Below are positions 1 through 64,000 of a DNA stretch of 64,000 nucleotides, in pieces. The stretch is from an uncultured Lachnospiraceae bacterium (GTDB lineage: Bacteria > Bacillota > Clostridia > Lachnospirales > Lachnospiraceae), in NCBI GenBank assembly GCA_947625205.1, contig CANQNN010000001.1:124001-188000 (forward strand). Reading direction: 5' to 3'. Position 1 is the stretch's first letter. Every line of letters begins with the position of its first letter. A program made the position numbers and the translations under genes. A model generated the notes under the pieces. It saw nothing but the letters and a program-made list of their open reading frames with translations. It had not been told where the DNA came from and did not search any database.

Positions 1-1
1 T

Positions 2-184
2 AAGCATGCCCATACGGTAAAGGGTCTGTGCGGTAATCTGAGTCTGGGCGATATGCTGAAGTATGTTGTCCCGCTGACAGAGGAACTACGCTCAGAGCCT
101 TATAATGAAGAGACGATTCTGGCTTATATGGAAGATGCCAATAAAGCGTATGACCAGACCGTGGAAGTGATCCGGTCTTTGTAG
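2..184 (+). CDS. HPt (histidine phosphotransfer) domain protein, C-terminal fragment
   Basis: This is the last 60 codons of a gene that begins upstream of the window. The fragment opens with K-H followed by AHTVKGLCGNLSLG, which fits the HPt signature (A-H-x-x-K-G-x-x-x-N-L). The likely phosphoacceptor histidine is the one in AHTVKG, encoded at 11-13. HPt domains relay phosphate between response-regulator receiver domains and are often the last module of a hybrid sensor kinase or stand alone. The rest of the fragment is charged and helical, as expected for the end of the four-helix bundle. The parent protein cannot be seen, so stand-alone or hybrid-kinase architecture is undecided. A hairpin follows at 256-287. 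Confidence 0.8.
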   Translation, partial: KHAHTVKGLCGNLSLGDMLKYVVPLTEELRSEPYNEETILAYMEDANKAYDQTVEVIRSL

Positions 185-255
185 GCAGATCCGGCGGTAA
201 CAGGGATTGCCCGGAACAAATCACAGGAATGAATCTGCATGAATGCGGGAAACAT

Positions 256-287
256 AAGAAGGGTCGGCTGACAGGCCGGCTCTTCTT
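256..287 (+). terminator. Probable intrinsic terminator after the HPt gene
   Basis: A 13-bp stem (arms 256-268 and 275-287, two G-U pairs) closes a 6-nt loop. The downstream arm ends in CTTCTT followed by TGTAT, so the T-tract is weak. It probably separates the HPt gene from the DUF218 gene. Confidence 0.55.
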
Positions 288-364
288 GTATGAAACAGGT
301 AATCGCGCAGCCCGCGGCGGAAAACGCTGTTGGATACGGCGGCTGTTACAGATCGGAGCATCGG

Positions 365-1120
365 ATGGGAAAGAAAATGATAAGCATCATATGTGTCATT
401 GCGGGAATATTTTGTTTGGGTTACTGCATCCTGGTGTCGGCAGCCAATTCGGGGAGCAGATTTTATCTGATATGGGCTTTGGGCGGTATATTGTTACTGG
501 GCATGGCTTTTCTGTGGTATTTTGAGATATGGGGAACGATACCGCTTGTTATGCGCAGGATCTTCCGGTTGGTCGTTTCTGTGGGCGCCGTGCTGTTTAT
601 TATAGCGGAGTGCTGTGTGCTGAGCGGATTTAATGAGCACGGCAGGCCGGGCCTTGACTATATCATCGTACTGGGCGCGCAGATCAAACCGGAGGGGCCC
701 AGCATAGTGCTTAAGTACCGTTTGGACGCCGCCTGTGATTATCTGGAGAAAAATAAAGACACTATATGCGTTCTGTCGGGCGGACAGGGAAGAAATGAGC
801 CGTGTAGCGAGGCTGAAGGAATGTACAGGTATCTTGTGGATCAAGGGATAGCGCCTGGACGCCTTGTGAAAGAAGAGCGCTCCACGGACACCGCACAAAA
901 CATTGCGTTCAGCATGAAACTGATCGGGCAAAACGATGCGAGCGTGGGTATCGTAACGAATAATTTTCATGTGTTCAGGGGCGTGAGACTGGCGAAAGCG
1001 GCGGGCATAGAGGATGTCTGCGGTATCTCTGCGCGCTCGAATCCGCTTTTCCTTCTTAATAATATGGTGAGAGAGTTCTTCGGGGTGGGGAAGGACTTGC
1101 TCTGTGGCAATTTGTTTTGA
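365..1120 (+). CDS. DUF218 / YdcF-SanA family membrane protein
   Basis: A 251-residue protein. Three hydrophobic segments in the first 95 residues are followed by a cytosolic-size DUF218 domain beginning at LDYIIVLGAQI and containing VLSGGQG, an S-x-D-T-x-x-N stretch (STDTAQN) and VTNNFHVFR. Those are the conserved blocks of YdcF/SanA-type proteins. Members are linked to cell-envelope functions, but no reaction is firmly assigned. The start at 365 (MGKKMIS) has GGAG at 355-358. An earlier in-frame ATG at 290 lies inside the downstream side of the hairpin region and has no good ribosome site. It ends 44 bp before the TPR lipoprotein start. Confidence 0.75.
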   Translation: MGKKMISIICVIAGIFCLGYCILVSAANSGSRFYLIWALGGILLLGMAFLWYFEIWGTIPLVMRRIFRLVVSVGAVLFIIAECCVLSGFNEHGRPGLDYIIVLGAQIKPEGPSIVLKYRLDAACDYLEKNKDTICVLSGGQGRNEPCSEAEGMYRYLVDQGIAPGRLVKEERSTDTAQNIAFSMKLIGQNDASVGIVTNNFHVFRGVRLAKAAGIEDVCGISARSNPLFLLNNMVREFFGVGKDLLCGNLF

Positions 1121-1164
1121 ATCCCACTATTGGATTTGAATCCCCGGTGTGGTATCATAAAGAT

Positions 1165-2238
1165 ATGATGAAGAACGTTATGACGAATGTACATATAAAA
1201 GGATCACAACTGATACTGGCGCTTGCAGCCGCGGTACTGTGCCTGGCCGGATGCGGCGCGGACGGGCAGCCCGGCTATATACAGCAGGGCATGGACGCCG
1301 TACAGTCGCTGGAATATGAAGAAGCGCTTGCTCTTTTCCGGAATGCGCAGGATGAAGGGGAGGATGCACAGCTTATCTATCGCGGGATGGGTTTGGCTTA
1401 TATGGGCCTTACCGAGTATGACGAGGCTGTGGAATGTCTGCAGAATGCCTTGCACAGCGGCGGCAGTAAAGTGGAAGACGTGGATTTTGACATCAATTAT
1501 TATCTGGCCACGGCATATTATAAGAACGGACAGGCTAAGGAGGCCATCGATGCTTACAGCGCTATCCTGGCGCTTCGGCCGAGGGAAAAGAATGCATATT
1601 ATCTGCGGGGCTGCGTGAAGCTGTCGCAGGGCAGCTTTGAGGAAGCGCAGGCGGATTTCGGAGAGGCGGTCGCGCTGGACGATAAAGATTATGATCAGAT
1701 GATCAGGATCTATATGGCGCTGGAGGAGTACGGATATAAGGATGCGGGTTTAGTCTATCTGCAGAACGCCCTGACGGAAAACGAGAAGTCTATCTCCGAT
1801 TATGACATGGGGCGCATCTGTTATTACATGGGCGATTATGAGAACGCGCGCAATTATCTGACGAAGCTTAAGACGACCACCGATTACGGCGCGGCCCTGT
1901 ATCTCGGAAGGACCTATGAGGCGCTGGGTGATTATAATTACGCTTCCGATATATATGCAGGTTACACGGAGAACGACCAGAGCAAGGCTGAGCTCTACAA
2001 TCAGCTGGGTCTGTGTAAAATGAAAATGGGCGAGTATGAGGCGGCGCTTTCGGCTTTTCAAACGGCGATGAACATTGAAGATAACGGTATGATGCAGACG
2101 CTTAAGTTTAACGAGATCGTTACTTATGAATATATGCATGATTACAAGACGGCGGCAACGCTGATGAACAGTTATCTTAAGTCATATCCCGATGACGCGG
2201 AGGCTAAGCGGGAGTACGAGTTCCTGCAGACGAGATAA
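1165..2238 (+). CDS. TPR-repeat lipoprotein
   Basis: A 357-residue exported lipoprotein. The N-terminus (LILALAAAVLCLAGC) is a type II signal peptide with lipobox LAGC. The remainder is a run of about eight tetratricopeptide repeats, with helix pairs such as YEEALALFRNAQ, YDEAVECLQNAL and AKEAIDAYSAIL. TPR lipoproteins are usually scaffolds on the outer face of the membrane; the partner is unknown. The start is uncertain. In-frame ATGs lie at 1117, 1165, 1168 and 1180, and none has a strong Shine-Dalgarno. 1165 or 1180 gives a signal peptide of normal length, while 1117 would overlap the previous gene by 4 bp and give an over-long leader. Confidence 0.8.
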   Translation: MMKNVMTNVHIKGSQLILALAAAVLCLAGCGADGQPGYIQQGMDAVQSLEYEEALALFRNAQDEGEDAQLIYRGMGLAYMGLTEYDEAVECLQNALHSGGSKVEDVDFDINYYLATAYYKNGQAKEAIDAYSAILALRPREKNAYYLRGCVKLSQGSFEEAQADFGEAVALDDKDYDQMIRIYMALEEYGYKDAGLVYLQNALTENEKSISDYDMGRICYYMGDYENARNYLTKLKTTTDYGAALYLGRTYEALGDYNYASDIYAGYTENDQSKAELYNQLGLCKMKMGEYEAALSAFQTAMNIEDNGMMQTLKFNEIVTYEYMHDYKTAATLMNSYLKSYPDDAEAKREYEFLQTR

Positions 2239-2240
2239 GA

Positions 2241-2269
2241 TTGACAAGGTAAATGGCCGATGTTACTAT
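2241..2269 (+). promoter_or_regulatory. Promoter of the Nudix-pyrF-pyrE operon
   Basis: TTGACA at 2241-2246, a 17-nt spacer, and TACTAT at 2264-2269. It lies directly after the TPR gene and about 80 bp before the Nudix start. No PyrR-type attenuator was recognised in the short leader. Confidence 0.65.
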
Positions 2270-2348
2270 TTTAAAAACGGCTGCATATGCGGGATGGCCC
2301 GTTGCATAGTTGGAAAAATACATTATTTAAGGAAGGCATGGTAGCGGA

Positions 2349-2753
2349 ATGGGAAATACTTTCGTGCGTGTAAAAGGAATCATTAAGAAAAATGACAAGT
2401 ATCTGCTGGTCAAGAGATGGGTGGATGACCGTATACCGGACCCCTTTGTGTGGGAATTTATCGATGCGGAGGTACAGCACGGCGAGTCGCCGGACGACGC
2501 CGTACACAGAGCCATCAGAGAACAACTGTCTGTAGAGGGAAATATTGATAAGATCGAGTATGTCTGGTCGAGTATGCTGGGGGACACGCACTGCGTAGGG
2601 ATCGCCTACTTATGTTCCATCACGGAGGAAAACGAGGCAAACATCGTGCTGTCCGAGGAGTATGGGGAGTATGCGTGGGTATCCAGAGAAGAATTCCCGT
2701 ATTATATTGAGAATCAGTATGTGCTGCAGGATCTGGAAGGAAAAGAATTATGA
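2349..2753 (+). CDS. Nudix-fold protein with altered Nudix box
   Basis: A 134-residue single-domain protein whose fold features match Nudix hydrolases: VRVKGIIKKNDKYLLVKR at the start and a box region around residues 38-60. The classical box G-x5-E-x7-R-E-U-x-E-E is only partly kept. The segment reads AEVQHGESPDDAVHRAIREQ, so the leading G is A and the R-E-x-x-E-E core is R-A-I-R-E-Q. Two of the usual metal-binding glutamates are therefore missing. It is either a weak or specialised hydrolase or a ligand-binding protein. Its stop overlaps the pyrF start (ATGA at 2750-2753), so it is translationally coupled to pyrimidine synthesis. Confidence 0.75.
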   Translation: MGNTFVRVKGIIKKNDKYLLVKRWVDDRIPDPFVWEFIDAEVQHGESPDDAVHRAIREQLSVEGNIDKIEYVWSSMLGDTHCVGIAYLCSITEENEANIVLSEEYGEYAWVSREEFPYYIENQYVLQDLEGKEL

Positions 2754-3700
2754 TAAATAAGCTTGTCGGGAAGATAAAAAAGACGCAGGCGCCTATTGTG
2801 GTAGGGCTGGACCCTGCCATGAAGTTTGTTCCAAAGCATATTCAGCAGAAAGCCTTTGAAGAGTTCGGCGAGACGGCTAAAGGCGCTGCCGAGGCAATAT
2901 GGCAGTTCAATAAAGCAATCGTAGATGCGGTCTGTGATCTGATCCCTGCGGTAAAGCCGCAAATCGCGATGTATGAGCAGTTCGGCGTTGAGGGACTGAT
3001 CGCTTTTCAGAAGACCGTGGAATACTGCAAACAGAAAGATCTGGTTGTGATCGGCGATGTGAAGCGCGGCGATATCGGTTCCACGTCCGAGGCATATGCG
3101 GCGGGGCATCTGGGGCACGTCATGGTCGGCAGTACGGTGTGCAGAGGGTTTGATGAAGATTTTGCAACGGTGAATCCGTATCTGGGCTCCGATGGCGTCA
3201 AACCGTTTATCAAGGTATGCCAGGAGGAAAAAAAGGGGATCTTCGTGCTTGTCAAAACCTCCAATCCAAGCAGCGGTGAGCTTCAGGACCGCCTTGTGAA
3301 AGAGGATAAGGAAGACGGTAAAGCGCGCCCTGTCTATGAGATCGTCGGCGAACAGGTAGCCAGATGGGGCGAGGAATGTATGGGTGATTCCTACAGCTAT
3401 GTGGGCGCGGTGGTGGGCGCCACCTATCCGGAGCAGGGAAGGATCCTGCGCGATATCATGCCTAAGACATATATCCTTGTGCCGGGCTACGGTGCACAGG
3501 GCGGTAAGGGAGCCGACCTGGTCCACTTCTTCAATGAGGACGGACTGGGCGCTATCGTTAATTCATCCAGAGGTATTATAGCGGCATACCAGCAGGAACA
3601 GTACGCGAAGTACGGCGCGGAGAATTTTGCGGACGCTTCAAGAGCGGCGGTGCTTGCCATGAAGGAAGACATTGCGCAGGCGTTGGCGGCAAGAGGATAG
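2750..3700 (+). CDS. pyrF: Orotidine 5'-phosphate decarboxylase, type 2
   Basis: Converts OMP to UMP, the last step of de novo UMP synthesis. The 316-residue length and the motif DVKRGDIGSTSEAYA (catalytic Lys-Asp network) are those of the longer type-2 PyrF; the type-1 enzyme is about 230 residues. A later phosphate-binding stretch, VNSSRGI, is also present. The start ATG overlaps the stop of the Nudix gene. pyrE follows after 33 bp with an AAGGAGAAGG ribosome site, so nudix-pyrF-pyrE form one operon. Confidence 0.95.
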   Translation: MINKLVGKIKKTQAPIVVGLDPAMKFVPKHIQQKAFEEFGETAKGAAEAIWQFNKAIVDAVCDLIPAVKPQIAMYEQFGVEGLIAFQKTVEYCKQKDLVVIGDVKRGDIGSTSEAYAAGHLGHVMVGSTVCRGFDEDFATVNPYLGSDGVKPFIKVCQEEKKGIFVLVKTSNPSSGELQDRLVKEDKEDGKARPVYEIVGEQVARWGEECMGDSYSYVGAVVGATYPEQGRILRDIMPKTYILVPGYGAQGGKGADLVHFFNEDGLGAIVNSSRGIIAAYQQEQYAKYGAENFADASRAAVLAMKEDIAQALAARG

Positions 3701-3733
3701 ATAGGCGGCATAAGAGCGGATAAGGAGAAGGAT

Positions 3734-4420
3734 ATGGAAAGCTATAAGCGGGAATTTATCGAGTTTATGGTTGACAGCCAGGTGCTTAAGTTTGGCGATT
3801 TTACATTGAAGAGCGGCAGAAAATCTCCCTTTTTCATGAATGCGGGCGCTTATGTGACGGGCGCGCAGCTTCGTAAGCTGGGAGAGTATTATGCGAAGGC
3901 GATCCACGACAGATACGGTCTGGATTTTGACGTTCTGTTCGGACCTGCCTATAAAGGGATTCCCCTCGCGGTGGCAACGACGATGGCGATCAGTGAATTA
4001 TACGGAAAGGAAGTGCGCTATTGTTCCAACCGCAAGGAGGTTAAGGATCATGGCGATACGGGCATTCTGCTTGGTAGTAAGCTGAAGGATGGTGACAGAG
4101 TCGTCATCATCGAGGACGTGACAACTTCAGGAAAATCTATTGAGGAAACTTTTCCGATCCTTAAGAGTCAGGCGGATGTACAGATCAAGGGTCTGATCGT
4201 TTCTCTGAACAGAATGGAACGCGGCCTGGACAGTGACAGGAGCGCTCTTAGTGAGATACAGGATAAATACGGCTTTGAGACGGGGGCCATCGTGACGATG
4301 GAAGAAGTGGTAAGCTGTCTGTACAATCAACCGTATAAGGGAACAGTATATATTGACGATACATTAAAAAGTGCGATCGATGCATACTATGAACAGTACG
4401 GGGCAAGAAAGGAAGCGTAA
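3734..4420 (+). CDS. pyrE: Orotate phosphoribosyltransferase
   Basis: Transfers ribose 5-phosphate from PRPP to orotate to give OMP, the step before PyrF. The 228-residue protein has the substrate loop region (SGRKSPFFMNAGAY), GPAYKGIPLA and the PRPP-binding signature VVIIEDVTTSGKSIEE near residue 123. The ribosome site AAGGAGAAGG precedes the ATG. It sits directly downstream of pyrF and two bases before a small membrane-protein gene. Confidence 0.95.
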   Translation: MESYKREFIEFMVDSQVLKFGDFTLKSGRKSPFFMNAGAYVTGAQLRKLGEYYAKAIHDRYGLDFDVLFGPAYKGIPLAVATTMAISELYGKEVRYCSNRKEVKDHGDTGILLGSKLKDGDRVVIIEDVTTSGKSIEETFPILKSQADVQIKGLIVSLNRMERGLDSDRSALSEIQDKYGFETGAIVTMEEVVSCLYNQPYKGTVYIDDTLKSAIDAYYEQYGARKEA

Positions 4421-4422
4421 TA

Positions 4423-4575
4423 ATGGAAGAGAGAACTTATAAGGTAATGGGCGGTTCAGGTGCGCTGGGCATTGCGGTCGGCGTGGTGATACTGGTAGTC
4501 GGCCTGGCGAGCGGCGTATTGCTGATCATAAGCGGCGCAAAGCTGCTGGCGGGAAGAAACAAGATCTTATTCTAA
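4423..4575 (+). CDS. Small hydrophobic membrane protein (50 aa), unknown
   Basis: A 50-codon frame starting two bases after the pyrE stop. The protein opens MEERTYKVMGGSGALG, has one long hydrophobic stretch rich in V, I, L and G (about residues 14-40), and ends in KLLAGRNKILF. The tight spacing to pyrE and the clear single-span membrane topology argue that it is real, although there is no separate strong ribosome site; the end of pyrE (AAGGAAGCG) may serve. No function is recognised. A hairpin follows at 4595. Confidence 0.6.
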   Translation: MEERTYKVMGGSGALGIAVGVVILVVGLASGVLLIISGAKLLAGRNKILF

Positions 4576-4594
4576 AGATAGGATTGGAGAATGG

Positions 4595-4633
4595 ATGGGT
4601 GTTTTCGGGCATACGAAGATACCCATTTCAAAA
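4595..4633 (+). terminator. Terminator-like hairpin after the pyr operon
   Basis: A 13-bp stem (4595-4607 with 4614-4626, two G-U pairs) with a 6-nt loop is followed by TTCAAAATTTT. It probably ends or attenuates the pyr operon before the DUF6142-like gene. Confidence 0.5.
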
Positions 4634-4690
4634 TTTTAGAAGCGCGTGATCACAGGCGCAGCGGAAGAATGAACGGAACGGAGAGCGGTC

Positions 4691-5011
4691 ATGGCAAAAA
4701 AGAACAGCTATATGTTTACCAATAAGCAGCATACGCAAAAAGGGATCATGTCTACGATCCTGGGGGTGATATCGCTGGCGACTCTCGCATATGCCGTTTT
4801 TAGGAGCTATCTCAGCCGTGGGGATATTCCCAGACAGTACGGTGCAGCAGCTATGCTGGTTATGGTTTTTGCTTTTGTGGGAATCATATTGGGGGTAGTA
4901 TCCAAAATGGAAAAGGATAAGTTCTATCTGTTTTCCTATCTTGGGATCGGATTAAATATTCTGGTGCTTGCCGTGATCAGTATTATTCTGTATGCGGGAG
5001 CCTATGCATAG
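4691..5011 (+). CDS. Small integral membrane protein, DUF6142-like
   Basis: A 106-residue protein with a short polar N-terminus (MAKKNSYMFTNKQHTQKG) and three predicted membrane spans (ILGVISLATLAYAVF, AAMLVMVFAFVGIILGVV, YLGIGLNILVLAVISIILY). The pattern recalls the DUF6142 family of Clostridia; this is from memory and not checked. The ribosome site GGAGAG precedes the ATG. It ends 21 bp before the aminopeptidase-like gene, so the two are likely co-transcribed. Function unknown. Confidence 0.65.
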   Translation: MAKKNSYMFTNKQHTQKGIMSTILGVISLATLAYAVFRSYLSRGDIPRQYGAAAMLVMVFAFVGIILGVVSKMEKDKFYLFSYLGIGLNILVLAVISIILYAGAYA

Positions 5012-5032
5012 AGACGGATTTTGGAGGAATTT

Positions 5033-7129
5033 ATGGAAGACCTGTATATTTCTGATAATGACAGAAGAGACCTGGAAGCGGAGAGATATTTGCTTGCTGT
5101 TGGGAGGATCAGGGAGATACCGGACGAGTCGGCCTGTGAGGAACAGGTGCAGACATATTTCAGGCATATGGCGGATTTTGTGCTTCTGATGGATAAAGCG
5201 TGGAATGTTGTAGAGACACAACAGCTACGGCGTATGACGCTTGACGAACTGCAGGTTTTCAACCGTGAGCTCTATGAGGATATTCTGCCGGATCATTACG
5301 GAACAAGCTATGGAAATCCTGACTATGCGGTGAATTGTCTGGGTGAGTCAATGGGACGTCTGCTGTCCTTTCTGTATACGGAGCTGCGGGGAATGATACC
5401 GGCGGTATTCGAGCAGAACCGGTTCGATATGTTGATACGCGCGGAGCTGCTGCTGGAGGTGTATCAGGAGTTTATCAGCGCGGCGCAAGAAAATGCGGCG
5501 CCGGATGCGGAGACTGTCAGGCAGATACTTTACTGGTATGTGAGTGATTATTATGAGCCGGCATTTCTTGACCGGACAGAGAACCAGCTGTGCCCGGAGA
5601 GAGATTTCGCCTGCCGGATCATTATGGAGAGCGACTTATCCGATCTGCGTTATCTGTATTATTACGGGGAATACATTTCGGAGAACGAATTGGGAACCGC
5701 AAGGCATTTGAATGAGATGCCGGAAGAACAGATACGGTTGATGGCGGACACTTACACGGAGGGGTATCGGATCGGTTTTGCGGCGGGCAATAAAGATATC
5801 TCTGTTAAAAAAACAGTGAATATACGCTACGGTCTGGGATTTGAACGGATGATCAGGCAGGCGGTAACGAATTTTGACCGGATTGGTTTAAAGCCCACGG
5901 TCTACAGGGCGGGCTCGAATATCTTTCAGGGAAGGGCTGTCAGCAAGAACGGCTTTTTCGGGGCCAATCCAAATAAACAGTTTGATTATGACCACAAGGA
6001 AGACCAGGCGCTGTTTCTTGATAAGCTGCTGGTTGAACGCAAGCTGGATTGTATGAAGAATGCTTATGAGAGGTACAAGGCAGAGGCGGCTGTGTTTGGC
6101 GGCCCTGCGGTGGTGGAGATCTTCGGCGGGGAACCCTTCGTACCGCAGACAAAAGAGACGGCGTGCCGGATGAGCGGTAAACAGCAGAAGCTTTCCGCAG
6201 AGTACGCTGTGAAAGCCGGCGCAATACAGAATGAGTATATTCCTGGCGGGGAGAGAAGCTTCACCATCATCGCTTTTCCCGTACCGGATATCGGTGAACG
6301 GTATGAAGAGATATTCGATGATATCGTGCGTATCAATACGCTGGATTACAAACTCTATCAGGGTATCCAGCAAAGGATCATAGATGCGCTTGACAAGGGA
6401 GTGACTGTATCAGTCAAAGGATGCGGCGCAAACAGGACAGATATGTCGGTTTCCCTTCATGCGCTGCGCGATCCTGAAAAGGAGACGAATTTTGAGAATT
6501 GTGTGGCGGATGTGAACATCCCGGTCGGCGAGGTGTTTACTTCTCCCGTTTTGTCCGGAACATGCGGCATTCTTCATGTGAGCCGCGTGTTTCTGAACGG
6601 ATTGGAATATAAGGATCTGTGGCTTGCGTTTGAGAAGGGTATGGTGTCTGATTATGGCTGCTCCAATTTTGCCACGGATGAGGAAAACCGTAAATATATT
6701 AAGGACAATATACTTTTTCATCATGATACGCTCCCGGTCGGCGAGTTTGCCATCGGGACCAACACTGCGGCATATGTTGTGGCGCGCAGATACGGCATCG
6801 GGGATAAGCTGCCGATCCTGATCGCGGAGAAGACGGGACCGCATTTTGCCGTGGGGGACACCTGTTATTCCCATGCGGAAAATGTGCGTGTATATAATCC
6901 GGACGGCAAGGAGATCATCGCAAAGGATAACGAGGTGTCATTACTACGTGACACGGATGTCAACAAGGCGTATTTCCAGTGCCATACTGACATTACCATT
7001 CCTTATGATGAATTGGGGGAGGTTTCTGCATTGACTGAGACGGGAGAGAAGATAGTGATTATCCAAAACGGTCAATTTGTCCTGGAGGGATGTGAGGAAC
7101 TGAACCGTGCGCTGTCGGAAGCGGTGTGA
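5033..7129 (+). CDS. Aminopeptidase-like protein, M29-type
   Basis: A 698-residue cytosolic protein. The C-terminal half has features of the M29 (AmpS/AmpT) metallo-aminopeptidases: NILFHHDTLPVGEFAIGTN, EKTGPHFAVGDTCYSHAENV and a final HTDITIPYDELG segment. The E, H and H residues in these stretches are candidate metal ligands. The N-terminal half is helical and not recognised, so the protein is much longer than the roughly 410-residue classical M29 enzymes. The start at 5033 is set by GGAGG at 5023-5027; an upstream in-frame TTG overlaps that site. The family call is an inference from motifs. Confidence 0.6.
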   Translation: MEDLYISDNDRRDLEAERYLLAVGRIREIPDESACEEQVQTYFRHMADFVLLMDKAWNVVETQQLRRMTLDELQVFNRELYEDILPDHYGTSYGNPDYAVNCLGESMGRLLSFLYTELRGMIPAVFEQNRFDMLIRAELLLEVYQEFISAAQENAAPDAETVRQILYWYVSDYYEPAFLDRTENQLCPERDFACRIIMESDLSDLRYLYYYGEYISENELGTARHLNEMPEEQIRLMADTYTEGYRIGFAAGNKDISVKKTVNIRYGLGFERMIRQAVTNFDRIGLKPTVYRAGSNIFQGRAVSKNGFFGANPNKQFDYDHKEDQALFLDKLLVERKLDCMKNAYERYKAEAAVFGGPAVVEIFGGEPFVPQTKETACRMSGKQQKLSAEYAVKAGAIQNEYIPGGERSFTIIAFPVPDIGERYEEIFDDIVRINTLDYKLYQGIQQRIIDALDKGVTVSVKGCGANRTDMSVSLHALRDPEKETNFENCVADVNIPVGEVFTSPVLSGTCGILHVSRVFLNGLEYKDLWLAFEKGMVSDYGCSNFATDEENRKYIKDNILFHHDTLPVGEFAIGTNTAAYVVARRYGIGDKLPILIAEKTGPHFAVGDTCYSHAENVRVYNPDGKEIIAKDNEVSLLRDTDVNKAYFQCHTDITIPYDELGEVSALTETGEKIVIIQNGQFVLEGCEELNRALSEAV

Positions 7130-7217
7130 TCCGCGGTCTGCAGAATCGGACAGGACAAAGTGTTTCGGGTATTTGCATCCGCATAATTGAGCGGATCGAT
7201 TTATAAGAAAAAGATAG

Positions 7218-7246
7218 TTGCGTATCGCCGGAAAATCTAGTACACT
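7218..7246 (+). promoter_or_regulatory. Promoter of the purE operon
   Basis: TTGCGT at 7218-7223, a 17-nt spacer, and TACACT at 7241-7246. The leader to purE is about 60 nt and carries a small hairpin (CCACAA and TTGTGG around GATA, 7271-7286) upstream of the strong ribosome site AAAGGAGG. No purine riboswitch core fits in this space. Confidence 0.6.
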
Positions 7247-7311
7247 GATTATGGGTATTGCTCTGTGCTGCCACAAGATATTGTGGTGGATACGGTAAAG
7301 GAGGATAAAAT

Positions 7312-7821
7312 ATGGCGCAGGTGGGTATTGTGATGGGAAGCGATTCCGATATGCCCGTTATGGCGAAAGCGGCGGATATACTGGAAGATCTGGGGATTTC
7401 CTATGAGATGTCGATCATTTCGGCACACAGGGAACCGGATGTATTTTTTGAATATGCCAGAAGCGCGGAGAGCAAGGGCATTAAGGTGATCATTGCGGGC
7501 GCGGGCAAAGCGGCGCATCTTCCCGGAATGTGCGCGGCGATCTTTCCGCTTCCGGTGATCGGCGTTCCCATGAAAACTTCCGATTTAGGAGGCGTGGACT
7601 CCCTCTATTCTATTGTACAGATGCCGTCCGGCATTCCGGTTGCCACGGTGGCGATCGGCGGCGGACAGAATGCAGGCATTCTTGCGGCGAAGATCCTTGC
7701 CGTATCCGATGACGCGCTGCTTCGGAGGCTGAAGGATTATACGCAGAGCCTGAAAGAGAGCGTGCAGAAGAAGGATGCCAGATTACAGGAAGTGGGCTAC
7801 AGAAATTACCCCATGAGCTGA
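7312..7821 (+). CDS. purE: N5-carboxyaminoimidazole ribonucleotide mutase
   Basis: Class I PurE, which converts N5-CAIR to CAIR in purine synthesis. The 169-residue protein shows GSDSDMPVM near residues 9-17 (phosphate binding), ISAHREPD with the catalytic histidine, and AGAGKAAHLPGM. The ribosome site AAAGGAGG precedes ATG. It is the first gene of purE-purM-purN-purD. The partner purK, needed to make N5-CAIR, is not in the window. Confidence 0.95.
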   Translation: MAQVGIVMGSDSDMPVMAKAADILEDLGISYEMSIISAHREPDVFFEYARSAESKGIKVIIAGAGKAAHLPGMCAAIFPLPVIGVPMKTSDLGGVDSLYSIVQMPSGIPVATVAIGGGQNAGILAAKILAVSDDALLRRLKDYTQSLKESVQKKDARLQEVGYRNYPMS

Positions 7822-7904
7822 CCTGGCAGGATAAGCCATGAAAAAGTGTTGATAAGAGGGCGTATACAGAAGGATTGCATATCTTAAATATACGGAGGTA
7901 TGAC

Positions 7905-8930
7905 ATGGATTATAAGACAGCGGGCGTTGATATTGAAGCCGGTTACCGGTCGGTCGAATTGATGAGGGACCATGTAAAGCGGACGATGAGACCGGAAGTG
8001 CTGGGAGGACTGGGCGGCTTTTCGGGTGCCTTTTCGCTGGCGGGAATTAAGCAGATGGCGGAACCGGTGCTCTTGTCCGGCACGGACGGCGTGGGTACGA
8101 AGATCAAGCTGGCGTTCCTTATGGATAAACATGACACGGTGGGAATAGACTGCGTGGCAATGTGCGTGAACGATGTGGCCTGCGCGGGCGGAGAACCGTT
8201 GTTTTTCCTCGATTACATAGCCTGTGGCAAAAATTATCCGGAGAAGATCGCAGCTATTGTCGGAGGCGTGGCGGAAGGCTGCAGACAGGCAGGCGCGGCG
8301 CTGATCGGCGGCGAGACGGCGGAGCATCCGGGACTGATGCCGGAAGACGAATATGATCTTGCCGGTTTTGCAGTGGGCGTTGCAGACCGCAAAGATCTGA
8401 TCACGGGAGAGAATATCAAAGCGGGGGACGTTCTGATCGGCATTGCCTCATCGGGCGTGCACAGCAACGGATTTTCCCTGGTGCGCAAGGTGTTTGACAT
8501 GACGAAAGAGAGTCTGGATACATATTATGACGAGCTTGGCGCGACGCTGGGCGAGACTCTCCTTACGCCTACAAGAATATATGTGAAAGCATTGAAGGCC
8601 GTGAAGGATGCAGGCGTGACCGTCAAGGGCTGCAGCCATATCACGGGCGGCGGTTTCTATGAGAATATTCCGAGAATGCTTCCCGAAGGAGTATCGGCGG
8701 CGGTGCGCAGGGACAGCTATCCTGTGCCCCCGATCTTTACATTGCTTCAGAAGAAAGGGAAGCTGGAGGAGAAAATGATGTACAACACTTACAATATGGG
8801 ACTCGGCATGGTCCTTGCGGTGGACAGGGCGGATGCGGACAGGACTGTGGAGGCGCTTGAGGCGGCTGGTGAGAAGGCTTATATTGTGGGCGAGACTGTT
8901 CCCGGAAACAGGGAAGCGGTCGTGCTCTGA
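7905..8930 (+). CDS. purM: Phosphoribosylformylglycinamidine cyclo-ligase (AIR synthetase)
   Basis: Closes the imidazole ring (FGAM plus ATP to AIR). The protein is 341 residues, with the ATP and substrate motifs [42 protein letters not shown] and [14 protein letters not shown]. An upstream in-frame ATG at 7875 would add ten residues. The start at 7905 (MDYKTAGVD) matches the family N-terminus and has CGGAGG in front. It lies 83 bp after purE and 33 bp before purN. Confidence 0.95.
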
Positions 8931-8963
8931 TCCCGGCAGGGGCAGGGCAGAATGGAGAGAAGG

Positions 8964-9593
8964 ATGCTTAAAACGGTAGTGTGCGTGTCCGGAGGCGGCA
9001 CAAACTTACAGGCGATCATAGACGGCATAGAACGCCGGGATATCACGAATACGCAGATCGTCCGGGTGATCAGTAATAACAGGCATGCATATGCCCTGGA
9101 AAGGGCCCGGAAGGCGGGTATCGAGGCGGTCTGTGTATCGCCCGGGGACTATGGGGACAGAGCGCAGTTCAACGAGGCGCTGATACGGCAGATCGACGCC
9201 GCTTCCCCCGATTTGATCGTTTTGGCGGGCTTCCTTGTGGTGATACCTCCGGAGCTGATCAGAAAATACAGGAATAAGATCATCAATATCCATCCGTCCC
9301 TTATCCCTTCTTTCTGCGGAACGGGTTATTATGGGTTAAAGGTGCACGAAGCGGCTCTTGCGCGGGGCGTGAAGATCACCGGCGCAACGGTGCATTTCGT
9401 GGATGAGGGTACGGATACGGGGCCTATCATTATGCAGAAGGCGGTTGCGGTACAGCCGGACGATACGCCGGAAACGCTTCAGAGACGGGTCATGGAAGAA
9501 GCCGAGTGGGTGATTCTGCCGAGAACGGTCGATCTGATCGCTAACGGCAGGGTGAAGACCGGGGACGGCGGCGCTGTGAGTATACAGGGGTAA
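8964..9593 (+). CDS. purN: Phosphoribosylglycinamide formyltransferase
   Basis: Formylates GAR using 10-formyl-tetrahydrofolate. The 209-residue protein has VSGGGTNLQAIID near the start, NIHPSLIPSF (catalytic Asn and His) and DEGTDTGPII (catalytic Asp). After HPSLIPSF it reads CGTGYYGLKVHEAAL, a variant of the usual segment. The start at 8964 (MLKTVVC) is preferred because GGAGAGAAGG immediately precedes it; the ATG at 8952 has none. It is 18 bp from purD. Confidence 0.93.
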   Translation: MLKTVVCVSGGGTNLQAIIDGIERRDITNTQIVRVISNNRHAYALERARKAGIEAVCVSPGDYGDRAQFNEALIRQIDAASPDLIVLAGFLVVIPPELIRKYRNKIINIHPSLIPSFCGTGYYGLKVHEAALARGVKITGATVHFVDEGTDTGPIIMQKAVAVQPDDTPETLQRRVMEEAEWVILPRTVDLIANGRVKTGDGGAVSIQG

Positions 9594-9611
9594 AGAAAGG
9601 CTGGTAAGAGA

Positions 9612-10883
9612 ATGAAAGTACTGATCGTGGGAAGCGGGGGCCGTGAGCATGCGATAGCGGCAAGCGTGAAAAAAAGCCCTAAAGTAGATAAAATTTACTG
9701 TGCGCCGGGCAATGCGGGCATCGGGCAGATCGCGGAGTGCGTGCCGATCGGCGCTATGGAGTTTGAAAAGATCGTAGATTTTGCCAGACAGAATGAGATA
9801 GATCTGACGATAGTCGGCATGGATGATCCGCTGGTCGGCGGTCTGGTAGACGAGATGGAGGCTGCGGGTCTTAAGGTGTTCGGACCGCGAAAGAATGCGG
9901 CGGTTCTGGAGGGCAGCAAGGCTTTTTCCAAGGATCTGATGAAGAAATATAATATACCTACGGCGGCATATGAAAGTTTCGATGATCCGGAGAAAGCGCT
10001 GGCGTACCTTGAGACGGCGAAGATGCCTGTAGTCCTTAAGGCAGACGGTCTTGCGCTGGGGAAAGGCGTGCTGATCTGCCAGAACCTGGAGGAAGCAAAG
10101 GAAGGCGTCAGGACGATCATGGTAGACAGGAAATTCGGCGCTGCGGGAAACCGTATGGTCATAGAGGAGTTTATGACAGGGCGCGAGGTGTCGGTCCTTT
10201 CCTTTGTGGACGGGAAGACCATCCGGATCATGTCATCTGCGCAGGATCATAAGAGAGCGCAGGACGGGGATCAGGGACTGAATACGGGCGGTATGGGAAC
10301 TTTTTCGCCGAGCCCGTTTTATACGAAGGAAGTCGATGCGTTCTGCCATAAATATATCTATCAGGCTACGGTGGATGCTATGGCGGCGGAAGGCAGACCT
10401 TTTAAGGGGGTCATCTTCTTTGGACTGATGCTGACCAAGGACGGTCCCCGTGTACTGGAGTACAATGCCAGATTCGGCGATCCCGAGGCACAGGTGGTGC
10501 TCCCGCGTATGAAGAACGATCTTGTCGAGGTGGCGGAAGCGTGCATTGACGGTACGCTGGACCGGATAGATCTGCAGTTTGAAGACAATGCGGCGGTCTG
10601 TGTGGTTCTGGCATCACAGGGGTATCCGGTGGCCTATGAGAAAGGTTTTCCGATCAGCGGACTGGAACGCTTTGACGGCGAAGAAGGGTATTACTGTTTC
10701 CACGCGGGTACAAAGCAGACCGAACAGGGAATCGTTACGAACGGAGGCCGCGTTCTGGGCATTACCGCCAAAGGGGCAGATCTGAAGGAAGCAAGAGCCA
10801 ATGCCTATAAGGCAACGGAATGGGTGACGTTTGAAAATAAATATATGCGGCATGATATCGGCAAGGCGATAGACGAGGCATAA
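9612..10883 (+). CDS. purD: Phosphoribosylamine-glycine ligase (GAR synthetase)
   Basis: Joins 5-phosphoribosylamine and glycine with ATP. The 423-residue ATP-grasp enzyme begins MKVLIVGSGGREHAIA. It carries VVLKADGLALGKGVLI, SAQDHKRAQDGDQGLNTGGMG and the metal-binding VLEYNARFGDPEAQVVLPR. It is the last purine gene of this cluster. A zinc-ribbon protein gene follows after 21 bp and may be co-transcribed. Confidence 0.95.
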   Translation: MKVLIVGSGGREHAIAASVKKSPKVDKIYCAPGNAGIGQIAECVPIGAMEFEKIVDFARQNEIDLTIVGMDDPLVGGLVDEMEAAGLKVFGPRKNAAVLEGSKAFSKDLMKKYNIPTAAYESFDDPEKALAYLETAKMPVVLKADGLALGKGVLICQNLEEAKEGVRTIMVDRKFGAAGNRMVIEEFMTGREVSVLSFVDGKTIRIMSSAQDHKRAQDGDQGLNTGGMGTFSPSPFYTKEVDAFCHKYIYQATVDAMAAEGRPFKGVIFFGLMLTKDGPRVLEYNARFGDPEAQVVLPRMKNDLVEVAEACIDGTLDRIDLQFEDNAAVCVVLASQGYPVAYEKGFPISGLERFDGEEGYYCFHAGTKQTEQGIVTNGGRVLGITAKGADLKEARANAYKATEWVTFENKYMRHDIGKAIDEA

Positions 10884-10904
10884 CAGAGAAAGGAGGCGTG
10901 CGTT

Positions 10905-11393
10905 ATGGCGATCAGCAGGGAAGAAAAAGCCGAGAATTTCAGACGGGAATTGCTGGATATAAGAAATCTGAATATACCGACATTCTGCGATAAGTGTAAC
11001 GGCGTTATGGTTTTTAAGGGAGTAGGAGAATATAAGTGCGAGGACTGCGGAAACGTGGAATACGACGATTACGGCAAGGTGCGTAATTATATTGAAAAGC
11101 ACCAGGGCGCAACGTCCGCGCAGGTATCTATGGCTACGGGGGTATCCCAGAAAGCCATACGGGATATGCTCAAAGAGGAGAGACTTGAAATCGCTGCCGG
11201 ATCCAATTCATTCCTGGCGTGCGAAATGTGCGGGGCGAAGATCCGGTACGGCAGAGTGTGCCGCGGATGCGAGGCTGCTTATCATCAGAGCCTTGAGGAT
11301 AAGGCGAGACATACCAAGCACAACCTGGCCGGTTTCAGCGCAGAGCTGCCCAGGATGGACGAGGGCGCGAAGCGTTTTACAAGAATGTTGTAA
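10905..11393 (+). CDS. Zinc-ribbon / helix-turn-helix protein, YvyF-like
   Basis: A 162-residue protein with two cysteine-knuckle pairs flanking a winged-helix-like segment: CDKC and CEDC (about residues 26-48), then SAQVSMATGVSQKAIRDMLKEERL, then CEMC and CRGC. The order recalls the YvyF/TIGR03826 family found next to flagellar regulators in Bacillus, though no flagellar genes are nearby. It is probably a nucleic-acid-binding regulator. The ribosome site AAAGGAGG precedes ATG. Confidence 0.65.
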   Translation: MAISREEKAENFRRELLDIRNLNIPTFCDKCNGVMVFKGVGEYKCEDCGNVEYDDYGKVRNYIEKHQGATSAQVSMATGVSQKAIRDMLKEERLEIAAGSNSFLACEMCGAKIRYGRVCRGCEAAYHQSLEDKARHTKHNLAGFSAELPRMDEGAKRFTRML

Positions 11394-11419
11394 CAAGGGC
11401 AAAAGAGGGAGAATTAATT

Positions 11420-12730
11420 ATGGTACGCAAGACAAGTCACATGGCAACAGGAAATCGATGTCTTACAGGTATAGCCACAGCCGCTTTCATGATAGCGGCG
11501 CTGTGGTGCGGGGCATTTGTCAGCTATGCGGATACCACAGGGACTGTCAAAGTGGATTCTGCTAAGATACGCGAGAAAGCGGATGCTTCGAGCGAATCGG
11601 TCGGAGGCGCGGCGCGGGGCACCGAGGTGACTATCACGGAAGAGGTGACGGATGCTTCGGGCACTTTGTGGTATAAGGTCACTGTGGATGATACCACGGG
11701 CTATATGCGTTCTGATCTTGTTGACAAAGAAAGCGCAGACGGCGGCGAGACGACCCAGCAGGCAGCCCAGCCCGAATCTTCCGCATCGGGGGCGTCCGTG
11801 GAACCCGAACAGGCGATGGATGCACAGTATGCTTCTGTTTCTACGGGGACTGCCAAGGTGCGGACGGCGCCTTCGACCAATGAAGCCATTGTAGACAAAC
11901 TGGCGCAGGGGACGCAGGTCGTTATCAGCGGGCAGACCAACGCCAGTGATGGGAAAATATGGTATTATGTGACTTTTACCGGAACAGACGGTGCAGAGAG
12001 AACCGGCTATATCCGTTCGGATCTGCTTTCACGGGGAGATATGGTGCCGGTGCCTGAAGAGGAGATACCGGAGCCGGAGGAGGTCATTCCTGAGGAGCCG
12101 GAACCCGAGCTGCCGGATGATTACGAGCTGATTTACGGACATGGCGCAGACGGCGCCGAGGCGTGGTATCTGATCGATAACACGGCTGAGGGCGGCGGGA
12201 GCCAGTATCCGCTGGAACAGCTTATGAAGGTTACAAAAGCGCGCAGTGAAGAAGATTCCAAAAATGCAAAGTCACTGGTAAGACAGCGGATCGTTATTGT
12301 GGTGATGGGCGTGCTGATGGCCGCTCTGATCGTTGCAGTCATTATTATGGCGCTGAAGCTTCGTGATGTATATTATGAAGATTATGAAGACGAGGATGAG
12401 GAGGAAGAAGAGGAAGAACCTGCACCTCGCAGGCGCCGCACGCAGGAGGCGGAGGAAGAGGCGCCCCGCAGGCGCCGCACACAGGAGGCGGAGGAAGAGG
12501 CGCCCCGCAGACGCCGCACACAGGAGGCGGAGGAAGAGACGCCCCGCAGACGCCGTGCAGAGGAGCCGGAGGATGCTGCGGCAAAGCGCAGACGCCGCAG
12601 GGATGAGGAAGACAGTGAAGTATCGCAGGCGCGTCCGGCTGCCGCTCCGAAGAGGAAGACCAGGAACTTTTTACTGGATGACGATGAATTTGAGTTTGAG
12701 TTCCTGAATATGGATGATAAGAAATCATAG
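11420..12730 (+). CDS. SH3b-domain membrane protein with charged repeat tail
   Basis: A 436-residue envelope protein with N-terminal signal sequence (about residues 15-35, ending SYADTT). Two bacterial SH3 domains follow: GTVKVDSAKIREKADASSE and GTAKVRTAPSTNEAIVDKL. Then come a Pro/Glu linker, one membrane span (RIVIVVMGVLMAALIVAVII, near residue 300) and an intracellular tail of acid runs and tandem arginine-rich repeats. SH3b domains usually bind peptidoglycan, so the protein may link the wall to a cytosolic partner. GAGGGA precedes the ATG. Only 8 bp separate it from the GntR gene. Confidence 0.75.
   Translation: MVRKTSHMATGNRCLTGIATAAFMIAALWCGAFVSYADTTGTVKVDSAKIREKADASSESVGGAARGTEVTITEEVTDASGTLWYKVTVDDTTGYMRSDLVDKESADGGETTQQAAQPESSASGASVEPEQAMDAQYASVSTGTAKVRTAPSTNEAIVDKLAQGTQVVISGQTNASDGKIWYYVTFTGTDGAERTGYIRSDLLSRGDMVPVPEEEIPEPEEVIPEEPEPELPDDYELIYGHGADGAEAWYLIDNTAEGGGSQYPLEQLMKVTKARSEEDSKNAKSLVRQRIVIVVMGVLMAALIVAVIIMALKLRDVYYEDYEDEDEEEEEEEPAPRRRRTQEAEEEAPRRRRTQEAEEEAPRRRRTQEAEEETPRRRRAEEPEDAAAKRRRRRDEEDSEVSQARPAAAPKRKTRNFLLDDDEFEFEFLNMDDKKS
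12422..12574 (+). repeat. 39-bp tandem repeat inside the SH3b gene
   Basis: Three near-identical 39-bp units (12422-12460, 12461-12499, 12500-12538) and a degenerate fourth follow one another. They encode APRRRRTQEAEEE repeats. Units 2 and 3 differ by one base, so copy number may vary between strains. Confidence 0.9.
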
Positions 12731-12738
12731 GGATAGAA

Positions 12739-13122
12739 ATGTTTATTGAGATAGATTTTAACAGTGATGAAGCAATCTATATGCAGCTGCGCAACCAGAT
12801 CATTCTGGGGATTGCAACTTCACAGTTCCAGGAGGGAGATCTGCTTCCGTCTGTCAGGCAGTTGGCGGAGGATATTGGAATAAACATGCATACGGTCAAT
12901 AAGGCATACACTGTGCTCAAGCAGGAGGGGTATGTCAGGGTGGACCGCAGAAAAGGCGCCGTGATAGCGATTGATACAGATAAATTGCAGACGCTGAATA
13001 TGATGCGGCGTGAATTGCAGGTCACGCTGGCTAAAGCAAGCTGTAAGAATATTTCCAGAGAAGAAGTGCATGCTCTTATAGATGAAATATATGAAGATTA
13101 TGAGAAAGGGATGGATTATTGA
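12739..13122 (+). CDS. GntR-family regulator, short (YtrA-like)
   Basis: A 127-residue protein. Residues about 10-75 form a GntR winged helix (DEAIYMQLRNQIILGIATSQF, LPSVRQLAEDIGINMHTVNKAYTVLKQEGYV). The rest is a short helical tail without a large effector domain, as in the YtrA subfamily. Its stop codon overlaps the clpC start (TGATG at 13120-13124), so it is translationally coupled to clpC and may control it. It takes the place normally held by ctsR-mcsA-mcsB in many Firmicutes. Confidence 0.85.
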   Translation: MFIEIDFNSDEAIYMQLRNQIILGIATSQFQEGDLLPSVRQLAEDIGINMHTVNKAYTVLKQEGYVRVDRRKGAVIAIDTDKLQTLNMMRRELQVTLAKASCKNISREEVHALIDEIYEDYEKGMDY

Positions 13123-15569
13123 TGCAGCCACAGTTTACTGATAAAGCGAGAGCGGCATTGATGCTTGCCGAGAGAGCGGCCAAGAGTCTGAGACAAAGCT
13201 ATGTGGGAAGCGAACATATTCTGCTCGGTCTGCTGCGGGAGAACACGGGAGTAGCCGCAATAGTTCTGCAGAATAACGGAGTAGATGTGGTTCGTCTCAA
13301 GGAAATGATCAAGGATCTGATCGCGCCGGAGAGCTCTGTCCTGATCGCTGAACAGGACGGTTATTCGCCGCGTGCACAGAGTATTTTGGAAGAGGCGCAC
13401 AGACAGGCGGAGAGATTTCGCAGCGACAAGACGGGAACGGAGCATATACTTCTTGCGCTCCTTAAGGAAGGTGAGAATGTTGCTGTCAGACTGCTCAATA
13501 CTATGGGTATCTCTATACAGAAGCTGTATGTGGACGTGCTGGTAGCTATGGGTGAAGACGGAGGCCTGTATAAAGAAGATCTGGGTAAAAAGCAGGGAAA
13601 GAAAAAGAGCGGGACCTCCACCCTGGACCAGTACAGCCGCGATCTGACAGCGCTGGCGAGAGAGGGAAAGCTGGACCCTGTGATCGGCAGACAGGATGAG
13701 ATCACGAGAGTCATTCAGATACTCAGCCGCCGGACCAAGAATAATCCGTGTCTGATAGGTGAGCCCGGCGTAGGTAAGACCGCTGTGGTGGAGGGACTGG
13801 CGTCCCGCATTGTTACAGGCGACGTGCCTTTTACCGTACAGAATAAGAGGGTGCTGACCCTGGATCTGTCCGGAATGGTCGCGGGCAGTAAATACCGCGG
13901 AGAGTTTGAGGAGAGAATCAAAAAAGTCATCAAAGAGGTAATAGAGGACGGCAACATAGTCCTTTTTCTGGATGAGATGCACACGATCATCGGCGCAGGC
14001 GGCGCAGAGGGAGCGATCGATGCATCCAATATACTAAAGCCCTCGCTGGCAAGAGGGGAAATACAGCTGATCGGTGCGACTACCATCGCAGAGTATCGTA
14101 AGTATGTGGAGAAAGACGCGGCCCTTGAGAGACGTTTTCAGCCCGTGATGGTGGAAGAACCTACCGTGGAGGAAGCTGAAAATATTCTGAGAGGTATTGC
14201 TCATAAGTATGAGGAGCATCACCGCGTAACGATAACACCGGAGGCAGTCACTGCTGCGGTGGCGCTTTCCAACCGATATATCAATGACAGAAATTTGCCG
14301 GATAAGGCGATCGATCTGATCGATGAAGCGGCGGCGGCGGTACGTCTTAAGGTGACCGGGCAGCCCGATAAGCTTCGTGAACTGTCGGAGGAGATCAAGA
14401 AGATCGATCTTCAGATCGAGAGATCTATCCGCATGGAGGCGTTTACGCAGGCTGCCGAGCTTAAGAAGAAGCAGAGCGACTGTATCCGTAAGTACGAGCG
14501 CATCGTGAAGAAGATGGAGAGAGAAGAGGAGAAACGTATCTACACGGTCGGTGAAAACGAGATCGCGGAGGTCGTGTCCCTGTGGACGAAGATCCCGGTT
14601 AGGAAGCTGGCGGAAAAAGAGAGCGAGCGTCTGCTGAAGCTGGAGTCTATTCTGCATAAACGTGTCATCGGACAGGAGGAAGCGGTCACTGCCGTTGCCA
14701 AGGCCATGAGGCGCGGCAGAGTCGGACTTCAGGATCCCAATCGTCCTATCGGTTCTTTCCTGTTTCTCGGACCTACCGGCGTGGGTAAGACGGAGCTCAG
14801 CAAAGCACTTGCAGAGGCTATGTTCGGATCGGAAAATGCGCTGATCCGTGTGGATATGTCGGAGTATATGGAAGGGCATTCGGTGTCCAAGATGATCGGC
14901 TCGCCGCCAGGCTATGTGGGATTTGAAGAAGGCGGTCAGCTATCGGAGAAAGTGCGCAGAAATCCTTACTCTGTAGTACTTTTTGACGAGATAGAAAAAG
15001 CGCATCCGGACGTGTTCAATGTGCTGCTTCAGGTGCTGGACGACGGGCATATCACCGATTCCAAAGGCAGAAAAGTCAGCTTCAAGAATACGATCCTGAT
15101 CATGACGTCCAACGCAGGTGCGCAGAGGATCGTAGATCCCAAGAATCTGGGATTTGGTGCGGAGACGACGAAAGAGCAGGATTATGATAAGATGAAGTCC
15201 AGTGTGATGGAGGAGGTCAAGAGGCTGTTCAAGCCCGAATTCATCAACCGTATCGATGAGATCATGGTGTTCCATCCGCTTAATAAGGACGATATGAAGA
15301 AGATCGTAACGCTTCTTACGCATAATCTGATCAAACGCTGCAAGGAACAGATGGAGATCGAATTGACGATCGCACCGTCGGTAAAAGAATGGCTGATCGA
15401 GAAACACATGGACGCCAAGATGGGCGCAAGACCCATGAAGAGAGCCATACAGAGTGAGATCGAGGATGTTCTTGCAGAGGAGATCCTTCAGGGGAACGTA
15501 AAGAGGGGCGACAAAGTTTCTGCGGGACTTAAGAATAAGAAAATTGTTTTTACGGTACGCGATAAATAA
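13122..15569 (+). CDS. clpC: Clp protease ATP-binding subunit ClpC
   Basis: A hexameric AAA+ unfoldase that feeds ClpP. The 815-residue protein carries a double Clp-N domain ([28 protein letters not shown]), AAA1 (Walker [10 protein letters not shown], Walker [10 protein letters not shown]), a UVR-like middle region ([14 protein letters not shown]) and AAA2 (Walker [26 protein letters not shown]), then the C-terminal D2 domain. ATG at 13122 overlaps the GntR stop; an in-frame TTG one codon earlier is not needed. No ctsR, mcsA or mcsB is adjacent. Confidence 0.93.
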
Positions 15570-15598
15570 TAAAAGCAAATGCTTAGGAGGATAACACA

Positions 15599-16015
15599 AT
15601 GGCTGTAGTAGAAGAGTTGCTGCGAACCGAAGATAACGGAACGATCAGTTTCGGCAATTACAAGCTGGATACGAAAGCAAAGGTGGAGGATTACGAGCAT
15701 GCCGGCGATTTATATAAGGTGAAGACATTTAAAGAACTGACCAAGCTGGAAAAAAACGGTATGTTTGCCTACGAGTCACAGCCCGGAACAAGTGTGACGG
15801 ATTTCAAGGAGACGGAGGACGGAGTCACGTTTACGGTAGAGGCCGGCGAGGATGCTCAGATCACGGTCGGACTTGAGGAGGACACTGAGTACAGCGTCTT
15901 CGTAGACGGTGTGAATATCGGTACGATGAAAACTAATTTAAGCGGCAAGCTAAGCATCAGCGTGGAGCTGGAGAATGCCGGCGAGATCGCGGTCAAGATT
16001 GTGAAGAATGGCTAA
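15599..16015 (+). CDS. Conserved-looking protein between clpC and radA, unknown
   Basis: A 138-residue acidic, soluble, beta-rich protein with no signal peptide. It begins MAVVEELLRTEDNGTISFGNYKLDTKAKVEDYEHAGD and ends in a repeating beta pattern (TFTVEAGEDAQITVGLEEDTEYSVFVDG). I recognise no catalytic motif. The ribosome site TTAGGAGG is strong, and the 3' end overlaps radA by 8 bp, which supports expression and coupling. Confidence 0.75.
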   Translation: MAVVEELLRTEDNGTISFGNYKLDTKAKVEDYEHAGDLYKVKTFKELTKLEKNGMFAYESQPGTSVTDFKETEDGVTFTVEAGEDAQITVGLEEDTEYSVFVDGVNIGTMKTNLSGKLSISVELENAGEIAVKIVKNG

Positions 16016-17387
16016 AAATAAAATGGGGACAGTTTTTTACTGTCAGAACTGTGGGTACGAATCCTCTAAGTGGATGGGACAATGTCCCGGATGCAGAGAA
16101 TGGAACAGTATGGTAGAGGAGAAAGTGGTGGCAAAAAGTCCCGGCGCTTTACACAGCGCGGGCGGCGGAAGAGTACGCGCCGCCGCAGCTTGCTCCAGCC
16201 TGTCGGAAGTGAGCATACAGGAGGAAGACCGTATGCTCACGCATATAGAAGAATTGGATAGAGTGCTGGGAGGCGGTATTGTGCCCGGCTCCTTGACGTT
16301 AGTGGGCGGCGATCCGGGAATCGGCAAGTCTACCTTGCTTCTTCAGGTGTGCAGACATATGGCGGCGGACGGCCGTAAAGTATTATACATATCAGGCGAA
16401 GAGTCGCTTCGCCAGATCAAGATCCGTGCAAACAGGCTGGGGACATTCTCGGATGATCTGCTGCTTCTGTGCGAGACGAGCCTGGAAGTAGTGGAGGATA
16501 CGATCCGCAGCCTGATGCCGGACATTACGATCATTGATTCCATCCAGACTATGTATCATGAAGATATCTCTTCCGCGCCGGGCAGTGTGTCCCAGGTGCG
16601 CGAATCTACCAATGTACTTCTTCAGCTTGCCAAAGGTCTGAATACATCCATATTTATTGTAGGTCATGTGACCAAAGAAGGCACTGTAGCGGGACCTAGA
16701 GTACTGGAGCATATGGTGGACACGGTACTTTATTTTGAAGGCGACAGACATGCTTCTTACAGGATACTCCGGGGTGTGAAGAACCGTTTTGGCTCTACCA
16801 ATGAGATCGGCGTATTCGAGATGAAGGAAGAAGGACTCGTGGAGGTGAAAAATCCCTCCGAGTTTATGCTGAGCGGCAAGCCGGAGGGGGCGAGCGGATC
16901 GATCGTATCCTGCTCTATGGAAGGAACGCGCCCGATACTGCTGGAGATCCAGGCGCTGGTATGTCACAGCAATTTCGGTATTCCCAGACGGCAGGCAAAC
17001 GGGACGGACTTTAACCGCGTGAATCTGTTGATGGCAGTACTGGAAAAAAGAATAGGCGTGCAAATGTCCGACTGCGATGCCTACGTGAATCTGGCGGGCG
17101 GCATGAAAATCTCGGAGCCGGCCATTGACCTGGGGATCGTCATGGCTATCGTATCCAGCTTTAAGAACAGGGTCATAGACGATAAGACCATTGCATTTGG
17201 TGAGGTTGGTTTAAGCGGTGAAGTGCGGGGCGTTTCTATGGTGGAACAGCGTGTCAGCGAGGCGGCCAAGCTGGGTTTTACCATCTGTATCATGCCGGAA
17301 GTCAACCGCGCACAGTTAAGAGAGGTCAGTGGGATCAAAGTGATCGGCGTTAAGACTGTACAGGATGCGGTGGATTTTATGACATAA
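16008..17387 (+). CDS. radA: DNA repair protein RadA
   Basis: A RecA-related helicase that promotes branch migration in recombinational repair. The 459-residue protein has an N-terminal zinc finger (CQNCGYESSKWMGQCPGC), Walker A GGDPGIGKST, the RadA-specific KNRFGS motif and a C-terminal Lon-like domain (LAGGMKISEPAIDLGIV). The start overlaps the upstream gene by 8 bp. It is followed by the intergenic double-hairpin element. Confidence 0.95.
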   Translation: MAKNKMGTVFYCQNCGYESSKWMGQCPGCREWNSMVEEKVVAKSPGALHSAGGGRVRAAAACSSLSEVSIQEEDRMLTHIEELDRVLGGGIVPGSLTLVGGDPGIGKSTLLLQVCRHMAADGRKVLYISGEESLRQIKIRANRLGTFSDDLLLLCETSLEVVEDTIRSLMPDITIIDSIQTMYHEDISSAPGSVSQVRESTNVLLQLAKGLNTSIFIVGHVTKEGTVAGPRVLEHMVDTVLYFEGDRHASYRILRGVKNRFGSTNEIGVFEMKEEGLVEVKNPSEFMLSGKPEGASGSIVSCSMEGTRPILLEIQALVCHSNFGIPRRQANGTDFNRVNLLMAVLEKRIGVQMSDCDAYVNLAGGMKISEPAIDLGIVMAIVSSFKNRVIDDKTIAFGEVGLSGEVRGVSMVEQRVSEAAKLGFTICIMPEVNRAQLREVSGIKVIGVKTVQDAVDFMT

Positions 17388-17452
17388 TTGTGACAAATTT
17401 TAACAAAGTGTTAACAAATAGCCTGTCTGTATGTTCAAATTGTACACCATAT

Positions 17453-17550
17453 GGTAAAATAGACGCAGATTCAGCAATCTGCGTCTCAAGAATCGCTTTG
17501 CGATTCTTCCGAAATAATTTACGTTACTGGCGTCAGAGATATAGTAAAAT
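17453..17550. repeat. Double-hairpin intergenic element, copy A
   Basis: A 98-bp element that aligns without gaps to 42470-42567 (about 73% identity by eye). It opens with GGTAAAATA. Hairpin 1 follows (arms GACGCAGATT and AATCTGCGTC, loop CAGC), then hairpin 2 (arms AAGAATCGC and GCGATTCTT, loop TTT), then a conserved tail containing TTTACG and AGAGATAT, and it ends with a second GTAAAAT exactly 90 bp after the first. Both stems are perfect in both copies despite sequence change. It lies between radA and the LytR-CpsA-Psr gene. Either strand could be the functional one. Confidence 0.8.
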
Positions 17551-17591
17551 ATTAGGAATATATGAGATATTTTACTAAGAAGGAGTCGCTT

Positions 17592-18755
17592 ATGGACAAG
17601 CAGATACAGGGTTCCAATGAGCAGGCGGCAGCAGGAGATACGGGGGCGGACGGGTTTAAGCAAGAGGCCGCCCAGCCTATACATAAGGAATCGAAGCGAA
17701 GGCGGATCAACATTCCGCTGCTGATCGCCGAGATAGTTGTGCTGCTTCTTGCGGTCGGTATTATGTATGTGGTAGTCACTGCAACCGGAAAAGTGGAGCG
17801 TAAGGATATAGACCGAGAAAAGATAGCGGTCAACAAAGAAGTTGCCGAAGCCGTCCAGACGGAGGATACCGGTGGGACGGTAAAGAAAAGCAAGGGCTAT
17901 TATAATGTAGCGCTGTTCGGCGTGGATGCAACGGACGGCGAGTTGGGAAGAGGAACGCGGAGCGATTCGATCATCATAGCCAGTATTAACATGGACACGC
18001 AGGAGATCAAACTGATCTCGGTATTCCGCGATACATTTTTGAATCTGGGAAACGATTCTTACAATAAGTGTAACGCCGCGTATGCACAGGGAGGTCCTGA
18101 GCAGGCGATCAGTATGCTGAACACTAACCTTGACCTGAATATTACCGATTATGTGACGGTGGGCTTCGGCGGACTGATCGATTCGGTCGATGCGCTCGGC
18201 GGTATCGAGATGGACGTTACCGAGGCGGAGATATCGCATCTTAACAATTACCAGTTGTCTATGGCCAAGGATATGGGGGTAGACTACATACCGGTAGAGC
18301 ACAGCGGCAAACAGCTTTTAAACGGCCTGCAGGCTACGGCATACTGCCGGATACGTTATACGAAGGGCGATGATTTCAGGCGTGCCGAGCGGCAGAGGGA
18401 TGTGCTGACCGCAATGATGAATAAGGCGAAAGGGGCATCGGTGAGTTCGCTGACCGAAATGGTTCAGGCAATTTTGCCGGAAGTGCAGACTTCGCTGGGC
18501 GTGAATGACATTCTGAATGTTTTAGGAAGTGTGGCGGGCTACAATGTGGTTGCCAGCGACGGCTTTCCGTTTGAGGACGGCAGAGTGGGAGCCAACATCG
18601 GAAGTAAAGGCAGCTGCGTGATCCCGGACGATCTGGAAGAGAATGTGATAGAGCTTCATGAGCTTCTGTATCCGGAAGCGGATTATAAACCGTCAAAGCA
18701 GGTGACCGGTATCAGTAGTGAGATAAAGGAACTGACCGATGAGTATCGGCGATAA
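17592..18755 (+). CDS. LytR-CpsA-Psr (LCP) family wall-polymer transferase
   Basis: LCP enzymes transfer teichoic-acid or capsule-type glycopolymers from lipid carriers to peptidoglycan on the outer membrane face. The 387-residue protein has a basic cytosolic start, one signal anchor (NIPLLIAEIVVLLLAVGIMYVVV) and an LCP domain with LFGVDATDGELGRGTRSDSII, LISVFRDTFLNL and CRIRYTKGDDFRRAERQRDVL, which hold the conserved Asp and Arg residues. The start at 17592 has AAGGAG seven bases upstream; an in-frame ATG at 17562 does not. Element A lies immediately upstream. Confidence 0.9.
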   Translation: MDKQIQGSNEQAAAGDTGADGFKQEAAQPIHKESKRRRINIPLLIAEIVVLLLAVGIMYVVVTATGKVERKDIDREKIAVNKEVAEAVQTEDTGGTVKKSKGYYNVALFGVDATDGELGRGTRSDSIIIASINMDTQEIKLISVFRDTFLNLGNDSYNKCNAAYAQGGPEQAISMLNTNLDLNITDYVTVGFGGLIDSVDALGGIEMDVTEAEISHLNNYQLSMAKDMGVDYIPVEHSGKQLLNGLQATAYCRIRYTKGDDFRRAERQRDVLTAMMNKAKGASVSSLTEMVQAILPEVQTSLGVNDILNVLGSVAGYNVVASDGFPFEDGRVGANIGSKGSCVIPDDLEENVIELHELLYPEADYKPSKQVTGISSEIKELTDEYRR

Positions 18756-18885
18756 GAAAAGTGGTAAAGATATAAGGTGAAGCTGTCAGACAGGCTTGAA
18801 CCGCTAAGAAAAGTATGATAATATAACATTCAGAACAGCAGTTAGGGTATACCTTGGCTGCTGTTTCGCAGTTATAGACGACTGT

Positions 18886-18944
18886 TGCCTGCATTTGCTG
18901 AGGCGTCTGCCTGCATCTGCTGAGGCACCTGTCTGCAGCTGCGG
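18886..18944 (+). repeat. 22-bp tandem repeat upstream of the ABC exporter
   Basis: Two 22-bp units (18886-18907 and 18908-18929, each TGCCTGCAT-Y-TGCTGAGGC plus three or four bases) and a partial third unit lie in the 212-bp gap between the LCP gene and the ABC exporter. The transcript would contain repeated CTGC motifs. No known element was recognised. Confidence 0.6.
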
Positions 18945-18967
18945 ATATAACGGAAAGGATCTTTGTA

Positions 18968-20707
18968 ATGGGCAAGCTATTGATTTATCTTAAGCATTAT
19001 AAAAAAGAAACAGTCCTCGCTCCGCTTTTTAAAATGCTGGAGGCGGGGTTTGAATTGTTCGTGCCGCTTGTGATGGCGGCTATTATTGACCGCGGCATCG
19101 GAGGAAACGATACGCTTCTGGTGCTCCGGATGGGAGCGGTTCTCGTTGCGCTTGGCATTATCGGACTGGTATGTTCCATTACGGCGCAGTATTTTGCCGC
19201 CAAAGCTGCGGTGGGCTTCTCTGCAGAATTAAAGCATGCGCTCTTTGCCCATATACAGGGACTTTCTTATACGGAGATCGATACGCTGGGGACCTCCACC
19301 ATGATCACGCGCATGACTGCCGATATCAACCAGGTACAGAACGGTGTGAATATGGTGCTTCGCCTTTTTCTGCGTTCCCCCTTTATCGTTTTCGGCGCCA
19401 TGATCATGGCGTTTACGATCGATGTGCCGGCGGCGTTTATCTTTGTGGTGACGATACCGCTGCTGTCAATTGTCGTCTTTGGCATTATGATACTGACTAT
19501 GCCTCTGTATAAAAAGGTGCAGGCGGGACTCGACAGTGTGTTGGCGTCAACGAGGGAGAACCTGACTGGCGCCCGCGTGATCCGCGCCTTTAACAAAGAG
19601 AAAGAAGAGACGGATCTATTTCAAAAAAAGAACGATGATCTTGCGCATATGCAGTTGTTTGTAGGAAAATTATCTGCATTGACCAATCCGGTCACATACG
19701 TTATCGTTAATGCGGCAACGATCGTGCTTCTGTATACGGGCGCTGTGCGCGTGGACGAAGGAACCATCACACAGGGACAGGTGGTCGCGCTGGTCAATTA
19801 TATGTCGCAGATCCTGGTGGAGCTGGTGAAGCTTGCGAATCTGATCATTACGATCACGAAAGCGCTGGCCTGTGCGAACCGTATACAGAGTGTTTTTGAG
19901 ATCTCTTCCAGCATGGAGTGGGTGCAGGATCCGGACAGCGCGGCGCGAAAAACGGAAGACTATATTGTGGAATTTGAACATGTGTGCCTGGCATACGCAG
20001 GAGCCGGTGCAGAATCATTGACAGATATTGATTTTCACATAAAAAGGGGCGAGACGGTAGGAATTATCGGCGGCACGGGTTCGGGAAAAACCTCTCTGGT
20101 CAATATGATCCCACGGTTTTACGATGCGGTCAAAGGATGTGTCAAGGTAGACGGCCGTGATGTGCGGGAGTATGTCATGGAGGAGCTTCGCAGTAAGATA
20201 AGAGTGGTGCCGCAGAAGGCAGTGCTTTTTCAGGGAACGATTCGGGAGAATCTGTTGTGGGGGTCACCGGACGCAACGGACGCAGAGCTGTGGAAAGCCA
20301 TAGAAACGGCTCAGGCGAAGGAGTTTGTGGAGCAGAAGGAAGGAAAGCTGGATTTTCATATTGCGCAGGAGGGCAGAAATTTGTCCGGCGGACAAAGGCA
20401 GCGGCTGACGATTGCCAGAGCGCTGGTGGGAAACCCTCAGATCCTTATTATGGATGACAGCGCCTCGGCGCTTGATTATGCAACGGATGCAGCGCTCAGA
20501 CAGGCGATACATCGTATGGAAGGCGATACGACTGTATTTATCGTATCCCAAAGGGCGTCCACGATCCGCTATGCGGATAAGATCATTGTTCTGGACGATG
20601 GACAAATGGCGGATATCGGTACGCATGATGAACTGCTGGAACGCTGCAGCGTATATCAGGAGATCTATTATTCCCAGTATCCTAAAGATGAGGGGGTGTC
20701 ATTATGA
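18968..20707 (+). CDS. ABC exporter half-transporter, subunit with degenerate catalytic site
   Basis: A 579-residue fusion of a six-span type IV exporter membrane domain (residues 1 to about 310) and an ATPase domain. The ATPase domain has Walker A GGTGSGKTS near residue 367, signature LSGGQRQR and Walker B ILIMDDSASALD. The catalytic glutamate is replaced by Asp (MDD in place of LDE), as in the degenerate subunit of heterodimeric exporters such as TM287/288. Its stop overlaps the start of the second half (ATGA at 20704), and the two must form one transporter. Substrate unknown, perhaps a drug, lipid or peptide. Confidence 0.9.
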   Translation: MGKLLIYLKHYKKETVLAPLFKMLEAGFELFVPLVMAAIIDRGIGGNDTLLVLRMGAVLVALGIIGLVCSITAQYFAAKAAVGFSAELKHALFAHIQGLSYTEIDTLGTSTMITRMTADINQVQNGVNMVLRLFLRSPFIVFGAMIMAFTIDVPAAFIFVVTIPLLSIVVFGIMILTMPLYKKVQAGLDSVLASTRENLTGARVIRAFNKEKEETDLFQKKNDDLAHMQLFVGKLSALTNPVTYVIVNAATIVLLYTGAVRVDEGTITQGQVVALVNYMSQILVELVKLANLIITITKALACANRIQSVFEISSSMEWVQDPDSAARKTEDYIVEFEHVCLAYAGAGAESLTDIDFHIKRGETVGIIGGTGSGKTSLVNMIPRFYDAVKGCVKVDGRDVREYVMEELRSKIRVVPQKAVLFQGTIRENLLWGSPDATDAELWKAIETAQAKEFVEQKEGKLDFHIAQEGRNLSGGQRQRLTIARALVGNPQILIMDDSASALDYATDAALRQAIHRMEGDTTVFIVSQRASTIRYADKIIVLDDGQMADIGTHDELLERCSVYQEIYYSQYPKDEGVSL

Positions 20708-22476
20708 AGGAGCAGGAAAACGTGAAAAGGCGGAGCGGACAGCGGGAAACGATACTTACGGTGTTAAAATATATCAGGAAATATTGGATATACCTGGCGT
20801 TATCCATTGTGATGGCGGCGCTTACAGTCTCTTTGACGCTATATCTCCCTATATTGACCGGCCAAGTCATAGACTTGCTGATCGACAAGGGCCTGGTAGA
20901 GTTTCCGGGAGTCTTCAGGATCTTGAAGAAAATGGCTGTTGCCATAGCGGTTACGGCGGCGGCGCAGTGGATCATGAATGTTTGTAACAACCAGATGACA
21001 TACCGTATCGTGCAGGATGTGAGAAATGAAGCTTTTCGCAAAATAGAGATACTTCCGCTTAAATATATCGACGGACATTCTCACGGCGAGGTGGTCAGCC
21101 GGGTGATCGCCGATGTGGATCAGTTCGCAGACGGTCTTCTGATGGGCTTTACACAGTTTTTTACAGGGGTGATCACGATCCTGGGCACGCTCGGTTTTAT
21201 GCTGAGCGTCAACGTGGTGGTCACGGGCGTTGTGGTTTTGATTACGCCGCTTTCTTTTCTCGTGGCGGCGTTTATTGCAAAGAAGACTTATGTGATGTTC
21301 CGTCTGCAGTCGGAGACAAGAGGGGAACAGACGGCGCTGATCGAGGAAATGATAGGGAACCAGAAGGTGGTGCAGGCTTTTTCGCACGAGGATGAGACGA
21401 TGGAAGCTTTTGACGGGATCAATGACCGACTGAAAAAGTGTTCGTTAAAGGCTATTTTCTATTCGTCGCTTACCAATCCGGCGACCAGATTTGTCAATAA
21501 CCTGGTATATGCGGGCGTGGCTGTGACCGGTGCGCTCTACGCCATACGCGGCGGCATCAGCATTGGACAGCTGTCGTGTTTTCTGACCTACGCAAACCAG
21601 TATACCAAGCCTTTTAACGAGATATCGGGAGTAGTCACGGAATTGCAGAATGCGCTGGCCTGTGCGGCGCGGATCTTTGAACTGATCGGGGAGGATGCGC
21701 AGATACCGGATAAGGAGAATGCGAAAGAGCTTGGATGCGTGGACGGAAGCGTGGATCTGCAGCATGTATATTTTTCTTATGTACCGGATAAAAAACTGAT
21801 CACGGATTTTAACCTGTCGGTGCGGGCAGGACAGAGAGTGGCGATCGTGGGGCCCACGGGATGCGGCAAGACGACAATTATCAATTTGCTGATGCGATTC
21901 TATGACGTGCAGAAGGGCGCTATATGCGTGGACGGCACGGATATACGGGACGTGACCAGAAGAAGCCTGAGGAGCAATTACGGCATGGTCCTTCAGGAGA
22001 CATGGCTGAAAGCGGGGACGATTCGTGACAACATTGTGATGGGCAGACCGGACGCAACGGATGAAGAGATCATAGCCGCCGCAAAGCTGTCCCACGCGCA
22101 CAGCTTTATCAAGAGAATGCCGCAGGGGTATGATACGGTGATCGGTGAAGACGGAGGTAATCTTTCACAGGGACAGAAGCAGCTACTGTGCATTACAAGA
22201 GTTATGCTGTGTCTTCCGCCGATGCTGATTCTGGATGAGGCGACGTCCTCCATAGATACGAGAACGGAGATACGGATACAGAAAGCTTTTGCTACCATGA
22301 TGGAGGGCAGAACAAGTTTTATCGTTGCCCACAGATTGTCAACTATCCGTGAAGCGGATGTGATACTTGTCATGAAAGACGGGAATGTGATCGAACAGGG
22401 CAGTCATGAGACGCTGCTTGAGCAGGGCGGGTTCTATGCCACGCTGTACAACAGCCAGTTTGCTCCCGCGACCTGA
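20704..22476 (+). CDS. ABC exporter half-transporter, catalytic subunit
   Basis: A 590-residue partner of the preceding gene with the same layout. Walker A GPTGCGKTT and Walker B MLILDEATSSID are canonical, but its signature is LSQGQKQL. In a heterodimer the intact site pairs this Walker B Glu with the LSGGQ of the first subunit, and the other site is doubly degenerate. That complementarity shows they work together. The 3' end overlaps the convergent lipoprotein gene by 43 bp. Confidence 0.9.
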   Translation: MKEQENVKRRSGQRETILTVLKYIRKYWIYLALSIVMAALTVSLTLYLPILTGQVIDLLIDKGLVEFPGVFRILKKMAVAIAVTAAAQWIMNVCNNQMTYRIVQDVRNEAFRKIEILPLKYIDGHSHGEVVSRVIADVDQFADGLLMGFTQFFTGVITILGTLGFMLSVNVVVTGVVVLITPLSFLVAAFIAKKTYVMFRLQSETRGEQTALIEEMIGNQKVVQAFSHEDETMEAFDGINDRLKKCSLKAIFYSSLTNPATRFVNNLVYAGVAVTGALYAIRGGISIGQLSCFLTYANQYTKPFNEISGVVTELQNALACAARIFELIGEDAQIPDKENAKELGCVDGSVDLQHVYFSYVPDKKLITDFNLSVRAGQRVAIVGPTGCGKTTIINLLMRFYDVQKGAICVDGTDIRDVTRRSLRSNYGMVLQETWLKAGTIRDNIVMGRPDATDEEIIAAAKLSHAHSFIKRMPQGYDTVIGEDGGNLSQGQKQLLCITRVMLCLPPMLILDEATSSIDTRTEIRIQKAFATMMEGRTSFIVAHRLSTIREADVILVMKDGNVIEQGSHETLLEQGGFYATLYNSQFAPAT

Positions 22477-23021
22477 CCGTGCCGGGATCCGCAAGCCTGG
22501 GGCTCTTCAGACTGCAGATTCTCGCTTTCCGCGTTATAGTCCATATAGGAGGAAACGATGTCCTCTATCACGCCGTTTTGCCATGTAAACAGAAGATAGC
22601 GGTATTCCACCCGGTGCGAGGCAAGATATTCTTTGGATTTTAGCAGATTCATGAGACCGCTCTTCTCGATATCGTTTTCTTTACAGAAAGCATCCGGATC
22701 CATCGGCGCGCCGTCGATAAAAAACGAAGGCAGCAGGACGGTCATATCCTTGTCAAAAGGCATTTCCTTTGCAGAGAGGACCTGATAGGTCTCGCCATTA
22801 TCTGTCGAAGTAAAAAGCTTATATTCCTCATAGGCGGACAGAAAGGTTTCCGGCGTATCTCCGGGCAGGATCCCCCGGCTGGTGGCGCCCGTATCCTCGT
22901 TCAGAACGAAATCTTCTGCGGCGGGCAGAGGCGTCTTGTTTCCGCAGCCTGCCAGAAGCCCGGACATAAGAGTAAGGGTAAGAACCGTTATCACGGTATG
23001 GACTTTGATTTTCTTTGACAT
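22434..23021 (-). CDS. Lipoprotein of unknown function
   Basis: A 195-residue exported protein with a clear type II signal peptide (VITVLTLTLMSGLLAGC). Later segments are ETFLSAYEEYKLFTSTDNGETYQVLSAKEMPFDKDMTVLLPSFFIDGAPMDPDAF and a VEYRYLLFTWQNGVIEDIVSSYMDY region. No family is recognised. The start is taken at MSKKIK (23021); an ATG four codons upstream (23033) is possible. The last 14 codons are antisense to the end of the ABC exporter gene, so no terminator lies between these convergent genes and the tail may be poorly conserved. Confidence 0.7.
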   Translation of the reverse strand: MSKKIKVHTVITVLTLTLMSGLLAGCGNKTPLPAAEDFVLNEDTGATSRGILPGDTPETFLSAYEEYKLFTSTDNGETYQVLSAKEMPFDKDMTVLLPSFFIDGAPMDPDAFCKENDIEKSGLMNLLKSKEYLASHRVEYRYLLFTWQNGVIEDIVSSYMDYNAESENLQSEEPQACGSRHGQVAGANWLLYSVA

Positions 23022-23094
23022 GAATCTTTCCATGCAGATATTTGTTCCTTCTTACGAATAGGATTTTCCGAATATAAATATCCGGCCATTTATT

Positions 23095-23120
23095 AAAAAA
23101 GCCAGACTCGCCAGTCTGAC
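23095..23120 (-). terminator. Terminator of tRNA-Trp
   Basis: On the minus strand GTCAGACT and AGTCTGGC pair around GGCG and are followed by six T residues. It lies 9 bp after the tRNA 3' end. Confidence 0.85.
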
Positions 23121-23128
23121 TTTAAAGA

Positions 23129-23199
23129 CAGGGGCAGTAGGAATCGAACCCACATCGATGGTTTTGGAGACCACTGTTCTGCCTTTGAACTATGCCCCT
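23129..23199 (-). tRNA. tRNA-Trp (CCA anticodon)
   Basis: A 71-nt cloverleaf on the minus strand. The acceptor arms are AGGGGCA and TGCCCCT with discriminator G. The D stem is GTTC/GAAC, the anticodon stem GTGGT/ACCAT encloses loop CTCCAAA (anticodon CCA), and the T stem GTGGG/CCTAC encloses TTCGAAT. CCA is not encoded. It has its own promoter at 23237-23265 and a terminator. Confidence 0.95.
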
Positions 23200-23236
23200 G
23201 TATAACTGCGGCAGACTTTTCAAACTGCCGAAACAC

Positions 23237-23265
23237 ATTATAGCATAGGAACAGGGGCTTAGCAA
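23237..23265 (-). promoter_or_regulatory. Promoter of tRNA-Trp
   Basis: On the minus strand TTGCTA, a 17-nt spacer and TATAAT lie about 38 bp upstream of the tRNA. Confidence 0.75.
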
Positions 23266-23406
23266 GAGTTTTTTGTAATGCGGCGGTGGCGGGGCGGGTG
23301 GTGCGATGTAATGCGTCAGGCAATGATTTGTATCGCGCGGCGCGGTAAGAAGTGGACGCATGGCAGTAAGATATGGTACACTGTACACAAAAGGAGGGCA
23401 ATAACT

Positions 23407-25563
23407 GTGAGGAGAAAAAAACAGGTTTATATAGCGTTGCAGATGGCGGTTATCCTGCTTGCATTGACGGGATGCGGCGCCGGCGGGACGGGCGTATCGT
23501 CACCGTCACAACAATCGGCAGATACCGGTTCGGCACAGGAGCAGGAGCTGGAAGAAAAAGTGATGAAAAGCACAGACGCGGCAGAGTTATCGACTGTGAG
23601 GTACGAACTGCCGGACGCGGCGGAAGAGGCGGGCGTGTATGTCGAGCCGGTTGAAGATCTTCCGGAGGATTTTATCAGGGGCGTGGATATATCGAGTGTT
23701 CTCGCAGAAGAAGAGAGCGGTGTCGTCTATTATAACGGGGACGGTCACGAGGAGGATCTGTTTGAACTGCTGGCGGAGCACGGCGTCAACTATATCAGAG
23801 TCCGCGTCTGGAACGATCCGTATGATGCGGACGGCAACAGTTATGGCGGTGGCACGAATGATACAGCCCACGCCGCCGAGATCGGCAGAAGGGCGGCTAA
23901 TTACGGAATGAAGCTGTGCGTGGATTTTCACTATTCCGATTTTTGGGCAGATCCTAAGAAACAGATGTGTCCCAAAGCGTGGGAGGGTATGGAGATCGAG
24001 GAGAAAGCAGCAGCGCTTGGCAGCTTCACAAAGGACAGTCTGACGCAGATCATTGATGCGGGCGCCAACGTAGGCATGGTGCAGATCGGAAACGAGATCA
24101 ATAACGGGATCGCCGGCGAAAAAGAGTGGTCCAGAAAAAGGAAGCTCTTAAGCGCGGGCACTGCGGCGGTGCGCGAAACAGCCGCACAGACCGGAAGTGA
24201 TATACTGGTGGCGGTACATTTTACGGATATTAACGATAAGTCCGGTATTATGAATATGGCGGAGAAGCTGGAGCTGGAAGGTAAGGAAATCGACTACGAT
24301 GTCTTCGCAGTTTCCTATTATCCGTTCTGGCACGGTACGATGGAAAATCTGACGGCCGTATTGAAAGAGATCGCATCGACTTACGGGAAGAAAGTAATGG
24401 TAGCGGAGAATTCTTATCCGTATACGACGGGTGACGGGGACGGCAGCGGAAACAGCATCGGCGAGAGCAATGTGCTTCCGGAATATCCGGCTACCGTTCA
24501 GGGGCAGGCGAATGAGATCCGTGACGTCTGTGCGGCCGTAGCGGCTGTGGGAGAACCGGCGCTTGGTTATTTCTACTGGGAGCCGGCATGGATCCCGGTT
24601 GGCGTATGGGAGGAAGGAGCGGATGATGCAGATCAGGTGTACGCCGCTAATCAGAAGATATGGGAAGAACACGGCTCCGGCTGGGCTTCCTCCTATGCGG
24701 GCTCCTATGATCCGGACGATGCGGGGCGGTATTACGGCGGAAGCTCATGGGATAATCAGGCACTGTTTGACTATTCCGGTCATGTGCTTGAGTCGTTAAA
24801 CGTATTTAAATATCTGCATTGTGGCACGATTGTCGAAAAACAGGTGGAAAGCATACCGGATGTGGAGGTTTCTCTTAGCCTGGGCGCTGAAACGGTAATG
24901 CCTGAAACGGTTGATGTGATTTTCAATGACAGAAGTGTCATTCCTGTGGCGGTAGAATGGGACGAGGATGCTGTTGCGCAGATCGATACATCCAGGAGCG
25001 GTTCCTATGATGTGACCGGTACATTTATGATCGCCGTGACCGAGACGGACGCGCCGGAAGCCGTCTTTTCGGACGAAGTAATAGACACACTGCAGGCTAT
25101 CCGGCCTGTGGCGCACGTTAACGTGGCACAGATAAATCTGATTGCGAACAGCAGCTTTGAGGATGCAGACACTTCCATGTGGGAGATCACGGGAGAGGGG
25201 ACGGATTTTCAGGATAAGGATTCCGACGCCCACAGCGGCGCTCTTTCTCTTCATTTCTGGTCAACCGGTGATGTGGATTTCACGGTACAGCAGACACTGA
25301 CGGGACTTGAACCGGGAACCTATGAGTTCGGATTGTATATCCAGGGCGGTGACGCCGATGGAGCACAGATTTTCATCTTTGCGGATAACGGTACGGACGA
25401 TCTCACGCAGGATACCGAGGTCACGGGCTGGTGTGACTGGCATGATCCGGTGATCAGCGGCATTACGGTAGGTGATGACGGCACCCTGACCGTGGGAGCT
25501 TCCGTTAAGGCGCCTGCTAAGGCGTGGGGTACGCTGGATGATTTTTATCTGTATCAGAAGTGA
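23407..25563 (+). CDS. Secreted GH53 endo-beta-1,4-galactanase with Ig-like and CBM-like domains
   Basis: Cleaves beta-1,4-galactan side chains of pectin (arabinogalactan type I). The 718-residue lipoprotein starts at a GTG preceded by AAGGAGG, and the signal peptide ends LALTGC. The GH53 domain begins near residue 85 (FIRGVDISSV). It contains WNDP, DFHYSDFWADP, the acid/base Glu in QIGNEINNG (about residue 230) and the nucleophile Glu in MVAENSYPYT (about 334). A Big_4-type Ig-like domain (VSLSLGAETVMPETVDV) follows. The C-terminal beta-sandwich (NSSFEDADTSMWEITGEG) resembles galactan-binding CBM61. A later GH53 in this window lacks all the extra domains and the signal, which suggests an outside/inside division of labour. 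Confidence 0.92.
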   Translation: MRRKKQVYIALQMAVILLALTGCGAGGTGVSSPSQQSADTGSAQEQELEEKVMKSTDAAELSTVRYELPDAAEEAGVYVEPVEDLPEDFIRGVDISSVLAEEESGVVYYNGDGHEEDLFELLAEHGVNYIRVRVWNDPYDADGNSYGGGTNDTAHAAEIGRRAANYGMKLCVDFHYSDFWADPKKQMCPKAWEGMEIEEKAAALGSFTKDSLTQIIDAGANVGMVQIGNEINNGIAGEKEWSRKRKLLSAGTAAVRETAAQTGSDILVAVHFTDINDKSGIMNMAEKLELEGKEIDYDVFAVSYYPFWHGTMENLTAVLKEIASTYGKKVMVAENSYPYTTGDGDGSGNSIGESNVLPEYPATVQGQANEIRDVCAAVAAVGEPALGYFYWEPAWIPVGVWEEGADDADQVYAANQKIWEEHGSGWASSYAGSYDPDDAGRYYGGSSWDNQALFDYSGHVLESLNVFKYLHCGTIVEKQVESIPDVEVSLSLGAETVMPETVDVIFNDRSVIPVAVEWDEDAVAQIDTSRSGSYDVTGTFMIAVTETDAPEAVFSDEVIDTLQAIRPVAHVNVAQINLIANSSFEDADTSMWEITGEGTDFQDKDSDAHSGALSLHFWSTGDVDFTVQQTLTGLEPGTYEFGLYIQGGDADGAQIFIFADNGTDDLTQDTEVTGWCDWHDPVISGITVGDDGTLTVGASVKAPAKAWGTLDDFYLYQK

Positions 25564-25632
25564 TGCGGAAGATATGATTTTATGTACCGCGGACGTTACA
25601 GAATGCGACCGGGGTAAGGAGAATAGACGGAT

Positions 25633-26112
25633 ATGGCAAAGGTCGTTCTTATCTGTGGAAAAATATGCTGCGGCAAAAGCACATACGCAAAGCGGTTACA
25701 GGCTGTTGATCAGGCGGTCATCCTGTCGGTGGACGAGATCATGCTTGCGGTATTTGGGCTGTATGCAGGAGAAAAGCATGACGAATATGCAGCCGGCGTG
25801 CGCCGTTATCTGTTTGAGAAGTCGTTAGAGGTTATCCGGGCGGACGTGAGTGTCATTTTGGACTGGGGTTTTTGGACAAAAGCCGGAAGAGACGAGGCGA
25901 AAGCGTTCTACACAGACAGGAATATAGAATGCGAACTGCATTATATCGATGTGGGCACTGAGATCTGGAAAGCGCGTATAAACAAGAGAAATCGATCGGT
26001 ACTTGCCGGTGAAACGACAGCCTACATTGTGGACGACAACCTTGCCGCAAAGTTTGAAGCGGCATTTGAGCCGCCCGCCAGAGAAGAAATTGACGTATGG
26101 GTCAGCGGATAA
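25633..26112 (+). CDS. AAA_33 / zeta-toxin-like P-loop kinase
   Basis: A 159-residue single-domain nucleotide kinase fold. Walker A is GKICCGKST (residues 9-17), followed by LSVDEIML (Asp as a likely phosphoacceptor-activating residue) and VILDWGFWTKAGRDEAKAF, then RINKRN as a lid arginine segment. Such small kinases phosphorylate sugars, nucleosides or antibiotics, and the substrate cannot be read from the sequence. The ribosome site AAGGAG is 11 bases before ATG. It sits between the secreted galactanase and a LacI regulator. Confidence 0.75.
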   Translation: MAKVVLICGKICCGKSTYAKRLQAVDQAVILSVDEIMLAVFGLYAGEKHDEYAAGVRRYLFEKSLEVIRADVSVILDWGFWTKAGRDEAKAFYTDRNIECELHYIDVGTEIWKARINKRNRSVLAGETTAYIVDDNLAAKFEAAFEPPAREEIDVWVSG

Positions 26113-26170
26113 ATCTCCGCCGGCCCTGTCGTCTCTATACTGACCGACCATTGCAATGAAAGGATTCGCT

Positions 26171-27214
26171 ATGGAAGATAAAAAAATGACGATAGACGAT
26201 ATCGCGCGGGCGCTTGGCGTGTCCAAGACCACTGTGTCCAGGGCTATGTCCGGTAAGGGAAGGATCGGTGAAGCCACACGGAAGAAAGTGTTAGACTATA
26301 TAGCGGAGCATAACTACAGTCCCAATGTCATTGCCAAAGGACTGGCGCAGAGCAAAACCTATAATATCGGCATGGTGCTGCCGGGGGACTATCATATTGC
26401 GGAGCTGCCTTTCTTTCAGAAGTGTATGCTTGGGATCAGCCGGGAGGCGGCGGCGGCGGGATACGATGTTCTGGTTTCTATGGTGACTAGGGAGGACATC
26501 TCGCAGCTTGAGCGTGCGGTGGCAAACAGAAAAACCGATGGGGTGATCCTCACCCGGACGATGGTGGACGATGCGCCCGTGAAGCTTCTGAAGGACAGCG
26601 GAGTGCCCTTTGTGGCGGTTGGAAGTACAGAGGATGATGCGGTCGTGCAGATCGATAATGACCACCTGAATGCGTGCAAGGAGCTGACGGCAGGAATTTT
26701 GGCGCAGGGGTTTAGAAAAATAGCGCTGATCGGCGGGGATATGAATCTGATGGTTACGGGGATGCGGCTGCGAGGCTTTAAGACTGCCCTGGCGGACATA
26801 AACGGAAGAGCGGGCGGCGGCGGACCGGACAGCCCAAGACCGGACACCCGGCCGGTAAAGGATGACTGTATATGGCTGGGCGTTGAGGATTCCGGTGCGG
26901 TGGAGAAAATTATCGGACAGCTTCTTGCCGCCGGGACCGAATGTATTGTGTGTATGGACGATTATCTGTGCGGCCTTGTGCTTAACGCCCTGCAGCAAAG
27001 ACAGGTGGCGGTTCCCGAACAGGTGAAGGTGGCGTCCTTTTACGACAGTACCCTACTGGCAGACCGTATGATACCTGTCACTTCCATCCGTTTCGATGTG
27101 GAGGAGTTGGGCCGGAAAGCCTGCAGACAGCTTCTACGTATGATGGACGGAGAGGAGGTGGAGCGGCGCACGCTGCTTGGCTATGAGGTCTGTATGCGTC
27201 GGTCCACTGAGTAA
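26171..27214 (+). CDS. LacI-family transcriptional regulator
   Basis: A 347-residue repressor. The N-terminal LacI helix-turn-helix reads MTIDDIARALGVSKTTVSRAMSGKGRIG, with the hinge at about residue 50-60 (YSPNVIAKGLAQSKTYNIGMVLP), then a periplasmic-binding-protein-like sensor domain. One insertion is rich in Gly, Pro and Arg (NGRAGGGGPDSPRPDTRPVKD, around residue 217). The start at 26171 (MEDKKM) has AAAGGA seven bases upstream; the ATG at 26156 does not. It probably responds to a galactan-derived sugar, judging only from its neighbours. Confidence 0.88.
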   Translation: MEDKKMTIDDIARALGVSKTTVSRAMSGKGRIGEATRKKVLDYIAEHNYSPNVIAKGLAQSKTYNIGMVLPGDYHIAELPFFQKCMLGISREAAAAGYDVLVSMVTREDISQLERAVANRKTDGVILTRTMVDDAPVKLLKDSGVPFVAVGSTEDDAVVQIDNDHLNACKELTAGILAQGFRKIALIGGDMNLMVTGMRLRGFKTALADINGRAGGGGPDSPRPDTRPVKDDCIWLGVEDSGAVEKIIGQLLAAGTECIVCMDDYLCGLVLNALQQRQVAVPEQVKVASFYDSTLLADRMIPVTSIRFDVEELGRKACRQLLRMMDGEEVERRTLLGYEVCMRRSTE

Positions 27215-27268
27215 ACGGTGGGGCGATATGCCGCCGGACCAATGCCGGATCAATGCAGCGGCTTTGCC

Positions 27269-27297
27269 TTGACAATTGGCGCGGCACAGGTTAGAAT
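27269..27297 (+). promoter_or_regulatory. Promoter of the ECF/kinase operon
   Basis: TTGACA at 27269-27274, a 17-nt spacer, and TAGAAT at 27292-27297. It implies a leader of about 240 nt before the ECF gene. Confidence 0.7.
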
Positions 27298-27303
27298 AAT
27301 GGA

Positions 27304-27520
27304 AACGGTCGGCAAGAAGCCGGCAGACGGGCGCCAAGCGCTTATGATTGCTGTAAAGTATTGCGATACGGCATGATGTCACGGATGTAAGAAGTCCGAT
27401 GCTCTTAAGAGCAGAGGTCGCGGAATGTTCTGAGGAGTCAGGGCGGACGCGGATAATAGATGGATCAACGTTATCAGGAAGGTAATCGTGCAGGAAAGAA
27501 TTCCGGCGGCTGCCTTTTTT
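27304..27520 (+). promoter_or_regulatory. Long structured leader of the ECF S component gene, class unknown
   Basis: This stretch fills the 332-bp gap after the LacI gene. Several local inverted repeats are visible (for example GTCGGC with GCCGGC, GCGC with GCGC, GCTCTT with AAGAGC, GGAA with TTCC), and it ends in a run of seven Ts followed by ATTTT near 27515-27526. The length and position suit a cis-regulatory RNA controlling vitamin or nucleoside uptake. I compared it by eye with TPP, FMN, cobalamin, SAM, lysine, THF, preQ1 and T-box cores and found no match. Confidence 0.4.
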
Positions 27521-27546
27521 TATTTTAATGTAAGACGGAGGTTATT

Positions 27547-28092
27547 ATGAAACAGACAAAAAAATTAGTTTTATCGGCGTTTTTCATGGCACTGGGAATC
27601 GTACTTCCCTTTCTGACAGGACAGATACAGCAGATCGGCAACATGCTGCTCCCGATGCATATTCCGGTGCTGCTGTGCGGATTTATCTGCGGTTGGCAGT
27701 ACGGGCTGGCGGTGGGGTTTGTAACGCCGCTTCTTAGAAGCGCCATGTTCGGGATGCCGCCCATTATGCCTACGGCAGCGGCTATGGCGGTGGAGCTGGC
27801 GGTGTATGGTCTTGTGGTCGGTATTTTACATGCCAGACTGCCCAAAAAGATCCCGTATTTATATGTAAGTCTGGCAGGCGCAATGATTGCGGGCAGAGTT
27901 GCGTGGGGGATCGTGAGCATAGCGCTGTATGGTATTGCCGGCAACAGCTTTTCATGGCAGATCTTTTTGGCGGGTGCATTTTTGAACGCTATCCCGGGCA
28001 TCATTCTGCAGCTTATCCTGATCCCTGCGATCATGATCGGTTTGAAGAAAGCCGGAGTGCTGGACGACTATGAGAAAAGCTATGCCGCGTAA
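27547..28092 (+). CDS. ECF transporter S component
   Basis: A 181-residue substrate-binding membrane subunit of an energy-coupling-factor importer. It has about five to six spans, beginning LVLSAFFMALGIVLPFLTGQI and MLLPMHIPVLLCGFICGW. The pattern GF(I)CGWQYGLAVGFVTPLLRS is typical of S components. It needs EcfA/EcfT encoded elsewhere. The substrate is not identifiable. The overlap with a P-loop kinase gene (23 bp) suggests that the imported compound is phosphorylated. AGACGGAGG precedes the ATG. Confidence 0.85.
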   Translation: MKQTKKLVLSAFFMALGIVLPFLTGQIQQIGNMLLPMHIPVLLCGFICGWQYGLAVGFVTPLLRSAMFGMPPIMPTAAAMAVELAVYGLVVGILHARLPKKIPYLYVSLAGAMIAGRVAWGIVSIALYGIAGNSFSWQIFLAGAFLNAIPGIILQLILIPAIMIGLKKAGVLDDYEKSYAA

Positions 28093-28747
28093 AGTGTGTG
28101 ATAAAACCTGTGACAAGGTATGCGATGAGATATGCGATAAGGCATGCGATAACGTATGCTGTGAGGCATTTGACAATGCGTTCGATAAGGTATGCGGCAT
28201 CATAGACGGCGCGCTGCAGAAAACAAAAATGACCGATCAAGTCAATATAGCGATAGACGGCATGTGCGGCGCCGGAAAGACCACGCTGGGCACGGCGCTT
28301 GCGAAAAAGTACGACTGCAATCTGTTCCATATGGATGATTATTTCTTAAGACCGGAGCAGCGCACGGCCAAACGTTATGCGGCGCCGGGCGGCAATGTGG
28401 ATTATGAAAGATTTCAGTCGGAGGTCCTCTGTCATTTGGCGGATGAGAACGGATTAAGCTGCCGCCCTTTCGACTGCAGCGCCATGTCGCTTGGAGAGCC
28501 GCGCCGGATGCCGTATAAAAGGCTGAATATCATTGAAGGAGCTTACAGCTGCCATCCGTATTTCGGAGATGTATATAGCCTGTGTTTCTTTGTTGAGATT
28601 TCCGGTGAAGAGCAGCGAAAGAGAATACTGGCGCGTAACGGCGCACAAATGTATAAGCGGTTTGCCGATGAGTGGATCCCGATGGAAAACCGGTATTTTG
28701 CCGCATATGGGATCGGCGGCCGGTGTATCAGAATATCGATGATGTAA
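28070..28747 (+). CDS. Uridine-kinase-like P-loop kinase with Cys-rich N-terminal repeats
   Basis: A 225-residue protein. Residues about 56-200 form a kinase of the uridine kinase/phosphoribulokinase type: Walker A GMCGAGKTT, FHMDDYFLRPEQRT, YERFQSEVL, a Glu-containing IIEGAYSCHP and a WIPMENRYF lid-end motif. Residues 9-43 are nine tetrapeptide repeats of the form x-C-D-K with eight cysteines, not a normal part of the family. The C-terminus after YFAAYGI is short and unusual. The frame starts inside the ECF gene; a start at Met54 (28229) would delete the repeats but has no ribosome site. Substrate unknown. Confidence 0.75.
   Translation: MRKAMPRKVCDKTCDKVCDEICDKACDNVCCEAFDNAFDKVCGIIDGALQKTKMTDQVNIAIDGMCGAGKTTLGTALAKKYDCNLFHMDDYFLRPEQRTAKRYAAPGGNVDYERFQSEVLCHLADENGLSCRPFDCSAMSLGEPRRMPYKRLNIIEGAYSCHPYFGDVYSLCFFVEISGEEQRKRILARNGAQMYKRFADEWIPMENRYFAAYGIGGRCIRISMM
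28094..28198 (+). repeat. 12-bp (4-codon) repeat encoding a CDK tetrapeptide array
   Basis: About nine imperfect 12-bp units (TGYGATAAGGYA type) run through the 5' end of the kinase frame. Cys or Phe falls at residues 10, 14, 18, 22, 26, 30, 34, 38 and 42. The period is exact through the tract, with no indels. Confidence 0.8.
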
Positions 28748-28782
28748 TGAAGATAGCGGCAGCAGGTACTTCCGGCAGATAC

Positions 28783-29187
28783 CTACAGCATGGACTCGAT
28801 CTTCTCTATAGCATCGCGGATCAGATCGCCGATGGGCGCTTCGGTGCACCCGGCCACATAATGATTGCAGCGGTTTACGGGGATCAGGACCTTGAATGCT
28901 TTGCTTGCGCCGATCGCTGTCGCGATGGCGGGAGTGATCTCGCCGAGCAGCGCGTTGGCAAAAACAATGCCGATCGGGCCTGCGATAATATCTGAGTCGG
29001 CAGCGTTGACGATCACGGCATTGTCGCCGGTGGCGCCGTAATCTGCGCCGGCTTTCAGCATTGCCGCAGTCGCGATGCTGTTTGTGCCGATAGCGTACAG
29101 CTCCAGATCGCTGTGCCGCTTCTTAAGCTGTTCTATCACCGTCTTGCCGATGCGTCCGCCCTGTCCGTCGATGATCGTGATCTTCAT
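28783..29187 (-). CDS. DUF3842 family protein
   Basis: A 134-residue cytosolic protein beginning MKITIIDGQGGRIGKTVIEQLKK, a dinucleotide-binding-like N-terminus. AIGTNSIATAAMLKAGADYGATGDNAVIVNA and a C-terminal NHYVAGCTEAP follow. This fits the DUF3842 family, which has no known function. The ribosome site GGAGGG precedes the ATG on the minus strand, and a promoter lies at 29248-29276. It is convergent with the kinase gene. Confidence 0.8.
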   Translation of the reverse strand: MKITIIDGQGGRIGKTVIEQLKKRHSDLELYAIGTNSIATAAMLKAGADYGATGDNAVIVNAADSDIIAGPIGIVFANALLGEITPAIATAIGASKAFKVLIPVNRCNHYVAGCTEAPIGDLIRDAIEKIESML

Positions 29188-29247
29188 ATCGTTTATGCCC
29201 TCCGGAATAATTTGTTGATCTGCCGTATTCTCTGATGTCAGTACTGT

Positions 29248-29276
29248 ATAATATGACTTCTGCGCTTATTATACAA
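29248..29276 (-). promoter_or_regulatory. Promoter of the DUF3842 gene
   Basis: On the minus strand TTGTAT, a 17-nt spacer and TATTAT. The boxes also form an inverted repeat (GTATAAT and ATTATAC), so an operator role is possible. Confidence 0.55.
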
Positions 29277-29414
29277 TACCGGTGGACTGATGCGCAAGAA
29301 CCGGCGGTGCATTGCGTCAGGCAGCTTCTTTATCCGGCAGATATTTTCGTATGTCGGCGACCCGTTGTACAAAACATCCAATTTCTTATCCACCAATCTG
29401 TATAATATTCCGAA

Positions 29415-29444
29415 TTGACAAATCCCGTATATGTTTGTTATTTT
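29415..29444 (+). promoter_or_regulatory. Promoter of the DUF3863-like gene
   Basis: TTGACA at 29415-29420 and TATTTT at 29439-29444 with an 18-nt spacer. The rest of the 29188-29507 gap shows no coding or RNA signal apart from the divergent DUF3842 promoter. Confidence 0.5.
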
Positions 29445-29507
29445 AAAACTATGAACAACCGATTGCGCAACAGTAAAACAGAGGGTTGAACAGTGGAGGG
29501 AGGCAGC

Positions 29508-31346
29508 ATGGATAAATTTATTGTAAATATCATTCATCGTCCGGAGATGGTTCCCGAATATGCCGAAAAAATAACCGGACACGGCAAAGAGGAAGACATC
29601 GGGAGAAAGGAGCTTTTGACAGAGTCGCTGGACATCTTTAAGACGCAGCAGGCAATTGCGCATAAGAACGGCTTAAAGACGACGATACAGATGACATATG
29701 CGTCACTTTTTAACGATGAGGCGGTGGAGCTGGCGAAGGCTGACCATGAGAAATACGGCGACGAGATCGCTCTGACCCTGTTAGGGCTTCCGTGCGAGGA
29801 GTTTCGGGCAAAATATAAGACAAAGGATTTCTGTATCTGGATGTTTTCAATGGAAGACAAAAAGTCCATCGTAGACGATGTGTTCGGCAAATTCCACGAC
29901 AGGTTCGGGTTCTATCCGGAATCCACAGGCTCCTACTATCTGGATGCGGCTTTAGTCAATTATATCAAAGAAAAATATCCTATGGTGAAATGTGCCGTGG
30001 CCACATGCTGGGAGGAAGGACCGAAGGCATATCACACCTGCAACAACTCCTGGTATACATTTATGGACGGCGGCCCGTGGGCTCCCTGGATCCCCAGTAA
30101 GCAGAACGTACACGCGCCTGCCGCGAATGAGGAAGAGGACAGCGGTATCGTGGCGATCCCGCACCTGTCCCGTGACCTGCTTGCGTGCTATGACGGCAAC
30201 GGTTCTAATTTCGGGACGCATCCGCAGAACGTACTGCGCAGTATGAGCTATGATACAGAGACATGGGAATATCCGTATCTGTACAACCTGATCGACCAGT
30301 ACCGCGATCTTGCAAAGTACAATAACGGTTACGCCTATAATATGATGTTCGTGGGCCCCGGCTGGATGAACAAGATGGGACGCTGGGAAGCTCCCTATGA
30401 GCTGCTGCTCAAATCTTACGAGGACGGTATGGCATATTACGGCCAGCTTAAGAAGGAAGGTCTGCTGGACGATATGACGATGGCTGAGTTTGCAGATTAT
30501 TTCCGTCAGAAGAAAACGCTCACGGAGCCGGAATGTGCGCTGTGGAGAGATATTCTGTACGGCTCGCAGAAGCAGCTTTTCTGGTACTGCGACCCTTACA
30601 TGAGAGTCTGCGCCAATATGGACCAGGGCGGCGCGATCGTGGATCTGCGTCCCTATGTGGCCAAGCTGGACTGGCCGGTAGGTATCGGCACCAAACATGT
30701 GACAGACGCTTCCTATCCTTTTCTGATCCAGGAAAAATACAGGGCGGGATATTTTACGCATTATGCCGGCGAAGGTACGGTAAGAAGTGCAAAGCTCACC
30801 CATAACGGCGAGGAAGTGGATCTGTGCCTGTGCAGGACCAAGGCGCACTTCTCACAGGAGGGCAGGACCAGAATACTGACGCTTGATCCCGTGGATATCG
30901 TCTTCTATGACCTGACGGTCAAGCTGCAGACGAAAATGTACTTTGAGGAGGGCAGCTCCCGCATCAGGATCGACAGGCATATTCTTGAGATGAGCGATCC
31001 GGACGCAGATGTGGAGATCAATGAATATATGGTCGCGTGCTACGGAACAACGGAGTATTCCGAGGATATGACAGGAATTGAACTGTCGGTGACAGACGGC
31101 GCGCATACGGAGAAGATCGACTATGCGTACAAGTGCCGCGAGGCGCAGCTTACAGGCGCAACCGAGGCCGTTGCAACCGTACCGCAGATCAGTACAAGAG
31201 TTTCTTTAAGCTGCGAAAAGAAGGAGGCGGCCGGTTACATTAAAGAGGGCTATGCGTTCTCGCCGATGTTCACGTTAGGTTACACGACAAAGTTAAAGGA
31301 TAAGGAGGTATTTACGACATGGCTCAATCTGGCAAAGGCAAATTAA
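29508..31346 (+). CDS. Large uncharacterised protein, DUF3863-like; possible carbohydrate-active enzyme
   Basis: A 612-residue cytosolic protein with no signal peptide. The N-terminal half (residues 1 to about 370) has the order of a polysaccharide-deacetylase/glycosidase-type barrel: IIHRPEMVPEYAEKIT, FGFYPESTGSYYLD, CWEEGPKAYHTCNNSW, DGGPWAPWIPSK, IAIPHLSRDL and FVGPGWMNKMGRW. The C-terminal half is beta-rich (TLDPVDIVFYDLTVKLQTKMYFEE). It recalls the DUF3863/DUF3864 proteins, but I name the family from memory. The start at 29508 follows GGAGGGAGG; an in-frame GTG overlaps that site. The end overlaps a zinc-ribbon gene by 28 bp, and a galactanase follows. Confidence 0.6.
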   Translation: MDKFIVNIIHRPEMVPEYAEKITGHGKEEDIGRKELLTESLDIFKTQQAIAHKNGLKTTIQMTYASLFNDEAVELAKADHEKYGDEIALTLLGLPCEEFRAKYKTKDFCIWMFSMEDKKSIVDDVFGKFHDRFGFYPESTGSYYLDAALVNYIKEKYPMVKCAVATCWEEGPKAYHTCNNSWYTFMDGGPWAPWIPSKQNVHAPAANEEEDSGIVAIPHLSRDLLACYDGNGSNFGTHPQNVLRSMSYDTETWEYPYLYNLIDQYRDLAKYNNGYAYNMMFVGPGWMNKMGRWEAPYELLLKSYEDGMAYYGQLKKEGLLDDMTMAEFADYFRQKKTLTEPECALWRDILYGSQKQLFWYCDPYMRVCANMDQGGAIVDLRPYVAKLDWPVGIGTKHVTDASYPFLIQEKYRAGYFTHYAGEGTVRSAKLTHNGEEVDLCLCRTKAHFSQEGRTRILTLDPVDIVFYDLTVKLQTKMYFEEGSSRIRIDRHILEMSDPDADVEINEYMVACYGTTEYSEDMTGIELSVTDGAHTEKIDYAYKCREAQLTGATEAVATVPQISTRVSLSCEKKEAAGYIKEGYAFSPMFTLGYTTKLKDKEVFTTWLNLAKAN

Positions 31347-31537
31347 ATTACAGGTGTCCCTCCTGCTTCATGAGAGATCTGGATATTGATATGTTTTACG
31401 ATAAGGACAGGAAAGAATACTACTGCATCCGCTGTCAGTATGTCGGCACGCAGGAGGATGTGCTTGAGAAAAATGAGCTGGTGCGTTTTAGGTATAAGGA
31501 TGCGATGAAGCGGTTTACGAAGTTTGATTTCGATTAG
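31319..31537 (+). CDS. Small zinc-ribbon protein
   Basis: A 72-residue basic protein with two knuckles, CPSC (residues 13-16) and CIRC (about 37-40), separated by a charged beta hairpin. It has an acidic-aromatic tail (RFTKFDFD). The gene starts inside the 3' end of the DUF3863-like gene (GATAAGGAGG serves as ribosome site) and ends 43 bp before the GH53 gene. It may be a cofactor or RNA-binding adaptor; function not known. Confidence 0.75.
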   Translation: MAQSGKGKLNYRCPSCFMRDLDIDMFYDKDRKEYYCIRCQYVGTQEDVLEKNELVRFRYKDAMKRFTKFDFD

Positions 31538-31580
31538 GGCAGTCTGGCTGTGTGCCCTGCAGATTTAAGAGGATGAAACC

Positions 31581-32681
31581 ATGAAATTCTACAAAGGCAT
31601 GGACGTTTCCACGCTTCTTGAAGTGGAGAAATGCGGCGGCAGATTTTATGACCGCGGTGAAGAAAAAGATGCTTTGGACATACTGCAAAGCTACGGTGTC
31701 AATGCGGTGCGGCTGCGCCTGTGGAACGATCCGTATTCGGAACAGGGCGAGCCGTATGGGGCGGGCACAAACGACCTGCCAACCACGATAGCTCTGGCAA
31801 AGCGCGCCAAGGCGCATAAGATGGATGTGCTGCTGAATCTGCATTACAGTGATTTCTGGGCGGATCCGGGCAAACAGCGGGTGCCCAAGGCGTGGCGGGG
31901 GATGGATGCGGCGCAGCTTGCCGATGCGGTTTACTCCTATACGGGGGACGTGCTTCTTGCCATGAAAGAGGCGGGTGCTTATCCCGACCTGATCCAGATC
32001 GGCAACGAACTGACAAACGGAATGCTGTGGCCTCTTGGTAAAATGCCCAATTATGATAATCTGGCCCGGTTCATCAGCGCGGGCATAAGCGCGGTGCGCG
32101 CGGTCGATGTGGATATGCCGGTCATGATCCACCTGGACAACGGCGGCAACAACGCCATGTACAGGGACTGGTTCGATCATTATATGGAGCGGGGCGAGGA
32201 TTTTCAGATCATCGGATTGTCCTATTATCCGTTCTGGCACGGATCACTCGCCGATCTGCAGAACAATATGAACGATCTGGCGGCGCGCTACGGCAAGGAG
32301 CTGGTGATCGCGGAAGTTTCGATGGGATACACGATGGACGACTATGCCGAATATGAAAAGCTTGCACCCGATAAGCGTAAAGGGTATGCAACCAGGCCTG
32401 AGCTTACAGAAAAATTGCCGTTTCCCATGACGAGACAGGGGCAGTGCGATTTTATGAAAGCGGTCTTTGAGGTGATGGAAGGCGTGCCGGACAATAAGTG
32501 CAGAGGCTTCTTTTACTGGGAACCCGCGTGGATTCCCGTGCCCGGTTCCGGCTGGGCTTCTGAGGCGGCGCTCCCTTATATAGAAGAAAAAGGTCCCGGC
32601 GGTAACGAGTGGGCGAACCAGGCGCTGTTTGATTATGACGGCAACGCGCTGCCTGCGCTTGCGGTCATCAGGGATTCTTGA
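31581..32681 (+). CDS. Intracellular GH53 endo-beta-1,4-galactanase
   Basis: A 366-residue single-domain GH53 without signal peptide, so it probably acts on imported galacto-oligosaccharides. It keeps FYKGMDVSTLLEVE, LRLWNDPYSEQGEPYGAGTNDL, NLHYSDFWADPGKQRVPKAW, the acid/base Glu in QIGNELTNGM (residue 143), GLSYYPFWHGS, the nucleophile Glu in VIAEVSMGYT (residue 245), and FFYWEPAWIPVPGSGWAS. The downstream neighbour is a convergent LacI gene. Confidence 0.93.
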   Translation: MKFYKGMDVSTLLEVEKCGGRFYDRGEEKDALDILQSYGVNAVRLRLWNDPYSEQGEPYGAGTNDLPTTIALAKRAKAHKMDVLLNLHYSDFWADPGKQRVPKAWRGMDAAQLADAVYSYTGDVLLAMKEAGAYPDLIQIGNELTNGMLWPLGKMPNYDNLARFISAGISAVRAVDVDMPVMIHLDNGGNNAMYRDWFDHYMERGEDFQIIGLSYYPFWHGSLADLQNNMNDLAARYGKELVIAEVSMGYTMDDYAEYEKLAPDKRKGYATRPELTEKLPFPMTRQGQCDFMKAVFEVMEGVPDNKCRGFFYWEPAWIPVPGSGWASEAALPYIEEKGPGGNEWANQALFDYDGNALPALAVIRDS

Positions 32682-32738
32682 TTGCTGTCGGCGCGCGGCT
32701 TGCCGGCGCTCACAATGCCGGCACTTAGGATGTTGCGT

Positions 32739-33737
32739 TTATGGCGTGGGCAGCGGCCCCGTGGAGCCGCGCACGATTAGCTCGGGACGCAGAAGAGTCC
32801 TGCTGATGGACACATGATTAATCAGGGAGTTCAGCGTATAGAAACCGCATTTTCCCAGAGCAATACGGTCCTGGCGGATCGTGGTGAGAGGCGGATTCAA
32901 CTTGGCTGAGACGGGGATATCGTCAAAGCCTATGACGCTGACGTCCCCCGGAATGTGCAGCCCGAGGCGGGTGCATTCAGCGATGACGCCGGATGCGATC
33001 AGGTCGTTGCCACACAGAAACGCGGTGATTCCCATAGAAAGCAGTTTGTCCACATGGGGTTTGGCGGCGTCCGTCACAAAATAGCCGTATGGCATGGTAT
33101 CTTCGCTGAAAGGAAGACCGTGGGCGGTCATGCTGTCGATGTAAGCCTGCCGTCGCTGGTCGGAGATCATGGAGCCCTGGGAGCCGTTGATCAGACCGAT
33201 GCGGCTGTGGCCGAGATTCATCAGATGGACGATCGCATCGTCTATGCCCTCGAAGCTGTCCGTCCCTATATAGCCGACGGAAGGGTTTTTCTTAATGTAG
33301 TTATCCAGCAGAACGGTGGGAATTGATGCGGAACAGAACTGTTCCATCCATTCGTCCTGCAGGGCAAAGCCGAGAAGAAAAGCGCCTACATATCCGTTTT
33401 TTAACATATAGGTATCATATTTCTCCGTGGACTGGAGAAGCGGAGTGACCGGCATGACCGATACGTCAAAGCTTTCGCGGTAAGCGCTCTGGCGAAAACC
33501 GAGTATGATATCGTAACCGAACTGGTCGGGGGTCTCGTACTCCATGTTTTCCACAAAGATACAGAGCCTTCGCTGTACCCTGCCGCGCATCTGTTTGGTG
33601 GTGTAGCCCAGTTCTACGGCAGTGTCCAGAACGGTCTGGCGCAGAGATTCGCTGATATCGCTGGCGCCGTTTAATCCCTTTGACACCGTGCTGACAGATA
33701 TGCCGAGCCGGTCGGCGATGTCTTTGATCGTAGCCAT
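32739..33737 (-). CDS. LacI-family transcriptional regulator (divergent from the sugar importer)
   Basis: A 332-residue repressor: HTH MATIKDIADRLGISVSTVSKGLNGASDISESLRQ, hinge LGYTTKQMRG, and a sugar-sensing domain ending with the typical PPLTTIRQDRIALGKCGFYTLNSLI and LRPELIVRGST. It is transcribed away from the ABC importer operon. The 506-bp shared region holds a perfect 26-bp palindrome (33881-33906) and the importer promoter, so it very probably regulates that operon. Confidence 0.92.
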   Translation of the reverse strand: MATIKDIADRLGISVSTVSKGLNGASDISESLRQTVLDTAVELGYTTKQMRGRVQRRLCIFVENMEYETPDQFGYDIILGFRQSAYRESFDVSVMPVTPLLQSTEKYDTYMLKNGYVGAFLLGFALQDEWMEQFCSASIPTVLLDNYIKKNPSVGYIGTDSFEGIDDAIVHLMNLGHSRIGLINGSQGSMISDQRRQAYIDSMTAHGLPFSEDTMPYGYFVTDAAKPHVDKLLSMGITAFLCGNDLIASGVIAECTRLGLHIPGDVSVIGFDDIPVSAKLNPPLTTIRQDRIALGKCGFYTLNSLINHVSISRTLLRPELIVRGSTGPLPTP

Positions 33738-33880
33738 AATAACCTCCGGTATAGTATATATTATATTTAGTATATATTTAGCAGATATTATATATGGATC
33801 GCATATACGTAAGTAGAAATACAGACAGTATACAAACTAAGAATAGAAGAAAAACAGACGGAATGCAAGAGAATCAGCTT

Positions 33881-33906
33881 AAATTTGCGAAAATTTTCGC
33901 AAATTT
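33881..33906. promoter_or_regulatory. Perfect 26-bp palindrome, likely LacI-type operator
   Basis: Each half-site is AAATTTGCGAAAA, and the two halves are exact reverse complements meeting at 33893/33894. It lies between the divergent LacI gene and the importer promoter, 76 bp upstream of its -35 box. The perfect symmetry over 26 bp is far beyond chance in this composition. LacI-family operators usually have a central CG, which is absent here (centre AATT), so the cognate protein is inferred. Confidence 0.7.
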
Positions 33907-33981
33907 GTTAAAAACCCACAAAACAGAGGATTTGTTTCAGTGCAAAATGGAAAAATATACCTCAAAAAAACGATTTCCGTA

Positions 33982-34010
33982 TTGACAAAGTGAATGACGG
34001 GTGATACATT
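33982..34010 (+). promoter_or_regulatory. Promoter of the sugar ABC importer operon
   Basis: TTGACA at 33982-33987, a 17-nt spacer, and TACATT at 34005-34010. It gives a leader of about 225 nt before the binding-protein gene. The AT-rich sequence from 33738 to 33880 shows no gene. Confidence 0.75.
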
Positions 34011-34044
34011 AAATGTAAAGTACGAAATTTTCCGAAAATAATTT

Positions 34045-34107
34045 CCGCGCAGTTGCGCGGCGAAAGGGCTAGCCCTTTCTTTATATTCTATATCCATAGA
34101 ATATAAA
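34045..34107 (+). promoter_or_regulatory. Three back-to-back hairpins in the importer leader
   Basis: Hairpin 1 is 34045-34060 (CCGCGCA and TGCGCGG, 2-nt loop). Hairpin 2 is 34062-34079 (perfect palindrome, arms GAAAGGG and CCCTTTC around CTAG). Hairpin 3 is 34080-34107 (12-bp arms TTTATATTCTAT and ATAGAATATAAA around ATCC). They are separated by 1 and 0 nt and lie about 35 nt after the start of transcription. Confidence 0.7.
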
Positions 34108-34243
34108 ATCTCTGTTCGACCAATAATACGGTATAAGGCGTGGCAGCACGTTTTATATAGAAACTTATTATGATCAGTCTTGATCAACATTGGTTCGGCG
34201 GGATCGGATTCCCGGCCGAATCGGAAAGAGAGAGGAAAGAATT

Positions 34244-35578
34244 ATGAAGAAGAAAGTATTGGCAACATTACTGGCAGCAGCAATGACAGCCGGTTGTCTT
34301 GTCGGATGCGGCGGCGGTGACGGCGCAGCGGATGCTCCGGCGGCAGATACTCCGGCAGCAGAAGCTCCGGCGGCGGATGATTCCGCAGAAGCTCCGGCAG
34401 ATGATGCGGCAGCAGCGGAGCCTGTTGAGTACGGCTCCGGCAACATCACGATCTGGGTTGCTGAGAACATGGTGGACTTCACCAAAGAACAGACAGACGC
34501 CTTTTTTGCTGCTAACCCCGACATGGCAGGCTACACGGTAACGGTTGAGCCCGTCGGCGAGGGCGATGCGGCAGGCAACATGCTTACCGACGTTGAGGGC
34601 GGCGCCGACATGTACGGCTTCGCACAGGACCAGATCACCCGTCTTGTTTCCGCAGGCGCGCTTGCTCCGCTTACAGGTGCAAACGCTGAGTTCGTAACAA
34701 GCCAGAACGATGCGGGTGCTGCAAGCGCAGCGGTTGTAGGCGATACGACATACGCTTACCCGATGACGTCCGATAACGGTTATTTCTTATACTATGACAA
34801 GAGCGTTGTAACCGATCCTTCATCCCTGGAGAAGATCGTTGCAGACTGCGAAGCGGCAGGCAAGAACTTCTATATGGAGATCAACTCCGGCTGGTATCAG
34901 CCCGCATTCTTCTTTGCTACAGGCTGTACTTTAACTTATGATACGGACAGCGACGGTAACTTCACGGCATGTAACATCGACTACGCATCCGATAAGGGCG
35001 TTGTAGCATTGAAAGAGATCATTGAACTTGCATCTTCGTCTGCATTCCAGAACGGTTCTTCCGTTGATAACGGAACAAACATCGGTGCGATCGTAGACGG
35101 TACATGGGATTCCGGTTCCGCACAGGCAATCTTCGGTGACAACTATGCATGTGCAAAGCTTCCTTCTTTTGAGGGTTCCGACGGCAATACCTATCAGATG
35201 AGCGGTTTCGGCGGATTCAAACTCCTTGGCATCAAGCCTCAGGAAGATGCAGGCAAATTGGCAGTATGCCACGCTCTTGCACAGTACCTGACAGGCGCAG
35301 ATGTACAGCTTGCACGTTACAATGCAGTAGGCTGGGGTCCGTCCAACACGACGGCACAGCAGGATGACGCGGTTAAGTCTGACGTAGCGCTCTCCGCACT
35401 GGCAGAGCAGCTGGCACTGACGATCCCGCAGGGCAACTATCCGGGCGATTACTGGACACTGGCAACATCTCTGGGTGATGATGTGATCTCCAAGACGCTG
35501 AGCACATCTGCAACGGATGATGAACTTATGACAGCCCTTCAGAGCTTCCAGGATACATGCATCAGCTATGCACAGTAA
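34244..35578 (+). CDS. ABC sugar importer, solute-binding lipoprotein
   Basis: A 444-residue family-1 (MalE-like) binding protein. The signal peptide ends CLVGC and is followed by a low-complexity Ala/Pro/Asp/Glu linker (about residues 25-65). The binding domain begins NITIWVAENMVDFTKEQTDAFF. MTSDNGYFLYYDKSVV and QYLTGADVQLARYNAVGWGPSNTTAQQ are typical of maltose- and galacto-oligosaccharide-binding proteins. The start at 34244 has GAGGAAAG upstream. A hairpin after the gene probably gives it higher expression than the permeases. The ligand could be a malto- or galacto-oligosaccharide. The downstream GH13 favours an alpha-glucan, and the upstream GH53 favours galactan. Confidence 0.9.
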   Translation: MKKKVLATLLAAAMTAGCLVGCGGGDGAADAPAADTPAAEAPAADDSAEAPADDAAAAEPVEYGSGNITIWVAENMVDFTKEQTDAFFAANPDMAGYTVTVEPVGEGDAAGNMLTDVEGGADMYGFAQDQITRLVSAGALAPLTGANAEFVTSQNDAGAASAAVVGDTTYAYPMTSDNGYFLYYDKSVVTDPSSLEKIVADCEAAGKNFYMEINSGWYQPAFFFATGCTLTYDTDSDGNFTACNIDYASDKGVVALKEIIELASSSAFQNGSSVDNGTNIGAIVDGTWDSGSAQAIFGDNYACAKLPSFEGSDGNTYQMSGFGGFKLLGIKPQEDAGKLAVCHALAQYLTGADVQLARYNAVGWGPSNTTAQQDDAVKSDVALSALAEQLALTIPQGNYPGDYWTLATSLGDDVISKTLSTSATDDELMTALQSFQDTCISYAQ

Positions 35579-35598
35579 ATAAAGATGAAAGCAATATA

Positions 35599-35622
35599 CG
35601 GCAGAGGGTTTTCTCTCTGCCG
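35599..35622 (+). terminator. Partial terminator / mRNA-processing hairpin after the binding protein gene
   Basis: CGGCAGAG (35599-35606) pairs with CTCTGCCG (35615-35622), extendable outward. It is followed a few bases later by an AT-rich stretch (AATTTATTTTATTTT). This position is typical for read-through hairpins that make the binding protein more abundant than the permeases. Confidence 0.65.
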
Positions 35623-35671
35623 CGTATTGTAATTTATTTTATTTTAATTTAAGTCGGGAGGGATTTCGGAT

Positions 35672-37072
35672 ATGGGAAATAGCACGGATTCCGGCAAAAA
35701 GAGCAAAGTCGGGAAATTTTTCAGTGGGGTTGGGTGTGATTTAAAAGAAATCGGCCTGACTTTCACACAGGGGGACTGGAAAACAAAAGTTTCCTATCTG
35801 ATCATGGGCTTTGGCCCGATCATGCGCAGGCAGTTTTTGAGAGGCGTTGCTTTTCTGGCTGCAGAGGCGTTGTTTATTCTGTATCTGGTTAAGTTTGGCT
35901 GGAAATATCTTCAGGATATCGGTACGCTGGGAACTGTCGCAAGAGTTATGAACGACGACGGGACGATCAGCTACAATGACAACAGTTTCCTTATACTGCT
36001 GTATGGACTGCTGACTATCATAGTAATCGGCATATTTATTTTTGTATGGCGGATGAACGTCAGAGAGAACCGCAATGAAGAGAAGCTGCTTGCGGCAGGC
36101 AAACCGCTTGGCACGGCAAAGAAGGACCTGTATTCTTTACTGGATTCCCAGTTCGACAAAACGCTGCTGGCATTACCGGTCTTAGGTATTTTTGTGTTTA
36201 CGGTCCTGCCGATCATCTTTATGATCTGCATTGCGTTTACGGATTATGACGCGAATCATCAGCCGCCCGCCAATCTGTTCACATGGGTGGGGCTTGAAAA
36301 CTTCAAGAACCTGTTTTCCTTCGGCACTACGGGATTGGGTTCCACATTTTTGACGGTACTTTCATGGACGCTTATCTGGGCGTTTTTTGCAACGTTCCTT
36401 ACCTATTTCTGCGGTATGGGAGTGGCGATTCTGATCAATAAAAAAGGAATTAAATTCAAGAAACTCTGGCGGACCATACTGGTCATGACTATTGCGGTTC
36501 CGCAATTTGTTTCTCTGTTGTACGTATATAAGATGTTTGCAAACGACGGTCTGGTAAATTCCTATCTGATGAAATGGGGATGGATCAGCAGCAGGATCCC
36601 GTTCTGGTCCGATCCGATGCTGGCGAAGATCATGATCATCGTGATCAATCTCTGGATCGGTATTCCCTATACGATGCTAATCACTACGGGACTGCTGATG
36701 AATATTCCCGAGGATCTGTACGAGAGCGCGAAGATCGATGGAGCTTCGGGATTCCAGATGTTTAGAAGCATTACGCTTCCTTACATGCTTTTTGTAACAG
36801 GACCGTTCCTGCTGACGCAGTTTACCGGAAACCTGAACAACTTTAACGTTATCTACCTGCTGACACAGGGCGGACCGCAGTCTATGAAGCTGTCCAATAA
36901 GGCGGGTTATACGGACCTGCTTGTCACGTGGCTGTATAAGATGACGGTGGATGATACGAACTACCGGATGGCTGCGGTTCTGGGTATCATGATATTCGTT
37001 GTTACGGCGGTCATTTCACTGGTGGTATACAATATGCTGCCATCCGTAAGAGATGAGGAGGGATTCCAATAA
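35672..37072 (+). CDS. ABC sugar importer permease, MalF-like
   Basis: A 466-residue membrane protein. Two N-terminal spans (FLAAEALFILYLVKF, FLILLYGLLTIIVIGIFIFVW) precede a core permease domain of six spans that starts at LALPVLGIFVFTVLPIIFMICI. The EAA loop reads EDLYESAKIDGASGFQMFRSITLP (about residues 350-373) and couples to the ATPase. The extra N-terminal spans are the MalF/GanP hallmark. Its stop overlaps the next start by one base (TAATG). Confidence 0.9.
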   Translation: MGNSTDSGKKSKVGKFFSGVGCDLKEIGLTFTQGDWKTKVSYLIMGFGPIMRRQFLRGVAFLAAEALFILYLVKFGWKYLQDIGTLGTVARVMNDDGTISYNDNSFLILLYGLLTIIVIGIFIFVWRMNVRENRNEEKLLAAGKPLGTAKKDLYSLLDSQFDKTLLALPVLGIFVFTVLPIIFMICIAFTDYDANHQPPANLFTWVGLENFKNLFSFGTTGLGSTFLTVLSWTLIWAFFATFLTYFCGMGVAILINKKGIKFKKLWRTILVMTIAVPQFVSLLYVYKMFANDGLVNSYLMKWGWISSRIPFWSDPMLAKIMIIVINLWIGIPYTMLITTGLLMNIPEDLYESAKIDGASGFQMFRSITLPYMLFVTGPFLLTQFTGNLNNFNVIYLLTQGGPQSMKLSNKAGYTDLLVTWLYKMTVDDTNYRMAAVLGIMIFVVTAVISLVVYNMLPSVRDEEGFQ

Positions 37073-37929
37073 TGGGCTTGAAAGCAAAGAGAAGATTAGG
37101 CAATACGATCACCTATATTGTATTGGTCATTATCAGTGTTATATGGTTATTCCCGTTTGTATGTCTGTTTTTACAGAGCCTTCGTTCCTATAACGAAGCG
37201 GGCGGCGGCATGGTAGAGTATCTGCTGCCGAAACAGTTTTCCCTGGATTCTTACGTCTTCCTGTTCAGCCAGGACAGTAAGTTCGTACGCTGGTATCTGA
37301 ACACGCTTGTCATCGCATGTTTTGTAGCGGTATTCCAGACGATCGTGGTGCTGTGCGTCAGCTACGCGCTGTCCCGTATGCGTTTCAAGGGCCGTACGTT
37401 TCTGATGAGATTCTGGCTGATCCTCGGAATGTTTCCCGGATTTCTGACGATGATCTGCCTGTATTTCCTGTTGAAGCAGTTCCATCTGACGCAGGCGGGC
37501 GCAATTCCGGGTTTGATCCTTATTTCCGTGGCAAGCTCCGGTATGGGATACTACGTTACCAAGGGATATTTTGACACGATCCCGAAGGCACTTGATGAGG
37601 CGGCAAGAATAGACGGTGCATCCAGAGCGAGGGTGTTCTTAACTATGATCATCCCGATGTCCAAACCGATCATCATCTATGCGGCGTTAGTTGCATTCAT
37701 GGCGCCCTGGTGTGATTATGTGTTTGCATCCTATGTCGCTTTTGGCTATTCTGACAGCTATAACGTTGCTGTGGCGATGCAGAACTGGGTGTGGACCAAT
37801 GACTATCAGGGATACTTTACAAGGTTCTGTGCGGGCGGCATATTAGTTGCCGTGCCGGTTACGATCCTGTTCATATGCTTACAGAAGTACTACGTAGAAG
37901 GCGTAACGGGCGGCGCGGTAAAAGGTTAA
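37072..37929 (+). CDS. ABC sugar importer permease, MalG-like
   Basis: A 285-residue permease with six spans and an EAA loop PKALDEAARIDGASRARVFLTMIIPMSKP (about residues 171-199). The C-terminus EGVTGGAVKG is the usual MalG/GanQ end. With the MalF-like protein it forms the channel. No ATPase gene follows, so a shared MsmK/MsmX-type ATPase encoded elsewhere must energise it. Confidence 0.92.
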   Translation: MGLKAKRRLGNTITYIVLVIISVIWLFPFVCLFLQSLRSYNEAGGGMVEYLLPKQFSLDSYVFLFSQDSKFVRWYLNTLVIACFVAVFQTIVVLCVSYALSRMRFKGRTFLMRFWLILGMFPGFLTMICLYFLLKQFHLTQAGAIPGLILISVASSGMGYYVTKGYFDTIPKALDEAARIDGASRARVFLTMIIPMSKPIIIYAALVAFMAPWCDYVFASYVAFGYSDSYNVAVAMQNWVWTNDYQGYFTRFCAGGILVAVPVTILFICLQKYYVEGVTGGAVKG

Positions 37930-37982
37930 TGGCTGCGCGCCTGACAACAGTGACGGCATAGAAAGATATAGAACGAAAAAGA

Positions 37983-38016
37983 AGTGCAGACTGTTGAAAG
38001 GCGGTCTGCACTTTTT
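37983..38016 (+). terminator. Attenuator-like terminator between importer and GH13 gene
   Basis: AGTGCAGAC (37983-37991) pairs with GTCTGCACT (38004-38012), followed by TTTTT. The GH13 ribosome site AGGAG begins directly after, so this hairpin probably lets only part of the transcription continue. Confidence 0.75.
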
Positions 38017-38029
38017 AGGAGAATGCAAA

Positions 38030-39739
38030 ATGGTTAGATCAGACATTAAAAGGCGCTGTATGGCAGCGCTGCTCATATTGACCATGACGGTCATGACGGC
38101 GTGCGAAGGTGCCGCGGGCAAAGATGCGCCAAACGCGCAAAACGCGCCCACGGCAGAAGCACAGGATGGCGCAGCAGTGCAGGAGATCCCGGATGTCACG
38201 GACACGATCCCGTTAAATATCATAGACGATAATTACCGTACTTATTATGAGGTGTTTGTCTACTCTTTTTGTGACAGTGACGGCGACGGGACAGGCGATC
38301 TGAAAGGATTGACCGGGAAGCTTGATTATATTAATGACGGGGACGATACGACGGACACCGATCTGGGATGCAACGGGATCTGGCTTATGCCTGTCCATCC
38401 CTCGCCTACTTATCATAAATACGATGTGACGGACTATTACGCTATTGACCCTTCCTACGGTACGCTGGATGATTTTAAGGCTTTTCTTGCGGCATGCGAT
38501 GAACGGGGCATTAAAGTTATCATGGACCTGGTGTTAAATCACACGTCCTCGAAGCATCCGTGGTTTACCGAAGCATGCGAGTACCTGTGCGAGCTGGGGA
38601 CGGCGGAGCCGGATGCGGCGGAATGTCCCTATGTGGACTATTATCATTTCACGAAGGAGCCGGGCAGCGGTTATTATCAGGTGGAAGGCTGTAACTGGTA
38701 TTATGAGGCGCAGTTCTGGAGCGAAATGCCTGATCTGAATCCCGGGTGCGAAGCGCTCAGGGAGGAGATCGCAAATATCACAAAATATTGGCTTGACATG
38801 GGCGTGGGCGGTTTCCGTTTGGATGCGGTCAAAGAGTATTATTCCGATAACGCGCCGATGAATATTGAATTTTTGACATGGTTGACCGACACGGTCAAAT
38901 CACAGAAGGAAGATGCCTATCTGGTAGGAGAGGCGTGGCTTAACATTGATGCATACGCCGAATATTATGCGAGCGGTATTGACAGCCTTTTTGATTTTAA
39001 TTTTGCGGGGGCGGAGGGTGTGATCGCCAAGGTCATGAACGGTTCGCCGGCAAAACGGTACGGTACGGCAGTGGCGGCGCTTGATCAGACCTTCGGGCAG
39101 TATAACGAAAACTATATTGACGCGCCTTTTTATACCAATCACGATATGGCCAGAAGCGTCGGCTATTATGTGGGTGAAAACGCCAAAGAGCGTGTGAAGA
39201 TGGCGGGCGCGATGAATCTCATGATGAGCGGCTCCGCTTTCGTGTATTACGGCGAGGAGCTTGGAATGAGGGGTTCCGGTAAGGATGAGAATAAGCGCGC
39301 TCCTATGTACTGGAGTAAAAATGCGGATGCGCAGGGTATGTGTGACGGACCGGCGGATATGGATGATTTTGAGATGAAATACGACAGTCTTGAAGAGCAG
39401 GAGCAGGATGCTTCTTCGATTTATCACTATTATAAGAAAGCGATCCGGGTCAGAAACCAGAATCCGGAGATCGCCAGAGGCAGCGTGGAATATCTTGCCG
39501 ATGTGTCCTCGGACAGCGTGTGTGTGCTCCGTAAGAGTTATAACGGTTCTGAGCTCCTTCTGGTGTTTGATACGGGCCCGGAGGCGCAGAGCGTTGATTT
39601 GAACGGCGTCACTTTAAATGGGCACAGCGTGGACGATACAACGCAGGTCAGGGCGTCGCTTGATACCAAAGAACAGCCCGCGGTTCTGGAGAACGGCATT
39701 GCTTCGATGCAGCCGTACTCGATCCTGGTGCTGAAATAA
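38030..39739 (+). CDS. GH13 alpha-amylase-family lipoprotein
   Basis: A 569-residue exported glycoside hydrolase. The lipoprotein signal ends TVMTAC. The GH13 barrel carries DLVLNHTS, GFRLDAVKEY (nucleophile Asp265), VGEAW (acid/base Glu301) and FYTNHDMARS (Asp372), then a C-terminal beta domain ending MQPYSILVLK. All three catalytic acids are present, so it should hydrolyse alpha-glucans outside the cell. The start at 38030 follows AGGAG. As the last gene of the importer operon it points to starch- or glycogen-derived oligosaccharide as the transported sugar. Confidence 0.92.
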   Translation: MVRSDIKRRCMAALLILTMTVMTACEGAAGKDAPNAQNAPTAEAQDGAAVQEIPDVTDTIPLNIIDDNYRTYYEVFVYSFCDSDGDGTGDLKGLTGKLDYINDGDDTTDTDLGCNGIWLMPVHPSPTYHKYDVTDYYAIDPSYGTLDDFKAFLAACDERGIKVIMDLVLNHTSSKHPWFTEACEYLCELGTAEPDAAECPYVDYYHFTKEPGSGYYQVEGCNWYYEAQFWSEMPDLNPGCEALREEIANITKYWLDMGVGGFRLDAVKEYYSDNAPMNIEFLTWLTDTVKSQKEDAYLVGEAWLNIDAYAEYYASGIDSLFDFNFAGAEGVIAKVMNGSPAKRYGTAVAALDQTFGQYNENYIDAPFYTNHDMARSVGYYVGENAKERVKMAGAMNLMMSGSAFVYYGEELGMRGSGKDENKRAPMYWSKNADAQGMCDGPADMDDFEMKYDSLEEQEQDASSIYHYYKKAIRVRNQNPEIARGSVEYLADVSSDSVCVLRKSYNGSELLLVFDTGPEAQSVDLNGVTLNGHSVDDTTQVRASLDTKEQPAVLENGIASMQPYSILVLK

Positions 39740-39743
39740 AACA

Positions 39744-39773
39744 AAAACCCCGAAGGCACGCCTTCGGGGTTTT
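39744..39773 (+). terminator. Strong intrinsic terminator of the importer-GH13 operon
   Basis: ACCCCGAAGG and CCTTCGGGGT pair around CACG, with flanking A and T runs on both sides, so it can work in both directions. The rest of the gap to 40010 is AT-rich without a recognisable gene. Confidence 0.9.
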
Positions 39774-40010
39774 CGCTTGTGTAAAAGGGGAATTCTTCCG
39801 GAATTGCTATTACCGACTTGACTTCCGTGATCAAGTCTACTATTACTATAATCTCTTTTTTTGACAGAGTCTACAAATATATTACAAAAGAATAGAATTA
39901 TATTAGCGAAAATAATCGGAAAAACGTAAAAAATACGTAAAATTGGCAACGATAATATAAATATATTGATTTTTCGCCAGATAATGTACTAAAAACAATT
40001 TCCCCGCAGA

Positions 40011-42272
40011 TCAGTAACCCAGATATTCGCGCTGGCGCTGGAGTTCGGGAGGAATGTCCGCGCCCATGTTTTTGATCTTCTGGAACAGGTTGTTGTAATG
40101 ATGGATGTGCTGGGTGAGTTTTATATCGTAGCGCTCCATCATATCCTTGTATAGCGGATTGATCTTCAGTTTGTCACGGATCGCCCGGGAGAACGGGCAG
40201 TAGTCGAATAAAATGCCGCGCGCCACCTTATTAAGACGCGGGGAACCGTTGCCCTCATAGATGATCCATGCCTCGTAATCTCTGAGGAACATTTCTTTGT
40301 AGCTGTTCTTTGCCTTCTGCATGTTGAGTTTGATCTTATCCTTGGCGTCGGTGGACAACTCATGGTTTTTGCGATAGAACTGAATGTAATCAAAATATCT
40401 GCTGGTGAGAGACGGCTCCGATACATCGTTCCATCTGGCGCCCTGTACACGTTTGCACATTTCCCAGCGGAAATCGGCGGTGAGTCGGACAAGTATGCTG
40501 GTCAGATCCTCCATCTGGAAGATAGACACCATCATACGGGCGGGCGTTGTACGTTTACGCCCTTCGATCTCCTGCCACATAACGCCCCTGACGCCAATGT
40601 TGGGCGCCAGTATGAGATCGGGAAGGATCTCTATGTTGATATATTCTTTGCCGATACCAAGCTTTTCATTTGTATAGATCATATCGCGGTAATAGGCGCT
40701 GAAATCGACGGAACGGACCTGATTGAAGGCCGCTTCTGCTTTGTCCGCAGATACCAGAGACTTTTCCAGATCTTTTAAAATATTGTGTTCCGAGAACACA
40801 GGGCAGAAACTGCTGATACGGCCGAACGTGATCTTGTTGACGGACTGGAACATATTGTGCAGCTCATACAAAACCTGTTTTTCCCTGTCTTTTAACAGAG
40901 AGGCTTCCTCGGAGGCTTTGATCTTGCCGGAAATCTTAAGCTCATGTATATAAGCCTGATAATCGGCGTCGAATTCGTTGCGGCTGGGAGATTTCCGGCC
41001 GTCGTAGACAGCGCGCAGCCATTCATAGATGCTGTATACGTTCCGGTCAGGGTCGGTAGGCAGATCATCCACGATAGAGTACAGGTAGGAAGCGTTGTCC
41101 ATACCGGCAAGCTGTTCGTCCACATAGCCAAAATTAAAGAACATCCGGACGACCTTCGGCACCTCGAAATCATGGAGGCTCCTTATAAACGCCTTCTCAT
41201 ATATCTCGTAGAATAACGTCGTGATCTTGTGGCGAAGCTGTCTGGAATGTTCGTCCGAATTGTTCTTATCAGGCAGCCTGCTGTAGTGATGTATGGCATC
41301 TCTGAATTCGGCGGCCGTCTCTTCGTCCATTCCGGCATAGGACAGGATCGTGTTCAGCGAATCTTGTATTTCCGGTATGTCCTTTGGCTTTCCATCGGCG
41401 TCGGCAGTCTCTTCATACTGCTCCAGCGTGTTGAGACGGTCGCGGTATTCAGCGACACGCTGCCGGTACATCTCCTGGTCAACGGAAGATTGGCCTTCCA
41501 GCTGGATCATCATTGTGGAGATGGCGGCGATCAGCGTTGTGGAATCATCTGTGTGTACACCGACTTTATACAGGAGGCTTGCATAGAGGTCAAAGAAATC
41601 AAGCCTGTTTTCACTCATCAGCAGATGCGTGATATCCGATTTGTAATCGTACAGCGCACGGCATACGGAGATGATCTGCTGCACATCCTGGTTAGTCTTG
41701 AGGAATAAGCCTTGCAGAAAATCGGGATTCTGGTCTTTGACAGACGTCTTTGTGGCAAGCGCGCGTATTTGCTCATAATAACCGCCCAGCCAGCCGGGTA
41801 CGTCATCCTCAAGGACCAGTTCGGTCAACGTTTCCAGGGCGGGCAGTGTGCGCGGGGAGATGCCGTGCTTGGTGCAAAAAGACAGATACTCATCGTAACT
41901 GCCCGTCAGATAATGATAGAAATTATCGCAGTCAAACCGCGCCAGTTCATACTGGTCTAAAATCTCCTGGAACTGCCGGAACATGGAGCGGATGACGTAG
42001 TCGCTCAGCTCGGGATTGGAGCGGAACATTTCAGACAGTTTGGAAACGGTATAAGGATAAGAAGCGATCGAGACATTTTCCTCCGCCTGATATGTAATAA
42101 AGTAAGAACCGGAAAAAAGCTCGCAGACTCCGATCACATCCCCTTTATTGAGATAAAATTCTCCGCCGGGATAACTGGCGCGCACCGTGCCTTTCGCTAT
42201 TACATGCAGGGCGGTGATGGCCTGTTCGCTCTGCAGTAAGACCTGTCCCGCGGGAAACTCTTTTAAAGCCAT
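40011..42272 (-). CDS. Large cyclic-nucleotide-binding-domain protein, unknown function
   Basis: A 753-residue soluble protein. Residues 1 to about 115 form a cNMP-binding/CRP-like beta barrel (FPAGQVLLQSEQAITALHVIAKGTVRASY, GDVIGVCELFSGSYFITYQAEENVSIASYP), with an ELFSG segment where the phosphate-binding cassette should be. The other 630 residues are helical and match nothing I know, with no HTH. Conserved-looking segments include FFNFGYVDEQLAGMDNASYLYSI and GVRGVMWQEIEGRKRTTPARMM. The protein starts with AAGGAGG. It is probably a sensor that couples a ligand to an unknown output. Confidence 0.75.
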   Translation of the reverse strand: MALKEFPAGQVLLQSEQAITALHVIAKGTVRASYPGGEFYLNKGDVIGVCELFSGSYFITYQAEENVSIASYPYTVSKLSEMFRSNPELSDYVIRSMFRQFQEILDQYELARFDCDNFYHYLTGSYDEYLSFCTKHGISPRTLPALETLTELVLEDDVPGWLGGYYEQIRALATKTSVKDQNPDFLQGLFLKTNQDVQQIISVCRALYDYKSDITHLLMSENRLDFFDLYASLLYKVGVHTDDSTTLIAAISTMMIQLEGQSSVDQEMYRQRVAEYRDRLNTLEQYEETADADGKPKDIPEIQDSLNTILSYAGMDEETAAEFRDAIHHYSRLPDKNNSDEHSRQLRHKITTLFYEIYEKAFIRSLHDFEVPKVVRMFFNFGYVDEQLAGMDNASYLYSIVDDLPTDPDRNVYSIYEWLRAVYDGRKSPSRNEFDADYQAYIHELKISGKIKASEEASLLKDREKQVLYELHNMFQSVNKITFGRISSFCPVFSEHNILKDLEKSLVSADKAEAAFNQVRSVDFSAYYRDMIYTNEKLGIGKEYINIEILPDLILAPNIGVRGVMWQEIEGRKRTTPARMMVSIFQMEDLTSILVRLTADFRWEMCKRVQGARWNDVSEPSLTSRYFDYIQFYRKNHELSTDAKDKIKLNMQKAKNSYKEMFLRDYEAWIIYEGNGSPRLNKVARGILFDYCPFSRAIRDKLKINPLYKDMMERYDIKLTQHIHHYNNLFQKIKNMGADIPPELQRQREYLGY

Positions 42273-42469
42273 GAATAAATACCTCCTTTGTCGTCATCTT
42301 TTAGTGTACTACGAAAACATAGTAAATACAAGAAACAAAGCAGTCCTTTTGCCGCCTTTTACGGCCCTTCGGGGATAATTCGGCGGACCGGATGCAGGAG
42401 ACAGGGCTGTTTTGACAAAGTGCACAAGAAGTAGTCCGGTATTTTGTACAGTAGTTTTAATAAAAGTAT

Positions 42470-42579
42470 GATAAAATAAGCGCAGAGTCAGCACTCTGCG
42501 CTATGAGAATTGCACCGCAATTCTCCCGGAATGGTTTACGGTATCGGCTTTAGAGATATGGTAAAATAAGCGCAGAGTT
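42470..42579. repeat. Double-hairpin intergenic element, copy B (with partial third copy)
   Basis: The homologue of 17453-17550. Hairpin 1 has arms AGCGCAGAGT and ACTCTGCGCT with loop CAGC. Hairpin 2 has arms GAGAATTGC and GCAATTCTC with loop ACC. The tail again contains TTTACG and AGAGATAT. The opening GATAAAATAAGCGCAGAGT recurs 90 bp later at 42560 (GGTAAAATAAGCGCAGAGT), so a new unit begins and is truncated. It lies between the divergent cyclic-nucleotide protein and DUF6508 genes. The remaining gap (42273-42469) shows nothing else clear. Confidence 0.8.
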
Positions 42580-42651
42580 GCCTGTATCGGGCTGGCGTAT
42601 CACCATCGGGACGACAGTCGGGACGGTATATTGTAAGGGGTGTCAGTGCAG

Positions 42652-43125
42652 ATGGAGAAAGAAGACGTTTCGTACAGACAAAAGGTGGCCAGACAGTATA
42701 AGCCGGATGTGGAGAAGTTAGTCCGGTATCTGCCGTGGCTTGAGGAGAAAGCGGGAGCGGCCGGGGGCCTTTCCGAGAACTATGAGGGGTCGGGCATCAA
42801 AGGGCATTCCATCACTTTTCCGGTATATGACGGTACGCTGATGAATTTTGTCAGGGAAGTACAGAGTACGGGGCTTGTGGACCGGAACTATCCCTATATT
42901 TATTCCCGGCGCGGAATACGCACGGTCAGGGATGAGCTGACGGCAATATCGCATGCGGATATCAGGGAGATGGATGTCCTGAAGGGTATTCTGTCGAAGT
43001 ATATTCTTGGCGGCATGACGAAGGGGAGAATGTGGACGGAAGCAGTGTCAAACGGAGTTTTTCTTAACGTTGTCCGCAAGATGAAAGAGAACCTTGAATT
43101 CTGGGACAGGCCGGTCAAACAATAG
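42652..43125 (+). CDS. DUF6508-like protein
   Basis: A 157-residue soluble protein with segments VEKLVRYLPWLEEKA, ITFPVYDGTLMNFVREVQSTGLVDRNYPYIY and VLKGILSKYILGGMTKGRMWTEAVSNGVFLNVVRKMKENLEFW. These fit the DUF6508 family, which has no known activity. Start is uncertain: AAGGGG at about 42635 could serve in-frame GTG codons at 42640 and 42646 or the ATG at 42652. A TetR regulator follows after 36 bp. Confidence 0.65.
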   Translation: MEKEDVSYRQKVARQYKPDVEKLVRYLPWLEEKAGAAGGLSENYEGSGIKGHSITFPVYDGTLMNFVREVQSTGLVDRNYPYIYSRRGIRTVRDELTAISHADIREMDVLKGILSKYILGGMTKGRMWTEAVSNGVFLNVVRKMKENLEFWDRPVKQ

Positions 43126-43161
43126 AGGAAAAAGGCAGGGGAAAGAGAAGGAAACAGATAT

Positions 43162-43746
43162 ATGGGAGAAAAATCGGCACAGAAAAGACAGTATATTTTA
43201 GATACGGCGCGAAAAGTATTTGCGGAGAAGGGCTTTAAAAATGTGACCATGAAAGATATCGTGGAGGCGTGCAATATAAGCCGTGGCGGACTGTATCTGT
43301 ATTTTGAGAGTACGGATCAGATCCTGCTGGAAATACTGCATATGGAAGCGGAGGAAACAGACGATCTTTTTACGGGACATATCTCAAAGACGGATACAGC
43401 GGCGGATATCCTGACGCTTTTTCTCAAGGAACAGAAGAAAGAACTGTTACAGGAACAGAATAGTTTGACCGTTGCGGTCTATGAATATTTTTTTGCTCAC
43501 AGATCGACCGATAAGAACAGTATGCCGCGCAAACAGTTTGACGCGGGTGTCAGGGTGTTGGAAAAACTGATACAAGCGGGAATCTCAAGCGGAGAGTTCT
43601 ACTGTGAGGACCCGAAAGGAGCGGCTTCCAATATCATGTACGTCCTGGAGGGAATGAAGATATATGCTCAGACGTGCGGCATTACGGAGAAGATGGTAGA
43701 CGAGCAGCTGCTTTACATTATGCAGGGGCTGATCGTGGATGTGTAA
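43162..43746 (+). CDS. TetR-family transcriptional regulator
   Basis: A 194-residue regulator. The N-terminal HTH (QYILDTARKVFAEKGFKNVTMKDIVEACNISRGGLYLYFESTDQILLEIL) is characteristic, followed by an all-helical ligand domain. GAGAAGGA lies upstream of ATG. The next gene, purL, begins 59 bp downstream, but a purine link is not implied by the family. The target is unknown. Confidence 0.9.
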   Translation: MGEKSAQKRQYILDTARKVFAEKGFKNVTMKDIVEACNISRGGLYLYFESTDQILLEILHMEAEETDDLFTGHISKTDTAADILTLFLKEQKKELLQEQNSLTVAVYEYFFAHRSTDKNSMPRKQFDAGVRVLEKLIQAGISSGEFYCEDPKGAASNIMYVLEGMKIYAQTCGITEKMVDEQLLYIMQGLIVDV

Positions 43747-43805
43747 GAGACTGGGACTCGGAAGAAGCATTCCGTAAACATTACGAGAAGGAGACGAAAA
43801 GCATC

Positions 43806-46800
43806 ATGGGAAATGTCAAACGTATCTATGTGGAGAAGAAGGAACCTTTTGCCGTGAAGGCGAAGGAGCTTAAGGAAGAAATCGGCAGCTATCTCGGCGT
43901 AAGCGGTGTAGAAGAGGTCCGGGTCTTTATCCGTTATGATGTGGAGAATCTGTCTCCGGATGTTTTTGAGAAAGCGTGCAGAACGGTTTTTTGCGAGCCG
44001 CCGGTAGATATTCTGTACGAGGAGACGATCGGGATCCCCGCAAACGGCAGGGTGTTCAGCGTAGAGTACCTGCCCGGTCAGTTTGATCAGAGAGCCGATT
44101 CCGCCGTACAGTGCGTGAAGTTTTTAAAAGAGGACGAAGAACCTATTATCAGGACAGCGGTTACTTATCTGATCACGGGAAATATTTCGGAGGAGGAGTT
44201 TGCCAGGATCAAAGCGTACTGTATCAATCCCGTAGATTCCAGAGAGACGGACATGGTTAAACCCGACACACTTGTCACAATATATGATGAACCGGCAGAT
44301 GTGGCGGTGTTTGAGAATATGACAGGAAAGTCAGATTTTATAGACATGCCGGAAAAGGAGCTGCGTGAATTATATGATTCCTTAGGTCTTGCTATGACGT
44401 TTAAGGATTTTCTGCATATACAGAATTATTTTGCACAGGAAGAGAAACGCAACCCGACGGTGACGGAGATCCGTGTGCTTGACACTTACTGGTCCGACCA
44501 CTGCCGTCATACGACTTTTTCTACAGAATTAAAAGATGTTACGTTTGCGGACGGTTTCTGCAGAAAGCCGATCGAGGATACTTACAAGAATTACCTTGCT
44601 GTCAGGGATGAGATCTATGCGGGTAGAACGGACAAGTTTGTCTGCCTGATGGATCTGGCGCTGATGGCGATGCGCAAATTAAAGAAGGACGGAAAGCTGG
44701 AGGACATGGAGCAGTCTGATGAGATCAACGCCTGCTCGGTGGTCGTTCCGGTGCAGATGGATTACGGCGACAGAAAAGTGACGGAGGAGTGGCTTGTTTT
44801 CTTTAAAAACGAAACGCACAACCATCCCACGGAGATCGAGCCTTTCGGCGGCGCGGCGACATGTCTGGGCGGCGCGATCAGGGATCCGTTATCCGGCCGC
44901 GGCTATGTGTACCAGGCAATGCGTGTGACGGGTGCGGCAGACCCCACGGTGCCTGTGGCGGATACGCTTAAGGGCAAGCTGCCGCAGAAGAAACTGGTGC
45001 GCGGCGCGGCAAGCGGTTATTCGTCCTACGGTAATCAGATCGGACTTGCGACCGGATTGGTCAAAGAAATATATCATCCCGATTATGTAGCAAAGAGAAT
45101 GGAGATCGGTGCGGTCATGGGCGCGGCGCCGAGGCGGAATGTGGTCCGTGCGAACTCCGATCCCGGCGACGTCATTATCCTGTTAGGCGGCAGAACCGGG
45201 CGCGACGGATGCGGCGGCGCAACGGGCTCTTCCAAGGTACATACGGAGAGCTCCATAGAGACCTGCGGCGCGGAGGTGCAGAAGGGCAACGCGCCTACGG
45301 AACGTAAGATACAGCGGCTTTTCCGCCGCGCGGAAGTGAGCCGCCTGATCAAGAAATGTAATGATTTCGGCGCGGGCGGCGTGTCCGTGGCCATCGGTGA
45401 GCTGGCGGACGGGCTTACGGTAGACCTCGATAAAGTCCCGAAGAAATATGCAGGGTTAGACGGCACGGAGCTTGCCATCTCCGAATCCCAGGAGAGAATG
45501 GCGGTTGTGGTTGCCCCTGAAGATGTACAGGAGTTTCTCGGCTATGCCGCGCAGGAGAATCTTGAGGCGGTAGAGGTTGCGGTTGTAACGAAGGAGCCGA
45601 GGCTGGTGCTTGCGTGGCGCGGCAGGAAGATCGTTGATATCTCCAGAGCCTTTCTTGATACCAACGGCGCTCATCAGGAGACGTCCGTAGCGGTAGATAT
45701 GCCGGATGAGAAAGACGATTATCTCAGAAAGATCGCTACCCCTGCGGTGGCGGATGCGCTTGGGCGGGGAGATGTGAAGAGGGCATGGCTTTCACTTCTG
45801 AACGATCTGAATGTATGCTCCCAGAAGGGCCTGGTGGAGATGTTTGACGCATCCATCGGCGCGGGCAGCGTATACATGCCTTACGGCGGTAAGTACCAGC
45901 TTACGGAAACGCAGGTTATGGCAGCGAAGCTCCCTGTTTTAGAAGGGAAGACGGATACCGTGACGATGATGAGTTACGGATTCGATCCGTACCTGTCCAG
46001 CTGGAGCCCGTACCACGGGGCTGTCTATGCGGTGACGGAATCTATGGCAAAGATCGTGGCAAACGGCGGGGATTATAAGAAGATCCGCTTTACGTTCCAG
46101 GAATATTTCAGAAGGATGAGCGGGGATCCGGAGCGGTGGAGCCAGCCTTTTGCGGCGCTTCTGGGCGCATATGACGCGCAGATAGGGTACGGTCTGCCAT
46201 CCATCGGCGGCAAGGATTCCATGTCGGGCACTTTTAACGATATCGATGTTCCACCGACGCTCGTTTCCTTTGCGGTAGATATTGCGCAGCAGGACAGCAT
46301 TGTAAGTCCTGAGCTCAAGAAGGCGGGCAGCATACTTGTCCGTTTCCGTATTGCAAGGAATGAATATGATCTGCCTGTATATGAAAATGTCATGAAGGTA
46401 TACGACTATATATTGACACTGATGTCACAGCACAGGATATTATCTGCATACGCCTTGGATGCAAGAGGTGTGGCGGCAGCAGTCAGCAAGATGGCGTTCG
46501 GCAACAGGATGGGTGTGAAGGTTGATAGCAGCGTAACGGCGGAGCGTCTTTTTGATAACGGACTTGGTGATATTCTGGCGGAGATGCCTGCAGAGGCGGC
46601 ACAGAGTCTGGCGCAGGAACTGCAGAGCCAGACGTCGGCGCCGTGCGGCGGCATACAGGCCGAAATCATCGGTACGGTCACAGATGAGCCTGTCTTTGCG
46701 TACGGCGATGTCAGGATCACTATGGAAGAGGCGCTGGATGCGTGGACGAGCAGGCTTAATAAGGTGTTCCCTTACACGGCGGGTAAAGATAAGAGCAAAG

Positions 46801-47654
46801 TGAACACCGGGCTATACAAGACAAAGGAAGTTTATGTATGTAAGAATAAGGTGGCCCGTCCGACCGTGTTTATTCCGGTATTTCCCGGTACAAACTGCGA
46901 GTATGACAGCGCGGCAGCGTTTGTGAGAGCCGGAGCGGACGTAGTGACAAAGGTATTTAAGAATCTGACGGCGGAGGATATCAGAGAGAGCGTTGACGTA
47001 TTTGAGAAGGCGATCGGGCAGGCGCAGATCATCATGTTCCCCGGCGGCTTTTCGGCGGGCGATGAGCCGGACGGTTCGGCGAAGTTCTTTGCGACCGCTT
47101 TTCAGAATGCCAGACTCAAAGAGGCGGTGATGAAGCTGCTACATGAAAGAGACGGCCTGGCGCTGGGTATCTGTAACGGTTTCCAGGCGCTTATCAAACT
47201 GGGACTGGTGCCTTACGGTGAGATCACGGGCCAGATGGAGGATTCGCCGACGCTGACGTTTAACACCGTTAACCGTCATATCTCCAAGATGGCGTATATT
47301 AAGGTGGTATCCGACAAGTCCCCGTGGCTTATGGGCGCTGTGCCGGGCAATACCTACGTAAATCCCGCTTCCCACGGTGAGGGACGCTTTGTGGCGCCGA
47401 AGGAATGGATCGACAGGCTGTTCGCAAACGGCCAGGTGGCTACGCAGTATGCGGACGTGGATGGTAACGTTACGATGGACGAGGAATGGAACATCAACGG
47501 CTCTTATGCAGCGATCGAGGGTATCACGTCACCCGACGGACGGTGTCTCGGTAAGATGGCACATTCCGAGAGAAGAGGGGACGGCGTCGCAGTCAATATC
47601 TACGGCGAACAGGATTTGAAGATATTTGAATCCGGCGTAGCCTATTTTAAATAA
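43806..47654 (+). CDS. purL: Phosphoribosylformylglycinamidine synthase, single-chain
   Basis: A 1,282-residue enzyme that converts FGAR to FGAM using glutamine and ATP. The synthetase half carries DTYWSDHCRHTTFSTEL, FKNETHNHPTEIEPFGGAATCLGG and GGRTGRDGCGGATGSSK. The C-terminal glutaminase domain has MFPGGFSAGDEPDGS, GICNGFQALIKLG (nucleophile Cys) and SHGEGRF with the catalytic His. The large one-chain form is usual in Clostridia; Bacilli use PurL/PurQ/PurS. The start MGNVKRIYVEKKEPF at 43806 has AAGGAGA upstream. A terminator follows. Confidence 0.95.
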   Translation: MGNVKRIYVEKKEPFAVKAKELKEEIGSYLGVSGVEEVRVFIRYDVENLSPDVFEKACRTVFCEPPVDILYEETIGIPANGRVFSVEYLPGQFDQRADSAVQCVKFLKEDEEPIIRTAVTYLITGNISEEEFARIKAYCINPVDSRETDMVKPDTLVTIYDEPADVAVFENMTGKSDFIDMPEKELRELYDSLGLAMTFKDFLHIQNYFAQEEKRNPTVTEIRVLDTYWSDHCRHTTFSTELKDVTFADGFCRKPIEDTYKNYLAVRDEIYAGRTDKFVCLMDLALMAMRKLKKDGKLEDMEQSDEINACSVVVPVQMDYGDRKVTEEWLVFFKNETHNHPTEIEPFGGAATCLGGAIRDPLSGRGYVYQAMRVTGAADPTVPVADTLKGKLPQKKLVRGAASGYSSYGNQIGLATGLVKEIYHPDYVAKRMEIGAVMGAAPRRNVVRANSDPGDVIILLGGRTGRDGCGGATGSSKVHTESSIETCGAEVQKGNAPTERKIQRLFRRAEVSRLIKKCNDFGAGGVSVAIGELADGLTVDLDKVPKKYAGLDGTELAISESQERMAVVVAPEDVQEFLGYAAQENLEAVEVAVVTKEPRLVLAWRGRKIVDISRAFLDTNGAHQETSVAVDMPDEKDDYLRKIATPAVADALGRGDVKRAWLSLLNDLNVCSQKGLVEMFDASIGAGSVYMPYGGKYQLTETQVMAAKLPVLEGKTDTVTMMSYGFDPYLSSWSPYHGAVYAVTESMAKIVANGGDYKKIRFTFQEYFRRMSGDPERWSQPFAALLGAYDAQIGYGLPSIGGKDSMSGTFNDIDVPPTLVSFAVDIAQQDSIVSPELKKAGSILVRFRIARNEYDLPVYENVMKVYDYILTLMSQHRILSAYALDARGVAAAVSKMAFGNRMGVKVDSSVTAERLFDNGLGDILAEMPAEAAQSLAQELQSQTSAPCGGIQAEIIGTVTDEPVFAYGDVRITMEEALDAWTSRLNKVFPYTAGKDKSKVNTGLYKTKEVYVCKNKVARPTVFIPVFPGTNCEYDSAAAFVRAGADVVTKVFKNLTAEDIRESVDVFEKAIGQAQIIMFPGGFSAGDEPDGSAKFFATAFQNARLKEAVMKLLHERDGLALGICNGFQALIKLGLVPYGEITGQMEDSPTLTFNTVNRHISKMAYIKVVSDKSPWLMGAVPGNTYVNPASHGEGRFVAPKEWIDRLFANGQVATQYADVDGNVTMDEEWNINGSYAAIEGITSPDGRCLGKMAHSERRGDGVAVNIYGEQDLKIFESGVAYFK

Positions 47655-47665
47655 TGTAAGATAAG

Positions 47666-47706
47666 AAAGGCCTTGTGTAAGGGAATCCCTTGCATGAGGT
47701 CTTTTT
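47666..47706 (+). terminator. Terminator of purL
   Basis: An 18-bp stem (47666-47683 with 47687-47704, with G-U pairs) with a 3-nt loop is followed by a T run (CTTTTT). Confidence 0.85.
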
Positions 47707-47759
47707 ACAGGATATGGTTCAGGGACAGGAAAGTTTTTGAATACGGAAGGTTTTAGTAA

Positions 47760-47788
47760 TTGAACGGCACAGGGTCTTGTGATATAAT
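47760..47788 (+). promoter_or_regulatory. Promoter of carA-carB
   Basis: TTGAAC, a 17-nt spacer, and TATAAT at 47783-47788, 46 bp before the carA start. No PyrR-type attenuator was found. Confidence 0.8.
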
Positions 47789-47833
47789 TAGTCGATTGTG
47801 CGAGAAGAACATAAAAGAAAAACAGGTGACAGG

Positions 47834-49027
47834 ATGAAAGCGTTTTTAATTTTGGAAGACGGCACAGTTTTCGAGGGAACTCATATCGGTGCGGACAAAG
47901 AGATCATCAGTGAGATCGTATTCAACACCTCTATGGCGGGGTATCTGGAAGTGTTGACTGACCCATCCTATGCCGGACAGGCGGTGTGTATGACCTATCC
48001 TCTGATCGGCAACTATGGCGTGTGCAGGGAGGACATGGAGTCGCGCAGGGCGTGGCCCGACGGGTTTATCGTCAGGGAGCTTTCCCGTATGCCCAGTAAT
48101 TTCAGATGCGACATCACAATACAGGAGTTTCTGGAGGAGAACGGCGTACCGGGTATCGCGGGAATCGATACGAGGGCGCTGACGAAGCTTCTCCGTGAAA
48201 AAGGAACGATGAATGGCATGATCACCACAGATGAAAACTATTCCGTGGAGGAGATTCTGCCGAAGTTAAAAGCATATGTTACCGGCAAAGTGGTGGATAT
48301 CGTTACCTGTAAGGAGAAGTATACGCTTACTGCCGCAAAAGAGTTGTCGGATAACGGCCCTGTATCCGGCAGTTCCCGGTTCTGCAAAGAGGACTATGCG
48401 AAGGGCGTCCGGGAGAAGAAACCCAGCATGGTCCGCAAGCTGAATGGGCATGGCCTTAAGGTGGCGCTGCTTGATCTGGGCGCCAAAGATAATATTGCGA
48501 GGTCGCTTGCGGCGAGAGGGTGCGAGGTGACGGTCTATCCGGCGCACACCGGGGCGCAGGAGATCATAGACGACAGACCGGACGGCATCATGCTGAGCAA
48601 CGGACCCGGCGATCCGAAGGAGTGTACGGAAATCATTGCCGAGATTAGAAAACTGTACGATACGGATATCCCGGTCTTTGCGATCTGTCTCGGCCACCAG
48701 CTTATGGCGCTTGCCACAGGCGCGGACACATACAAGATGAAGTACGGTCACAGAGGCGGCAATCATCCGGTGAAAGATTTAGAGACCGGCAGAGTATATA
48801 TCTCTTCCCAGAATCATGGCTATGTGGTGGACACGGACAAGCTGGACCCCGCGGTGGCGGTTCCCGCGTTTATAAATGTCAACGACGGAACGAACGAGGG
48901 ACTTTCCTATACGGGTAAAAATATTTTTACGGTGCAGTTTCATCCGGAAGCATGTCCCGGACCACAGGATTCGGGGGAACTGTTCGACCGGTTTATCGAT
49001 ATGATGAGGGAGGTACGCAATGCCTAA
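47834..49027 (+). CDS. carA: Carbamoyl-phosphate synthase small subunit
   Basis: A 397-residue glutamine amidotransferase subunit that passes ammonia to CarB. The N-terminal domain (MKAFLILEDGTVFEGTHIGADKEIISEIVFNTSMAGYLEVLTDPSYAGQAVCMTYP) is followed by the glutaminase: LSNGPGDPKE, VFAICLGHQLMALATG (nucleophile Cys) and FTVQFHPEACPGP (His, Glu). The start at 47834 follows ACAGGTGACAGG; an upstream ATG at 47798 is less suitable. The 3' end overlaps carB by 8 bp. Confidence 0.95.
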   Translation: MKAFLILEDGTVFEGTHIGADKEIISEIVFNTSMAGYLEVLTDPSYAGQAVCMTYPLIGNYGVCREDMESRRAWPDGFIVRELSRMPSNFRCDITIQEFLEENGVPGIAGIDTRALTKLLREKGTMNGMITTDENYSVEEILPKLKAYVTGKVVDIVTCKEKYTLTAAKELSDNGPVSGSSRFCKEDYAKGVREKKPSMVRKLNGHGLKVALLDLGAKDNIARSLAARGCEVTVYPAHTGAQEIIDDRPDGIMLSNGPGDPKECTEIIAEIRKLYDTDIPVFAICLGHQLMALATGADTYKMKYGHRGGNHPVKDLETGRVYISSQNHGYVVDTDKLDPAVAVPAFINVNDGTNEGLSYTGKNIFTVQFHPEACPGPQDSGELFDRFIDMMREVRNA

Positions 49028-52000
49028 GAATCCTAACGTAAAAAGAGTGCTCGTGATCGGTTCCGGTCCGATCGTGATCGGACAGGCAGCAGAATTTGAT
49101 TATGCGGGTACGCAGGCGTGCCGTTCTCTGAAGGAAGAGGGAATGGAAGTCATTCTGGTCAACTCCAATCCGGCCACGATCATGACGGACGGCGACATTG
49201 CCGATAAAGTATACATTGAACCTTTGACGGTTCAGGTAATAGAAGAGATCATCAGAAAAGAAAGACCGGATAGCCTGCTGCCGAACATGGGCGGACAGGC
49301 GGGACTTAACCTGGGCATGGAGCTGGACGAGTCCGGCTTCTTAAAAGAGTACGGTGTAACGCTCCTTGGCACGTCGGCTGCGACCATCCGGAAGGCGGAA
49401 GACCGTCTGGAATTCAAGGAGACGATGGAAAAGATCGGCGAGCCCTGCGCGCCTTCTCTTGTGGTGGAAAACATTGAGGACGGGGTGGCTTTTGCGGCTA
49501 AGATCGGTTATCCTGTCGTGCTGCGTCCGGCGTACACGCTGGGCGGTTCCGGCGGCGGCATTGCGCATAATCAGGTGGAACTGGAGGAGATACTGGCGAA
49601 CGGACTGCGGCTTTCGCGTGTGGGCCAGGTACTGGTGGAGCGCTGCATCGCCGGATGGAAAGAAATCGAGTACGAGGTGATGCGGGACAGCGCGGGAAAC
49701 TGCATTACTGTCTGCAACATGGAAAATATTGATCCGGTGGGCGTTCATACGGGTGACAGCATCGTAGTCGCACCTTCCCAGACACTGGGGGACAAAGAGT
49801 ACCAGATGCTCAGAAGCTCCGCCCTGAATATCATTAACGAGCTGGGTATTACGGGCGGATGTAACGTGCAGTTTGCCCTGCATCCCACCAGCTTTGAATA
49901 CTGCGTGATCGAAGTAAATCCCCGTGTGAGCCGTTCCTCCGCTCTGGCCAGTAAGGCGACGGGCTACCCGATCGCCAAGGTGGCGGCAAAAATCGCGTTA
50001 GGCTATACGCTTGACGAGATCAAAAACGCCATTACGGGCAAGACTTACGCAAGCTTTGAGCCGACGTTAGACTATTGCGTTGTTAAAATACCGAGGCTGC
50101 CTTTTGATAAATTTATAACCGCCAAGCGGACGCTGACGACACAGATGAAAGCTACCGGCGAGGTGATGAGCATTGCCAATAACTTTGAGGGGGCGCTGAT
50201 GAAGGCGATCCGCTCGCTGGAACAGCATGTGGATTGTCTCAGGAGCTATGATTTTACCGCACTTTCCAGAGAAGAGCTGATTGAGCGTCTGCACATTGTG
50301 GACGATCAGAGGATCTATGTCATTGCGGAGGCGCTTCGCAAGGGTGTGGATTATGACACGATACATGAGATCACTATGGTGGACCGCTGGTTCATCGATA
50401 AGATCGCAACATTGACCGAGATGGAAGCGGCGCTGGAAAAAGGTCCGCTTACCGTTGAACTGTTAAAAGAAGCAAAGCGGATGGAGTTCCCTGACAACGT
50501 TATCGCCAGACTGACGGGCAGGAGCGAGGCGCAGATCAGGAAGATGCGTTACGATAACGGAATCGTGGCCGCATTCAAGATGGTGGATACATGCGCGGCG
50601 GAATTTGCTGCGTCAACGCCTTATTACTATTCCGTCTTCGGTTCCGAAACGGAAGTGGTGGAGACGCATTCCAGAAAAAAAGTACTGGTACTGGGTTCCG
50701 GACCGATCCGTATCGGACAGGGTATCGAGTTCGATTACTGTTCGGTGCATGCCACATGGGCTTTTGCAAAAGAAGGCTATGAGACCATTATCATCAACAA
50801 TAACCCCGAGACGGTCAGCACCGACTTTGATATTGCGGATAAGCTGTATTTTGAGCCGCTGACGCCGGAGGATGTGGAGAATATCGTCAACGTGGAGAAG
50901 CCTGACGGCGCCGTGGTGCAGTTCGGCGGGCAGACAGCCATCAAGCTGACGGAAAGCCTGATGAAGATGGGCGTGCCGATCCTGGGTACGAAGGCGGAAG
51001 ACGTGGACGCTGCGGAGGACAGGGAGCTTTTCGATAAGATACTGGAACAGACCCAGATACCGAGAGCTGCCGGCGGCACGGTATACACTGCGGAAGAGGC
51101 AAAGGAAGTGGCAAACAGACTGGGATATCCGGTGCTTGTGCGCCCGTCCTATGTGTTGGGCGGCCAGGGTATGCAGATCGCCATATCCGATCGGGAGATC
51201 GAGGAATTTATGGCGGTCATCAACCGCTATGAGCAGGATCACCCGATCCTTGTGGATAAATATCTGCAGGGTAAGGAGCTCGAGGTTGACGCAGTGTGTG
51301 ACGGCACGGATATTCTGATACCGGGCATCATGGAGCATATAGAGAGGACAGGCGTGCATTCGGGGGACAGTATTTCCGTCTATCCCGCACCCACCGTCAG
51401 CGAGAAGGTCAAAGAGACGATCGCGGAGTATTCCAGGCGTTTGGCCAAGGCGCTTCACGTGATCGGACTTATCAACATACAGTTTATCGCTATGGGCGAC
51501 GAAGTATATGTGATCGAGGTCAATCCCCGGTCTTCCCGTACCGTGCCTTATATCAGTAAGGTGACGGGCATTCCGATCGTCGATCTTGCCACGGAAGTAA
51601 TTATAGGCAAGAAAATAAGGGACCTGGGCTATGAGCCGGGACTGCAGCCGGCAGCGGACTATTATGCCATTAAGATGCCTGTGTTTTCCTTTGAGAAGAT
51701 CCGCGGCGCGGAGATCAGTCTCGGTCCCGAAATGAAGTCAACGGGAGAGTGCCTTGGAATCGCAAAAACCTTTAACGAAGCGTTATATAAGGCGTTCCTG
51801 GGGGCGGGCGTCAATCTGCCGAAATATAAACAGATCATCATAACCGTCAAGGATGCCGACAAAGGCGAGGCGATCGGTATCGCCAGGCGTTTTGAGAAGC
51901 TGGGATACATTATCTATGCCACGAGAAGTACCGCGGCGGCATTAAATGAGGCGGGCGTCAGGGCAAGAAAAGTCAATAAGATCCATCAGGAGTCGCCTAC

Positions 52001-52241
52001 AGTTATGGACCTGATCTTGGGGCACAAGATCGATCTGGTCATCGATACGCCTACACAGGGACGCGATAAGAACAGGGACGGTTTCTTGATCAGGAGAACG
52101 GCGATCGAGACGGGCGTCAACTGTATCACAGCGCTGGATACCGCAGCGGCGCTCGTGTCCAGCCTGGAAAATGCGGCTTCCCGGGGCGAGATGACGCTGA
52201 TCGATATTGCATCGATCGCAAGGCGGGGTAACCGGTCATAA
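49020..52241 (+). CDS. carB: Carbamoyl-phosphate synthase large subunit
   Basis: A 1,073-residue two-domain ATP-grasp enzyme that makes carbamoyl phosphate for pyrimidine and arginine synthesis. The two homologous halves begin KRVLVIGSGPIVIGQAAEFDYAG and KKVLVLGSGPIRIGQGIEFDY. Each has a conserved ATP-grasp loop (PVVLRPAYTLGGSGGGI, PVLVRPSYVLGGQGMQI), and the C-terminal allosteric domain follows. It is full length with no damage seen. Confidence 0.96.
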   Translation: MPKNPNVKRVLVIGSGPIVIGQAAEFDYAGTQACRSLKEEGMEVILVNSNPATIMTDGDIADKVYIEPLTVQVIEEIIRKERPDSLLPNMGGQAGLNLGMELDESGFLKEYGVTLLGTSAATIRKAEDRLEFKETMEKIGEPCAPSLVVENIEDGVAFAAKIGYPVVLRPAYTLGGSGGGIAHNQVELEEILANGLRLSRVGQVLVERCIAGWKEIEYEVMRDSAGNCITVCNMENIDPVGVHTGDSIVVAPSQTLGDKEYQMLRSSALNIINELGITGGCNVQFALHPTSFEYCVIEVNPRVSRSSALASKATGYPIAKVAAKIALGYTLDEIKNAITGKTYASFEPTLDYCVVKIPRLPFDKFITAKRTLTTQMKATGEVMSIANNFEGALMKAIRSLEQHVDCLRSYDFTALSREELIERLHIVDDQRIYVIAEALRKGVDYDTIHEITMVDRWFIDKIATLTEMEAALEKGPLTVELLKEAKRMEFPDNVIARLTGRSEAQIRKMRYDNGIVAAFKMVDTCAAEFAASTPYYYSVFGSETEVVETHSRKKVLVLGSGPIRIGQGIEFDYCSVHATWAFAKEGYETIIINNNPETVSTDFDIADKLYFEPLTPEDVENIVNVEKPDGAVVQFGGQTAIKLTESLMKMGVPILGTKAEDVDAAEDRELFDKILEQTQIPRAAGGTVYTAEEAKEVANRLGYPVLVRPSYVLGGQGMQIAISDREIEEFMAVINRYEQDHPILVDKYLQGKELEVDAVCDGTDILIPGIMEHIERTGVHSGDSISVYPAPTVSEKVKETIAEYSRRLAKALHVIGLINIQFIAMGDEVYVIEVNPRSSRTVPYISKVTGIPIVDLATEVIIGKKIRDLGYEPGLQPAADYYAIKMPVFSFEKIRGAEISLGPEMKSTGECLGIAKTFNEALYKAFLGAGVNLPKYKQIIITVKDADKGEAIGIARRFEKLGYIIYATRSTAAALNEAGVRARKVNKIHQESPTVMDLILGHKIDLVIDTPTQGRDKNRDGFLIRRTAIETGVNCITALDTAAALVSSLENAASRGEMTLIDIASIARRGNRS

Positions 52242-52250
52242 AGGGAGCAC

Positions 52251-52976
52251 ATGAACGCGGTCAGAAATTATCAGAGAGAACTGGATAAAATAATAGAGGG
52301 TATCAGCGCGGACGCGGCGTGCGCGCCAACCCTTTTTCTGCACAGCTGCTGTGCGCCGTGCAGCAGCTATGTGCTGGAGTATCTGCGGTGGTTTTTCCGG
52401 ATCACTGTTTTCTATTACAATCCGAATATTTCCGCGGAAGAAGAATACCGGAAGCGTGCGGCAGAGCAGAAGAGGCTGATCGCAGCGTACAATGCCGTGG
52501 CGGGAGAGGCTGCGCCGACACTAAGGGCAGTGCGTGAGGGCGCGCAGACGGTTCATCCCATAGAGGTGATCGACGGTGATTACGAGCCGCAGCGCTTCTA
52601 CGGGACCGTAAGGGGATTGGAACATTGTCCGGAAGGCGGCGGGAGATGCTTCGCGTGTTATGAGCTCAGACTGCGTGAGACGGCGGAGCGTGCGGCAGCC
52701 GGCGGCTATGATTATTTCGCCACCACGCTTACGGTCAGTCCTCTCAAAAATGCGGTAAAGCTTAATGAGATCGGTGAGCGGCTGGCGCAAGAATACGGCG
52801 TAGCGTGGCTTACATCGGATTTTAAGAAGAAGGGCGGCTATCAGCGCTCCATAGAACTGTCTAAGGAATACGGACTGTACAGGCAGGATTACTGCGGCTG
52901 CGTTTACTCTAAAGAGGAACGCGACAGGCGTAAAGAGCAGCAGAAGGCTAATAACGGCATAAGCCAGTCCGGATGA
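52251..52976 (+). CDS. queH: Epoxyqueuosine reductase QueH
   Basis: A 241-residue iron-sulfur enzyme for the last step of queuosine synthesis in tRNA, an alternative to QueG. The conserved cysteines are visible: HSCCAPCSSY (C33, C34, C37), CFACYELRL in the middle and DYCGCVYS near the end, as in the former DUF208 family. The start AGGGAGCACATG is 9 bp after carB, and argS follows after 9 bp, so carAB-queH-argS may be one transcript. Confidence 0.88.
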   Translation: MNAVRNYQRELDKIIEGISADAACAPTLFLHSCCAPCSSYVLEYLRWFFRITVFYYNPNISAEEEYRKRAAEQKRLIAAYNAVAGEAAPTLRAVREGAQTVHPIEVIDGDYEPQRFYGTVRGLEHCPEGGGRCFACYELRLRETAERAAAGGYDYFATTLTVSPLKNAVKLNEIGERLAQEYGVAWLTSDFKKKGGYQRSIELSKEYGLYRQDYCGCVYSKEERDRRKEQQKANNGISQSG

Positions 52977-52985
52977 GGAGAGAAC

Positions 52986-54767
52986 ATGAAAAAGATTTTG
53001 GATTTGATATCGGAAGAAATAGAGAAAGCGTTTGCGGCGGCGGGATATGACGCAGAGCTGGGAAGGGTGACGCTGTCCAACCGCCCGGATCTGTGTGAGT
53101 ATCAGTGCAACGGCGCTATGGCGGGCGCCAAGAAGTATCATAAGGCGCCCCTTATGATCGCACAGGAGGTGGCGGCGAAGCTGGGCGGGAGCAGTGTGTT
53201 GTCGGAAGTGTCTGCCGCGGCGCCGGGATTTCTGAATATGAAGGTCAAGGAAGACTTTGCGGCGGCATATCTGCGGGAGATGGCAGAGAACGATAAGTTC
53301 GGTCTGGAGATGCCGGCGGAGCCGAAGCGGATCGTCATCGACTACGGCGGCGCCAATGTGGCTAAGCCCCTTCATGTGGGGCACCTGCGCCCCGCCATCA
53401 TCGGAGAGAGCATAAAGCGGATCTGCCGTTATGCGGGGCATACAGTCATCGGGGACGTACACCTGGGGGACTGGGGCACCCAGATGGGGCTGATCTGCAT
53501 GGAACTGCAAAAACGCAGTCCGGAGCTGGTCTATTTTGATGAAAGCTATACCGGCGCGTATCCGAAGGAGCCTCCTTTTACCGTCTCGGATCTGGGGAGC
53601 ATCTATCCGGCGGCCAGCCAAAGGGCAAAGGAGGATCCGGCCTTCAAGCAGGCGGCGCTGGAGGCCACGGTGAAGATTCAGCAGGGGGTTCCCGGGTATC
53701 TGGCGCTCTGGCGGCATATCATGGATGTGTCCCTGCCCGATCTGAAAAAGAACTACGCCGCGCTGGACGTTTTCTTCGATCTGTGGAAGGGCGAGTCCGA
53801 CGCCAAGCCCCTGATTCCGGAAATGGTGGAAGACATGAAGTGTTCCGGCCTGGCCTACGAGAGCGAGGGCGCGCTGGTGGTGGATGTGAAGGAGGAGACG
53901 GACACCAAGGAGATCCCGCCCTGCATCATTTTAAAGTCCGATGGGGCGGCGCTGTATGCGACCACGGACCTGGCCACGATCAAGGACCGGATGCAGAACT
54001 TCCATGCGGATGCCATGATCTATCTGGCGGACAAGCGGCAGGAGATGCATTTTCTGCAGGTGTTCCGCTGCGCGAGAAAGACCGGATTGGTCAATGAAAA
54101 CACCAAGCTGGTCCATATCCCTTTCGGCACCATGAACGGCAAGGACGGCAAGCCTTTCAAGACGCGGGAGGGCGGCGTGATGCGTCTGGAGTCTCTGATC
54201 GATGAGATCAACGAGGAGATGCTTAAGAAGATTCGGGAGAACGCGGAGACGAAGGGGTATGAGATCGCGGCGGACGAAGCGCGCTCAACCGCCAGGGTCG
54301 TAGGGCTGGCGGCGCTGAAATACGGCGATCTGTCGAATCAGGCGTCCAAAGATTATATTTTCGATATGGACAGGTTTACCTCGTTCGAGGGCGATACCGG
54401 CCCCTATATCCTCTATACGATGGTGCGGATCAAGTCGATCCTGGGTAAGTATGCGGAGCAGGGTGGCGAATTGACCGGTGCGGTCATCCAAAACGCTTCC
54501 AATGATTCCGAGAAGAGTCTGATGCTGGAGCTGGCGAAATTCAACGCAGTCATCGAAGCAGCGTATGAAGAATTGGCGCCGCACAGGATCTGCGCTTACA
54601 TCTATGATATCGCCAACGCGTTTAACCGCTTCTATCATGAGACTAAGATATTGACCGAGACGGACAATGCAAAAAGGACGGGGTGGATCGCCCTTCTGAA
54701 ACTGACAAAGGATGTGCTGGAGGTCTGCATTGAATTGCTCGGTTTTTCGGCGCCGGAGAGGATGTAA
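52986..54767 (+). CDS. argS: Arginyl-tRNA synthetase
   Basis: A 593-residue class Ia synthetase. The HIGH-type motif is HVGHLRPAI (HVGH, residues about 126-129), preceded by YGGANVAKPL. The KMSKS loop is replaced by GKPFKTREGG, common in ArgRS. The N-terminal additional domain (MKKILDLISEEIEKAFAAAGYD) and C-terminal anticodon domain are present. The segment from about 53330 to 54260 uses many more C-ending codons than its flanks, which may mark a recombined segment. Confidence 0.93.
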   Translation: MKKILDLISEEIEKAFAAAGYDAELGRVTLSNRPDLCEYQCNGAMAGAKKYHKAPLMIAQEVAAKLGGSSVLSEVSAAAPGFLNMKVKEDFAAAYLREMAENDKFGLEMPAEPKRIVIDYGGANVAKPLHVGHLRPAIIGESIKRICRYAGHTVIGDVHLGDWGTQMGLICMELQKRSPELVYFDESYTGAYPKEPPFTVSDLGSIYPAASQRAKEDPAFKQAALEATVKIQQGVPGYLALWRHIMDVSLPDLKKNYAALDVFFDLWKGESDAKPLIPEMVEDMKCSGLAYESEGALVVDVKEETDTKEIPPCIILKSDGAALYATTDLATIKDRMQNFHADAMIYLADKRQEMHFLQVFRCARKTGLVNENTKLVHIPFGTMNGKDGKPFKTREGGVMRLESLIDEINEEMLKKIRENAETKGYEIAADEARSTARVVGLAALKYGDLSNQASKDYIFDMDRFTSFEGDTGPYILYTMVRIKSILGKYAEQGGELTGAVIQNASNDSEKSLMLELAKFNAVIEAAYEELAPHRICAYIYDIANAFNRFYHETKILTETDNAKRTGWIALLKLTKDVLEVCIELLGFSAPERM

Positions 54768-54796
54768 AAATTAAACAAAAAAATCAGTTAAAATAC

Positions 54797-54826
54797 TTGA
54801 CAAGCAATTATAAGAAATTGTATACT
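54797..54826 (+). promoter_or_regulatory. Promoter of the tRNA-Val / tRNA-Met pair
   Basis: TTGACA at 54797-54802, an 18-nt spacer, and TATACT at 54821-54826, 36 bp before tRNA-Val. Confidence 0.75.
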
Positions 54827-54862
54827 AGCAAGGCGGGTTGTGTCAGTGACCCGTCTGTATAT

Positions 54863-54935
54863 GGGGTCTTAGCTCAGCTGGGAGAGCATCTGCCTTACAA
54901 GCAGAGGGTCATAGGTTCGAGCCCTATAGGCCCCA
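54863..54935 (+). tRNA. tRNA-Val (TAC anticodon)
   Basis: A 73-nt cloverleaf. Acceptor arms are GGGGTCT and AGGCCCC (one U-G pair) with discriminator A. The anticodon stem is TCTGC/GCAGA with loop CTTACAA (anticodon TAC). The T arm is ATAGG-TTCGAGC-CCTAT. CCA is not encoded. It is 28 bp upstream of tRNA-Met and likely co-transcribed. Confidence 0.95.
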
Positions 54936-54963
54936 TTTTTCTTGACAGGATCATCTGTTTTAT

Positions 54964-55037
54964 GGCGAGATAGCTCAGCTGGCTAGAGCACACGGTTCAT
55001 ACCCGTGGTGTCGAGGGTTCAAGTCCCCCTCTCGCTA
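54964..55037 (+). tRNA. tRNA-Met, elongator type (CAT anticodon)
   Basis: A 74-nt cloverleaf. Acceptor arms are GGCGAGA and TCTCGCT, and the anticodon stem CACGG/CCGTG encloses loop TTCATAC. The three G-C pairs of an initiator anticodon stem are absent, so it is read as elongator Met; tRNA-Ile2 with lysidine is a less likely alternative. The T stem GAGGG/CCCCC has one A-C mismatch. A terminator follows. Confidence 0.9.
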
Positions 55038-55051
55038 CTGTTGTAAAAGAT

Positions 55052-55096
55052 GGCTGAAAGTCTGTGTTGGGCAGATTTCAGCTGTTTTCTTTTTCA
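55052..55096 (+). terminator. Terminator of the tRNA pair
   Basis: GGCTGAAAGTCTG and CAGATTTCAGCT pair with one bulged G around a 7-nt loop, followed by GTTTTCTTTTT. Confidence 0.8.
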
Positions 55097-55156
55097 CTAT
55101 ATTCTATATTTATATGCGGATTCTGCCAATAAAATTTTCTGAAAGGAATGGAAGGT

Positions 55157-55354
55157 ATGAGCGACATAGATGATGTGATCAGCCTGTTGGACGATCTGGC
55201 AGCGGGCGGCGTGAGCCGGATGAAGATCGAAACGTCCGGACAGATGCGCCAGGGAGAGGTGAAGAAGGCGTACCATCACGGCCGCTGTGACGTGGGGAGT
55301 CCTTTTGCGACAGGAAAGCTGTTTGATCTTGAGGAGCAGGGGTGCGATGCATAG
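55157..55354 (+). CDS. Small protein upstream of DNA glycosylase, unknown
   Basis: A 65-residue acidic protein (MSDIDDVISLLDDLAAGGVSRMKIE, VKKAYHHGRCDVGSPFATGKLFDLEE) with no signal or membrane segment. GAAAGGA lies 10 bases upstream. It overlaps the Ogg gene by 8 bp, so translation is coupled. It may be a partner or stability factor; not recognised. Confidence 0.65.
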   Translation: MSDIDDVISLLDDLAAGGVSRMKIETSGQMRQGEVKKAYHHGRCDVGSPFATGKLFDLEEQGCDA

Positions 55355-56180
55355 AGTCAGACTGTCCGTTGCGGATCTGTCCATACCACAGATCAGCGGG
55401 TCGGGGCAGTGCTTCCGGCTGAACCGGATAGCGGGGGACCGGTATGCGCTTGTTGCGTTCGGACGGTATCTGGAGCTGGAGCAGCATGGAGATGAAACTG
55501 ACTTTTTTTGCACACAGGAGGAATATGAGACGGTCTGGCGGCAGTATTTCGACCTGGAAAATGATTATGCGTGTTACCGAAGCGCGGTGGAGGAGCGGGA
55601 CATTTATCTTGCCCATGCCGTTTCTTTCGGCAGCGGTATCAGAATATTGCGGCAGGATGTGTGGGAGACCCTGATATCTTTTATTATATCCCAGCAAAAC
55701 AATATTAAGAGGATCAAAAAGTGTATTGAGACGCTTTGTGAACGCTACGGAGAGAAACGTCCGGTCGCGGCGGACAGGTGCGGTGGATTTTATTATACGT
55801 TCCCGGATGCAGCGGCGTTGGCCGGGACGTCGGAAGCCGAACTGCGGGCGTGCGGACTGGGTTACCGGAGCAGATATATCGTCGAAACGGCGAAAAGCGT
55901 GTGCAGTAACAAAGTGGATCTGGAGGCGGTTAAGAAGATGGATCTCCGGGCGGCAAAGTATGAGCTTATGAAGCTGTGCGGCGTCGGGGAGAAGGTGGCT
56001 GACTGTATCTGCCTGTTCGGGCTGCATCACATGGACGCTTTTCCGGTGGATACCCATATCAGAAAAGTTATGGACGAACATTACCCTGCGGGGTTCCCAT
56101 ATGAGCGGTACAGCGGCTGTGCCGGAGTCATGCAGCAGTACATCTTTTATTATGATTTGTGCGGACAGACAAAGATGTGA
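55347..56180 (+). CDS. 8-oxoguanine DNA glycosylase, HhH-GPD family (Ogg)
   Basis: A 277-residue base-excision repair enzyme. The N-terminal OGG-type domain (SGQCFRLNRI) is followed by helix-hairpin-helix LMKLCGVGEKVADCICLFGLHHMDAFPVDTHIRK. In that segment the Lys in GVGEKVADC and the Asp in FPVDTHI are the catalytic pair of bifunctional glycosylases. It removes oxidised purines and cleaves the strand. The start ATG is preceded by GAGGAGCAGGGG; the earlier frame beginning at 55287 has none. Confidence 0.85.
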   Translation: MHRVRLSVADLSIPQISGSGQCFRLNRIAGDRYALVAFGRYLELEQHGDETDFFCTQEEYETVWRQYFDLENDYACYRSAVEERDIYLAHAVSFGSGIRILRQDVWETLISFIISQQNNIKRIKKCIETLCERYGEKRPVAADRCGGFYYTFPDAAALAGTSEAELRACGLGYRSRYIVETAKSVCSNKVDLEAVKKMDLRAAKYELMKLCGVGEKVADCICLFGLHHMDAFPVDTHIRKVMDEHYPAGFPYERYSGCAGVMQQYIFYYDLCGQTKM

Positions 56181-56192
56181 GACGATACGGGC

Positions 56193-56219
56193 TCCGGGGC
56201 GCTGTTCATGCGTCCCGGA
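56193..56219. terminator. Hairpin between convergent Ogg and ECF genes
   Basis: TCCGGGGCGC and GCGTCCCGGA pair (10 bp, one G-U) around TGTTCAT. There is no clear T-tract on either side, so termination strength is doubtful. Confidence 0.4.
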
Positions 56220-56238
56220 AATAAGAAAGAAAGTATTT

Positions 56239-56748
56239 TTATTGTGCATCTGTTGTGCGCCGATATGCTTTCTTTAGCCCGGCGGGATAGCACAGAATGA
56301 CGCCTGCTGCGGCTCCGATCACGGTCTGAAGGATCTGGTAAGGGAGTTTTAGTATGGCATATTCCGGTGTGCTGTAGACAAATGCGCGTCCGAGGCTGTA
56401 ACCCACGATCATGATGAGCGCGCCGACAGACACGCCGATGACTGCGCCGGTCTGCTCTTTTCGCGCGGGGAATCTGCGGACAAACAGCGATATTACGACC
56501 GCCTGAAGCCCGTGTGTGGCAAGAGAGACGAACATGGGCGCGGGATAGAAAAAGAAGTCGCCCAGAAACGAGCCGATACCGCCTGCGACAAAGGCGCAGA
56601 CCGGATTCATCAGTATGGCGGCTGTGCAGATGACGACGTCGTTCAGGTAAAAATGTCCGCCGGGCACCGGTATTCCGAAGGAGCTAAGAGCAATGTTCAA
56701 GGCCAGAAACATGGCGGTGAATGTGATTTCTTTGACAGTGATTTTCAT
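56239..56748 (-). CDS. ECF transporter S component
   Basis: A 169-residue membrane protein with five to six spans (ITFTAMFLALNIALSSFGIPVPGGHFYLNDVVICTAAILMNPVCAFVAGG, LPYQILQTVIGAAAGVILCYPAG). It is the vitamin- or cofactor-binding subunit of an ECF importer and lacks sequence similarity to the earlier ECF S component beyond the family pattern. The start MKITVKE at 56748 follows AAGGAG; the frame extends upstream to 56826 without a ribosome site. Substrate unknown. Confidence 0.85.
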   Translation of the reverse strand: MKITVKEITFTAMFLALNIALSSFGIPVPGGHFYLNDVVICTAAILMNPVCAFVAGGIGSFLGDFFFYPAPMFVSLATHGLQAVVISLFVRRFPARKEQTGAVIGVSVGALIMIVGYSLGRAFVYSTPEYAILKLPYQILQTVIGAAAGVILCYPAGLKKAYRRTTDAQ

Positions 56749-56954
56749 ATTTTCGTGATCTCCTTTGCATGATAGTTTGTGCAGATGTACGCGCTTAAAT
56801 CTGTATGCAGATAACGATAACAGCAAACTGGATTGATTTAAATAGCCAGTTTAAATAAAAATAATAATACCACAAAAAAGTAATACCCAAACCAGGAAGA
56901 TGTATTGGTGAATACGATATACGGTAAAACGTTTATAAATTATGAAAAAATCTA

Positions 56955-57003
56955 TTGCAACGGCCTCCCGGATATGCTATCATAACGATACATATCTGGG
57001 AGG
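56955..57003 (+). promoter_or_regulatory. Promoter of the Rpn gene overlapped by a 13-bp dyad
   Basis: TTGCAA (56955-56960), a 17-nt spacer, and TATCAT (56978-56983). Inverted repeat arms CCTCCCGGATATG (56964-56976) and CATATCTGGGAGG (56991-57003) flank the -10 box, with a 14-bp gap. The layout fits an autoregulator or operator. The rest of the 340-bp gap is AT-rich and empty. Confidence 0.55.
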
Positions 57004-57088
57004 TCTTACATTCTGACAGCATATCTGTGCACACGTCGTTTCAGCAGAAATCCCTTATATGAACACAGACAGATAAGGGAGGAAGGAA

Positions 57089-58135
57089 ATGGGTAACAAA
57101 GATGATTACCAGTATGATTACCTGGACGACAATGAAAGATTTGCGGACCAGATCAACGGTGCACTGTTTGAAGGTGTGCAGGTCGTAAAGGCGGAGGAGT
57201 TAGAGCCGGTGGACGCACAGGATGTATATCTCGGCAGGGAAGCGGGTCAGAGGAAAAACTATAAGACGATCTCGGATAAGGTGCGGATGTGGCGCGGCGG
57301 GCTGCTGCACATCCTGTCCTTGCAGAACCAGACATACGCTGATTACAGAATGGTGCTGCGGAACATGCTTTCGGAGAGCATCGGGTATCATAAACAGTGG
57401 AAGCAGAAGAAGGCGGCGCATGAGAAGGCAGGGGACCTGGAGCCGGGGACGGATGCCTTTTTCTCCGGGATGGAGAAGGATGAGAAGTTCATCCCGATCA
57501 TCACGCTGGTGGTATACTGCGGGACGGAGCACGGCTGGGACGGGGCGAGAAGTCTCCATGACCTACTTGCGGTTGATGACAGGCTGAAGCGGTACGTCAG
57601 CAATTATACGTTGAACCTGTATGACTGCCACGCGCACGATACGTTTACGGAGTACCATACCGGACTGCGGCAGCTGTATGAGGTAGTGCGGTACGGGAGA
57701 GATAAGGAGAAGCTGAGGAAATTGATAGAGGACAATGCCGAGGCGTACAGCAGTATTGACAGGGATACGAGGGAAATGATCGAGGTGATGGCGAACGTGA
57801 AGATACCGGAGACATACGGGCATACGATGGAAGAAGACGGCAGAAAGGAGAGGCGATACAATATGTGCAAGGCGTTTGAGGATTATCGGCTGGAAGGCGT
57901 GGAGGAAGGTCTAGAGAAAGGAAAAGCAGAAGGAAGACTGGAAGGCAGAACCGTTCATCTGATCGAGCTGATCTGTAAGAAGCTTCAGAAGAATAAGGAG
58001 GCAGAGCTGATCGCGGAGGAACTGGAAGAAGAGCTTCCGCTGGTCGAGCGGGTCATCGAGGCGCAAAAAAGCGTTGGAAGCTATGATATAGAGCAGATAT
58101 TCAGGGCGCTTTCACTCTCTCAGGCTCCGGCATAA
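57089..58135 (+). CDS. Rpn-family recombination-promoting nuclease (PD-(D/E)XK), transposase-like
   Basis: A 348-residue protein. The N-terminal part (NERFADQINGALFEGVQVVKAEELEPVD) and the middle (ILSLQNQTYADYRMVLRNMLSE, KFIPIITLVVYCGTEHGWDGARSLHDLL) follow the Rpn/PDDEXK pattern. The C-terminus is a coiled coil (EEGLEKGKAEGRLEGR) usual in the family. The family is thought to nick DNA and promote recombination, and many genomes carry several diverging copies. No terminal repeats mark it as an autonomous element. AGGGAGGAAGG precedes the ATG. Confidence 0.8.
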   Translation: MGNKDDYQYDYLDDNERFADQINGALFEGVQVVKAEELEPVDAQDVYLGREAGQRKNYKTISDKVRMWRGGLLHILSLQNQTYADYRMVLRNMLSESIGYHKQWKQKKAAHEKAGDLEPGTDAFFSGMEKDEKFIPIITLVVYCGTEHGWDGARSLHDLLAVDDRLKRYVSNYTLNLYDCHAHDTFTEYHTGLRQLYEVVRYGRDKEKLRKLIEDNAEAYSSIDRDTREMIEVMANVKIPETYGHTMEEDGRKERRYNMCKAFEDYRLEGVEEGLEKGKAEGRLEGRTVHLIELICKKLQKNKEAELIAEELEEELPLVERVIEAQKSVGSYDIEQIFRALSLSQAPA

Positions 58136-58162
58136 TGTATGTCATAAACTGCATAATAACGC

Positions 58163-58191
58163 TTGTCAATTCATGGAAAATATCATATAAT
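58163..58191 (+). promoter_or_regulatory. Strong promoter for the RNA upstream of the hyd genes
   Basis: TTGTCA at 58163-58168, a 17-nt spacer, and TATAAT at 58186-58191. Confidence 0.75.
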
Positions 58192-58197
58192 AAAGAT

Positions 58198-58367
58198 ACC
58201 TTAACCGTGAGAAAACATCTTACGGTCGAGCTGACAAAAATATCATATCTCTGTTGATGCTGACATCGAAACTCAAATTGAGATGAAAGACAGTAGGGCT
58301 GTAAGAATGATTCATAATGTTTTAAGATCGATTCTATGAGCGCAGACTGTCGGGTCTGCGCTTTTTT
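58198..58367 (+). ncRNA. Candidate terminated RNA (small RNA or attenuated leader), about 170 nt
   Basis: The unit runs from the predicted start to a terminator (AGCGCAGAC 58339-58347 and GTCTGCGCT 58354-58362, loop TGTCGG, then TTTTTT). Internal helices are visible: AACCGT with ACGGT, CTCA with TGAG inside CAT/ATG, ACAG with CTGT, and a possible end-closing CTTAA with TTAAG. No protein start with a ribosome site occurs inside. Its position just before the hydrogenase-maturation genes allows either a stand-alone RNA or a leader whose terminator controls TM1266-hydEGF. No known family was recognised. Confidence 0.5.
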
Positions 58368-58461
58368 CATCGTAAGGGCGCATCCTGTTTCAACGTATTT
58401 TTGGAGACAGGGCAGCTTATGGAACAGGGATATACCAAATGTACAAAGAGGAGGGATGTGC

Positions 58462-58725
58462 ATGGAAACAGGTTCAAGAGTCGCTCTGATCGGCATTATC
58501 GTGGAGAGTGAGAAAGCGGTGGCACAGTTGAATGAGCTGCTGCATGCTTATGGCAACTATATCATAGGCAGAATGGGGATCCCATACCGCAGGCGGGAGA
58601 TCAATATCATCAGCGTGGCGATCGATGCGCCGGAGGATGTCATCAACGCCCTATCCGGCAAAATCGGCAGACTGGAGGGCATCAGCGCCAAGACGATCTA
58701 TTCCAATGTGGCGGGAAACGTGTGA
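58462..58725 (+). CDS. TM1266-family putative regulator of the iron-only hydrogenase system
   Basis: An 87-residue ferredoxin-fold (ACT/NikR-C-like) protein: SRVALIGIIVESEKAVAQLNELLHAYGNYIIGRMGIPYRRREINIISVAIDAPEDVINALSGKIGRLEGISAKTIYSN. The family is found with the Hyd maturases and is assumed to be regulatory. The start MET at 58462 follows GAGGAGGG; an earlier in-frame ATG at 58456 is too close. hydE follows after 95 bp. Confidence 0.85.
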   Translation: METGSRVALIGIIVESEKAVAQLNELLHAYGNYIIGRMGIPYRRREINIISVAIDAPEDVINALSGKIGRLEGISAKTIYSNVAGNV

Positions 58726-58820
58726 AAGATCACACGGAAAGGGTTGCCCACTCAGATATTTGTGCCGGGAGCGTTCTGATAGCGGACGCGGTATCTGTGT
58801 GCAGAAAGTGAGGTAAGTGC

Positions 58821-59915
58821 ATGGAGAACACATTGCTGATGCAAGCAGAAGCGGTGCGGGAAACGGTTGACAGGGTTGCCGCAAAGCAGGATATCACACG
58901 GGATGAACTGGCGTTTCTTCTGTCTGCCGCTGCAGATACGGCAGGGTATCTCAGGCAGCAGGCGAGACAGAGGGCCGAAAGCATTTACGGGAAAAAGATA
59001 TACATACGCGGTCTGATCGAGTTCACCAACTACTGTAAGAATGACTGCTATTACTGCGGCATCCGACGGAGCAACAAACAGGCGGACCGCTACCGTCTAA
59101 GTAAAGAAGATATATTGGAATGCTGTAAGACCGGGTATGAACTGGGATTCCGCACTTTTGTCCTGCAGGGCGGTGAGGACGGTTATTATACCGATAAGAT
59201 CGTCTGTGATCTGGTGTCGTCCATCAAGCGCGCGCACCCTGACTGCGCCGTCACGCTTTCCATAGGGGAAAAGGCAAAGGAAAGCTACCGCAGATACTAC
59301 GAGGCGGGTGCGGACAGATATTTGCTCAGACATGAGACGGCGGACGAAGCACATTACCGGTATTTGCATCCGCCGCAGCTGTCGCTGTCAAACAGGATGC
59401 GCTGTCTGTATGACTTAAAGGAGATCGGTTATCAGGTGGGATGCGGCTTCATGGTCGGGTCGCCGGGACAGACCGTTGACACGCTGTATGAGGATCTGCG
59501 CTTTATCAAGGAACTGGAGCCGCATATGGTGGGGATCGGACCGTTTATTCCCCAGCACGATACGCCCTTTGCGGACAGAAATGCCGGAACTGCCGATGCG
59601 ACGTTTCAGCTGCTTGCCATTATCAGACTGATCCATCCCCTTGTGCTTCTGCCTTCTACCACAGCGCTGGGAACGATCCATCCAAGGGGCAGGGAAGAGG
59701 GTATTCTGTCGGGCGCCAATGTGGTGATGCCGAATCTGTCTCCCGTGGGAGTCCGCAAAAAATACGCGCTGTACGATAACAAGATCTGCACCGGCGATGA
59801 GGCGGCAGAATGCCGCTCCTGTCTGCAGAATCGGATGAAAAGTATCGGCTATGAAGTGGTGACTGACCGGGGCGACAGCAGAGTCTTGACAGGAGCGGGT
59901 CATAGCGTAGAATGA
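58821..59915 (+). CDS. hydE: [FeFe]-hydrogenase H-cluster maturase HydE
   Basis: A 364-residue radical-SAM protein that works with HydG and HydF to build the diiron subcluster. The SAM-cluster motif is CKNDCYYC (C72, C76, C79). VLQGGEDGYYT, FMVGSPGQTVDTLYEDLRFIKELEPHMVGIGPFIPQHDTPF and a late CRSC segment follow. It is in one operon with TM1266, hydG and hydF. No hydrogenase catalytic gene is in the window. Confidence 0.93.
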   Translation: MENTLLMQAEAVRETVDRVAAKQDITRDELAFLLSAAADTAGYLRQQARQRAESIYGKKIYIRGLIEFTNYCKNDCYYCGIRRSNKQADRYRLSKEDILECCKTGYELGFRTFVLQGGEDGYYTDKIVCDLVSSIKRAHPDCAVTLSIGEKAKESYRRYYEAGADRYLLRHETADEAHYRYLHPPQLSLSNRMRCLYDLKEIGYQVGCGFMVGSPGQTVDTLYEDLRFIKELEPHMVGIGPFIPQHDTPFADRNAGTADATFQLLAIIRLIHPLVLLPSTTALGTIHPRGREEGILSGANVVMPNLSPVGVRKKYALYDNKICTGDEAAECRSCLQNRMKSIGYEVVTDRGDSRVLTGAGHSVE

Positions 59916-60022
59916 AAGCCTCCGCAAAGCGCCGGAACAGCGGCGGGGTGAGTCGGGGATATATTATAGTGCGGCAGTAGACATTATATAATAAGGATAA
60001 AAAAGAAAGAGAGGAACAGGCT

Positions 60023-61441
60023 ATGTATGATGTAAGATCCATGAAGGCGGAAGAATTTATTGACGATCAGGAGATCCTGGATACGCTTGCTTACGCGGAC
60101 GCCAATAAGGATAATGTGGAAGTGATCGACCGGATCATTGAGAAAGCAAAGGAGCGGAAGGGGTTAAGCCATCGTGAAGCATCCGTGCTGCTGGCATGCG
60201 AGATGCCGGACAAGATCGAAGAGATCTACGCGCTGGCGCAGCAGATCAAGAAGGATTATTACGGCAACCGCATCGTCATGTTTGCACCGTTGTATCTGTC
60301 CAATTACTGTGTCAACGGGTGTCTGTACTGTCCGTATCATCTGAAGAATAAGCACATTGCAAGAAAGAAACTGACGCAGGAGGAGATCGTCAAAGAAGTG
60401 ACGGCGCTTCAGGATATGGGACACAAGCGTCTGGCTATCGAGGCGGGCGAAGACCCGGTCAATAATCCGATCGAGTACATACTGGAGTGCATCAGTACGA
60501 TTTACAGCATCAAACATAAGAACGGCGCGATTCGCCGCGTCAACGTGAATATCGCCGCGACTACGGTGGAAAATTACAGGAAGCTCAAGGATGCGGGGAT
60601 CGGCACATACATTCTTTTCCAGGAGACTTACCATAAGAAGAGTTATGAGAGACTGCATCCCACGGGACCGAAGCATGATTACGCCTATCATACGGAGGCG
60701 ATGGACCGGGCGATGGAAGGCGGTATCGACGATGTGGGACTGGGTGTTTTGTTCGGACTGGAGATGTACCGCTATGAGTTTGCAGGGCTGCTGATGCACG
60801 CGGAACATCTGGAAGCAGTGCACGGCGTAGGTCCTCACACCATCAGCGTACCCAGAGTAAAGAGGGCGGATGACATCGATCCCGATGAGTTTGATAACGG
60901 CATCTCGGATGATATCTTTGCGAAGCTGTGCGCGCTGATACGTATTTCCGTACCCTATACGGGCATGATCATCTCTACGAGAGAGAGTCAGGCCGTCCGG
61001 GAAAAAGTGCTGCCGTTAGGTGTATCCCAGATCAGCGGTGCCTCCAGGACCAGCGTGGGCGGTTACGCCGAGGAGGAGCCGGAGGATGAAAACTCCGCGC
61101 AGTTTGACGTCAGCGACAGGCGTTCTTTGGACGAGGTCGTCAACTGGCTGATAAAGCTCGGATATATCCCCAGCTTCTGCACCGCATGTTACAGGGAAGG
61201 CAGGACAGGCGACCGCTTTATGTCGCTGTGTAAGAACATGCAGATCCTGAACTGCTGTCATCCTAACGCGCTCATGACGCTTAAGGAATATCTGGAGGAT
61301 TATGCGAGTGAGGAGACCTATAAGATCGGCATGGAACTGATCGACAGGGAATTGGAGAATATCCCGAATCCCAAGGTAAAACAGATCGCATACGAGCATA
61401 TTCATGACATTGCGGAGGGCAAGAGGGATTTTAGATTCTGA
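60023..61441 (+). CDS. hydG: [FeFe]-hydrogenase H-cluster maturase HydG
   Basis: A 472-residue radical-SAM tyrosine lyase that produces CO and cyanide ligands for the H-cluster. The SAM-cluster motif is CVNGCLYC (C96, C100, C103). The C-terminal auxiliary-cluster region has CTACYREGRTGDRFM and CHPNALMTLKEYL. GAGAGAGGAAC precedes ATG. It is 107 bp after hydE and 43 bp before hydF. Confidence 0.95.
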   Translation: MYDVRSMKAEEFIDDQEILDTLAYADANKDNVEVIDRIIEKAKERKGLSHREASVLLACEMPDKIEEIYALAQQIKKDYYGNRIVMFAPLYLSNYCVNGCLYCPYHLKNKHIARKKLTQEEIVKEVTALQDMGHKRLAIEAGEDPVNNPIEYILECISTIYSIKHKNGAIRRVNVNIAATTVENYRKLKDAGIGTYILFQETYHKKSYERLHPTGPKHDYAYHTEAMDRAMEGGIDDVGLGVLFGLEMYRYEFAGLLMHAEHLEAVHGVGPHTISVPRVKRADDIDPDEFDNGISDDIFAKLCALIRISVPYTGMIISTRESQAVREKVLPLGVSQISGASRTSVGGYAEEEPEDENSAQFDVSDRRSLDEVVNWLIKLGYIPSFCTACYREGRTGDRFMSLCKNMQILNCCHPNALMTLKEYLEDYASEETYKIGMELIDRELENIPNPKVKQIAYEHIHDIAEGKRDFRF

Positions 61442-61484
61442 TACAGTCTGATATAGTATGGTACAGTACAGGAAGGAGTATGCT

Positions 61485-62726
61485 ATGACAACATTGAACG
61501 ATACCCCGGGCAGCAACCGCCTCCATATCGGTATCTTTGGAAAGACCAACAGCGGAAAATCATCTTTTATCAATGCTTTTACAAAGCAGAACGTGTCCAT
61601 CGTCGCGGATGCGGCGGGCACCACCACGGACCCTGTCTATAAGGCTATGGAGATCCATCCGCTCGGCCCGTGCGTGATCATAGATACGGCGGGCTTTGCC
61701 GATCGCAGCGATCTTGGCGAAAGCCGCATGGAGAAGACGCGTCTGGCGGCGGAGAAATCGGATATCGCCGTGATCCTTATTTCGGCGCAGGATGCGGCGG
61801 CCGCAGCAGCAGGGGAGGTCGGAGGAGATTTCTCTGATGAGGCACAGTGGTACGAGACTTTTCGTAAAAAAGATACGCCGGTGCTGTTCGCGGTCAGCAA
61901 GGCGGACCTGTATCCGCAGACCCGGATACGGGCTATCACGGAAGAGATAACCCGGAGAACGGGGGCGGAAGCGGTGGCCGTGAGCGCGGTAAGCGGAGAG
62001 GGCATGGAAGAGGTCAGGGCTGCGCTTGTCAGAATATTGCCGGAGAATTACGGCGAGCGTTCCATCACGGGCGATCTGGCCGGCGAGGGCGATCTGGTAT
62101 TGCTGGTCATGCCGCAGGATATTCAGGCGCCCAAGGGCAGGCTGATCCTGCCGCAAGTCCAGACGATCAGGGAGCTCCTGGACAAGAAGTGTCTTGTGAT
62201 GAGCGTGACCACGGATAAGCTGCCTCAGGCGCTTGCCACGCTGCAGAGGCCTCCGAAGCTTATCATTACAGACTCGCAGGCGTTCGGCTATGTGTATGAG
62301 CATAAGCCGGCGGAGAGCGTTTTAACCTCATTTTCCGTGCTGTTTGCCGCCTATAAGGGCGACATCGGCTATTACACAGAAGGCGCGAAGACGATAGAGA
62401 AATTAAATCAGGATTCCAGGGTATTGATCGCGGAATGCTGTACGCATGCGCCGCTTGCCGAGGATATTGGCAGGGAGAAGATACCGCGTATGCTCAGGAA
62501 ACGCTTCGGCGATACGCTCCGGATCGATCACGTGAGCGGCACGGATTATCCGGAGGATCTGACCGGATATGATCTGATCATTCAGTGCGGAGCGTGCATG
62601 TTCAACCGCAAGTATGTGATGGCGCGTATTGAGCGGGCCAAGCAGCAGGGAGTCCCCATGACCAATTACGGCGTGGTCATTGCGCATCTGACGGGGATCC
62701 TGGATAAGATAGCGGTGCCGGTATAA
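61485..62726 (+). CDS. hydF: [FeFe]-hydrogenase H-cluster maturation GTPase HydF
   Basis: A 413-residue scaffold that carries the assembled diiron unit to the hydrogenase. The N-terminal GTPase has P-loop GKTNSGKSS and DTAGFADRSDLGESRMEKT. The C-terminal [4Fe-4S] domain has ECCTHAPL and IQCGACMFNRKYV. The start at 61485 follows AAGGAG; the frame runs back to 61458 without a ribosome site. A long hairpin follows. Confidence 0.95.
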   Translation: MTTLNDTPGSNRLHIGIFGKTNSGKSSFINAFTKQNVSIVADAAGTTTDPVYKAMEIHPLGPCVIIDTAGFADRSDLGESRMEKTRLAAEKSDIAVILISAQDAAAAAAGEVGGDFSDEAQWYETFRKKDTPVLFAVSKADLYPQTRIRAITEEITRRTGAEAVAVSAVSGEGMEEVRAALVRILPENYGERSITGDLAGEGDLVLLVMPQDIQAPKGRLILPQVQTIRELLDKKCLVMSVTTDKLPQALATLQRPPKLIITDSQAFGYVYEHKPAESVLTSFSVLFAAYKGDIGYYTEGAKTIEKLNQDSRVLIAECCTHAPLAEDIGREKIPRMLRKRFGDTLRIDHVSGTDYPEDLTGYDLIIQCGACMFNRKYVMARIERAKQQGVPMTNYGVVIAHLTGILDKIAVPV

Positions 62727-62758
62727 ATGTCAATAGAGACATTTTCATAGAAATGTGC

Positions 62759-62796
62759 TACAATAGTCATGATCCGGGCGGATCGTGACTATTGTA
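62759..62796. other. 17-bp stem-loop between hydF and the GGDEF-like gene
   Basis: Arms 62759-62775 and 62780-62796 are fully complementary (one T-G pair), with a 4-nt loop GGGC. The left arm starts with TACAAT, a -10-like box with a weak GAGACA 17 bp upstream. There is no T-tract, so it looks more like an operator or processing site than a terminator. Confidence 0.65.
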
Positions 62797-62898
62797 TTAT
62801 GGGCGGTATGCCGGTGCAGGACAGTCCGGCGCGCGGCAGTCAGGATGTTGGTGTGGGACAGCCCGGCGCATGGCCGGGAAAGCGCGGAGAGAATGATG

Positions 62899-64000
62899 AT
62901 GAGTGTAAAAGATAAAAAATATGCAAAACTGGGAAGAAGGCGGATCTGGCCGTCGATTCTTGTGTTTGTGCTGTTCCTTCTGGTATGTGTGGCGGCGTTC
63001 AGCTTTCTGATGTATCTGTGTGCCATATGCATCATGGGCACCAAGATCGCCGGGCACTATGAGGAAGCGATGCAGGTGGGCATCGTCTTCGATGAGCTGA
63101 TGGCGGACGGCAGGAGCGCCGAAGAGGCGGCGGACGATATACAACAGTATGTTGTAGGCAAGAAGGATATCTGTATCACGGATCGGGACGGCCGCATCGT
63201 TTTGGTCACGGGCGATTCCGAGCCGAATTTCGATTTGCTGTTACAATTTGACACTGTAGGGCAGCATTTCGGCGCGGTGGCCGATTCTAAGAGCGGTCTG
63301 GTATCCGGTGAGGCGTTTGGCGATATGCTCAGGATGCCGGCGCGGGATATCTTCGATGGCGCGTTCGCGTTTGACGACCAGGGCAAAACAAGGGCGCAGT
63401 GGATGGACGAGACGATCATCCGGCAGGATTACTGGATGCAGGCGCCCCTGAAAAACAGCGGTTATTCGCTGTATGTCAAGTGCAACCTGCAGGCGCAGCG
63501 CCAGGATATTGCCTATGTCTATATCCTGGGATTCGCGGCGATCGTGATCCTGCTGATCCCGGTCGTGCTGCTGTTCGTCAATACGCTGCGCTCTATCGTG
63601 ATGCAGCGGCGGATGGCGCAGCTGATTTATCTGGATACGGTCACGGACGGCCGGAACTGGCTCTATTTCCGCAATACTGCCAGACGGATCCTGACCAGGC
63701 TTCGCAACAGCCGCAAGGCTTTTGCCATGGTGGACCTGCATGTGGAGCGTTACAATAACTACCGTGCCTGCTACGGCGTTGCGGCGGGCGAAGAGCTGCT
63801 GCAGGCTATGAGCGGCTTTTTGAGCGCGCGGGTGGGAAGAAACGAAGCCTTCGCCAGAAATGAGGGCGCTGATTTCGGCCTGCTGATGCTGTGCGCAGGG
63901 GACAACGAGGAAGAGTATCGGGAATACTGCATCAAGCGCGTCCGCTCTCTCATCGCGGAACTGACGGGGCTGCGCCCGGAGCAGAAGATACGGTTCCATG
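62899..64000 (+). CDS. Membrane sensor with degenerate GGDEF domain, N-terminal part
   Basis: At least 367 codons, open at the window end. A first span (IWPSILVFVLFLLVCVAAFSFLMYL, residues about 15-40) precedes an extracellular sensor region of about 150 residues. A second span (YVYILGFAAIVILLIPVVLLFVNTL) precedes a GGDEF-type domain. In that domain the D-x-L-T-G-L entry reads DTVTDGRNWLYF and the GGDEF signature site reads EGADF, so diguanylate cyclase activity is doubtful. Such domains often precede an EAL phosphodiesterase. Three consecutive ATGs (62893, 62896, 62899) follow GGAGAG; the last gives the best spacing. Confidence 0.75.
   Translation, partial: MSVKDKKYAKLGRRRIWPSILVFVLFLLVCVAAFSFLMYLCAICIMGTKIAGHYEEAMQVGIVFDELMADGRSAEEAADDIQQYVVGKKDICITDRDGRIVLVTGDSEPNFDLLLQFDTVGQHFGAVADSKSGLVSGEAFGDMLRMPARDIFDGAFAFDDQGKTRAQWMDETIIRQDYWMQAPLKNSGYSLYVKCNLQAQRQDIAYVYILGFAAIVILLIPVVLLFVNTLRSIVMQRRMAQLIYLDTVTDGRNWLYFRNTARRILTRLRNSRKAFAMVDLHVERYNNYRACYGVAAGEELLQAMSGFLSARVGRNEAFARNEGADFGLLMLCAGDNEEEYREYCIKRVRSLIAELTGLRPEQKIRFH

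Follow-up and report, generated by a model that had tools for sequence, protein, structure and literature searches.

A small structured repeat, probably mobile, that lies directly 3' of extended -10 boxes in one genus of Lachnospiraceae

The 98-bp block at positions 17453-17550 of the window (the whole 64,000-nt stretch of DNA analysed here, from an uncultured Lachnospiraceae bacterium) is probably a copy of a small mobile element, apparently non-autonomous, that enters promoters 3' of the sigma-A extended -10 box in one orientation and duplicates approximately RTAWAAT. We observed a dispersed family whose members share a compensatory structure, a position and an orientation, with empty orthologous sites in relatives and concordant boxes on the two flanks. 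The proposed course of events is as follows. Insertion would occur directly 3' of the extended -10, in a single orientation relative to transcription, and about seven target bases (RTAWAAT) would be duplicated, leaving a -10 on each side. Native upstream sequence would remain attached to the left -10, and the native gene with its 5' UTR to the right -10. The TG motif of the right-hand extended -10 would come from the element's own right end (GGCATCAGAGA-ATATG), which could allow transcription of the gene to continue. Repeated insertion at one promoter would produce arrays. The insertions are presumably made by an enzyme acting in trans, the hairpins may be recognised, as the element moves, in the form of folded single-stranded DNA or RNA, and either of the flanking promoters, which are predicted from sequence, may be active.

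Promoters are usually disrupted when mobile DNA enters them. Here the insertion appears to hit the promoter where it is most constrained, yet it leaves a -10 on each side and keeps one orientation. The host gene could survive such an insertion and would acquire a structured leader, perhaps with a second start site as well. If so, the element could spread at low cost through compact genomes, and the 5' leaders of many genes per genome would be changed.

Two copies in one window

The original prediction held that the block (copy A) aligns without gaps to positions 42470-42567 (copy B), and it does so with 73 of 98 positions identical. The runner-up ungapped matches to copy A in the window reach 43/98 on the forward strand and 49/98 on the reverse strand, the latter at 17446 and overlapping copy A itself. 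Both copies lie on the forward strand. Hairpin 1 of copy A (17462-17485, supported by sequence and covariation) has a 10-bp stem and reads GACGCAGATT/CAGC/AATCTGCGTC, and that of copy B (42479-42502) reads AGCGCAGAGT/CAGC/ACTCTGCGCT, so the loop CAGC is common to both. From A to B, G-C becomes A-T, A-T becomes G-C and T-A becomes G-C, all of them compensatory. Hairpin 2 of copy A (17488-17508, supported in the same way) has a 9-bp stem and a 3-nt loop and reads AAGAATCGC/TTT/GCGATTCTT; in copy B (42505-42525) it reads GAGAATTGC/ACC/GCAATTCTC, with A-T becoming G-C and C-G becoming T-A, again both compensatory. These are the changes and the loop that had been predicted, and the tail motif TTTACG is likewise kept in both copies. 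The tail is unpaired in copy A (TTTACG...GGCGTCAGAGA, 17518-17539) and ends in AGAGA in copy B (TTTACG...AGAGA, 42535-42556); in the alignments it is the conserved right end of the element.

The repeat reaches a few bases beyond the 98-bp block, with a -10-like TATRRTAAAATA box at both ends of copies A and B. The core of the element is 78 bp, and its period in tandem is approximately 90 bp. Copy A's left border (17450-17461) is the native extended -10 box TATGGTAAAATA, the left target copy, and its right border (17540-17551) is TATAGTAAAATA followed by native-like TTAGGAATA. Copy B has an extended -10 box, TATGATAAAATA, as its left border (42467-42478) and TATGGTAAAATA as its right border (42557-42568), forming a 22-nt direct repeat (42467-42488 and 42557-42578). 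The last ten bases of that repeat (42569-42578) are another unit's start (AGCGCAGAGT, the 5' arm of a hairpin 1), which we read as a remnant. There are two further candidates on the reverse strand. One is a probable degenerate third copy at 29215-29281 (25.6 bits, E 0.004), with its hairpins mostly missing and, by eye, upstream of a reverse-strand ORF. The other is a probable degenerate or longer variant at 58235-58377 (31.4 bits, E 1.6e-4), with hairpin 1 intact and the remainder altered.

By their Pfam domains, the genes flanking copies A and B are unrelated to one another, as had been stated. Copy A's upstream neighbour matches KaiC/AAA_25, LapB zinc ribbon and ChlI, and we read it as radA-like. 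Downstream, behind the occupied promoter, lies a LytR-CpsA-Psr family protein gene (PF03816; 17592-18755, forward strand), for which a start at 17592 is preferred from its RBS and from relatives over the mechanical ORF start at 17562. Copy B lies between a gene whose product has a cyclic-nucleotide-binding domain and one whose product gives no Pfam match.

A conserved paired structure

Covariation was measured in an alignment, A3, of 103 matches (E<=1e-4) from 100 loci, comprising 79 further stretches and 21 own-genome loci. The further stretches come from 80 fetched among the model matches listed, with one (L252) left out; the seven weakest own-genome loci (L044-L050) are also left out, as are L024 and L025, which overlap L022. 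In A3, which was fitted to a model that favours pairing and in which related copies count separately, 97.5% of 1944 pair cells hold standard pairs, and double changes occur at 14 of the 19 pairs (325 cells). Across the five measures used, 500 shuffles never reached the observed value, and structures slid along the alignment pair at no more than 41.7%. The same pairing appears when 17 copies are aligned with MAFFT, without fitting to the model, and double changes then occur at 9/19 pairs. Hairpin 1 types are numerous, for example GACGCAGATT, AGCGCAGGCT, GAAGCAGGCT, GTCGCAGGAT, GACGCAAGCC and GGAACAGGCT, and their 3' arms match. Conservation of the paired structure is therefore strongly supported.

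Transcription usually starts approximately 7 nt past the -10. At that spacing from the left -10, the predicted start is the sixth base of hairpin 1, an A, whose pair is kept in 98/103 copies; for copy A, predicted starts from the left and right boxes fall near 17467 and 17557. A start inside hairpin 1 means that the covarying outer five pairs would be missing from a left-promoter transcript. The covariation of pairs that lie before the predicted start raises the possibility that the full hairpin serves a mobile intermediate. This suggests that it matters in mobile DNA, an RNA intermediate or a read-through RNA, rather than in a host leader or 5' UTR.

Distribution of the family

Further copies with the same covariation were found by searching the genome with a covariance model, R1, built from 17 copies. 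In the element's own 2.9-Mb genome, R1 finds copy B and gives 30 matches at E<=0.01, rising to 39 at E<=1. A blastn search with copy A gives 20 own-genome matches, counting itself and one reverse-strand match inside another copy's palindrome, and misses copy B. Model matches occur in 24 of 25 same-genus genomes (own included), with 1-68 in each; the remaining genome, G023, has none. They sum to some 283, which makes target choice, the role of folding and the enzyme directly testable.

Outside the genus, one of 16 genomes of other families (G031) has model matches, three weak ones, of which the one read (L072) resembles another kind of hairpin. A Lachnospiraceae-wide search matched 6/397 genomes (own, two congeners and three of other genera); it scored only nine candidates per genome, so absence elsewhere is weak evidence. 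Rfam has no match for the element at gathering or relaxed thresholds, and its sub-threshold matches are unrelated, so the earlier statement that no named family has this layout holds as far as Rfam. Phage and plasmid collections gave no blastn match to copy A. The ten records found near the window's LytR-CpsA-Psr gene are all from uncultured Lachnospiraceae, and seven of them carry the isolate name 'Lapin', which we read as rabbit.

Insertion points

Relatives are empty at four orthologous loci, and at three of these the insertion point is visible, directly 3' of an extended -10 (TRTGNTAWAAT). All of these empty/occupied comparisons are between species. At the copy A locus, 10/10 relatives fetched have a native TRTGRTANRAT and no element, and the model finds no match there. 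For example, one relative (L104) reads TATGGTAAAATATTAGAAATA where the window reads TATGGTAAAATA-element-TATAGTAAAATATTAGGAATA. The comparison shows that the box stands on both sides of the element, with native-like sequence running outward from each.

At the cytidylate-kinase-like gene, 5 of the 23 relatives displayed (G020, G454, G468, G455 and G457) align cleanly and have ATATGGTAAAATA without the element; the right box of our own genome's copy is lost. The same promoter in G019 (L161) has a -10, GTGGTAAAATA, and after it GACTCCAGAATCG..., apparently a fragment of a second repeat family described below. At mscL, G438 and G467 are empty at AAATCATGGTAAAGTA, and in G014 a box of the same kind, CATGATAAAATA, precedes another hairpin type, so this promoter holds different hairpin types in two species. 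At the copy B locus, G020 retains AAAGTATGATAAAATA without the full element, followed by a 10-nt hairpin-arm remnant (AACGCAGACT) that stands alone, and G005 has a similar 9-nt stretch. The other copy B loci displayed are without a unit, and some of them (L370 and L372) are not clean alignments. At leuD, G020 is without the element; its empty site, GGATACAAGTATAG, lacks a clear -10 box, an argument against strict targeting. When the model was run on 82 loci from relatives, covering these five genes (leuD only through L115), the G014 mscL copy was the sole match at E<=0.01, and the next best match (24.9 bits, E 0.02) was in L359.

The target box and its duplication

Left flanks were compared with TRTGNTAWAAT in 95 non-tandem copies (102 with enough upstream sequence, minus 7 with an upstream unit). 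A match at 9 or 10 of the 10 informative positions was found in 72 of them, against a background rate of 0.06% in 34,820 windows; both the model and the alignment contain -10 columns, so copies without a box are under-sampled, and the absence of L044-L050 from A3 adds to this. Information in the left flanks is low upstream of -13. We found no convincing -35 upstream of the left box, where the best TTGACA match averages 3.13/6 versus 2.96 in shuffled sequence. A slight TT bias at -30/-29 (0.29 and 0.26 bits), the expected start of a -35 separated by a 17-nt spacer, is barely above AT-rich positions elsewhere (0.23 at -53).

If the box is duplicated upon insertion, the left and right boxes of one copy should resemble each other. 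They agree at 9.06 of 12 positions (n=101), versus 8.34 (sd 0.09, maximum 8.57) in 200 shuffled pairings. The right TA is in register in only 72/103 copies, and in these, at fixed register, agreement peaks at -5 (0.83 vs 0.52) and -8 (0.68 vs 0.47). Tandem neighbours could cause such agreement, so we repeated the test on isolated copies. In the 59 copies without a neighbouring unit, agreement is 0.70 vs 0.50 at -5 (reached by 0/1000 shuffles) and 0.57 vs 0.41 at -8 (reached by 9/1000). In the 37 cleanest copies (isolated, right TA kept), it shows clearly at -5 and -8 and faintly at -2, with none at -1 or from -9 to -12. We conclude that the duplicated target is approximately RTAWAAT, about seven bases, and on this reading the right-hand TRTG would be part of the element.

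The element thus has the target-site duplication of a classical, DDE-type MITE. It has no clear terminal inverted repeats, as no inverted pair of at least 12 was found at copies A or B in a test that covered ungapped pairs of that length. By eye, one hairpin type weakly resembles the right end (with gaps), but the left arm varies by compensatory change.

The element's orientation relative to genes is nearly uniform. With a simple caller based on ORFs and codon bias, the right-hand gene is co-oriented in 95 of the 96 copies for which one was called (it was not called for 7/103, and L218 is the exception in orientation); 46 copies lie between two forward genes and none between two reverse genes, and the median distance from core to called gene start is 56 nt.

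Tandem units and remnants

Units also repeat in tandem with a -10 box between them, for example three at C1:9456-9744, the middle one being of another hairpin type. After 41/103 copies we found at least 9 nt of another unit (one mismatch allowed), versus 0/103 at random downstream positions; for 32 of these 41 copies the match extends no further than 27 nt. By eye, at least five of the 41 (L029, L182, L187, L196 and L225) continue as diverged units, and others stop inside hairpin 1. Some following units differ in hairpin type from the full unit before them, so the partial units look like remnants of separate insertions. Failed copying and later deletion are both possible causes.

Some contigs begin or end inside near-identical arrays (L292, G014:C23:1-600; L295, G013:C43; L190, G014:C13), and these assemblies may therefore show arrays as shorter than they are. 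At L203, L287, L196 and L185 in G014, nested tandem hairpins resembling ATGAGTAAATTGCTCCGCAATTAAC stand inside or beside the element.

Alternative explanations

The family could have arisen with no dedicated mobility, by recombination or template switching at -10 homologies and by unequal crossing over, with quasipalindrome correction instead of selection producing the symmetry of the hairpins. Some arrays do have identical units and borders (L190 and L292), and the borders take the form of short direct repeats. Compensatory-looking changes can also arise by switching of template between arms, and it is possible that the hairpins owe their symmetry to such arm-to-arm correction without selection. 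We consider this explanation of the family unlikely: adjacent units may differ in hairpin type, as at C1:9456-9744, box agreement persists in copies without neighbours, and copies stand at dozens of unlinked promoters.

More doubtful still is a conserved cis-regulatory RNA, i.e., a 5' UTR element controlling downstream genes via its two hairpins. Strong covariation would suit such an RNA, and so would the element's position just upstream of co-oriented genes. Transcripts from the left promoter would include most of the element. However, the downstream genes examined are unrelated (LytR-CpsA-Psr, MscL, aconitase-type leuD and cytidylate kinase, with others judged by eye), the same promoters stand without the element in relatives, the outer covarying pairs lie upstream of the predicted start, and the shared insertion L038/L214, the one pair compared closely, has a stem base changed without compensation. 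The element is thus neither conserved at orthologous genes nor attached to a coherent gene set, and we dropped a regulon reading because the downstream genes are unrelated. Selection on structure had been put forward as the simplest reading of the two window copies. What stands of it is a conserved paired structure in a repeat family; a locus-specific regulatory RNA is not supported, given the unrelated genes and the empty relatives.

A bacterial SINE-like retroelement, spreading by target-primed reverse transcription with the nicked -10 strand's 3' end as primer, would account for a target repeated without clear inverted ends, a folded left end and extra units after the right box that are often only a unit's first part. 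The partial units may equally be deletion remnants, and the distribution of reverse transcriptases makes this reading very improbable. RVT_1 matches occur in five of nine genomes tested and are absent from G005, G012, G020 and G022 (99, 83, 97 and 98% complete). Three of these, G020, G005 and G022, are 97-99% complete and carry element copies, and G023 has ten RVT_1 matches but no copies.

The least credible reading, a REP/BIME or other IS200/IS605-type palindrome mobilised by a Y1 (RAYT) transposase, fits an extragenic palindrome without clear terminal inverted repeats and the single Y1_Tnp protein in our own genome (G000), but no Y1_Tnp was found in G014 (81% complete), G020 (97%) or G013 (100%) despite their 68, 27 and 23 copies, and Y1 systems are not known to have such a target repeated on both sides in one orientation.

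Candidate mobilisers and relation to known elements

Y1 transposase and reverse transcriptase were both rejected as mobilisers, their presence not tracking copy number in the few genomes tested. A search of three genomes with the right-end pattern (up to 1 mismatch) found no longer partner sharing that end among the places read, which exclude one match (G000:C1:227694); the matches were mostly known short copies, and four further places in G014 were degraded or nested short units.

The element is probably of the small, structured, non-autonomous mobile kind, its nearest known counterparts being MITE-like elements such as Correia, BOX/RUP and YPAL, and extended -10 targeting is its new feature: among the titles and abstract openings listed in a literature search by topic, we found no -10-targeted element. 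The bcr1 repeats of the Bacillus cereus group are dispersed, have a conserved secondary structure and show signs of mobility; they differ from the element in size and target, and are set apart by description. Correia elements (CREE/NEMIS) of Neisseria, as described in the available parts of two papers, are small, many-copy, non-autonomous and folded, duplicate their target, and give rise to sigma-70 promoters at insertion junctions; their terminal inverted repeats are 24 bp long, and their insertion sites are often TA and sometimes CA (PMC2649163, PMC2229807). Our element is likewise small, folded and present in many copies, with a duplicated target and promoter-like boxes (predicted here from sequence) at its junctions. 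Unlike Correia elements as those parts describe them, it has no clear inverted termini, with no inverted pair of at least 12, and its target is an extended -10 box, with flanks of TRTGNTAWAAT.

The BOX, RUP and SPRITE repeats of Streptococcus pneumoniae are, in the sections of the source available, dispersed structured repeats with tandem modules (boxB) and are judged parasitic (PMC3049150). The element resembles them as a dispersed structured repeat with tandem units, and differs in that those sections describe no -10 target or single orientation (PMC3049150), a distinction of description, not of sequence. YPAL/RU-2 repeats of Yersinia and enterobacteria, again from a partial text, have no TA termini but internal inverted repeats and target duplications of 3 to 26 bp, and their targets span or adjoin dyad symmetry (PMC2229807). 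Internal inverted repeats and a duplicated target are shared with our element, whose target is a -10 box rather than dyad symmetry.

Related structured repeats

A second structured repeat of approximately 120 bp, unrelated in sequence, has the form GACTCCAGAATCCG...CTGATATGG / GACTCCAGAATCCG...GCTTGATTTCCTGCTGATATGG. It matches in five of seven genomes tested, our own included and G014 weakly. Several of its copies have the same TATAATA borders and others do not; those with TATAATA-like borders include L029 (own contig C29:10722-10862), L302, L303, L306, L310 and L317. If at least two sequence-unrelated structured families share the border box, then the target would be set by the machine rather than by the cargo. 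It is possible, though we would sooner bet against it, that a genus-specific mobility system recognises the extended -10, perhaps as the melted strand of an open promoter complex, and inserts folded single-stranded units. If true, this would be a bacterial counterpart of promoter-seeking retrotransposons.

Rfam has no match for twelve loci that include the second family and the units described next. A similar two-hairpin plan occurs between A-runs (TAAAAAA), not -10 boxes, in G326 (L082, L086, L090, L093, L097 and L101), G127 (L081, L087, L091, L095 and L099) and partly G410 (L094, L098 and L102). In G286, L083 has similar hairpins, also beside an A-run and not a -10 box.
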